The notes under the pieces are model-generated. The model was given only the letters and a program-made list of their open reading frames with translations. It made no database searches and was not told where the DNA came from. Of a stretch of DNA of 39,495 nucleotides, positions 1 to 39,495 are shown in pieces. Position 1 is the stretch's first letter. Each line of letters begins with the position of its first letter. This stretch comes from Thermodesulfovibrio sp. (lineage in GTDB: Bacteria > Nitrospirota > Thermodesulfovibrionia > Thermodesulfovibrionales > Thermodesulfovibrionaceae), in assembly GCA_025060075.1 (NCBI GenBank), contig JANXCZ010000027.1, positions 1-39,495 of the forward strand. The letters are read 5' to 3'. The translations under genes and the position numbers were made by a program.

Positions 1-1838
1 TTTACATATTTTCTTTACCTCCAGTTCTTTCAACAGGTGATGGAGGAGAGCTTATAGCAGCCTCATATGGAGTTGGAACTCCCCATCCATCAGGTTATCC
101 TCTTTATGTTCAACTTGGCAAGTTATTCAGTTTTTTACCGATTGGTAATATTGGAATTAGAATTGAGTTAATTTCAGTTTTTTTCTCAATACTTACACTT
201 TTTCTTGTTTATTTTATTGTTTTTAAACTTTCTGAAAAATCATATGAGGGATACTTTGCTGCGATTACTTCAGTTTTTCTTCTTGCATTTTCCTATTCAT
301 TTTTTGGTCAAAGCATTGTGGCAAAGTTTTATACTTTAAACTCTTTTTTTGTCATGCTTTTAGTTTTCTTGGGTATATGGATACTCTTAAATGGATATGA
401 AAGAAGAGTTCAGTTTCTTGTTTCGTTTATTCTTGGAGTTACTCTTTCAGCCCATCATACAGGATTTATGATGATTGTGCCTTTTTTTATTCTTGGTATT
501 TTTTATTACAAAAATTTTTTGAAAAATTTACCCCTTAGTTTTCTTTTTTTTCTTTTGGGTTTTTCGGTAAACATCTATCTTTACATAAGAGGTATTAAAC
601 CAAATCTTTTTAACATGATATCCGTCACAGACTGGAACTCCTTCTTGAATGTTTTTCTAAGAAAAAGCTATGGAAGTGGTTCATCAATTGATTTAACAAC
701 CACAGGTTTTATTAATCTTTATGAATATTTCTATGCTTTCAAAAACTATTTTTATCTCATTGAAAAAAACTTTACTTTGTTTTCTATCCCTTTCTTTATT
801 TTTGGATTGATATGGCTTTTTAAAAGATCAAAAAAACTTTTTCTCTTTGTGCTTTTGTCTTTCTTAATTTACTCAATTTTTCTTGCTAAACTTACATTTT
901 CATTGCAAAAACCCGATGTACATGCACTTTATGTTGGAGGACATCAATATTTTATTCCCTCCTTTGCTATTTATTGTAGTTTGATAGGATTGGGACTATA
1001 TTTTATTTACAGTGTTTTTGAAAGATTTAATCTTCCTTTGGTTAAGAAAATTGTTCCTATCATTGCCATTTTATTCCCTCTATTAATGATTTTTGATAGA
1101 CTTACTGATCAGTCTCAAGGTGAAAACTATGTTCCTTACTCATATACAAAGGAGATTTTTTCTTCTTTGCCTGTATCTTCAATTTATATGACCTATGGAG
1201 ATAATCATGCCTTTCAGGCATGGTATTTAAAGCTTGTTGGTAGATACAGAGAAGATATATGTCATATAGCTCTTGATGATTATAAAACTATGATATGGGC
1301 ACTTCAGGGATGCAAACCTTACAGTCTCTACGAAAAACTTTTACCTGAGCTATTTGGTGGTGATTTAATAGAGTTAATAAAGAAAAAAAGATACCACTCA
1401 ATTATTGTTATCTCAGAAAAGCATCCTCTTTATGAAATAGTTGATAGCCATCCTTATTTTTATACATTCATATATATGGAAAAATCTTATGATAAGAAGA
1501 ATCTTGAAGAATTCTTAAGAGAAAGATTGAAAAAGATTGAAGCCTTTGTCAACTATGAAGACTGTCTCAGTCACAAAACAGACGATGTTTTTACTCTTTT
1601 ACTATGTAATTTTTCTACAATAGGATATATCAACATTGCAAAAGCCTATGAAGAGAGTATTGGCAAAGAGATAAACTTTGAACAGAAAATAAGCTATGGA
1701 GATACTACAGCAACCTTTAATATGAAGGTAAAGATTAGCAAAGAAAATGAGAGATATATTAATATTTACGATGCCATAAAAAAATACAACAACATGGATA
1801 AGTTTTATCTCTATGAAGGAAGCAATAAAAAAAATTAG
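1..1838 (+). CDS. DUF2723-family (GT-C-like) multi-pass membrane glycosyltransferase, 5' truncated by window edge
   Basis: Frame 3 is open from the window start. It encodes ...STGDGGELIAASYGVGTPHPSGYPLY..., the DUF2723-type GD-GEL-AA/HP-GYPLY motif, upstream of the tracked start at 318, followed by many TM segments. Confidence 0.85.
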   Translation, partial: YIFSLPPVLSTGDGGELIAASYGVGTPHPSGYPLYVQLGKLFSFLPIGNIGIRIELISVFFSILTLFLVYFIVFKLSEKSYEGYFAAITSVFLLAFSYSFFGQSIVAKFYTLNSFFVMLLVFLGIWILLNGYERRVQFLVSFILGVTLSAHHTGFMMIVPFFILGIFYYKNFLKNLPLSFLFFLLGFSVNIYLYIRGIKPNLFNMISVTDWNSFLNVFLRKSYGSGSSIDLTTTGFINLYEYFYAFKNYFYLIEKNFTLFSIPFFIFGLIWLFKRSKKLFLFVLLSFLIYSIFLAKLTFSLQKPDVHALYVGGHQYFIPSFAIYCSLIGLGLYFIYSVFERFNLPLVKKIVPIIAILFPLLMIFDRLTDQSQGENYVPYSYTKEIFSSLPVSSIYMTYGDNHAFQAWYLKLVGRYREDICHIALDDYKTMIWALQGCKPYSLYEKLLPELFGGDLIELIKKKRYHSIIVISEKHPLYEIVDSHPYFYTFIYMEKSYDKKNLEEFLRERLKKIEAFVNYEDCLSHKTDDVFTLLLCNFSTIGYINIAKAYEESIGKEINFEQKISYGDTTATFNMKVKISKENERYINIYDAIKKYNNMDKFYLYEGSNKKN

Positions 1839-2439
1839 CATAATACTATTCGGTGTTATATTGCTTTTCTATGTAAAGAGCTTTATAACTCAAGGACATC
1901 TCATTTCTCAGGCAGAAAAAGCTGAAAATCCTATTAGGGCAATCAGACACTATGAAAGAACTCTACTAAGCTATGTTCCCTTTAGCCCTTACAATAAAGA
2001 AGCTATAAAGGGAATTATTGATAAATGCCAAAAACTTAATGATTTAGAACAAAGGCTTTACTGCTATGAAACCTTAAGAACTGCTCTTTATCAGATAAGA
2101 AGCTTTTATCAACCATACAAAGAGGAAATTAAAAAAATTGAACCATTAATTGCAGAGCTTAAAGCAAAGCAGATGATTCAATGGAAGCATAATAACTTTT
2201 CGGAAAAAGACTATGAATCTCTTTATAATTATCATATTGAGATTTTAAAGTATGATGGTTCACCATCTTTAATGTGGAGCTTTTTTGCTGTTTTCTCTTT
2301 AATTTTATGGATTTTTTCTGTCTTTTTAATTATAGTAAAAGGATTTGGTTTTTCATTAAATAAAAAGTATTTGGCTATTGGCTTTATAGGCTTCATATTG
2401 TTTTTTAGCCTTTGGATTATAGGACTTTATAATGCTTAA
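1813..2439 (+). CDS. hypothetical membrane protein with N- and C-terminal TM segments
   Basis: ORF overlaps the preceding gene by 26 nt. Hydrophobic N-terminus and two C-terminal TM stretches. Confidence 0.7.
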   Translation: MKEAIKKISIILFGVILLFYVKSFITQGHLISQAEKAENPIRAIRHYERTLLSYVPFSPYNKEAIKGIIDKCQKLNDLEQRLYCYETLRTALYQIRSFYQPYKEEIKKIEPLIAELKAKQMIQWKHNNFSEKDYESLYNYHIEILKYDGSPSLMWSFFAVFSLILWIFSVFLIIVKGFGFSLNKKYLAIGFIGFILFFSLWIIGLYNA

Positions 2440-2442
2440 GCC

Positions 2443-3471
2443 ATGAAAGTTCTAATTTTACCTCTTTATGGAATTGGTGATACCTTGATGACAACTCCAG
2501 CAATTGAGGTTATGAAAAACTCTATTGAATGTAAAATCGTAAATATCTGCATGTTTCACTCCACTTATGAGATTTTAAAAAATAATCCATTTATTGATGA
2601 ACTTATTTATTTTCCATTTCTTGAGAAAGGAATGATCAAATCATTGAAGTTTATATTTTCCTTAGAGAAGTTTGACTATTCCATAAATTTTTATCCCTCA
2701 AATAGAAAACACTATAATATTTTAAGCTTTCTTATCGGTTCAAAATACAGAGTTGGACATAGATATATTAAAAGAGATTTTATGGAGCTTAACTTTTTGA
2801 AAAATAAAACACTAAAGGAAGATATCAATCTACATAATGTTGAGGAAAATTTGAGGCTTCTTAGTTTCTTAGGAATTAAAACAGATGAAGCACCAAAAAT
2901 GAAGATTTATCTTGATGAAGAAGAAATTAGTCATGGACAAAGAATGGTTAAATCCATGTCTAAAAGGGATTTGAAAGTGGGGATTCATACAGGAACAAGC
3001 AGTTTTAAAGGACATAAAAAGAGAAGATGGCAGAAAGAAAAATTCTCAGAGCTTATAAACATTATGCCAGATATTGATTTTTTTCTTTTTGGAACAGAGG
3101 AGGAAAAACAAGAAAATGATTTTATATTTAATAATGCAAAACACAATAATGTAATAGTTATTAACAATAAACCTATTCGTGAAGTTGCATCAATAATTAC
3201 TCATCTTAATGCATTTATTTCAAATGATTCAGGGCTTATGCATCTGGCATCTGCCTTAGGAGTACCAACTGTTGCTATTTTTGGACCTACAAATCCTTTA
3301 TGGGTTAAACCTTGGAAAGTAAAACACAGGGTTGTTCGCATTGAACTTCCCTGTTCGCCATGTTTTTACTATTCTCCAGAGCCTCTTAAATGTGTTTCAG
3401 GATTAGATTTTAAGTGTCTGAAAGATATTGATGTTTTCTCTGTAAAAGATGCTCTTGAGAGTCTACTATGA
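2443..3471 (+). CDS. glycosyltransferase family 9 (heptosyltransferase-like)
   Basis: GIGDTLMTTPAIE N-terminus, NDSGLMHLASALGVPTVAIFGPTNP motif, and Cys-rich C-terminal PCSPC...CL. Confidence 0.88.
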   Translation: MKVLILPLYGIGDTLMTTPAIEVMKNSIECKIVNICMFHSTYEILKNNPFIDELIYFPFLEKGMIKSLKFIFSLEKFDYSINFYPSNRKHYNILSFLIGSKYRVGHRYIKRDFMELNFLKNKTLKEDINLHNVEENLRLLSFLGIKTDEAPKMKIYLDEEEISHGQRMVKSMSKRDLKVGIHTGTSSFKGHKKRRWQKEKFSELINIMPDIDFFLFGTEEEKQENDFIFNNAKHNNVIVINNKPIREVASIITHLNAFISNDSGLMHLASALGVPTVAIFGPTNPLWVKPWKVKHRVVRIELPCSPCFYYSPEPLKCVSGLDFKCLKDIDVFSVKDALESLL

Positions 3472-4172
3472 TGGATACTCTTGTGATACTACCAACATAC
3501 AATGAAGCAGAAAATATAGATAAATTAATTCCTAAGCTTTTAAAACAGGAAGTTGACATCCTTTTTATAGATGATGCATCAAAGGACAATACAGCTCAAT
3601 TAATAAAACAGTGGATGAATAAATCAAATAGAATAAATCTTATTGAAAGACCTACTAAACTTGGGCTTGGAACAGCCTATATTACAGGTTTTAAATGGGC
3701 ATTAAATAGAGATTATCAATATATATTTGAGATGGATGCAGACCTAAGCCATGATCCTAAGGATATTCCCAAATTTATTAAAAAATTAGAAGAAGGTTAT
3801 GATCTTGTTATTGGTTCAAGATATACACGTGGAACAATAAGTGTTGTTGGATGGGATTTTAAAAGACTCCTTCTTTCAAAGTTTGCGAATTACTATGCAA
3901 AAACAATTCTTGGGCTTAGATTTCTTACTGATTTAACAAGCGGATATCGCTGCTACCTAAGAGCAGTGCTTGAATCTATAGAGCTTGATAGCATAAAGTC
4001 AAATGGTTACGCTTTTCAGATAGAGATGGTCTATAGAGCATATAAGAAAGGTTTTAAAATAACTGAAATACCAATAATTTTCTATGAAAGAAATAGTGGT
4101 TCATCAAAGATGGATAAAAAAATAGTTAAAGAAGCAGCCTTAATTGTCTGGAAATTAAGGTTTGGAAAATGA
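3468..4172 (+). CDS. GT2 family polyprenol-monophosphomannose synthase-like (DPM1-like)
   Basis: LPTYNEAENI, FIDDASKDNT, MDADLSHDP, GSRYTRG, and DLTSGYRCY motifs. Confidence 0.88.
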   Translation: MMDTLVILPTYNEAENIDKLIPKLLKQEVDILFIDDASKDNTAQLIKQWMNKSNRINLIERPTKLGLGTAYITGFKWALNRDYQYIFEMDADLSHDPKDIPKFIKKLEEGYDLVIGSRYTRGTISVVGWDFKRLLLSKFANYYAKTILGLRFLTDLTSGYRCYLRAVLESIELDSIKSNGYAFQIEMVYRAYKKGFKITEIPIIFYERNSGSSKMDKKIVKEAALIVWKLRFGK

Positions 4173-4192
4173 ATTTTGCCTATATTTTAGAG

Positions 4193-4212
4193 AACAAATT
4201 CAAAAATTTGTT
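4193..4212. repeat. perfect AT-rich inverted repeat AACAAATT-CAAA-AATTTGTT
   Basis: 8-bp arms with a 4-nt loop in the intergenic gap after the GT2 gene. No strong U-tract follows. Confidence 0.5.
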
Positions 4213-4293
4213 ATAATTATCTAATATTTTTAAAAAGAAAAATGGATTCTCTAACTAATTAAGCATTTAAAAAATCTTTATTCTAAAAAGAAA

Positions 4294-4740
4294 ATGAGCA
4301 AGCTTTTAATTGACGGATATAATCTTATTGGAGTTTTACATCGTGACCTAAAGAAAGCCAGACAACAACTTATACAAACACTGATAGAATATCATAATAA
4401 AAAGGGACATGATATTACTGTTGTTTTTGATGGATATAAAGAAGGATACGGAAAGGAAACGGTAGAGTATCAAGGAGGGATAAGAATAATATACTCTGGA
4501 GCTAATGAAAAGGCTGACGATGTGATAAAGAAAATTTTGAAAAATGAAAAATTCTCCTGGATTGTAATAACCTCTGACAGAGATATAGAAAAAGCAGGCT
4601 GGAGAGAAAACTGTGTAGTAATAAATTCAGATATATTTTTTGATATTCTTAATGGTGAGAAATACTATTTTAGCCACTCAAAGGGATTAACTTTGTCAAG
4701 AAAACAAAAGGCAGTAATAAGAGCAATCTCAAAGCTGTAG
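4294..4740 (+). CDS. NYN domain (YacP-like) putative RNase
   Basis: LLIDGYNLIG..., VVFDGY, YSGANEKADDVI, and VITSDRDI motifs. Confidence 0.85.
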   Translation: MSKLLIDGYNLIGVLHRDLKKARQQLIQTLIEYHNKKGHDITVVFDGYKEGYGKETVEYQGGIRIIYSGANEKADDVIKKILKNEKFSWIVITSDRDIEKAGWRENCVVINSDIFFDILNGEKYYFSHSKGLTLSRKQKAVIRAISKL

Positions 4741-5634
4741 ATGATAGGAGAAATTTTTAAGCTTCAGCCAGCATTTCAGTTAAATATCATATTCTTTGTA
4801 GGTATGTCTATTTTAGTTCTTATCTTTTCTGACAGGTTGCCTTTTTTGAACTTTTTTATGATTTATATCTCTATGGTTTTATTTCAGATTTTTCTTTCTA
4901 AGATGCCAGAAAACTCTATATTAAGTTTTATAAAAAAAATAGGTTTTCCTGTTTTGTCTGTATTAATTGCTTTTGATACAGTTGGAGAACTAATTCACTA
5001 CTTAAATCTAAAAGATATTGACTTAGTTTTGCTTGAGATGGACTATTTAATTTTGGGTTTTTATCCCTATATTTATTTTGAAAAGATTGCCAATCCTTTT
5101 CTTACTGAACTAATGCAGATTTCTTATTGTGTATACTACTTTCTTCCTTTTGTAATTGGAGTTTATTTAATTAAAAATGAAAAAAAACAGGAGTTTTACA
5201 GAGCATTGTTTATAGTACTTTTATGTTACTATCTTTCCTATATTGGCTATATGTTATTTCCTGCTCTTGGTCCCAGATACAGTATTGCACATATGTTTCA
5301 GACTGAGCTTAATGGATTACTACTGGCTAATAAAATCAATGAATTTTTAAACTATCTTGAAGGAATAAAGAGAGATGCTTTTCCAAGTGGACATGTGGGT
5401 GTATCACTTGTAGTTTTATTTTTAATGTTAAAATATTCAAAGAAACTTTTTTGGTTTAGCTTGATTCCTGTTTTACTTTTAATAGTTTCTACAGTTTATT
5501 GTAGATATCACTATTTTGTTGATGTTTTAGCGGGTATTATTTTAGCAGTTGTAAGTTTAGTTGCTGGTAATTTATACTATAATTTTTGGTTGACAAAAAA
5601 TGAAACTTTCAAATTAGAAAAAAGGGAGAATTAA
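4741..5634 (+). CDS. PAP2-superfamily membrane protein, Aur1/inositolphosphotransferase-like clade
   Basis: GPRYSI, DAFPSGHVGVS, and TVYCRYHYFVDVLAG motifs with multiple TM segments. Start is directly adjacent to the upstream stop. Confidence 0.8.
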   Translation: MIGEIFKLQPAFQLNIIFFVGMSILVLIFSDRLPFLNFFMIYISMVLFQIFLSKMPENSILSFIKKIGFPVLSVLIAFDTVGELIHYLNLKDIDLVLLEMDYLILGFYPYIYFEKIANPFLTELMQISYCVYYFLPFVIGVYLIKNEKKQEFYRALFIVLLCYYLSYIGYMLFPALGPRYSIAHMFQTELNGLLLANKINEFLNYLEGIKRDAFPSGHVGVSLVVLFLMLKYSKKLFWFSLIPVLLLIVSTVYCRYHYFVDVLAGIILAVVSLVAGNLYYNFWLTKNETFKLEKREN

Positions 5635-5635
5635 T

Positions 5636-6487
5636 TTGATAGAAAGCCTTACAGGTTATGGATTTTCTGAAAAGGGAATATTTAGAGTTGAGGCAAAATC
5701 TTTGAACCATAGATTTCTTGAGATAAACTTGAAGCTTCCTCAAATACTGGCAAGTTATGAGTTAGATATTAGAAATCTAATAAAGCGAAAGTTTTATAGA
5801 GGTAAAATAGATGTTACTGTATCTATTAATCAAAGAGAAAAAACAGGAAAAGTTTATTTAAATAAAAATCTTGCAAAACAGCTTTATTCTGCCTTTATTG
5901 ATTTAAAGAAGGAGCTTAGTATTCTTGGTTCAATTGATATTTCTATGTTTTCAAACTTTAGAGAGCTTTTTATATACGAAGAGGAGAAGCCTGATATAGA
6001 TACTCTAATGAATGCTGTATCTGAAGCTCTTGAAGCTCTTCATGAAATGAGAAAAAGAGAGGGTGAAATAATAAAAAAAACTCTAATAGAGATTACTGAT
6101 ATTCTTGAAAAAAAGATAAAAGCTTTAGAAAACATGGTGGATGTAAGTTATAATAATTATATTGATTTTTTGAAAAACAGAGTAAAAGAATTGATAGCTG
6201 AAAATAGTTTTGATGAAAAGAGAGTTTTAGAGCAGATTATTATATACGCTCAAAAGACAGATATAAAAGAAGAGGTAGATAGACTGCAAAGTCATATTAT
6301 TCAGTTTAGAGAAAATATTTTAGAGGGTGGAATAGTGGGAAAAAAACTGGATTTTTTACTTCAAGAGATGAATAGAGAAATTAATACATTGATGGCTAAG
6401 ACAGAGGATTTTCAAGTTAAAACTCTTGCTATTGATATAAAGACACAGACTGAAAGACTTAGAGAACAAGTTCAAAACATTCAATAG
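5636..6487 (+). CDS. yicC: YicC family protein (TTG start)
   Basis: SLTGYG...[18 protein letters not shown]-terminus, and C-terminal [18 protein letters not shown]...LREQVQNIQ. Confidence 0.9.
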
Positions 6488-6489
6488 TT

Positions 6490-6744
6490 ATGCTTGTAAA
6501 TATAGGATTTGGTAACATAGTATCATTATCAAGAATTATTGCTGTAGTAAACCCTGGTTCATCGCCAATTAAAAGAATGAAAGATGAAGCCAGAAAAAGA
6601 GGAAAACTTATTGATGCAACTGAAGGAAGAAAAACTCGCTCAATTATAATAACTGATAGTGATCATATCATACTCAGTGCTCTTCAAGTTGAAACTATTT
6701 TGCAAAGAATTAACGAGATGAATAAGGCAAAAAATGGAGATTAA
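6490..6744 (+). CDS. remA: DUF370 / RemA-like regulatory protein
   Basis: [61 protein letters not shown]. Located between yicC and gmk, a common synteny. Confidence 0.88.
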
Positions 6745-7348
6745 TAAAAAGGGAATTATGTTTGTTATATCCGCTCCTTCAGGGACAGGAAAAACAACAT
6801 TGTGTGAGAGATTACTTAAGATGCTTCCGGATTTAAGAATGAGTATCTCTCATACAACTAGAAAACCAAGAGCTAATGAGAAAGATGGAGTTGATTATTT
6901 TTTTATAGACAAAGAAAAATTTGAGCAGATGATAGCCAATGATGAGTTTATTGAGTGGGCTGAGGTTTATGGAAACTTCTATGGAACATCAAAAAAAGTT
7001 ATATCTGACTTAATAAAAGGAGGATATGATATACTGCTTGATGTTGATACACAGGGAGCAAGAAATATAAAAAAACTATATCCTGACAGTGTTTTAATCT
7101 TTATTCTTCCTCCTTCTTTAAAAGAATTAGAAAGAAGACTTCTTTTAAGGGATGAAGATAAGAAGGCGATATCCAAAAGATTAAGTAAAGCATCTGATGA
7201 AATCTCACAATACAAATTTTACGATTATATAGTAATAAATGATGAGCTTGAGAGGGCATTAAATGATTTATTATGCATAATTCATGCTGAAAGACTAAAG
7301 ACAAAAAGAGTTCAAAGTGAAGAAATAGATGAAATTTTAAAAAAATAA
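6734..7348 (+). CDS. gmk: guanylate kinase
   Basis: P-loop [31 protein letters not shown]; Gmk family. Confidence 0.96.
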
Positions 7349-7363
7349 GGAGGAAAGGAAACT

Positions 7364-7777
7364 ATGACAAAGAAAGATGGTTTTATTGATATTATTTCAC
7401 TACCAATAGAAATAGACAGAACAAAGATTGACTCAAGATATCGTCTTGCACTAATTGCAGCTCAAAGAGCAGCCGAGCTTTCCTTAGGTGCGACACCGAA
7501 AATAGAGAAAAAGGGCAAAAAAGTTACAACAACAGCTCTTCTTGAAATTCTATCAAACAAAATAGAATACATTACTGGTGAAGAGGCATTGAAAGCAAAG
7601 GAAAAGATTGATCAAATTGATGTTAAAAAACTTCTTGAAGACAAAAGAAGAGCAATTCCTGACCTTACTGAGCTTGAAAAAGACCTTAAGACATATTTAC
7701 ATACAAAGGAATCAGCTGAAAAAATGCTTGAAGAGCTCTTTGCAGAAAGTGATAATCTCTCTGATAAAGAGGAATAA
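7364..7777 (+). CDS. rpoZ: DNA-directed RNA polymerase omega subunit, extended C-terminus
   Basis: DSRYRLALIAAQRAAEL ... TTTALLEI, directly after gmk. RBS aggagg upstream. Confidence 0.85.
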   Translation: MTKKDGFIDIISLPIEIDRTKIDSRYRLALIAAQRAAELSLGATPKIEKKGKKVTTTALLEILSNKIEYITGEEALKAKEKIDQIDVKKLLEDKRRAIPDLTELEKDLKTYLHTKESAEKMLEELFAESDNLSDKEE

Positions 7778-7789
7778 TATCTTAAATCA

Positions 7790-8989
7790 GTGGAAAATTC
7801 TTTAAAAAATAAGAAGATCATAATAGGCATAACAGGAAGTATAGCTGCCTATAAGATATACGAACTTATTAAACTTTTAAAAGATGCTGAAGCAGAAGTT
7901 CTTCCTGTTATGACTAAAAATGCGTGTTATTTTGTTACGCCTCTAAGTGTAGAGATATCATGTGGAAATAAAGTTTTGATTGATATGTTTGAGGAATCTC
8001 TTGCTCATATTGAGCTTGCAAAAAAAGCAGATATATTTTTAGTTGCACCAGCCACAGCAAATATTATTAATAAATATGCTTCAGGAATTGCAGATGATCT
8101 TCTTACAACAACTCTACTTGCCTTCAAAGGACCTGTAATTATGGCTCCTGCAATGAACTGGAGAATGTATCAGTCACCTCAACTTCAGAGAAACATTGAT
8201 TATTTGAAAAGCATAGGAGTAAAATTTGTAGGACCTGAACAAGGTTTACTTGCCTGTGGAGAAGAAGGGCCTGGAAGACTTGCATCAATAAATAAAATTT
8301 TTGAGACAGTACTTTCTACTTTAACTGAAAAGGACTTAGAAAAAGAGAATATTATAATTACCGCAGGACCAACAAGACAGTACATTGATCCAATAAGATT
8401 TATAACAAATAGATCTTCAGGAAAGATGGGTTATGCTCTCGCAAAGATTGCAAAAAGAAGAGGTGCTTATGTAACTCTTATAAGTGGACCAACAGCCATT
8501 GAACCACCTGAGGTTGATAAATTTATAAGAGTTGAAACAACTTCTGAAATGCTTAATCAAGTTATGGAAAACATAAATGAAGCTACTGTTTTTTTGATGG
8601 CAGCAGCTCCAGTTGATTTTGAACCAAAAGATTTCTCTAAAACAAAAATTGAAAAAAAATCCATAAAATCAATTCCACTTAAGCTATGCCCTGATATACT
8701 CAAAGAAGTCTCAAAACTTAAAAATAAACCATTCACAGTAGGCTTTGCTGCTGAGACAGGTCTTAATACAGAAAGAGCAAAGATAAAGCTTGAAGAGAAA
8801 TCTCTTGATATGATCATCCTTAATGACATTATGCAAAAAGACAGGGGAATGGAAGCTGATACCAATGAAGTTTTAATAATCTATAAGAGATTTAACAAAT
8901 TTATTGAGGAGAAAATTCCTTTACAACCTAAGGAAAAAATAGCCAGTATTATTCTTTCTAAGGTCAAGGAGATAAAGCTTGGAAAATAA
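7790..8989 (+). CDS. coaBC: bifunctional phosphopantothenoylcysteine decarboxylase / phosphopantothenate-cysteine ligase
   Basis: GITGSIAAYK; APAMNWRMY; ITAGPTRQYIDPIRFITNRSSGKMGYALA. GTG start. Confidence 0.95.
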   Translation: MENSLKNKKIIIGITGSIAAYKIYELIKLLKDAEAEVLPVMTKNACYFVTPLSVEISCGNKVLIDMFEESLAHIELAKKADIFLVAPATANIINKYASGIADDLLTTTLLAFKGPVIMAPAMNWRMYQSPQLQRNIDYLKSIGVKFVGPEQGLLACGEEGPGRLASINKIFETVLSTLTEKDLEKENIIITAGPTRQYIDPIRFITNRSSGKMGYALAKIAKRRGAYVTLISGPTAIEPPEVDKFIRVETTSEMLNQVMENINEATVFLMAAAPVDFEPKDFSKTKIEKKSIKSIPLKLCPDILKEVSKLKNKPFTVGFAAETGLNTERAKIKLEEKSLDMIILNDIMQKDRGMEADTNEVLIIYKRFNKFIEEKIPLQPKEKIASIILSKVKEIKLGK

Positions 8990-10043
8990 ATATGAAATTA
9001 GAACTAAAAGAGTTTTTGACAGAATAAGCTCTTCTTCTGATGCTTTTTTAATAACTAACATTAAAAATATCAAGTATCTTACAGGTTTTAGTGGTAGTTT
9101 TGGTATTGCTCTTGTTACATGGAAAGGATGTTATCTTTTTGTTGATTTTAGATATTTTGAACAAGCAAAGAAAGAGGTAAAAGCTGAAGTATTATGCTTT
9201 AAAAATCTATGGATTGATGAACTAAAAAAGATAGTTAATGATATGCAAATAAAAAGACTTTCTTTTGAAGTAACTTGTAGCTATGAAGCCTTTTTAAAAC
9301 TCAAAGATAATATACAAATTGAACTTATACCTCAGTATTACATAGTTGAAAAAGAAAGAGCAGTTAAGGATGAAGAAGAAATAAGAAATATAAAAGAGGC
9401 AATAAAAATCGCAGAATCTGCTTTTTTGCGGATAAAGAATATTATAAAGGAGGGAAATACTGAAAAGAATATAGCAAGAAGTCTTGAAAATGAGATAAAA
9501 AAAGAAAGCGATACATTACCTTTCCCTATAATTGTAGCATCAGGGGAAAATTCTTCAATGCCTCATTGGAGATTCTCTGATAGAACTCTTAAAAGAGGAG
9601 ATTTTGTTATAATTGACTGGGGTGCTGAATATAATGGTTATTTCTGTGATATGACAAGAACATTCATAATAGGAGAGGCTTCAGAAAAACAAAAAGAAAT
9701 TTATGAATTAGTAAATAATGCAAATATGCAAGCAATTAAAGCATGTAAAGCAGATACATTAGCTAAGGAGATTGACGCAGCAGCAAGAAATTTGATAAAA
9801 CAGTTTGATTATGATGACAAATTTGGTCATGCAACAGGACATGGTGTAGGGCTTGATATTCATGAGTTTCCTAAGATAAATTCTGAATCTGAAGAAAATA
9901 TTAAAGAAGGTATGGTTTTTACAATAGAGCCAGGAGTTTATATAGAAGGCTTTGGAGGAGTAAGAATAGAAGATATGGTATTGGTGAGAGAAAACTCAGT
10001 GGAGATTTTGACAAATCTGCCAAGAGATTTAGAAATTCTGTAG
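8979..10043 (+). CDS. Xaa-Pro aminopeptidase (M24 family), TTG start
   Basis: FVIIDWGAEYNGYFCDMTRTF, GHATGHGVGLDIHEFP, MVFTIEPGVY, VRIEDMVLV metallopeptidase motifs. Confidence 0.93.
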   Translation: MENKYEIRTKRVFDRISSSSDAFLITNIKNIKYLTGFSGSFGIALVTWKGCYLFVDFRYFEQAKKEVKAEVLCFKNLWIDELKKIVNDMQIKRLSFEVTCSYEAFLKLKDNIQIELIPQYYIVEKERAVKDEEEIRNIKEAIKIAESAFLRIKNIIKEGNTEKNIARSLENEIKKESDTLPFPIIVASGENSSMPHWRFSDRTLKRGDFVIIDWGAEYNGYFCDMTRTFIIGEASEKQKEIYELVNNANMQAIKACKADTLAKEIDAAARNLIKQFDYDDKFGHATGHGVGLDIHEFPKINSESEENIKEGMVFTIEPGVYIEGFGGVRIEDMVLVRENSVEILTNLPRDLEIL

Positions 10044-10053
10044 GAGGTGTTAG

Positions 10054-10617
10054 ATGATCTCAACATCAGAGTTTAAAAAAGGATTAAAGATTGTATACAA
10101 AGGAGAGCCATATGAGATAATTGATTTTCAACATGTAAAAATGCAACAGAGAGCTCCTATTGTGAGAACAAAGATTAAGCATCTTAAAACAGGAAGAGTT
10201 CTTGAGGAAAACTTCCCAGCTGGAGAAAAGTTTGAAAAGCCTGAGTTAGAGGAAAAAAAGATGCAGTATCTTTATTCTCAAGAAGACTCTTATGTGTTTA
10301 TGGATATGGAAAGCTATGAGCAGATATCTATTCCAAAAGAAAGAATTGGAGATGCTATATATTACATAAAAGAAGAGATGATAGTTGATGTTATTTACTA
10401 CAAGGGAGAGCCTCTTGTTATTGAACCTCCAATGTTTGTTGAATTAAGAGTAGCTGAAACAGAGCCTGCTTTTAAAGGAGATACAGCATCAGGAGGAACT
10501 AAACCTGCAAAGCTTGAAACAGGTCTTACAGTAAAAGTTCCATTTCATATACAGGCTGGAGATTTATTAAAAATTGATACAAGAACTGGAGAATACATTG
10601 AAAAAGTAAAGGAGTAA
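10054..10617 (+). CDS. efp: elongation factor P with atypical domain I tip loop
   Basis: Full-length EF-P: MISTSEFKKGLKI...GDTASGGTKPAKLETGLTVKVPFHIQAGDLLKIDTRTGEYIEKVK. Confidence 0.95.
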   Translation: MISTSEFKKGLKIVYKGEPYEIIDFQHVKMQQRAPIVRTKIKHLKTGRVLEENFPAGEKFEKPELEEKKMQYLYSQEDSYVFMDMESYEQISIPKERIGDAIYYIKEEMIVDVIYYKGEPLVIEPPMFVELRVAETEPAFKGDTASGGTKPAKLETGLTVKVPFHIQAGDLLKIDTRTGEYIEKVKE

Positions 10618-10620
10618 AAG

Positions 10621-11064
10621 ATGGAAATTAGCGAAATAAAAGAAATAATATCTTTTCTTAAGGATACTGATGTAACTGAACTAAATATTGAAAAAGAAGG
10701 ATTTAAAATTAGAATTAAAAGAGGCTATGTTTATGGTCCTATAGAGATCACAAGAACTGTAAAACCGGTAGAGGAACCTGTGAAACCATCACAACCTGTA
10801 GAGCTTCAGGTTCAAGAGGAAAAACTTCATACTGTTACATCCCCGCTTGTTGGTACATTCTATAGATCATCATCTCCAGATTCTGCACCTTTTGTTGAGG
10901 TTGGTACAAGAGTTGAAAAAGGACAGGTACTTTGTATCATAGAGGCAATGAAGATAATGAATGAAATTGAGAGTGATGTCTCTGGAGTTGTTAAAAAGAT
11001 TCTTGTTGAAAATGGACAGCCTGTTGAGTATGGAGAACCACTATTTCTTATTGAGGTTGAGTGA
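10621..11064 (+). CDS. accB: acetyl-CoA carboxylase biotin carboxyl carrier protein
   Basis: Biotinyl motif [13 protein letters not shown] and [15 protein letters not shown]. Confidence 0.96.
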
Positions 11065-12413
11065 TGGGAGAGTTATTTAAAAAGATTTTGATTGCAAATC
11101 GTGGAGAAATAGCGGTAAGAATTATACGTGCTTGTAGAGAACTGGGAATAAAAACAGTAGCGGTTTACTCTGAAGCTGATAAAGATTCTCTTCATGTAAA
11201 GCTTGCAGATGAGGCAGTATGTATAGGACCTGCAAATCCAAGGCAAAGTTATCTAAACATTACAGCCATACTTTCTGCAGCAGACATAACTGATTCAGAA
11301 GCAATTCATCCAGGATATGGCTTTTTATCTGAAAACGCTCAATTTGCAGAGGCATGTGTTAACTCTGGAATTGTATTTATTGGTCCTACTCCTGAGAATA
11401 TAAGAATTGGAGGAGACAAAGCGAGGGCAAGACAGATATTAAAGAGAAAAGGTATTCCTGTAGTTCCAGGAAGCGATGGTCCTGTAAACACAGAAGAAGC
11501 CTGTTTTAAGATTGTAAAAAAGATAGGGCTTCCGATAATAATTAAAGCCTCTGCTGGTGGTGGTGGAAGAGGAATGAGAATAGTAAATGATGAAAAAGAT
11601 ATAGAACAGTCATTCTTTATGGCGCAAAGAGAAGCTCTCGCGGCATTTGGAAATGGAGAACTCTATATTGAAAAATATTTTCCAAAGGTAAGACACATTG
11701 AAGTTCAAATACTTGCAGATAAATATGGAAATATAGTGCATCTTGGTGAAAGGGATTGTACAGTTCAGAGAAGACATCAAAAATTGATTGAAGAAGCACC
11801 ATCTCCAGTTTTAAATGAGAAATTGAGAAAAAAGATTGGAGAGTATGCAATAAAGGCTGCAAAGGCTTTAAAATTTAGAAATATAGGAACATTTGAGTTT
11901 ATTGTTGATGATAAACTAAATCCTTATTTTATTGAGATAAATACAAGAGTTCAGGTAGAACATCCTATAACAGAGGAGATTACAGACATTGATATCATTA
12001 AAGAGCAGATTAAACTTGCAAAGGGATATCCTTTATCATTTAAACAATCTCAGATTAAGTTTAATGGACATGCTATTGAATGCAGAATTAATGCAGAGGA
12101 TCCAGAAAAGTTTATTCCTTCTCCAGGAGTAGTAGAATTTTTACACTTTCCTGGAGGACCAGGAATAAGAATAGACAGCTATCTTTATCAGGGATGTAGA
12201 GTTTCTCCTCACTATGACTCTTTGGTAGGTAAGATAATTGCAAAGGGAGCAAACAGACAAGAAGCTATAAATAGGATGAAAAGAGCTCTTCAAGAAACTT
12301 TAATAAAGGGAGTACAGACTAATATACCTTTATTTTTAAAAATTTTTGAACATCCAGACTTTATAAAAGGACAGTTTTTTACAGATTTTATTCAGACTAT
12401 GAACAACAAATGA
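11064..12413 (+). CDS. accC: acetyl-CoA carboxylase biotin carboxylase subunit (ORF track starts at GTG 11061; ATG 11064 more likely)
   Basis: FKKILIANRGEIAVRIIRACRELGI; ASAGGGGRGMRIV; EINTRVQVEHPITEEITDID. Confidence 0.96.
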   Translation: MGELFKKILIANRGEIAVRIIRACRELGIKTVAVYSEADKDSLHVKLADEAVCIGPANPRQSYLNITAILSAADITDSEAIHPGYGFLSENAQFAEACVNSGIVFIGPTPENIRIGGDKARARQILKRKGIPVVPGSDGPVNTEEACFKIVKKIGLPIIIKASAGGGGRGMRIVNDEKDIEQSFFMAQREALAAFGNGELYIEKYFPKVRHIEVQILADKYGNIVHLGERDCTVQRRHQKLIEEAPSPVLNEKLRKKIGEYAIKAAKALKFRNIGTFEFIVDDKLNPYFIEINTRVQVEHPITEEITDIDIIKEQIKLAKGYPLSFKQSQIKFNGHAIECRINAEDPEKFIPSPGVVEFLHFPGGPGIRIDSYLYQGCRVSPHYDSLVGKIIAKGANRQEAINRMKRALQETLIKGVQTNIPLFLKIFEHPDFIKGQFFTDFIQTMNNK

Positions 12414-13012
12414 AAGACTATAAGCTTCCATCAATATGTCTTATTGTATCAACTAGGGAAATTCCAGAAAAATTAGAGATGGCACTGAAGTCAGGGATTA
12501 GATGGATTCAATACAGAGAAAAAGATTTATCAAGAAGAGAGATTTTAGATTATGCTTTTAAAACAAGAAAAATAACAAAACAATACGATGCTCTTTTAAC
12601 TATCAATGACTATGTAGATATAGCAATTGCTGTACAGGCTGATGGAGTTCACTTAGGACAGGATGACCTTCCTATTGAAGCTGCAAAAAGAATATTTCCA
12701 GGAATTATAGGTATATCAACTCATAATCTTGATGAAGCTATTGAAGCTCAGAAAAAAGGTGCAAATTATATTGGATTTGGACCAATCTTTCATACTACAA
12801 CAAAAAAAGATGCTCTTAATCCAATAGGATATGATATCCTGTCTTTTGTTTGTAAAGAGTTAGAGATTCCTGTTTTAGCAATAGGAGGGATAAAAAAACA
12901 ACACTTACAAGATTTAAAAAAGATAGGTTGTAAATACTTGGCTGTATCATCAGGTATCTTATCAGGAGAAGTAAAGAGAAATGTAGAGGATTTTTTAAAA
13001 TTTTTCCAATAA
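12410..13012 (+). CDS. thiE: thiamine phosphate synthase
   Basis: WIQYREKDLSRRE, INDYVDIAIAVQADGVHLGQDDLP, YIGFGPIFHTTTK, VLAIGGI motifs. Confidence 0.93.
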   Translation: MKDYKLPSICLIVSTREIPEKLEMALKSGIRWIQYREKDLSRREILDYAFKTRKITKQYDALLTINDYVDIAIAVQADGVHLGQDDLPIEAAKRIFPGIIGISTHNLDEAIEAQKKGANYIGFGPIFHTTTKKDALNPIGYDILSFVCKELEIPVLAIGGIKKQHLQDLKKIGCKYLAVSSGILSGEVKRNVEDFLKFFQ

Positions 13013-13015
13013 GTT

Positions 13016-13564
13016 ATGACAAAAAGTCTTGCGGATGTCATTGAAGGTTTATATAAAAATAAAAGCACAGGAGTGTTAACAGTAATTTTCTCGGAAAATA
13101 AAAATCTTTTAAAGTTTTATTTCAAAGAGGGAGAAGTTTACCATATTTCCTTTGGATTGAAAAAAGGAATTCAATGTTTATATGAGATAAAGTTTGATAA
13201 CTCTTTTTCATGTCAGTTTATACCTCAGATTTCAGTTAATGTAGAAAGTGAGACTTTATCAACTGAAGAGATAATAAAATATCTTAAGAGTATGAATAAT
13301 TTTGTTAATTCCGAGAGTTTTTCTTCGTTAGAGTTTCAAAAAATAAAGGATGCCATAAAAACGGCGTTAATAAGACAATTAGGACCTATAGGAAGTAAAA
13401 TAATAGATAAATATATTGCTGAAAGATGGATTTTAACCACTCCACCATCTAGGAAAGATTTTTTTAATTTAATTAATTTTTTAAAAGATGAGATAGAAGA
13501 TCCTATATCAAAAGATGAGTTTTTAAACGAGGTAAGCAATTTTATCGAAAAAGAATATAAATGA
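13016..13564 (+). CDS. DUF4388/PATAN-like domain protein
   Basis: SLADVIEGLYKNKSTGVLTVIFSENKNLLKFYFKEGEVYHISFG resembles DUF4388/PATAN folds. C-terminal GPIGSKIIDKYIAE segment. Confidence 0.6.
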   Translation: MTKSLADVIEGLYKNKSTGVLTVIFSENKNLLKFYFKEGEVYHISFGLKKGIQCLYEIKFDNSFSCQFIPQISVNVESETLSTEEIIKYLKSMNNFVNSESFSSLEFQKIKDAIKTALIRQLGPIGSKIIDKYIAERWILTTPPSRKDFFNLINFLKDEIEDPISKDEFLNEVSNFIEKEYK

Positions 13565-14691
13565 AAAGAGAGTTTGGGCTAAAAACTGTTACCTCTTTTA
13601 TTTTGTTAACAATACTAATCTTTGCTGAGGTTTTGATGGTTGCTTTTAATTTTATTATTCAAATAAAACTCCTAAAAGAAGAGGAAAAACGAACAGTGGA
13701 ATCATCTATTAAGACAATAAATGTTTTTATTGATAGTGCTAAAATTTATTATCATCAGATGGCTTCTTTAGTTACTCATCTTCCTGAGATTCAAGAGGCT
13801 GTTAGTAAAAAAGATAGAAATTTTTTAATAGATAGATTCCTACCTGCTTTTAATTACTTAAAAGAAAACTTTGGTATTACTCAGTTTCATTTTCATATAC
13901 CTCCTACAGTTTCTTTTCTTAGACTTCATGACATAGAGAACTTTGGCGATGACATCTCAAGGGATCGTAAAACTGTGGTTCAAGTAGAAAAAACACGAAA
14001 AGGCTTAAGAGGCATTGAGGTAGATCGTGATGGATTGGGAGTAAGAGGAGTTGAACCTATTTTTTACAGAGGTAACTATGTAGGAAGTGTTGAGTTTGGT
14101 GGAGGATTAAAAAAAGAGATTGAGCAAATTAAAAAAGCAATAGATGCTGAAGTAGGATTAGTTTTATATAAAGATTTACTTTCCGGCTGGAGTGGTTTAA
14201 AGGATTTAAAATATAACTTTGGAGAATGGGTTTCCCTTTATTTTACTGCAAACGAACCTAATATGTTTATTTCTGAAGCTTCCTTAAGAAAAGCCTCTCA
14301 GTCTGAGGATAAGTATTATGTTGAAAAGCTTTCTAAATTAGGAAAAGAATATAATGTCGTTTATAGCCCTTTTAAAGATTTTTCAGGTAAAACAATAGGT
14401 TTTATATATTTTGTTAAAGAAAGTATAATAAGTCCCGTTAAGATTTTTAAAATTCTTGGTATAAATATCATGTTTTGTATTATAATCCTTATAGTTACTT
14501 TTTTATTAGCAAAATTTATGATGAATAAATATTTAATAAATCCATTGGTGAGGATTGTAAGAATCACAGAGGAGATATCAATGGGTAAAGTATCTCAAAA
14601 ATTAGAAGTTAAGAATGCAGTGGAAGAAATAGCTATTTTAGGGAAATCCATTGAAAGAATACGTATTACGATGAAAAGACTTCTTGACTAA
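13561..14691 (+). CDS. membrane sensor: TM - double Cache (dCache_3-like) - TM - HAMP, no output domain
   Basis: FHFHIPPTVSFLRLHDIENFGDDISRDRKTVVQVEKTRKGLRGIEVDRDGLGVRGVEPI...VGSVEFGGGL Cache signature. Second TM then NKYLINPLVRIVRITEEISMGKVSQKLEV HAMP. Stops right after HAMP. Confidence 0.82.
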   Translation: MKREFGLKTVTSFILLTILIFAEVLMVAFNFIIQIKLLKEEEKRTVESSIKTINVFIDSAKIYYHQMASLVTHLPEIQEAVSKKDRNFLIDRFLPAFNYLKENFGITQFHFHIPPTVSFLRLHDIENFGDDISRDRKTVVQVEKTRKGLRGIEVDRDGLGVRGVEPIFYRGNYVGSVEFGGGLKKEIEQIKKAIDAEVGLVLYKDLLSGWSGLKDLKYNFGEWVSLYFTANEPNMFISEASLRKASQSEDKYYVEKLSKLGKEYNVVYSPFKDFSGKTIGFIYFVKESIISPVKIFKILGINIMFCIIILIVTFLLAKFMMNKYLINPLVRIVRITEEISMGKVSQKLEVKNAVEEIAILGKSIERIRITMKRLLD

Positions 14692-14702
14692 AGGAGTAAA
14701 AT

Positions 14703-15890
14703 ATGGAAAAAGAAAAAATTTTAGTGATAGATGATAGTCCTCTTGTAAGAAAGCTTGCAGAGGTTGCTTTACAAGAAGCAGATTATGAGGTTTATACAGC
14801 TGCTGATGCAGAAGAAGGTTTGAAAGTAGCAGAAAGTATAAAACCTGATCTTATTTTAGTAGATCTTATAATGCCTAAGATTACAGGTTCTCAATTTTGT
14901 AAGATTATAAGGGAAAATGAAACTCTTAAAGATACTCCAATAATTTTGATTACAGGGAAGGGTGAAAGGGTAGGAGAAACATTTATGGAAAAATATCAAG
15001 TTTTAGACTATTTTATAAAACCCTTTAAATCTGAAGATCTTATAGAAAAAGTAAAGAAAGCCTTAAGTAAAGTTCCTGAAAGTATGCCTGAGGTATTAGA
15101 GATTGAACCTGAATTAGAGATAAAAGACATTGAAGAGATTCAACCTTCCTTTGAAGTTTTTGAAAAAGAGGAGTTGTCGTCTTTTAAACAAAAACCAGAA
15201 TCATTAGAGTTTTTAGAAGAAAAAGAGGTAAGTGACTTTATAGATGAGTCTCAGCAGTTGACAAAAGAAATTGATTTAGAGGAGGTTCAAGAGATTGAAG
15301 AACCTAAATTATTTTCTGAGATAGAAGAGATAAAACCTGAAGAAATAATATTTAAAGAGGAGAAAACTCAAACTGAACCAGATACTATCAAGGAAGAAAA
15401 GAGTATTTTTTCTCTAAGTGAGGTAGAAGCACTAATAGATGATAAATTTAAAGAATTCTATGAAAAAATTCTAGATGTTATTAATATATCCTTAGAAGGA
15501 GTATTAAAAAAGTATGGATTTATAAAGGATTCTTCCACAGTTCTTTCAGGAGATTTGAGATTTTTAAAGCTTCAAGAGATTTTTTCTTTAATAAGTTCCA
15601 ATGGTTTAAATGGGATTTTAACTGTTTTTGGTAAAAAAGACATCTATGAGTTTTTATTTATAAATGGAAGAATTATTTATGGAGTTTCAAATTTTCAAAA
15701 ATATAAAGTTGGTTTTAAACTACTAAATGAAATTCCTCAAGACCGGATTAAGACTATCACGATTGAGACTATAAATGCTATTAGGGAGTCTGAAATTGAA
15801 AAGTTTGTCTTTGAGATAAGGGATTTTTCAGAAAATTGGTTATTAAATAGAGAAAGTTTTGATCCTTCAGAGCTTTTTAAAGAAGTATAA
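14703..15890 (+). CDS. response regulator: receiver - acidic linker - DUF4388/PATAN-like C-terminus
   Basis: ILVIDDSPLVRKLAE, ILVDLIMPKITG, ILITGKGE, YFIKPF receiver residues intact. Glu-rich linker. C-terminal SGDLRFLKLQEIFSLISSNGLNGILTVFGKKDIYEFLFINGRIIYG. Confidence 0.85.
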   Translation: MEKEKILVIDDSPLVRKLAEVALQEADYEVYTAADAEEGLKVAESIKPDLILVDLIMPKITGSQFCKIIRENETLKDTPIILITGKGERVGETFMEKYQVLDYFIKPFKSEDLIEKVKKALSKVPESMPEVLEIEPELEIKDIEEIQPSFEVFEKEELSSFKQKPESLEFLEEKEVSDFIDESQQLTKEIDLEEVQEIEEPKLFSEIEEIKPEEIIFKEEKTQTEPDTIKEEKSIFSLSEVEALIDDKFKEFYEKILDVINISLEGVLKKYGFIKDSSTVLSGDLRFLKLQEIFSLISSNGLNGILTVFGKKDIYEFLFINGRIIYGVSNFQKYKVGFKLLNEIPQDRIKTITIETINAIRESEIEKFVFEIRDFSENWLLNRESFDPSELFKEV

Positions 15891-15913
15891 TAAAAAAGAA
15901 GAGAGAATTTATA

Positions 15914-16333
15914 TTGGTGGCAATAAAAATGAATGAAGAAAAAAAGGAAACAGAAAAGTTTTATTGCGTTTTTGGTGTAGGAGAGAGAGAGTTTTTGATT
16001 CCGAAAGAAAATGTTATACAAATTTTAGATGTTACAAAGATATTTCCCATACCTGGAGCGCCAGACTACGTTGTAGGTGCATTACCTGTCAAGGGTAAGA
16101 TATTTCCTGCAGTAGATCTTGCCAAGGTTTACAATATTGAGAGATTAGACTACTCTGATAATAAACTTCTTGTTATTGAAGTAAAGGGAGAAAAAATAGG
16201 AATTTTATCAGATATTACACCTTTTTTTGTTAGTTTTGAATCAGATATAGTCTTAGAAGACTTTATTGATCCTGAAAAACTTTTTGAACAACTGAAAATT
16301 CGTTCTAAAGAAGAAAAAAAAGATGCTAAATAA
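15914..16333 (+). CDS. CheW-like adaptor protein
   Basis: FYCVFGVGEREFLIPKENVIQILDVTKIFPIPGAPDYVVGALPVKGKIFPAVDLAKVY matches CheW fold features. GTG (15914) or ATG (15929) start. Confidence 0.85.
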   Translation: MVAIKMNEEKKETEKFYCVFGVGEREFLIPKENVIQILDVTKIFPIPGAPDYVVGALPVKGKIFPAVDLAKVYNIERLDYSDNKLLVIEVKGEKIGILSDITPFFVSFESDIVLEDFIDPEKLFEQLKIRSKEEKKDAK

Positions 16334-18071
16334 CCAAGAAACAATAAAAAATTTTCTTTTAGAAGCTGATGATTATTTAAACATACTAATTGAAGGAGTA
16401 GAGGAACTTGAGATTAAAGGATATAATAAAGAAACCTTAGAAAGTCTTTCTAAAGTAGCTTATGCTTTAAAAAACTCTGCATCTAACTTTAATTTCAATA
16501 AAATTGTAACAGTATCTCAAAAACTTGAAGAGCTTTTTAAAGCTTTATTAAATGAGGAAATAAAATATGACAAATCCTTTGTGTATCAAATTAAAAATGA
16601 AATCAATTTAATTGAAACCATGATAAATGAAATATATAAATCAGGTAAAGAAAACAGTGAGATTAAATCTTTGATAAAGCATGAGCCTATAATTTTTAAG
16701 ACTCTTTTAGGGAAAGACAGAGTGAGAGTCTCTTTAAGTTTGATTGAAAAAGTCTATGATTCCTTAGGTGAGATTCTTGTTCAAAAAAATTTAATATCAG
16801 ACCGAGAAAAAATACTATTAGATATTGTTGGTGAGATCTCAGATAAAGTAGAAAAGCTAACGAGAGAAATAAATAATTTTTCAAATAGTTTAAGAGTTCA
16901 AAAAGAAAAGCAGAAAATAGAAGATATTTTGCTTGATGATTTTAAAAGTTTTAAGACTAAAAGAAACGATGAAAATCTTATTTTTCCAAGAAAAATTAAG
17001 GAAATTACGAATGATATGAAAGAAAGCATAGAGTCATTGTCTTTATTTTCTGAAAATCTTTTGTTTCACCTTAAGTCTTTAAACCGACAGATAGATTACT
17101 TAAAGGAGATTTTAGTTGAGATAAGTATGATACCTATTGGAATACTTTTGTATAAAGTCTCTGAAGCTATTAAGGAAAAAGCAAAAGAGATAGGGAAAAA
17201 AGTTGAGATAGATATTAAAGGAACAGAAATAATGATAGACAAGACTATTTTTGAGTCTCTATATGAGCCTATTTTTTGTATACTTCTTAATTCTATTCAG
17301 CATGGAATAGAATTTCCTCAAGAAAGAGTAAACAAAGGAAAAGAAAGAGAAGGTCATATAAAAATTGAGGCAAAAAGGCAAGGAAACTACGTAACTATTT
17401 CCATTAAAGATGATGGTAAAGGTATAGATGCTGAAAAAATAAAAGAAAAAGCCATACTTGATGGATTAATCTCTGCTGAAGAGGCTTCTTTTATGAGTCA
17501 AGAGGATATCTTTTCTTATATATTTGTTCCCGGGTTTTTAACTTCGGATGATATTCAAGGTGATAATGGAAAGGAACTTTATAATGTCAAGAAATTGGTT
17601 TCAAAAATTAATGGAAAAATAGAAGTTCTATCTGAATTAGATAAAGGAACTAACTTTATAATAAAACTTCCACAATCTTTAACTCTCAGAAATTTATTAG
17701 TTTTTAAATCCAATAATTTGGATTTTGCAGTGCCTATTGATTATATTGAAGAAGTTTTAATGGTTGAAGATTTTCCACAGGCATTTGAAGATGGAATTAT
17801 TAGATATAAAAATAAAGAAACTCCAGTAAGGGTTTTTTCAGAGATATTTTTATCCTTAAATGCAAAAAATCCAAAAAATGGATATATAATTGTTTTTAAC
17901 TTTTCAGGGATAAGAAAAGCTCTTATTGTTGATGAAATTTTAGGACATGAGGAAACAATAGTTCACAGTTTTGGTGATTTCCTTAAAGGCTTAACTCAAT
18001 ATTTTGGTTACTTTATATCCAGTAAAGGAACTCCTGTGTATGTAGTTAATCCTTTAAATCTATTCGAGTAA
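16323..18071 (+). CDS. CheA-like protein with degenerate HPt (P1) and partially degenerate HATPase, plus CheW-like P5
   Basis: P1-like AYALKNSASNFNF (His to Tyr); LLNSIQHGIEFPQERVNKGKEREG N-box; IKDDGKGID G1; APGF-like VPGFLTSDD; C-terminal CheW-like LRNLLVFKSNNLDFAVPIDYIEEVL. Confidence 0.85.
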   Translation: MLNNQETIKNFLLEADDYLNILIEGVEELEIKGYNKETLESLSKVAYALKNSASNFNFNKIVTVSQKLEELFKALLNEEIKYDKSFVYQIKNEINLIETMINEIYKSGKENSEIKSLIKHEPIIFKTLLGKDRVRVSLSLIEKVYDSLGEILVQKNLISDREKILLDIVGEISDKVEKLTREINNFSNSLRVQKEKQKIEDILLDDFKSFKTKRNDENLIFPRKIKEITNDMKESIESLSLFSENLLFHLKSLNRQIDYLKEILVEISMIPIGILLYKVSEAIKEKAKEIGKKVEIDIKGTEIMIDKTIFESLYEPIFCILLNSIQHGIEFPQERVNKGKEREGHIKIEAKRQGNYVTISIKDDGKGIDAEKIKEKAILDGLISAEEASFMSQEDIFSYIFVPGFLTSDDIQGDNGKELYNVKKLVSKINGKIEVLSELDKGTNFIIKLPQSLTLRNLLVFKSNNLDFAVPIDYIEEVLMVEDFPQAFEDGIIRYKNKETPVRVFSEIFLSLNAKNPKNGYIIVFNFSGIRKALIVDEILGHEETIVHSFGDFLKGLTQYFGYFISSKGTPVYVVNPLNLFE

Positions 18072-18077
18072 CCAGTT

Positions 18078-19514
18078 TTAGACTCTAAATTTTTCTGTTA
18101 GCATTATTAATTCTTTTGAACTTTCCTCTAAAGATTGAGAAACTTTTGTAAGTTCATCATTTATTTCATTTAGATTTTCTTTCAAGTTTTCCTTTATTTC
18201 TTTAAATTTTTGAACTGAATTCAATTGAGCATCTGTTATTTCTTTCTGTTTTAATACTAACTCATTGGTCTCTTCTGCTATTTTTTCAATATTTTTTATC
18301 ATTGATTCAACTACCTCAAAAACTACTTTAGTTTGGTTTACTGTATTCATTCCTTTTTCAGCGTAGTTTATTTCTTCTTCAACACTACTTATAATAAATG
18401 AGACTTCTTCTTGTATTAATTTAATAATCTCTGCAATATTTTTAGATGATTTTGCAGTTTTTTCGGAAAAGTTTTTAATCTCTTCAGCAATAACAACAAA
18501 ACCTCTTCCTTCACTACCTGCTCTTGCTGCTTCAATTGAGGCATTTAGAGCAAGAAGACTGGTTCTATTTGCAATATCACTCAGCAATGTTGATATTGTT
18601 CCTATATCATTTATTTTTTCTGAAAGAATTTTCATTCTTTCACTTATTTCTTGAACAACTTCTCTAACTAATTGCATACTGTTCACTGTCTCTCTAATTA
18701 TTTCATTGCCATTATTAAGGGCATTAAAAGCTTCTTTTGAAAAATCTGTAGTAGCTTTTGTTTTGTCTTTTAACTTAGATATAATTTCTGTAGCTTCTTC
18801 AATAAGCGAAGTTATACTTTCAGTTTCATCATCTTTTATTTTTGTTTTATCTTGTATTTTTTGGATTATATCATTTAAAGTTTCACTTTTATTGGTTAAA
18901 TCCTCTGCTGATTTTTTAACCTCTTTAACAAACTCACTCAAACTATCTGCTATAAGATTAAAAGCATCCGATAATGAACCAAAGACATCTGGAGTAATTT
19001 CTGCTCTTTGTGTAAAATTTCCTTCTGATGCCTGTGTCATTACTTGCAAGAATTTCATAATATTACTCTGCATTTCTTTCTTTTCTTCCTCTGCTTGCAT
19101 AAGTAGAGAGACTCTATCCATCATTTGATTTAATGTATCTGCAATTTTTTGAAACTCATCGCCTGTTTTTAGTCTTACTCTTTTTTCATAGTTTCCTTTT
19201 CTTATGTTTTCTATTGCATCTTCAATTAATGAAAGTGGAGAGAGAATCTGTCTTCGGAACCATAAAATATTAATTATTGAAAATCCTATCAATGATGTAG
19301 CAAAAACAACAATAAAAGGGCTAAGTCTTTTAAGATAATCTACCAAATCCATCTTTTTTCTAATAAGGTCTTCGCTAAAAAATTCATATCCTGTTATAAA
19401 AAATCCTGCAAAAATAACAAAAGCTAAGAAAATGGTATATAGAATGAATTTAACAAGAAACTTTCTATAAATAACTGATGTTTTTTTCTGTTTTACTTTT
19501 GATACTTCAGGCAT
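18078..19514 (-). CDS. methyl-accepting chemotaxis-like protein with minimal extracytoplasmic loop
   Basis: Two TM helices separated by about 20 residues, HAMP (LSPLSLIEDAIENIRKGNYEKRV), second HAMP-like segment, and MCP tip SLLALNASIEAARAGSEGRGFVVIAEEI. Confidence 0.9.
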   Translation of the reverse strand: MPEVSKVKQKKTSVIYRKFLVKFILYTIFLAFVIFAGFFITGYEFFSEDLIRKKMDLVDYLKRLSPFIVVFATSLIGFSIINILWFRRQILSPLSLIEDAIENIRKGNYEKRVRLKTGDEFQKIADTLNQMMDRVSLLMQAEEEKKEMQSNIMKFLQVMTQASEGNFTQRAEITPDVFGSLSDAFNLIADSLSEFVKEVKKSAEDLTNKSETLNDIIQKIQDKTKIKDDETESITSLIEEATEIISKLKDKTKATTDFSKEAFNALNNGNEIIRETVNSMQLVREVVQEISERMKILSEKINDIGTISTLLSDIANRTSLLALNASIEAARAGSEGRGFVVIAEEIKNFSEKTAKSSKNIAEIIKLIQEEVSFIISSVEEEINYAEKGMNTVNQTKVVFEVVESMIKNIEKIAEETNELVLKQKEITDAQLNSVQKFKEIKENLKENLNEINDELTKVSQSLEESSKELIMLTEKFRV

Positions 19515-19547
19515 TTAATTCCTCCTTCTTTGAAATTAAACTTATAA

Positions 19548-19577
19548 AGTATGTAGAAAAAATTCTGTAATTGTCAA
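19548..19577 (-). promoter_or_regulatory. putative sigma70-type promoter for the MCP gene
   Basis: Minus strand TTGACA (19577-19572), 18-nt spacer, CATACT (19553-19548), followed by GAAGGAGG RBS. Confidence 0.4.
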
Positions 19578-19623
19578 TAGTTTTTAAGCATTCTATTTTA
19601 TCCAAGCATATAACATTTACAAT

Positions 19624-21393
19624 TCATACTCCTATTATCCTTCCTGTTTGTAAATCAACATCTATTTTTCTAAAGTTTGGATTGGATGCTGTCCCAGGCA
19701 TTAAGCTTATTTCTCCCGCAACTGGAACAATAAGCTTTGCTCCATGAAAGATTATTATGTCTCTCACAAAAAGATTCCAACCTTCAGGAACTCCTCTTAG
19801 GGATGGATTATCAGAAAGGCTTAGATGGGTTTTAGCTATACATATGGAAAAATCTGAAAAATCTTTATTTGAGTTGATTGATTGAAGCTTTTCTAATGCA
19901 ACAGAAGAAAACTCTACTGAGTCTGCTCCATATACTTCTCTTGCAATTAGCTCTATCTTTGAGATATGGGGTAGGTTGTTTTCATAGAGAAATTTAAAGT
20001 TTGAACTATTTTTACATAAATCAATTACAATATCAGAAAGCATTAAGGCTCCTTCTCCACCTTTTCTCCAGTGTTCTGAAATTGCTACTGGCACCCCAAT
20101 TTCTTCACAAAATTTTTTTACTAATTCAAGTTCTTCATTGGTGTCAGAGTCAAATTTGTTTATACAAACAACCACGTTTAATCCCGATTTTTTAATTATT
20201 TTTATATGATGAAATAGGTTTTTAAGCCCCTTTTCAAGCCATTTGGTATTCTTCTCAATATACTCCTTAGGCAAAGGATTTCCTACTATTATTTTAGGAG
20301 CATCTTTTTCTGCTCCATGATATTTTAATGCTCTTAATGTAGCTACTAAAACTGCCAAATCCGGCTTTAACTCGGATACTCTACATTTTATATTCCAAAA
20401 TTTTTCAAAGCCTATATCAGCTCCAAATCCAGCTTCTGTTATATGATAATCGCTTAGTTTAACTCCTATCATATCTGCTATAACTGAGGATTGTCCTATA
20501 GCAATATTGGCAAAGGGTGCAGCATGGACAAATACTGGTTGTCCTTCTATAGTCTGAATAATATTTGGATTTAAAGTAGAAAGCATAAAAGCAGTCATTG
20601 CGCCATCTACTTCAAGATCTTTTGTGGTTATTGGATTTCCTTCTTTTGAGTAAGCAACAACGATATTACTTATTCTATTTTTTAAATCTTTTAAATCTTT
20701 AACTAAGCTTAAAATTGCCATTAATTCAGATGATGTTGCAATATCAAATCTTGACTCCATTGGAATCCCATCTTTTTTATCACCAAGACCTATTATAATT
20801 TTTCTTAATGCCTGACAACAGAAATCAATAACCCATCCCATTGTAACTCTTTTTGGATCAATATTAAGCCTTTTTAATCCTTTTTTTTGAAGTACTTCAT
20901 CGGAGTAGTTTGCCTCATGTAGCATTCTTGATGTGAGTGCAACCATTGCAAGATTATGGGCATTCATCACAGCATTTATATCTCCAGTAAATCCTAAGGA
21001 AAACTCTGTACGTGGAATACACTGTGAAAGTCCTCCTCCTGCTGCGGAGCCTTTAATGTTCATTAAAGGTCCTGCTGATGGTTGTCTTATAGCACAGCTT
21101 ACTTTTTTTCCTCTCTTAGCAAGTCCTTGAGTTAATCCAATGGTTGTTGTGGATTTTCCTTCTCCAAATGGTGTGGGAGTAATAGCAGTTACTATGATAT
21201 ATTTGCCATTGGGATTATTTCTTATTCGGTTGTAAAGTTTTTTATGGTCAATCTTAGCGATGTAGTAACCATATGGTATTAGTTCTTCTTTTTTTATATT
21301 AAGTTCTTCGGCAAGTTGAAATATTGTTTTCATTCGTTTTTCAGCTTCTTGAGCGATTAACCAGTCAGGACACAATAATGGATCTGCAAACAT
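19624..21393 (-). CDS. fhs: formate-tetrahydrofolate ligase (divergent subfamily)
   Basis: TAITPTPFGEGKSTTTIGLTQGL P-loop region; GSAAGGG; LMPGTASNPNFRKIDVDLQTGRIIGV C-terminus. Confidence 0.93.
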   Translation of the reverse strand: MFADPLLCPDWLIAQEAEKRMKTIFQLAEELNIKKEELIPYGYYIAKIDHKKLYNRIRNNPNGKYIIVTAITPTPFGEGKSTTTIGLTQGLAKRGKKVSCAIRQPSAGPLMNIKGSAAGGGLSQCIPRTEFSLGFTGDINAVMNAHNLAMVALTSRMLHEANYSDEVLQKKGLKRLNIDPKRVTMGWVIDFCCQALRKIIIGLGDKKDGIPMESRFDIATSSELMAILSLVKDLKDLKNRISNIVVAYSKEGNPITTKDLEVDGAMTAFMLSTLNPNIIQTIEGQPVFVHAAPFANIAIGQSSVIADMIGVKLSDYHITEAGFGADIGFEKFWNIKCRVSELKPDLAVLVATLRALKYHGAEKDAPKIIVGNPLPKEYIEKNTKWLEKGLKNLFHHIKIIKKSGLNVVVCINKFDSDTNEELELVKKFCEEIGVPVAISEHWRKGGEGALMLSDIVIDLCKNSSNFKFLYENNLPHISKIELIAREVYGADSVEFSSVALEKLQSINSNKDFSDFSICIAKTHLSLSDNPSLRGVPEGWNLFVRDIIIFHGAKLIVPVAGEISLMPGTASNPNFRKIDVDLQTGRIIGV

Positions 21394-21426
21394 AAGCTCT
21401 CCTAAGTTTGATTATTTTTGTTTTTT

Positions 21427-21606
21427 CTATTCCGATGGATTATCTACATCTGCAAGAAAATCTTTAAGTTTCTCAAGTAAAGAATCAGGTAAAACTTCAT
21501 CATAAAGCAGAGAATTCATCTCTTCAATTGTTAGTCTCTCTTTTACATATCTTGGAAGCATCTTTACTATGGCAATTCTTATTGGATCAGGTTTTTTTTC
21601 TTCCAT
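21427..21606 (-). CDS. 59-aa hypothetical small protein (not in ORF track)
   Basis: Translated by hand: MEEKKPDPIRIAIVKMLPRYVKERLTIEEMNSLLYDEVLPDSLLEKLKDFLADVDNPSE*. Good RBS aaaggagataaaa before ATG; fills the gap between two minus-strand genes. Confidence 0.65.
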   Translation of the reverse strand: MEEKKPDPIRIAIVKMLPRYVKERLTIEEMNSLLYDEVLPDSLLEKLKDFLADVDNPSE

Positions 21607-21623
21607 TTTTATCTCCTTTACTT

Positions 21624-21968
21624 TTAACAGGTTAAATGAAAGGCTCCTGCTACCTTTTTACCTTCATCCAAAAACTGATTAAATAGAGAGACTGCTTTAT
21701 CTGTTTCTCTTACATAGGTTTCTATGCCTTTGTTTTTAAGCTCTTCTATCAAACTTTCATCTACTTTCATTTTTCCATAGGCTCCTGTACCTACAACTAA
21801 GATTTTTACATCTTTTTTAAAGACCTCTGCAAGGTCTTCCATGCAAAGAGAGTGTCCTTCTTTTCTCCACCAAGAAGGAAATACACTGTCAGGGAAAACA
21901 ATAAGGTCTTGATTGTATTCATTACCGTTTACCACCATTTTCCCAAAAGAGTAATGAGTTATTTTCAT
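21624..21968 (-). CDS. Mth938-like (MTH938/NDUFAF3 family) domain protein
   Basis: Small protein with ITHYSFGKMVVNGNEYNQDLIVFPDSV...LVVGTGAYGKMKV...AGAFHLTC pattern. Confidence 0.8.
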   Translation of the reverse strand: MKITHYSFGKMVVNGNEYNQDLIVFPDSVFPSWWRKEGHSLCMEDLAEVFKKDVKILVVGTGAYGKMKVDESLIEELKNKGIETYVRETDKAVSLFNQFLDEGKKVAGAFHLTC

Positions 21969-21992
21969 AACTTAAATACCTCCTTTTAAATT

Positions 21993-22010
21993 TTTATAAG
22001 GCTTTATAAA
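21993..22010 (-). terminator. 7-bp hairpin directly 3' of tRNA-Sec (weak terminator or 3' processing element)
   Basis: TTTATAA-GGCT-TTATAAA immediately after the CCA end. The following minus-strand sequence AAAATTTAAAAGG has no clean U-tract. Confidence 0.3.
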
Positions 22011-22108
22011 TGGCGGGAGTGTGTGGGAATCGAACCCACCTTGCCTGCTCTTCACAGGCAACGCTGGATTTGAAGTCCAGGAGGGACACCAGAACCCCAT
22101 ACACTCCC
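22011..22108 (-). tRNA. selC: tRNA-Sec (anticodon TCA)
   Basis: Minus strand GGGAGTGT...CTGGA-CTTCAAA-TCCAG...7-bp long variable arm TTGCCTG/CAGGCAA...GTGGG-TTCGATT-CCCAC-ACACTCCC-G-CCA. 8-bp acceptor plus 5-bp T stem, encoded CCA; anticodon at 22071-22073. Confidence 0.97.
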
Positions 22109-22141
22109 GATATAGAATTTTACAGGATTTTAAATATTTTT

Positions 22142-24832
22142 TCAAATAATTTGAGATTTTCTCTTTTTTCTTCTAAGCCATTTATCAATCTCAACAACTA
22201 CTACAACAGATAGGGCAACACCAAGGATATTGTACCAGTCTGATGGTGAAATAGGTGCTGTTCTAAATATCCATTGAAAGACAGGTATATATATGAAGGC
22301 AAGTTGGGCTAAGGTGGCTGCAATAAGACTAAAAAAAAGAAAAGGATTACTTAGTGGATTTATTCTAAATATTGATTCGTATTCAGAACGGCTATTCCAG
22401 GCTTGAAAAAACTGGAAAAATACCATTGTGGTTACTGCAACAGTTCTTGCAGTCTCTAATGATTCTCCTTGAGCTAAGGAGTGATTGAAAGTATAGGCAA
22501 CTCCTAAGGATATAAGAACTCCAACGATTATCGTTCTTTCAATCATAATTCTTGACATTATTCCTTCCTTAGGTGGACGAGGAGGTCTATTAATTACGCC
22601 TTTTTCTCCTGGTTCAAAGGCAAGAGAAATAACTTGTAAGCCATTAGTTACAAGATTAATCCATAGTATCTGTGCAGGGAAATAAGGAAGGGGTAATCCT
22701 GATACAAAAGCACCAACTATTGATAGGATTGAAGCTAAACCGGTTGGTATGAGAAAAAAGGTTACTTTTCTTATGTTATCAAATACTATTCTTCCTTCTT
22801 TCACAGCATTAAAAATACTTGCAAAGTTATCATCAGCAAGAACCATATCTGAGGCTTCTCTTGCTACATCAGTGCCTCCTTTTCCCATTGCAATACCAAT
22901 GTGGGCAGCCTTCAGAGCAGGAGCATCATTTACACCATCTCCAGTTACAGCAACTATATGACCTTGTGCTATAAGTTGTTTTACAATTCTTAGTTTATGT
23001 TCTGGAGATACTCTTGCAAAGATTGAAACTTTTTTAACTTTTTCAAATAACTCTTCATCTGACATCTTTTCTAAATCCTTTCCAGTTAAAACCTCACTTT
23101 TTTCATCTCCAATTCCAAGAGCAATTCCAATTGCCTTTGCTGTTATGGCATGATCTCCAGTAATCATTACAACTCTTATACCTGCTTTTTTACAACCCTC
23201 TATTGCCTCTATTGCTTCAGGTCTTGGTGGATCAATCATTGCCTGTAGTCCAGTAAAAACTATTTTTTCCAAAGCATGACATCCCTCAATCTCTTTGCAG
23301 GATATCTCTTCTGTTTCCTTTGGAAGTTTAACAAAGGCAAAGGCAAGCACTCTCATTCCTTCCTTTGCAAATCTATGAACTACTGAAAGAATTTCTTTTT
23401 TATTTAACTCTTCTCCCCAAAAGTTTTTGTTGCAGAGATCTAATACTTTTTCTGGTGCTCCTTTTATGAATACTATCTTTTCTCCTTTATGTTTATGAAG
23501 AGTTGCCATATAACCACGTTCTGACTCAAATGGTATGATTTCAATAAGCTCGTATTTTTTTTCCTCTTCAACTCTATTTAAACCAGCCTTCATAGCTGCC
23601 ACAATTAGTGCTCCTTCTGTTGGGTCTCCTTCAAGTTTGTATTCACCATTTTCTTGAAAGATGTTAGATTCATTGCAAAGTAGTCCAATTCTTAATGTTT
23701 CAAATAGGGCATCATAGTTCTTTTTAAAATCAATCTCTAGACCATTGTGAAGAATTCTTCCCTTAGGTTCATATCCGCTTCCTTCTACTTCATATATGTT
23801 TCTGCCATCGTATATTAGTTTTACGGTCATTTCATTCTTAGTAAGTGTTCCAGTTTTGTCAGTGCATATTACTGTAGTGCTTCCAAGAGTTTCTACAGCA
23901 TGAAGTTTTCTTATAATAGCATTTCTTTTTGCCATCCTCATTACGCCAACAGCAAGAGTAACTGTTACTACCATTGGTAGTCCTTCTGGTATGGCAGCAA
24001 CTGCTGTTGCAACAGCTGTCATAAACATATCCTTAATCGGTTCTCCAATAATCAATCCCATAATAAATAGAGCTAAAGATGAAATTACAACAAAGATACC
24101 AACAAAGTTAGCAAACTTTTGAATTTTATCCTGAAGAGGTGCTTTTACAGTTTCTGCCTCTTTTATATCCTTAGCAATTTTTCCAAATACTGTATTTATT
24201 CCTGTGGCAACTACTACTCCCTTTGCTCTTCCACTTACCACAATAGTTCCCATAAATGCCATATTTTTTTGGTCTCCATAGGTAAGAGAATCCTCTTTTA
24301 TGGTGTGATAATGCTTTTCAACTGGCAAGGACTCACCTGTAAGAATTGACTCATCAATTCTGAGTTCAACAGTATGAATAAGTCTTATATCAGCAGGAAC
24401 ACGAATTCCAGAATAAAGAAGAACAACATCTCCAGGGACAAGCTCCTCACTGTTTATTTCTCTTTCAATACCATCTCTTATAACCTTAGCTCTTGGCACA
24501 AGCATCTTTTTGAGAGCTCTTATACTCTGTTCAGCTTTATATTCCTGAAGATATCCGATTATAGAATTAAGAATTACGACAGCAAAAATAACGCCTGCAT
24601 CAATGTACTCTTTGAGAAATATTGTTATAAATCCAGCAATGATTAAGATATATATTAAGGGACTTGTAAATTGGTGGATAAATATCTTTAATCTGTTTAT
24701 TTTTTCTTCTTCTTGAATTTTATTTTTGCCATATTTCTCAAGTCTTTTCTTAGCCTCTTCAGAGGAAAGTCCTTTCTCAGAGGTATTTAGTCTGTGATAG
24801 ATGTCTTTTATAGAAATTTGATACCAGTTCAT
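22142..24832 (-). CDS. P-type cation-transporting ATPase (Ca2+/SERCA-like P2 class)
   Basis: DKTGTLTKNEMTV phosphorylation motif, TGES, AAIPEGLP M4 motif, TGDGVNDAPAL, and multiple TM. Confidence 0.94.
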   Translation of the reverse strand: MNWYQISIKDIYHRLNTSEKGLSSEEAKKRLEKYGKNKIQEEEKINRLKIFIHQFTSPLIYILIIAGFITIFLKEYIDAGVIFAVVILNSIIGYLQEYKAEQSIRALKKMLVPRAKVIRDGIEREINSEELVPGDVVLLYSGIRVPADIRLIHTVELRIDESILTGESLPVEKHYHTIKEDSLTYGDQKNMAFMGTIVVSGRAKGVVVATGINTVFGKIAKDIKEAETVKAPLQDKIQKFANFVGIFVVISSLALFIMGLIIGEPIKDMFMTAVATAVAAIPEGLPMVVTVTLAVGVMRMAKRNAIIRKLHAVETLGSTTVICTDKTGTLTKNEMTVKLIYDGRNIYEVEGSGYEPKGRILHNGLEIDFKKNYDALFETLRIGLLCNESNIFQENGEYKLEGDPTEGALIVAAMKAGLNRVEEEKKYELIEIIPFESERGYMATLHKHKGEKIVFIKGAPEKVLDLCNKNFWGEELNKKEILSVVHRFAKEGMRVLAFAFVKLPKETEEISCKEIEGCHALEKIVFTGLQAMIDPPRPEAIEAIEGCKKAGIRVVMITGDHAITAKAIGIALGIGDEKSEVLTGKDLEKMSDEELFEKVKKVSIFARVSPEHKLRIVKQLIAQGHIVAVTGDGVNDAPALKAAHIGIAMGKGGTDVAREASDMVLADDNFASIFNAVKEGRIVFDNIRKVTFFLIPTGLASILSIVGAFVSGLPLPYFPAQILWINLVTNGLQVISLAFEPGEKGVINRPPRPPKEGIMSRIMIERTIIVGVLISLGVAYTFNHSLAQGESLETARTVAVTTMVFFQFFQAWNSRSEYESIFRINPLSNPFLFFSLIAATLAQLAFIYIPVFQWIFRTAPISPSDWYNILGVALSVVVVVEIDKWLRRKKRKSQII

Positions 24833-26061
24833 TTTGGTCTCATGAACTTATTTTTTATTTCTTCCAATGCATCTTCTTTTTTTGAGATTTTACCTGCAAG
24901 AACAAGAGTTTCTATTCTTTCAAGAATTTCTCCAATCAAGGGGGATGGTTCAAAACCAAGAGAAATTACTTCTTCTCCTTTGATAATAGGAAGTTTTCTT
25001 TTATTTTTGAGATAAACTTTTCTATAAAAATCTTCAATTTCTTTGTAAAACCATGCTCTTGCCAATCCAAGTGGATCTATACTTATCCCGTATATAAGTG
25101 CAGGATATAAAATATTTTCATAATTTCTGAGAAATCTTACTTTATCAAGGAGATTTTCTATTTTTCTTATGCTGTCTCCTGCCTCTATGAGTCTTTCTAC
25201 AAGTCTTTCCTCTTTTTTTGAGGGTTTTATTTGTTTGATCAATAAAGGGGCATGAAAACCAAAAATTCCTGAAAACTTTAGACATACTGATGTATTCAAG
25301 CTAATAGGTTTATAGTACCTAAAGATTTTTTCTGGATCCTTTAGAATTTCTTCAATTATTTTTAATGCCTGTAGGTTTGGTTTTAGTGGTAGTAAATCAT
25401 AAGACTTAAAGAAGGAATTAAATATTTCATCTTCTATCATTATTTCAACAGTCTTTGCACTTTCTTCTACAGAGAGTATTTTCCAGAGTTCTTCCCTTAT
25501 TCTTTCCTTTGCTGTAATCTTCATTAGGTGAGCATTTTTTTTCAAAGTCTCACGGGTTTTGTCTTCTATATTAAAGTTCAATGTAGCATGAAATCTATAA
25601 GCTCTGAGAACTCTTAAAGGATCTGTCTTGAGATTTTCTTCTTTCACCATTCTGATTATTTTATTTTCAATATCTTGAAAGCCTCCAAAAGGATCAATCA
25701 ATTTTTCAAGAGAGACTTCCACAGCCATTGCATTTATAGTAAAGTCTCGTTCACTAAGATCTGCCTCAATTGAGGCTCCACTTAACTTAGCAAAATCAAT
25801 TGTTATATCATCTTTTACAACTCTTCCTATTGAAAAGAACTCATCAAGAAGAACAAAGGATCCACCTATTTTTTTTGAAAACTCCTTTGCCAGTTGTATG
25901 GAGTCTCCTTGAATCGCAAAGTCTAAGTCCTTTAACTCTCTATTTAGAATAAAATCTCTTATAGAGCCACCTACGAGATAAGATTTTTCAAATATTTGTT
26001 TTTCCTTCAAAAATTTTGAAACTTCTCTAAAGTATTGGTTTTTCATCAAGCCTTCAAACAT
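24829..26061 (-). CDS. cca: CCA-adding enzyme / poly(A) polymerase-like tRNA nucleotidyltransferase
   Basis: YLVGGSIRDFILNRELKDLDFAIQGD, DFTINAMAVEVSLEKLIDPFGGFQDIENKIIRMV, DPLRVLRAYRFHATLNF. Confidence 0.92.
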   Translation of the reverse strand: MFEGLMKNQYFREVSKFLKEKQIFEKSYLVGGSIRDFILNRELKDLDFAIQGDSIQLAKEFSKKIGGSFVLLDEFFSIGRVVKDDITIDFAKLSGASIEADLSERDFTINAMAVEVSLEKLIDPFGGFQDIENKIIRMVKEENLKTDPLRVLRAYRFHATLNFNIEDKTRETLKKNAHLMKITAKERIREELWKILSVEESAKTVEIMIEDEIFNSFFKSYDLLPLKPNLQALKIIEEILKDPEKIFRYYKPISLNTSVCLKFSGIFGFHAPLLIKQIKPSKKEERLVERLIEAGDSIRKIENLLDKVRFLRNYENILYPALIYGISIDPLGLARAWFYKEIEDFYRKVYLKNKRKLPIIKGEEVISLGFEPSPLIGEILERIETLVLAGKISKKEDALEEIKNKFMRPK

Positions 26062-26064
26062 ATC

Positions 26065-26505
26065 TCACCTCGTATTTAAAATAAAGGTTACAGGTCCTTC
26101 ATTTATAAGATATACATGCATAAAACTTCTAAATGAGCCTTCCTTCACAGAAATGCCCGTTTTTTTAAGATGATCTATAAACTCTCTATAGATTTTCTCA
26201 GCCTCCTGAGGAGGCATTGCTTTTTCAAAAGATGGACGATTTCCTTTTCTACAGTTACCTAAGAGAGTAAACTCTGATACAACCATTATCTCACCATTTA
26301 CATCCTTTAGTGAAAGATTCATCTTTCCATTTTTGTCTTCAAAGACTCTTAAATTAACAATTTTATTTACGAGATACTCAATGTCTTTTTTACTGTCTTG
26401 TTTTTCTATTCCTAAAAAAACAAGAAGTCCTCTACCAATCTCTGATATTTTTTCATTTCCAACTTCTACATATGCCTTACTTACTCTTTGTATTATTGCG
26501 ATCAT
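26065..26505 (-). CDS. dtd: D-aminoacyl-tRNA deacylase
   Basis: MIAIIQRVSKAYVEV; SEFTLLGNCRKGNRPSFEKAMPP; NEGPVTFIL. Confidence 0.93.
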   Translation of the reverse strand: MIAIIQRVSKAYVEVGNEKISEIGRGLLVFLGIEKQDSKKDIEYLVNKIVNLRVFEDKNGKMNLSLKDVNGEIMVVSEFTLLGNCRKGNRPSFEKAMPPQEAEKIYREFIDHLKKTGISVKEGSFRSFMHVYLINEGPVTFILNTR

Positions 26506-26525
26506 TAATGTTAATATATCATACC

Positions 26526-27590
26526 ATGTTTGAGGAAGTATCCAAAATTTTAGTTGTTGACGATGAGCCTATAAATTTAGAGTTAATATCTGCTGTTTTT
26601 GTAGATTCTCCAAATATTAAGATTCTTACTGCCAGTGATGGAGTTGAAGCATTGGAAGTTATTAAAGAAGAAACTCCAGATGTTATTGTTCTTGATATAA
26701 GAATGCCAAGAATGAATGGAATAGAAGTTTTAAGTGTTTTAAAATCTGATTCCAATACATCACATATTCCTGTTGTTGTTCTTTCTGGAGATGAAAAGGA
26801 AAGAAAGAATGCTTTAAAACATGGTGCTAATGATTTTATTTCAAAGCCTTTTGATGCAGAGGAATTAAAGCTTAGGGTTATTAATAATCTGCATGTTAAA
26901 AAATATCAAGACTTAATAAGAAATCTAAATGAGATATTACATAAAGAGGTAACTAAAAAAACAAAGGAACTTCGTGAAGCATTGGAGCTTGCAAGGGAAG
27001 CAGAGTATGAAATGGTTATAAAATTTGGTATGATTTCTGAATTTAGAGATGAGGAAACAGGACAGCATACTCGGAGAATAAGCTATTACTCAAAACTACT
27101 TGCCCAGCTTGTTGGTCTTTCAGAATCAGAACAGCAAATTATATTCTATGCATCTCCTTTGCATGATGTAGGAAAAGTTGGAATTCCAGACAGTATTCTT
27201 AAAAAACCAGGACCTTTAACCTATGAAGAGTTTGAGGTAATAAAACTTCATACAATTATAGGTGGTAAAATTTTAGAGACAGACCCAAGATTTGTCACAC
27301 TTCAAGCAGGAAAAATAATAGCAGAGCAACATCATGAAAAGTGGGATGGTTCAGGATATCCATATGGACTCAAAAAAGAAGAGATACATATTTATGCAAG
27401 GATTGTTGCGATATGTGATGTCTTTGATGCAATGACCTCAGACAGAGTCTATAGACCTGCTTTTACCGTTGAGCAAACAATTGAGATTATGAAAAAAAAT
27501 AGAGATACTCACTTTGACCCTAAGCTTTTTGATATCTTCATCCAAAACTTAGATAAATTTTTAAGAATAAAAGAAACATTTAAAGACTAA
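26526..27590 (+). CDS. response regulator with HD-GYP domain (putative c-di-GMP phosphodiesterase)
   Basis: Receiver ILVVDDEP...VLDIRMPRMNG...SKPF; HD-GYP HTRRISYYS...LHDVGKVGIPDSIL...HHEKWDGSGYPYGL. ATG at 26526 gives the expected N-terminus; the tracked start at 26472 overlaps dtd. Confidence 0.93.
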   Translation: MFEEVSKILVVDDEPINLELISAVFVDSPNIKILTASDGVEALEVIKEETPDVIVLDIRMPRMNGIEVLSVLKSDSNTSHIPVVVLSGDEKERKNALKHGANDFISKPFDAEELKLRVINNLHVKKYQDLIRNLNEILHKEVTKKTKELREALELAREAEYEMVIKFGMISEFRDEETGQHTRRISYYSKLLAQLVGLSESEQQIIFYASPLHDVGKVGIPDSILKKPGPLTYEEFEVIKLHTIIGGKILETDPRFVTLQAGKIIAEQHHEKWDGSGYPYGLKKEEIHIYARIVAICDVFDAMTSDRVYRPAFTVEQTIEIMKKNRDTHFDPKLFDIFIQNLDKFLRIKETFKD

Positions 27591-27600
27591 AAAATTCAGA

Positions 27601-28698
27601 CTATCTTAAAAGATGAATATTTCCAATTGATATATTTTTTAAACCTGTCTCTAATGCAGCATTATAACAGTCAAAGGCTAACTTTTTTGGAGTAACAGGC
27701 ATATCACTCATATAAAAGTTAGGATAAAATGCGAGTAAACGATATGGAATATTAGGATTCAATGAAGCGATAAACTTAGCTATTTTTCTTACTTCTTCTG
27801 GATCAATATATCCAGGCACTAAAAGAGTGCTTGCAATAAGAAGAGGAGGAGAGGGTCTTAGTAAGATATACTTTGAGGCAATTTCAAAGTTTTCTAATGT
27901 TCTTCTGTTTGAAACTCCAGTCAATGCAATATGAAGAGTTTCATCATATGCTTTGATATCAAATTTAATGCATCCTCCTGAGTATAGACTTAACTCAATC
28001 ATCTTTTTAAGATATGCTCTGTGAACAGTGCCATTTGTTTCCCAACATATTCTCAGGATTTTCCCTTTTTTTTCCTTTAAAGCAATCTTTGATGCATGAA
28101 GAGCAAAGAGCACTTGAACTGAAGGGTCTCCTCCAAAATAACATATACAGGAGACAGAGGGAGTTATGCTACTTAAAAGGTCTTTCACAGTTTTTGTATC
28201 CTTACTGAAGGTTTCTTCTTTAAAATGCCAATTTTGACAGTAAAGACAGTTGAAGGAACAGGCATGAAAAAATACTGCAAGATTGTAGTAGCCATATTCA
28301 GGTCCCATTTTGTAAGCAAAATCTGGATATCCTGAGCCTGTTCCTCCAGCACATACCCAGTCTGCAACACAGTTTGTTGGAAGAGGGTCAAGATACCAAC
28401 TTAGTTTTCCTTCCTTAAATGTAGGTCCTAATAGCTTTCCTCCTTCATTTTTTCTTAAACCACAATATCCATACCCTTTCTCAGGAATTTTACACTCATT
28501 CACACATATTTTACATTGAATTCCTTTATCTGCCTTAGGAGGCTCTGGGGGCAAGTTATAAGGAGTTCTGCTTTTTTTGTGGGCCTCTGAAGCAATTCTG
28601 ACAGACTCAGAGGGCTTTCTTCTAATACAGTCAAGACAAACATTTAAATGATTTGAAATATAAGGCGATTTTGTTTTACAGATACTACAGAGTCCCAT
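27601..28698 (-). CDS. radical SAM protein (PflA/AmmeMemoRadiSam-like) with N-terminal Cys-rich ribbon
   Basis: CSFNCLYCQNW (CxxxCxxC) core; N-terminal CSICK...CLDC and CKICVNECKIPEKGYGYCGLR. Confidence 0.88.
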   Translation of the reverse strand: MGLCSICKTKSPYISNHLNVCLDCIRRKPSESVRIASEAHKKSRTPYNLPPEPPKADKGIQCKICVNECKIPEKGYGYCGLRKNEGGKLLGPTFKEGKLSWYLDPLPTNCVADWVCAGGTGSGYPDFAYKMGPEYGYYNLAVFFHACSFNCLYCQNWHFKEETFSKDTKTVKDLLSSITPSVSCICYFGGDPSVQVLFALHASKIALKEKKGKILRICWETNGTVHRAYLKKMIELSLYSGGCIKFDIKAYDETLHIALTGVSNRRTLENFEIASKYILLRPSPPLLIASTLLVPGYIDPEEVRKIAKFIASLNPNIPYRLLAFYPNFYMSDMPVTPKKLAFDCYNAALETGLKNISIGNIHLLR

Positions 28699-28704
28699 TA
28701 CTTT

Positions 28705-29040
28705 TTACCACAAAGCTGGAGCATGAACTACATAGCATTTTAGATTTTCTTTTGCTTTTAAGCCATGAAGCTCCTTACTTGCAACTGCTATGATATCTCC
28801 TTTTTTGACTGTCTGCCAACTGTCTCCCATATACATTTCACCTTCACCTTCTAATATAAAGATAGAGTCAACTTCTTTTTCATGTGTATGTAAGGGTATC
28901 TCAACTCCAGAGGCAACTTCAAGAATAATAATGCTTAGTTCAGGATGTCTTTCTTTAGTAACCACATAGCCAACTTTTACTCCTTCAAACTTTGGATGTT
29001 CCTTCATCTGAATCTCGTTTAAGTTAACTTTTAATGCCAT
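28705..29040 (-). CDS. cupin domain protein
   Basis: GVEIPLHTHEKEVDSIFILEGEGEMYMGDSWQTVKKGDIIAVASKELHGL. Confidence 0.88.
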   Translation of the reverse strand: MALKVNLNEIQMKEHPKFEGVKVGYVVTKERHPELSIIILEVASGVEIPLHTHEKEVDSIFILEGEGEMYMGDSWQTVKKGDIIAVASKELHGLKAKENLKCYVVHAPALW

Positions 29041-29054
29041 CTCACTTTCCTCCT

Positions 29055-30224
29055 TTATTCAAGTGTTATTAAAGCCACATTTTCAATGTGATAGGTCTGA
29101 GGAAACATATCAATAGGTTGAATTTCCCTAAGTTTATATCCTTTTTCTCTTAAATATTTGATATCTCTTGCAAGGGTAGAAGGCTCACAAGAAACATAAA
29201 TTACTTTTCTAATATTTTTTTCTGCAATTGCCTGTAAGACCTCTTTCATACAACCTATTCTTGGTGGGTCAACAACTATTGTGTCAGCATTTATGTCTTG
29301 TCTAAAAAGTGCTTGCTCTGTTTTTTCACATAAATAAGTGATATTGTCAAAATCTTTTAGGTTTATTTGAGCATCTTTATATGCAGAACGGCTTTCTTCA
29401 ATTGCTATTACATGCTCTGCTTTCTGAGCTAAAAATACTGTAAATGTTCCTACTCCTGCATAGGCATCTATAACTGTTTTATCATCTTTTGTTATGTAGT
29501 TTAATACAGTTTGAATCAGTTTTTCTGCCTGATATGTATTAACTTGAAAAAATGAAGGTGCAGAGATTATAAACTCGTATCCAAGAAGTTTTTCATTGTA
29601 AAACTTTTGCCCTGTTTCAATATCTTTTGTATCCATTTCTGGTTGAATTAACCAGCTACCTGTATTTATCCCATATCTTATTGTTATGTTATGGGTTTTT
29701 CTTTTTGGAGTTTTTCCTTGAAGGATAGAAAGCATTTTATTTATCTCATCATGCATTATATGGCAGTATTCTACATGGAGAAACTTATGAGTGCCTCTAA
29801 TTTTAAATCCTAAGAGATTTTTTCTGTTTATTGAAAAATCTGCCCTATTACGATAGTTATAGGGATTTTCAGCTTTTAATGTAAGATTTGTTAAATCTTC
29901 CGGATTTTCAACTCCTCCGATTCTTTTTAGTTGCTCCATAACAACAATTTCTTTAAGCTTTGTCTGATAGCTGTATGCAATATGTTGAAAACTACATCCA
30001 CCACAAATGCCAAAGAGTTTGCATGGCGGATTTTCTCTAAAAAAAGAAGGCTCTATAATCTCAATAATTTCTGCTCTTAAGTAGTCTCCTTCATCTTTTA
30101 CTATTTTTGCTCTTACTGTTTCACCAGGAATAGCATAGGGTATAAAGACTACTTTGCCATTGTATTTACCAATAGCCTCACCAAGATGAGCAATTCCTGT
30201 AAGAGTTACTTCAATCTCATTCAT
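29055..30224 (-). CDS. rlmD: 23S rRNA (uracil-C5)-methyltransferase, RlmD/RumA type
   Basis: TRAM-like N-terminus, CKLFGICGGCSFQH Fe-S cluster motif, DAYAGVGTFTVFLA, VVDPPRIGC, YVSCEPSTLARD. Confidence 0.92.
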   Translation of the reverse strand: MNEIEVTLTGIAHLGEAIGKYNGKVVFIPYAIPGETVRAKIVKDEGDYLRAEIIEIIEPSFFRENPPCKLFGICGGCSFQHIAYSYQTKLKEIVVMEQLKRIGGVENPEDLTNLTLKAENPYNYRNRADFSINRKNLLGFKIRGTHKFLHVEYCHIMHDEINKMLSILQGKTPKRKTHNITIRYGINTGSWLIQPEMDTKDIETGQKFYNEKLLGYEFIISAPSFFQVNTYQAEKLIQTVLNYITKDDKTVIDAYAGVGTFTVFLAQKAEHVIAIEESRSAYKDAQINLKDFDNITYLCEKTEQALFRQDINADTIVVDPPRIGCMKEVLQAIAEKNIRKVIYVSCEPSTLARDIKYLREKGYKLREIQPIDMFPQTYHIENVALITLE

Positions 30225-30820
30225 AAAACTTCCTCAAAACAAGGGATACATAGTATTTTACTATTTAGTAAACGCACTTTTATTTCTGCTACTTTTTCTC
30301 CACAGTTTTCACATCTAAGGCTTTTGAATACTCTTGCTTGTTTTGGTGGTGTTATCGTAGGATAAGTTATCTTTAAAATCTCTTCTTTTTTAGCTTCTAG
30401 TATTTGTTTTGTTTTTTGAGCCTTTCTATTTTCTATAAACTCAACAATCTCTTTTGATCTATCTCCCTGTATAAATCTTTGCCATAATGCCTTTTCTTCA
30501 TCAGACTCTTTGAACTCAAAATCAACTGAAATTCTGACTGCTTTGTTTTCTTTTCTACTAAAAAATGTATATACCTGTTTGCCATAATCTTTGAATATTA
30601 AATTACCTTTACCAAAGGTACATCCTGTTATTAACTGAATAGCATCTACAGCACAAGAGTCATTTTCAACTATGCATACAAGCTCTTCATCCTGGGAGCG
30701 GATACCAAATTCTTCCATTGCAGCCAAAGCAACTCTATATCCGATTGCAAGCCCAGGACAGCTATGACCATGGAACTTTATAACATCTTCAAAATTAAAT
30801 CTCATCTTTTCCTCCAACAA
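30221..30820 (-). CDS. FmdE family protein with C-terminal zinc-finger-like domain
   Basis: FHGHSCPGLAIGYRVALAAM, ENDSCAVDAIQLITGCTFGKGNLIF; C-terminal CENCGEKV...CIPC. Confidence 0.9.
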   Translation of the reverse strand: MLEEKMRFNFEDVIKFHGHSCPGLAIGYRVALAAMEEFGIRSQDEELVCIVENDSCAVDAIQLITGCTFGKGNLIFKDYGKQVYTFFSRKENKAVRISVDFEFKESDEEKALWQRFIQGDRSKEIVEFIENRKAQKTKQILEAKKEEILKITYPTITPPKQARVFKSLRCENCGEKVAEIKVRLLNSKILCIPCFEEVL

Positions 30821-31499
30821 AGTTTGTAATTATTACTTTATATCCTTCCTGTCCCATTGATTTAGCTAAGTTAAAGGCTTCATCATAGCTTTTAAATTTT
30901 CCAACTCTTACTCTGTAAAATGTATCTCCTTTTATATTAGCCTTGTTTATGTAGACATTATGATATTTAAGGCTTAAGGCTTGTTTTAGTCTTAAGGCAT
31001 TTTCAATTTCTTTGAAAGCACCTACCTGTATTGTTAATGTTCCAGATAAAGGAGTGTATTTTACATATCTTACATAGCTCATATCTCTTCCCACTGGCTC
31101 CATTAAAACTTCTGCAGTTCCAGGTCCTATCAAACCAATCTTTTTTGCTGAAGCATAGGATAAATCAAGATCTCTTCCTGGAATAAAAGGACCTCTATCA
31201 TTTACTGTGCATATTACATCTTTGCCATTTTGAAGATTTACAACTCTTAGTTTTGTTCCAAAGGGATATTCTCTATGAGCACAGGTATAATCATACATGT
31301 TGTATATTTCTCCTGAAGCTGTTGGCTTCCCATGAAAATCAGGTCCATACCATGAGGCAATGCCTTTTGTTGCCTTTTGAGGAACATACTCAACTGATGG
31401 AGTTTTTTTTACAGGAGCACAGGAAATCATCATTAACAAAGTTAGAGCAATCACCTTTAAGCTTTTTAATTTATAAAATATATCTGCTAAGGTCTTCAC
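30795..31499 (-). CDS. rlpA: RlpA family septal ring lipoprotein with SPOR domain
   Basis: Lipobox [48 protein letters not shown]-terminal SPOR-like [17 protein letters not shown]. Confidence 0.92.
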
Positions 31500-32808
31500 T
31501 CTTTATTATTTCACTTAGTTTTTCTCTAACAAATTTTGCATCAATTATTATTTTTTGTCCCTTTAACTCTGAAGCATTAAATGAGATATCTTCAAGAAGT
31601 TTTTCCATTACTGTATGAAGCCTTCTTGCACCAATGTTTTCTGTTTTTTCATTTACTTGCTGAGCTATCTCAGCAATCTCCTCTATAGCATCCTTTGTAA
31701 ACTCAAGATGAACATCCTCTGTGGCTAAAAGAGCAATATACTGCTTTATGAGTGCATTGTCAGGTTCTGTAAGAATTCTTACAAATTCTTCCTTTCCAAG
31801 AGAGCTAAGTTCAACTCTGATAGGAAATCTACCTTGAAGCTCTGGTATTAAATCAGAGGGCTTTGCAACATGAAAAGCACCAGCGGCAATAAATAAGATA
31901 TGGTCAGTTTTTACAGGACCATACTTTGTCGTAACAGTTGAACCTTCTACAATTGGAAGAAGGTCTCTTTGAACTCCTTCACGAGATACATCTGGCCCAT
32001 AGGAAGTTCCACGAGAAGCGATTTTATCAATCTCATCTATGAAAACAATTCCTGTTTGTTCTACTCTTTCAATGGCTTCCTTAGTTACTTTTTCCATATC
32101 TATTAATTTGTTAGCCTCTTCCTGTGTGAATATTTGAAGAGCCTCTGAAATCTTTACCTTTTTTTTCTTTACCTTTTCAGGTAAAAAACTTCCAAGCATT
32201 TCTTTTAGATTTATCTCAATTTCCTCCATTGCCACATTAGATATTATTCCAAAGGGTATTATTTTTTCCCTTATATCAATCTCTACATATCTTTCATTAA
32301 GAAGTCCCTCTCTGAGTTGTTTTCTAAGTTTTTCTCTTGTTTCTTTATATCTTATTTTTTCCTCTGCATCATTTACATCTCTTGTGTATCTTGGTTGAGG
32401 AAGAAGTATATCAAGTAGTCTTTCTTCTGCAAGCTGTTTTGCCTTTTCTTGAACTCTTGCAGTGTGTTCCTGTTTGACCATATTCATAGCAACTTCTGTA
32501 AGGTCTCTTATTATAGACTCCACATCCCTACCTACATATCCTACCTCTGTAAATTTTGATGCTTCAACTTTAACAAAAGGTGCATTTACAAGTTTTGCAA
32601 GCCTTCTTGCAATTTCTGTTTTTCCAACCCCTGTAGGACCTATCATTAGTATGTTTTTTGGAAGCACTTCATCTCTTAGTTCCTTTGGAAGAAGTTGTCT
32701 ACGGAATCTGTTTCTGAGAGCTATTGCAACAGCTTTTTTAGCCTTTTCCTGTCCTATGATAAATTTATCAAGTTCTTCAACTATCTTCTTAGGTGTGAGA
32801 TCTTCCAT
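31471..32808 (-). CDS. hslU: HslUV protease ATPase subunit
   Basis: [57 protein letters not shown]. Confidence 0.97.
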
Positions 32809-33341
32809 CAGTTTAACTCCTCCATAACTATTATGTCATTTGTATAAATACATATTTTTGATGCTATCTGCATTGCTTTTTTAGCAATCTCCTTTGCTGT
32901 AAGTTCAGTATTTTCATACAATGCCTTTGCAGCTGCAAAGGCAAAGGGACCTCCAGAGCCTATTGCAGCAATATTGTCTTCAGGCTCAACTACATCACCA
33001 TTTCCAGAGATTATTAATATATGCTCTTTGTCTGCAACAATAAGCAGAGCTTCAAGTCTTCTTAAGATTTTGTCTGTTCTCCAGTCCTTAGCAAGTTCAA
33101 CAGCAGCTCTTAAGAGATTTCCCTTATAAGTTTCAAGTTTTCCTTCAAATCTCTCAAAAAGTGTAAAAGCATCTGCTGTAGAGCCAGCAAATCCTGTAAG
33201 AACCTGACCATTGTAAAGTTTTCTTATCTTTTTTGCATTATGCTTAAGCACTGTATTTCCTAAAGTAACTTGTCCATCAGATGCCATTACGACAGAGTTG
33301 TTTCTCCTAACACATAACACAGTTGTTCCATGAAAAACCAT
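32808..33341 (-). CDS. hslV: HslUV protease peptidase subunit
   Basis: [44 protein letters not shown]. Confidence 0.97.
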
Positions 33342-34247
33342 CTATTTATCCTCCTTTGAGAGTGGGTGAGCTTTATCATAAACATCTAATAAATGCTTTA
33401 AATCAACATGAGTATATATTTGAGTTGTTGAAAGACTGGTATGTCCAAGTAATTCCTGAATAACTCTTAAATCAGCACCTTCCATAAGAAGGTGAGTAGC
33501 AAAGGTATGTCTGATAGTATGAGGAGTTACTTTTTCAACAACTCCTATAATTTTTGCATATTTTTCAACAATTCTTCTTACCTGTCTATCAGAGATTCTT
33601 TTTCCTCTATTGTTTATAAAAAGAGGAGTATCATCTAAGGAAATCTTTTTCTTAATCCTGACTAAATGTCTTATGGCAAGATACTTCTTTAGAGCCTCTT
33701 TTGCCTTTTTCCCTAATGGAACGATTCTTTCTTTTTTTCCTTTTCCTTTTACTTTTATTAGTCCTTGCTTTAAATCTAAATCTTCAATGTTTAATCCACA
33801 AAGTTCACTCACTCTGATGCCACTGCTGTAAAAAAGTTCAAGAATTGCTCTGTCTCTTTGAACAGTGAAACTTTCTTCAGATGGTGCCTCAACAAGTCTA
33901 AAAGCATCATCAACAGTGAGGAATCTTGGTATGTTTCTTTTTATTTTTAAAGATGAAACTACCCTTGCTGGATTGTTCTTTATCAATCCCTCTGAATATA
34001 GATAAGAAAAAAAGGACCTTAGAGTTGAAAGTTTTCTTGCTACAGTTGTTTTTGATTTTCCCTTTAGTATTTGTTCTGAAATAAAACCTCTGATAACTAT
34101 GGGATCAACCTTTTCAGGTTCAACTTTAGCAAACTCAAAAAACTCCTCCAGATCTTTTCTGTAGGCTCTAAAGGTATGGGGAGAATCCCCCTTTTGGACT
34201 CTTAAATAGTTTAAAAATTTAGTTATGTAGGTTTGAGTATTTTCCAT
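33342..34247 (-). CDS. xerC: XerC/XerD-type tyrosine recombinase (ATG at 34247 preferred over tracked TTG at 34271)
   Basis: YSSGIRVSELCGL, TPHTIRHTFATHLLMEGADLRVIQELLGHTSLSTTQIYTHV; located next to hslVU. Confidence 0.93.
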   Translation of the reverse strand: MENTQTYITKFLNYLRVQKGDSPHTFRAYRKDLEEFFEFAKVEPEKVDPIVIRGFISEQILKGKSKTTVARKLSTLRSFFSYLYSEGLIKNNPARVVSSLKIKRNIPRFLTVDDAFRLVEAPSEESFTVQRDRAILELFYSSGIRVSELCGLNIEDLDLKQGLIKVKGKGKKERIVPLGKKAKEALKKYLAIRHLVRIKKKISLDDTPLFINNRGKRISDRQVRRIVEKYAKIIGVVEKVTPHTIRHTFATHLLMEGADLRVIQELLGHTSLSTTQIYTHVDLKHLLDVYDKAHPLSKEDK

Positions 34248-34258
34248 ACTTAAAAAAT

Positions 34259-34288
34259 ATTGTAAAATCAATAGGTAAAATTAATCAA
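34259..34288 (-). promoter_or_regulatory. putative xerC promoter
   Basis: Minus strand TTGATT (34288-34283), 18-nt spacer, TACAAT (34264-34259). Confidence 0.35.
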
Positions 34289-34341
34289 CAATAGTCTATT
34301 CTGAGTGTGTCTCTAAAAATTTAAATCTTTATTCATGCAAG

Positions 34342-34371
34342 ATTTTGATTTGATTAAAAATAAATCAAAAT
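34342..34371. promoter_or_regulatory. operator-like inverted repeat in the xerC-ino1 divergent intergenic region
   Basis: ATTTTGATTT-N10-AAATCAAAAT, perfect 10-bp arms, ending 2 nt before a consensus -35. Confidence 0.5.
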
Positions 34372-34373
34372 GC

Positions 34374-34403
34374 TTGACATAAAGGCATTTATTAGTTTAT
34401 AAA
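34374..34403 (+). promoter_or_regulatory. putative sigma70-type promoter of ino1
   Basis: TTGACA (34374-34379), 18-nt spacer, TATAAA (34398-34403). Confidence 0.55.
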
Positions 34404-34457
34404 ATTTTGTTTTAGCATTTTTTAGATAATTTTAGATAAAACGATGAGGAGTTACGG

Positions 34458-35555
34458 ATGGGGAAGATAAAGATTGCCATTGTGGGTGTAGGAAACTGTG
34501 CAAGTGCTCTTATTCAAGGAATTGAGTATTACAAGAGATATAACTCATCAGAACAAGTTCCAGGCTTAATGCATTTTAATCTCGGAGGATATCTTCCGGG
34601 AGATATAGAAGTTGTTGCTGCCTTTGATATAGACAAAAGAAAAGTAAATAAACCTTTAAAAGAAGCAGTCTTTGCAAAACCAAACTGCACGAAGATATTT
34701 TTCCCTGATCTGCCTGATTATCCTGTTAAGGTTTCTATGGGTCCTATACTTGATGGAGTTGCAGAGCACATGAAAGACTATCCTGAAGACAAAAGATTTA
34801 TTCCAGCAGATGAAAAACCTGTAGATGTTGTTAAAGTTCTTAAAGACTCTAAAGCAGAAATTATGGTTAACTATTTACCTGTAGGTTCTGAAGAGGCGAC
34901 TCGTTTTTATGCCCAAGCTGCTTTAGATGCCCATGTAGCATTTATTAACTGTATTCCTGTTTTTATAGCATCACAGAATGAATGGATAAAAAAGTTTGAA
35001 GAAAGAAATCTTCCGATAATAGGAGATGATATAAAAAGCCAAATTGGTGCCACTATTGTTCATAGAGTTCTTACAAAACTTTTTATGGATAGAGGAGTTA
35101 GAATAACAAATACATATCAGCTTAATGTGGGTGGAAACACTGATTTTCTTAATATGTTAAATAGAAGTAGACTTGCTTCAAAAAAGATCTCTAAAACAGA
35201 AGCGGTAAAAAGCCAGATTTCTCATGACATTAGTGTGGAAAATATTCATATTGGTCCTTCTGATTATATTCCTTGGTTGAATGATAACAAAATATGTTTT
35301 TTAAGAATAGAAGGTGAAATTTTTGGTAATGTTCCAATTAACCTTGAACTCAGACTTTCAGTTGAGGACTCTCCAAATAGTGCAGGTGTTGTTATTGATG
35401 CTATAAGATGCTGTAAATTAGCTCTTGATAGAGGTACAGGAGGATTACTTATCTCGCCTTCAGCCTATTTTATGAAACATCCCAAAGTTCAGTATCCAGA
35501 TGAAGTGGCAAGAAATATGGTGGAGGAGTTTATAGAAGGCAAGAGGGAAAGATAA
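34458..35555 (+). CDS. ino1: inositol-3-phosphate synthase
   Basis: [69 protein letters not shown]. Confidence 0.95.
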
Positions 35556-35557
35556 CT

Positions 35558-36133
35558 TTGCTTAGTGAGAAGTTTGGCCATTTTTTAGATAAACCTCTTG
35601 CACCTTTAGCAAAAGCTTTTCCTGTAAATCCAAACATTATTACTTTTATCGGAATGGTTATAACTTCATCTTCAGGATTTGTAATACCTTTTAATCTTTT
35701 CTTAGGTGGAGTTCTTATTCTTGTAGGTGGAGTATTTGACCTAATAGATGGAATATTTGCAAGAGTTAATGGAAAAACAACCAAGTTTGGAGCACTGTTA
35801 GATTCAACTCTTGACAGAATTGCAGATGGATTTATATTTCTTGGTATAGCCTGGTATTTCTTTAATCTCAGTAATAATTTAGCTTTATTATTAACGATTT
35901 TATGTATGATAGCTTCTTTTTTAATCTCCTATGTAAGAGCAAGAGCTGAAGGATTGGGAGTCTCATGTAATATTGGAATAATAGAAAGACCTGAAAGAAT
36001 TATAATTCTTGCCTTTGGATGCTTAACTGATCTTTTGTTTACTATATTATTAATTCTTACAGCCTTAAGTTGGATCACTGTGTTTCAAAGAATTCTTTAT
36101 ACAAAAAAACAACTTACTAGTTTGCATAAGTGA
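35558..36133 (+). CDS. CDP-alcohol phosphatidyltransferase family (PIP/archaetidylinositol-phosphate synthase-like), TTG start
   Basis: CDP-OH motif DLIDGIFARVNGKTTKFGALLDSTLDRIAD; multiple TM; directly follows ino1. Confidence 0.88.
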   Translation: MLSEKFGHFLDKPLAPLAKAFPVNPNIITFIGMVITSSSGFVIPFNLFLGGVLILVGGVFDLIDGIFARVNGKTTKFGALLDSTLDRIADGFIFLGIAWYFFNLSNNLALLLTILCMIASFLISYVRARAEGLGVSCNIGIIERPERIIILAFGCLTDLLFTILLILTALSWITVFQRILYTKKQLTSLHK

Positions 36134-36168
36134 GATTTAAAATGTTATCCTTTTAAAAGGAGGCTTAA

Positions 36169-36576
36169 ATGAATGAAACATGGATAATAATCCTTAGTAT
36201 TGGTTATTTTCTTGCTACTCTTAGTTTAATCGCTGCTTTAATTTTCCTTATTGTTGTAGCAATTGAATTAAGAAGGGGTATTAATATTTTTAAGGAATTT
36301 CTTGATAATACCAAAATGAAATTAGACCCTACAATTAATGAGGCTGAAAAGGTTATTTATGGAGTTAGGCAGTCGGTGCAAGATGTAAATGAAGTAACAT
36401 ATAAGATAAGAGAGCTTTCAAAGACTGTGGAAAGACTAAACTTTGTTGTTTCTGAAGTCGTTGAGACCATTGAAAAACTAAAAGGTTCAATTTCATTAAG
36501 AAGTAATGCTTTAAAGACAGCATTAAAGGTGGCTACAGATGTTTTTTTAGAAAATATAAAGAAAGGAGGTAAATAA
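36169..36576 (+). CDS. DUF948-like membrane protein
   Basis: N-terminal TM followed by coiled-coil; pairs with a YtxH gene. Confidence 0.65.
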   Translation: MNETWIIILSIGYFLATLSLIAALIFLIVVAIELRRGINIFKEFLDNTKMKLDPTINEAEKVIYGVRQSVQDVNEVTYKIRELSKTVERLNFVVSEVVETIEKLKGSISLRSNALKTALKVATDVFLENIKKGGK

Positions 36577-36580
36577 AAAG

Positions 36581-36898
36581 ATGAATGAAGAGAGAGGATT
36601 TAGCGCAAAGGCACTCTTTATATCATTCCTATTAGGTGGTATTGTTGGTGCAGGCTTAGCGTTACTTTTAGCTCCACAATCAGGAAAAGATACAAGAGCT
36701 AAGATTAAAGAAACAGCAGAGGATGTAAAAGAGAAGGCTGAAAGCTATATAAAAGAGGCTAAGGAAAAAATTATATCAACCCTTGATAAAGCAAAAGAAA
36801 CCTTAGAGGAGAAAAAATCAGCTATTACAAAGGCTGTTGAAGCAGGCAAAGAGGCTTATGAAAGAGAACTCTCCAAGGACAAGGAGCAGGAGTCTTAA
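36581..36898 (+). CDS. YtxH domain protein
   Basis: FLLGGIVGAGLALLLAPQSGKDTRAKIKETAEDVKEKAE. Confidence 0.88.
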   Translation: MNEERGFSAKALFISFLLGGIVGAGLALLLAPQSGKDTRAKIKETAEDVKEKAESYIKEAKEKIISTLDKAKETLEEKKSAITKAVEAGKEAYERELSKDKEQES

Positions 36899-37248
36899 TG
36901 CATGAGGCATCTATTATTGCTGAGCTTCTTAGGATAGCCTCAGATGAGTGTATAAAAAATGGATTTAGTAAAATAGATTCAATAAAAGTGGTAGTTGGCA
37001 GGGCAACAGGTGTTATGACTGATGCCCTGCTTTTTGCTTTTAATATCTTAAAAGAAGACACTCCTGCTAAAGAGGCAAGTCTGATTATTGAAGAGGTCCC
37101 TGTGCGAGGAGTATGTAAAGATTGTGGTAATGAGTTTGAAAGCAATGAAAATTATCTAATATTTGAATGTCCAAGATGTGGAAGTTTTTCAGTAATTTTA
37201 TTATCTGGAAAAGAGCTTAATATTACTGAAATGGAGGTAAGTAAATGA
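36898..37248 (+). CDS. hypA: hydrogenase/urease nickel incorporation protein HypA
   Basis: MHEASIIAELLRIA; zinc ribbon CKDCG...CPRCGS. Confidence 0.94.
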   Translation: MHEASIIAELLRIASDECIKNGFSKIDSIKVVVGRATGVMTDALLFAFNILKEDTPAKEASLIIEEVPVRGVCKDCGNEFESNENYLIFECPRCGSFSVILLSGKELNITEMEVSK

Positions 37249-37889
37249 AAGTTAAACTAACTACAAAAATTCTTGATGCCAATGACAGAATAGCTGAAGA
37301 AAATAGAAAAATGTTTAAAGAGGCTGGAGTTTATGTAGTAAATCTCATGAGTTCACCGGGCGCAGGAAAAACATCTCTTCTTGAGAAAACAATCATTGCA
37401 ATAAAAGACAAAGTTAGAGTGGGAGTTATTGAAGGAGATATAACGGGAACTAATGATGCTGAAAGAATTGATCGTCTCGGAGTTCCTGTGGTTCAGATAA
37501 ACACAGAAGGAGCATGCCATCTTGATGCCAATATGATAGCTGAGGCAGCAAAAGATTTACCTTTAAAAGATTTAGACCTTTTATTTATAGAAAATGTAGG
37601 TAATCTTGTATGTCCAGCTGAATTCAAAGTTGGAGAAGACATTAAAGTGATGATTTTAAGCATAACTGAAGGGGATGATAAACCTTTAAAATATCCTTTA
37701 ATGTTTCAAGAGTCTTCTGTCTTGATTATTAACAAGATTGATCTTAAAGATTTTCTTGATGTAAGCATAGATAAAATAAAGAAAGATGCCAAATCTCTCA
37801 ATCCAAATATAAAAATATTTGAGGTATCTTGTAAAACTGGACAGGGAATTGATGAGTGGACCAGTTGGCTTATGACGAATATTTCATAA
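37245..37889 (+). CDS. hypB: hydrogenase nickel incorporation GTPase HypB
   Basis: NLMSSPGAGKTSLLEKT, GVIEGDITGTNDAERI, ENVGNLVCPAEF. Confidence 0.95.
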   Translation: MKVKLTTKILDANDRIAEENRKMFKEAGVYVVNLMSSPGAGKTSLLEKTIIAIKDKVRVGVIEGDITGTNDAERIDRLGVPVVQINTEGACHLDANMIAEAAKDLPLKDLDLLFIENVGNLVCPAEFKVGEDIKVMILSITEGDDKPLKYPLMFQESSVLIINKIDLKDFLDVSIDKIKKDAKSLNPNIKIFEVSCKTGQGIDEWTSWLMTNIS

Positions 37890-38326
37890 GAGAGGCACTT
37901 AAAGAAGCTGAAAAAGCTTACAAAGAAGGCGAAGTTCCAGTTGGTGCAGTAGTAGTTATAAATGGCAATATCGTATCAAGGGCTTACAATAGGAAAGAGA
38001 CTACTTTTGATCCAACAGCCCATGCTGAAATTCTTGTAATAAGAGAAGCTGCAAAGATTCTTGGTGCTTGGCGACTTACTGATGCTACTTTGTATGTAAC
38101 AAAAGAACCTTGTATAATGTGTTCTGGTGCTATAGTTAATGCAAGAATAAAGAGATTAGTTTATGGTTGTGATGATCCAAAGGGAGGAGGAGTAGTTAGT
38201 CTATATAAAATTCTTAATGATAAAAGACTTAATCATCAGGTTGAGGTAAAAAGCGGCATTCTTGAAGAAGAATGCCGTGCAATTCTAAAAAGATTTTTTA
38301 AAGAATTAAGAGAAAGCGAAAATTAA
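37856..38326 (+). CDS. tadA: tRNA-specific adenosine deaminase
   Basis: [53 protein letters not shown]. Non-ATG start (GTG 37856 or TTG 37865) inside the hypB 3' end. Confidence 0.95.
38248..38277 (-). terminator. intrinsic terminator for glyA embedded in tadA coding sequence
   Basis: Minus strand CGGCATTCTT-CTTC-AAGAATGCCG-C-TTTTT: perfect 10-bp stem, 4-nt loop and U-tract, 46 nt past the glyA stop. Confidence 0.75.
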
Positions 38327-39495
38327 TATATCGGAAATCTCTTACATAATGCCTTTACTTTTTTTTGCATATCTTTTATTACAGATTCATTTGAAATATT
38401 TTTTATAACTCTTTCAATTATGTCCGCAATTTCTTCCATTTCACTCTCTCCCATCCCTCTTGTTGTTACCGAAGGTGTTCCTATTCTTATACCAGATGTA
38501 ACTGTAGGAGGTTTTATATCAAAGGGAATGGTATTTTTATTAACTGTTATACCAGCTTTATCAAGAGCTTCTTCTGCTTCTTTACCAGTTATATTGAAGT
38601 TTGTAAGATCAACAAGGATGAGATGATTGTCTGTTCCATCAGATACAAGTTTAAAACCGCGTCTCTTCAGTGCCTCTGCAAGAGTTTTTGCATTATCTAC
38701 AACTTTTTTCTGATATTTCTTAAAATCTTCTGAAAGAGCTTCTTTAAAAGCAACAGCTTTTGCTGCTATTACATGAACAAGAGGACCTCCCTGAATACCG
38801 GGAAAAACAGCTTTATCAATAGCTTTTGCATATTCAGATTTACACATTACTACACCGCCTCTTGGTCCTCTTAAGGTTTTATGTGTCGTCGTAGTGATAA
38901 AATCTGAATAAGGTACAGGGCTTGGATGAATACCAGCGGCAACTAATCCAGCAATATGGGCAATGTCTGCCATGAGGTAGGCACCAACTTCTTTTGCTAT
39001 TTCACTGAATGCTTTAAAATCAATAATTCTTGGATAAGCACTTGCTCCTGTAATAATTATCTTTGGTTTGTATTCATGGGCAAGTCTGCGTACTTCATCC
39101 ATGTCAATATAACCTGTTTCTCTATTTACGCCATAAAATACAGTTTTATATAGTTTACCTGTGAAGTTAACAGGTGAGCCATGAGATAAATGTCCACCAT
39201 GAGTTAAACTCATTCCCATTATGGTGTCTCCAGGCTTTAGCATTGCAAAGTAAACAGCCATGTTTGCTTGAGTTCCAGAATGAGGCTGTACATTTACATG
39301 TTCAACATTAAAAAGCTTTTTTGCTCTTTCCTGCGCGAGTCTTTCTACTTCATCAGCATACTCGCAACCACCATAATATCTTCTTCCAGGATAACCTTCC
39401 GCATATTTGTTAGTAAAAAGTGAGCCTTGAGCTTCCATAACAGCTCTGCTTGCGTAGTTTTCAGAGGCTATCATTAGAATTTTATTCGTCTCTCT
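38323..39495 (-). CDS. glyA: serine hydroxymethyltransferase, N-terminus truncated by window edge
   Basis: [48 protein letters not shown]. Frame stays open (RETNKIL) through 39495, upstream of the tracked Met. Confidence 0.96.

Follow-up and report, generated by a model that had tools for sequence, protein, structure and literature searches.

The window analysed here, 39,495 nucleotides, is an entire contig of a single Thermodesulfovibrio MAG (genome G000; 1.2 Mb, about 68% complete) and carries a chemosensory gene cluster. On the forward strand, the cluster begins with a PATAN/DUF4388 protein (13016..13564; its Pfam match falls slightly under the cut-off) and continues with a dCache_3-HAMP sensor (13561..14691), a REC-PATAN (DUF4388) response regulator (14703..15890), CheW (15929..16333), and a CheA homologue of 582 amino acids with the domain order P1-P3-P4-P5 (16323..18071), which is predicted to be a pseudokinase from Pfam assignments, a 16-way alignment, an AlphaFold2 model, and Foldseek matches. 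A convergent HAMP-MCP receptor follows on the reverse strand (18078..19514), identified by Pfam and synteny; its position is conserved across the genus. Near its hairpin tip, the receptor reads EEIKNFSEKT where the congeners have EEIRTLSEKT, and ARAGSEG in place of ARAGEEG. The sensor, assigned by Pfam, stops right past HAMP, with no MCP signalling domain or other output domain, an architecture common to the genus; in G003, G004, G008, and G013, it is reduced to about 275 amino acids. A promoter and terminator scan came out near the shuffled expectation and was set aside.

An alignment-seeded scan of genome contigs recovered relatives, where a protein-seeded one found none; the congeners that bear names in a second collection belong to Thermodesulfovibrio. 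The window CheA has orthologues in all 15 available congeners (47-58% identity) with matching gene order, placing it with the congeneric CheA by both synteny and similarity. The congener order is (thiE), PATAN, dCache_3-HAMP, REC-PATAN, CheY (121 aa), CheW, CheA-REC, and the convergent MCP. The window has this order minus the CheY gene and minus the CheA receiver, and thus lacks both the C-terminal receiver and the adjacent CheY that characterize the ortholog group. In G008 and G013, CheY is masked by an overlapping ORF and was recovered by search; the G010 cluster is cut by a contig end, no separate thiE ORF lies beside the cluster in G009, G012, and G014, and the G015 cluster is without the PATAN gene.

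At the 3' end of the window CheA (18069..18077, forward strand), where a C-terminal receiver of some 140 amino acids follows in the congeners, there is only the stop codon (at 18071) and the junction with the convergent MCP, whose end is 6 bases away. The stand-alone CheY has left five codons of its 3' end behind: TTGGTGGCAATAAAA (L-V-A-I-K; 15914..15928, forward strand) lies directly before the CheW ATG and is a deletion scar that matches the end of CheY in two congeners, TTGGTAGCTATAAAA in G002 and ATGGTGGCTATAAAA in G015; in both of these, CheY reads ...(L/M)VAIKKCLKK at its end and overlaps the CheW start. The ATG at 15929, which fits the congeners, is probably the true start of CheW, rather than the listed TTG at 15914, and the codons upstream of it are a CheY remnant. 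Relocation of CheY was also considered and rejected, the best match in the available G000 assembly being the REC domain of REC-PATAN itself (40%), with other REC domains at ≤37%.

The CheA active site

Foldseek searches with the window CheA gave T. maritima and E. coli CheA as top matches, and Pfam detected HATPase_c (1.1e-14) and CheW (5e-8) domains, together with an Hpt match to residues 8-96 (E 2.5e-4) whose 21.7 bits lie slightly under the cut-off of 24.6. In the AlphaFold2 model (mean pLDDT 81.7, pTM 0.53), the P1/HPt domain (residues 2-107; 16326..16643) is confidently predicted as a four-helix bundle (4-32, 36-55, 59-76, and 84-107); P3 forms a long helical hairpin (138-267), and P4 and P5 are also modelled. 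P1, P3, P4, and P5, the core domains in a survey of thousands of CheA (PMC10782961), are thus present in one protein.

Comparison sequences comprised the 15 congeners, 14 order-level relatives, and 24 CheA of other loci from many phyla (53 in total). Positions 16455-16481 read gta gct tat gct tta aaa aac tct gca (V-A-Y-A-L-K-N-S-A), so that codon 47 (16461..16463) is TAT, Tyr, at the phospho-acceptor position of P1, which is His in 53 of 53 comparison CheA. The alignment column is clear-cut, as H-T-L-K-G is found in 15/15 congeners, and Y47 lies within the second predicted helix; His is likewise present in the 14 order-level relatives and in 24/24 CheA of the multi-phylum set. All 29 genus and order orthologs combine this His with a SGRGxG G2 motif, and the CheA of each congener has both the G2 box SGRG(M/I)G and the C-terminal receiver. 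Loss of the His is therefore particular to the window lineage; the idea of a genus-wide trait was rejected.

The losses extend well past P1. We defined 61 pan-CheA positions, each conserved in at least 22 of the 24 multi-phylum CheA, and counted losses per comparison sequence leave-one-out. The window CheA lost 14 of the 61, every one in an active-site motif; the comparison sequences (n = 24) lost between zero and nine, and the three closest congeners within that set lose three to six. Five of the changes are in P1 (R44K, H47Y, T48A, G51N, and H66Q). Alignments place L317I, H319C, R322L, and D326Q in the N box (residues 317-330, IFCILLNSIQHGIE; 17271..17312, forward strand), in which N323 and H327 are retained. 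S406L, S413G, G414D, R415N, and G418E, plus a two-residue deletion, fall in the F/G2 region (residues 406-418; 17538..17576, forward strand), which reads GFSTSDEIDFQSGRGMG in G002 versus GFLTSDDIQGDNGKE in the window. Of the four ATPase boxes, then, G1 (DDGKGID) is retained, the N box is partly lost, the F region carries S406L, and G2 is lost; ATP binding may still be possible because N323, H327, and the G1 box remain. Deletions in the gene amount to 20 residues net, all in frame, and the ORF is open. Judged from the alignments, the protein has lost residues required both for being phosphorylated (the P1 His and its neighbours) and for phosphorylating (the N-box Arg and Asp, and the G2 box), and its catalysis has very probably gone with them. 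It is a CheA by descent that, on its sequence, falls outside the functional definition of one.

REC-PATAN retains D10, D11, D54, T84, and K106 in the REC domain at 14703, which suggests that phosphorylation is still relevant downstream. The original prediction had read the P1 His as replaced by Tyr, its alignment as probably right, and the receiver at 14703 as keeping its Asp and Lys, and all of this agrees with the comparisons above; its further point, that the receiver would need another phosphodonor or a non-phosphorylating mode, follows from the absence of the His beside an intact REC. The single substitution that it described was correct but too small in scope, as the CheA receiver, the CheY gene, and the G2 box are lost too, and the N box in part.

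Constraint and relaxation in the cluster

Genus-invariant residues, counted leave-one-out, are unevenly kept among the window copies. The housekeeping gene accC keeps 284/288, CheW 48/49, REC-PATAN 56/58 (58/59 for its REC domain), PATAN 33/35, the sensor 35/47, MCP 118/153, and CheA 126/207, the deleted receiver being counted. By domain, CheA keeps 18/26 in P1, 21/29 in P3, 52/66 in P4, and 34/38 in P5, the CheW-like domain (17676..18068, forward strand; Pfam CheW 458-581).

Ratios of dN/dS on the window branch were estimated with a home-made GY94-type branch model of seven taxa, and all values are approximate, because the synonymous branches are long and changes near saturation. For CheA, omega was 0.215 against a background of 0.087, with both neutrality (2dlnL 25.6) and equality with the background (13.8) rejected. 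P1 by itself is indistinguishable from neutral drift (omega 0.32, 2dlnL 3.0), and P4 gave 0.24; P5 (0.107) was not significantly relaxed (2dlnL 1.3), nor were CheW (0.079) and REC-PATAN (0.118; 2dlnL 0.2 and 0.3, respectively). Omega for the sensor (0.216) and MCP (0.239) was raised, in MCP threefold above background, yet far below 1.

These values bear on a possible but rather doubtful alternative, slow decay, in which the whole cluster is relaxed, CheA is an early pseudogene still open by chance, and REC-PATAN and CheW persist via other pathways. The raised dN/dS of MCP and the sensor, as well as of CheA, fits such a course, as do the two gene-scale deletions, and the nearest available relative, G015, is also fast-evolving at the cluster. 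G000 and G015 separate from the other genomes (support 93) in a tree built from accC, fthfs, and thiE; the CheA branches of the two are long (0.58 and 0.65, versus 0.09 in G002), and their housekeeping branches are ordinary. The G015 CheA keeps the His and G2 box, and its CheY gene is present; its N box has R322I, and its CheA receiver (contig C22) has DE for DD and has lost the phospho-acceptor Asp to Glu (ITELEIP for VTDLEMP), in a cluster that also lacks PATAN. G015 may be an intermediate stage or an independent case. Against slow decay, the 582 codons of CheA contain no stop or frameshift despite the long branch, omega is far below 1 for CheA, MCP, and the sensor, and P5, CheW, and REC-PATAN are at or near full constraint. 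Had the excess CheA dN/dS arisen in a fully neutral period (14% of the branch), some 215 neutral changes should have accrued, for which about 8-11 stop codons are expected at 3.7-5.3% stops per change, by our own arithmetic that depends on the fitted branch length; none is present. Both this lack of stops and the omega below 1 speak against a recent full pseudogene. On balance, we consider that the window CheA has probably been kept as a working scaffold.

Possible modes of signalling

Our preferred reading, which we hold to be reasonably probable from the sequence comparisons, is that the window encodes a lineage-specific CheA pseudokinase, retained as the scaffold of a chemosensory cluster of the Pix/Tax-like type; REC-PATAN would either obtain its phosphate elsewhere or function without one. 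Signalling through a phosphate transfer of its own has probably ceased in this sensory complex. The pseudokinase would dimerise through P3, and P5 would dock CheW and the receptor, so that the protein would serve the receptor complex structurally or allosterically. Any output would then pass via REC-PATAN, which would receive phosphate from a different donor or be controlled through contact with a protein. A possible donor is a canonical CheA with the His and G2 box, found on contig C86 of G000 beside cheB and flagellar genes. For regulation by contact, there is a precedent in the light-dependent PixD-PixE interaction of Synechocystis, which involves a REC-PATAN protein (PMC5812497). More tentatively, the receptor-CheW-CheA complex may signal to REC-PATAN by conformation or sequestration without any phosphotransfer, the kinase-dead CheA being its obligatory structural core, a state that would have been reached stepwise with G015 as the intermediate and G000 as the end state.

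In the Pix/Tax clusters of cyanobacteria, PixI is the CheW and PixL the CheA. These phototaxis clusters further contain PixG (PATAN-CheY), PixH (CheY), and PixJ (MCP) (PMC5812497). A PATAN response regulator, CheY, CheW, MCP, and CheA occur together in the intact congener gene content also; the window differs in missing CheY, and hence the full gene set, as well as the CheA receiver, and in its predicted inactive CheA, and a type IV pilus output is here only putative. T2SSE (PilB/PilT-family) ATPases are encoded in all 16 genomes, and given those in G000, the output of the cluster may be type IV pili.

DivL of Caulobacter crescentus, in which Tyr replaces the phospho-acceptor His and function does not require kinase activity (PMC4211667), is the best analogue for a Tyr at a His site. 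By analogy with the binding of DivK~P by this pseudokinase (PMC4211667), the dead P1/P4 could bind REC-PATAN~P that owes its phosphate to a different kinase, and relay this information to the receptor complex; the intact phosphorylation site of REC-PATAN and the canonical CheA elsewhere in the genome are in keeping with such a role. We nevertheless regard it as improbable, as several conserved residues of P1 around the lost His are also changed (R44K, T48A, G51N, and H66Q), and DivL has a PAS-DHp-CA architecture in which the N, G1, F, and G2 boxes are retained, whereas the window protein shares only the Tyr, has the CheA architecture with P1 apart from the dimerisation domain, and has lost G2.

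Two CheA proteins offer partial parallels. In CheA3 of Cereibacter (Rhodobacter) sphaeroides, the kinase domain is non-functional and some of the HPt domains have no His (PMC10782961), but CheA3 keeps one phosphorylatable HPt, and its partner CheA4 supplies the kinase; no CheA4-like partner was seen beside the window CheA or in the available part of the genome. A second active CheA copy could sit in the missing part, since this is a single incomplete MAG. ChpA of Pseudomonas aeruginosa includes Xpt domains, which are HPt domains without His (PMC5812489), but its kinase is active, and another six of its HPt domains do carry His. The CheA survey describes His-less HPt only alongside functional ones, in CheA3 and ChpA (PMC10782961). 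In the literature searched, no report was found of a CheA in which a lone HPt is without His, the relevant matches being CheA3, ChpA, and DivL.

A sequencing or assembly artefact is extremely improbable: TAT and CAT differ by one transition and the genome is a single MAG, but the amino-acid changes are many and independent, three indels are in frame, and the two deletions are clean and lie within an otherwise syntenic contig, and the number and placement of changes likewise reject a lone point mutation. The original prediction had named His in the orthologs as its refutation, implying a recent mutation or sequencing error; all 15 congeners do have it, but the conclusion does not follow, because the loss covers the whole active site and includes two gene-scale deletions.

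The receivers and the kinase active site were removed together in one lineage, and G015 is possibly a partial stage. In CheA, kinase activity and array building normally go together. A natural example that has lost all its phosphotransfer parts, with its docking domain and CheW still under selection, allows a test of whether the receptor complex can function independently of its kinase.

Fourteen of the 15 congeners have a match to the main flagellin, at E values of about 1e-37 to 1e-40. It was not found in the available G000 assembly, possibly because of a gap in this incomplete genome; only one weaker flagellin-domain match lies on C86. Within the window, two neighbouring genes at 34458-36133 resemble, by eye, those for an inositol-phosphate synthase and for a CDP-alcohol phosphatidyltransferase, which would point to synthesis of inositol lipids.
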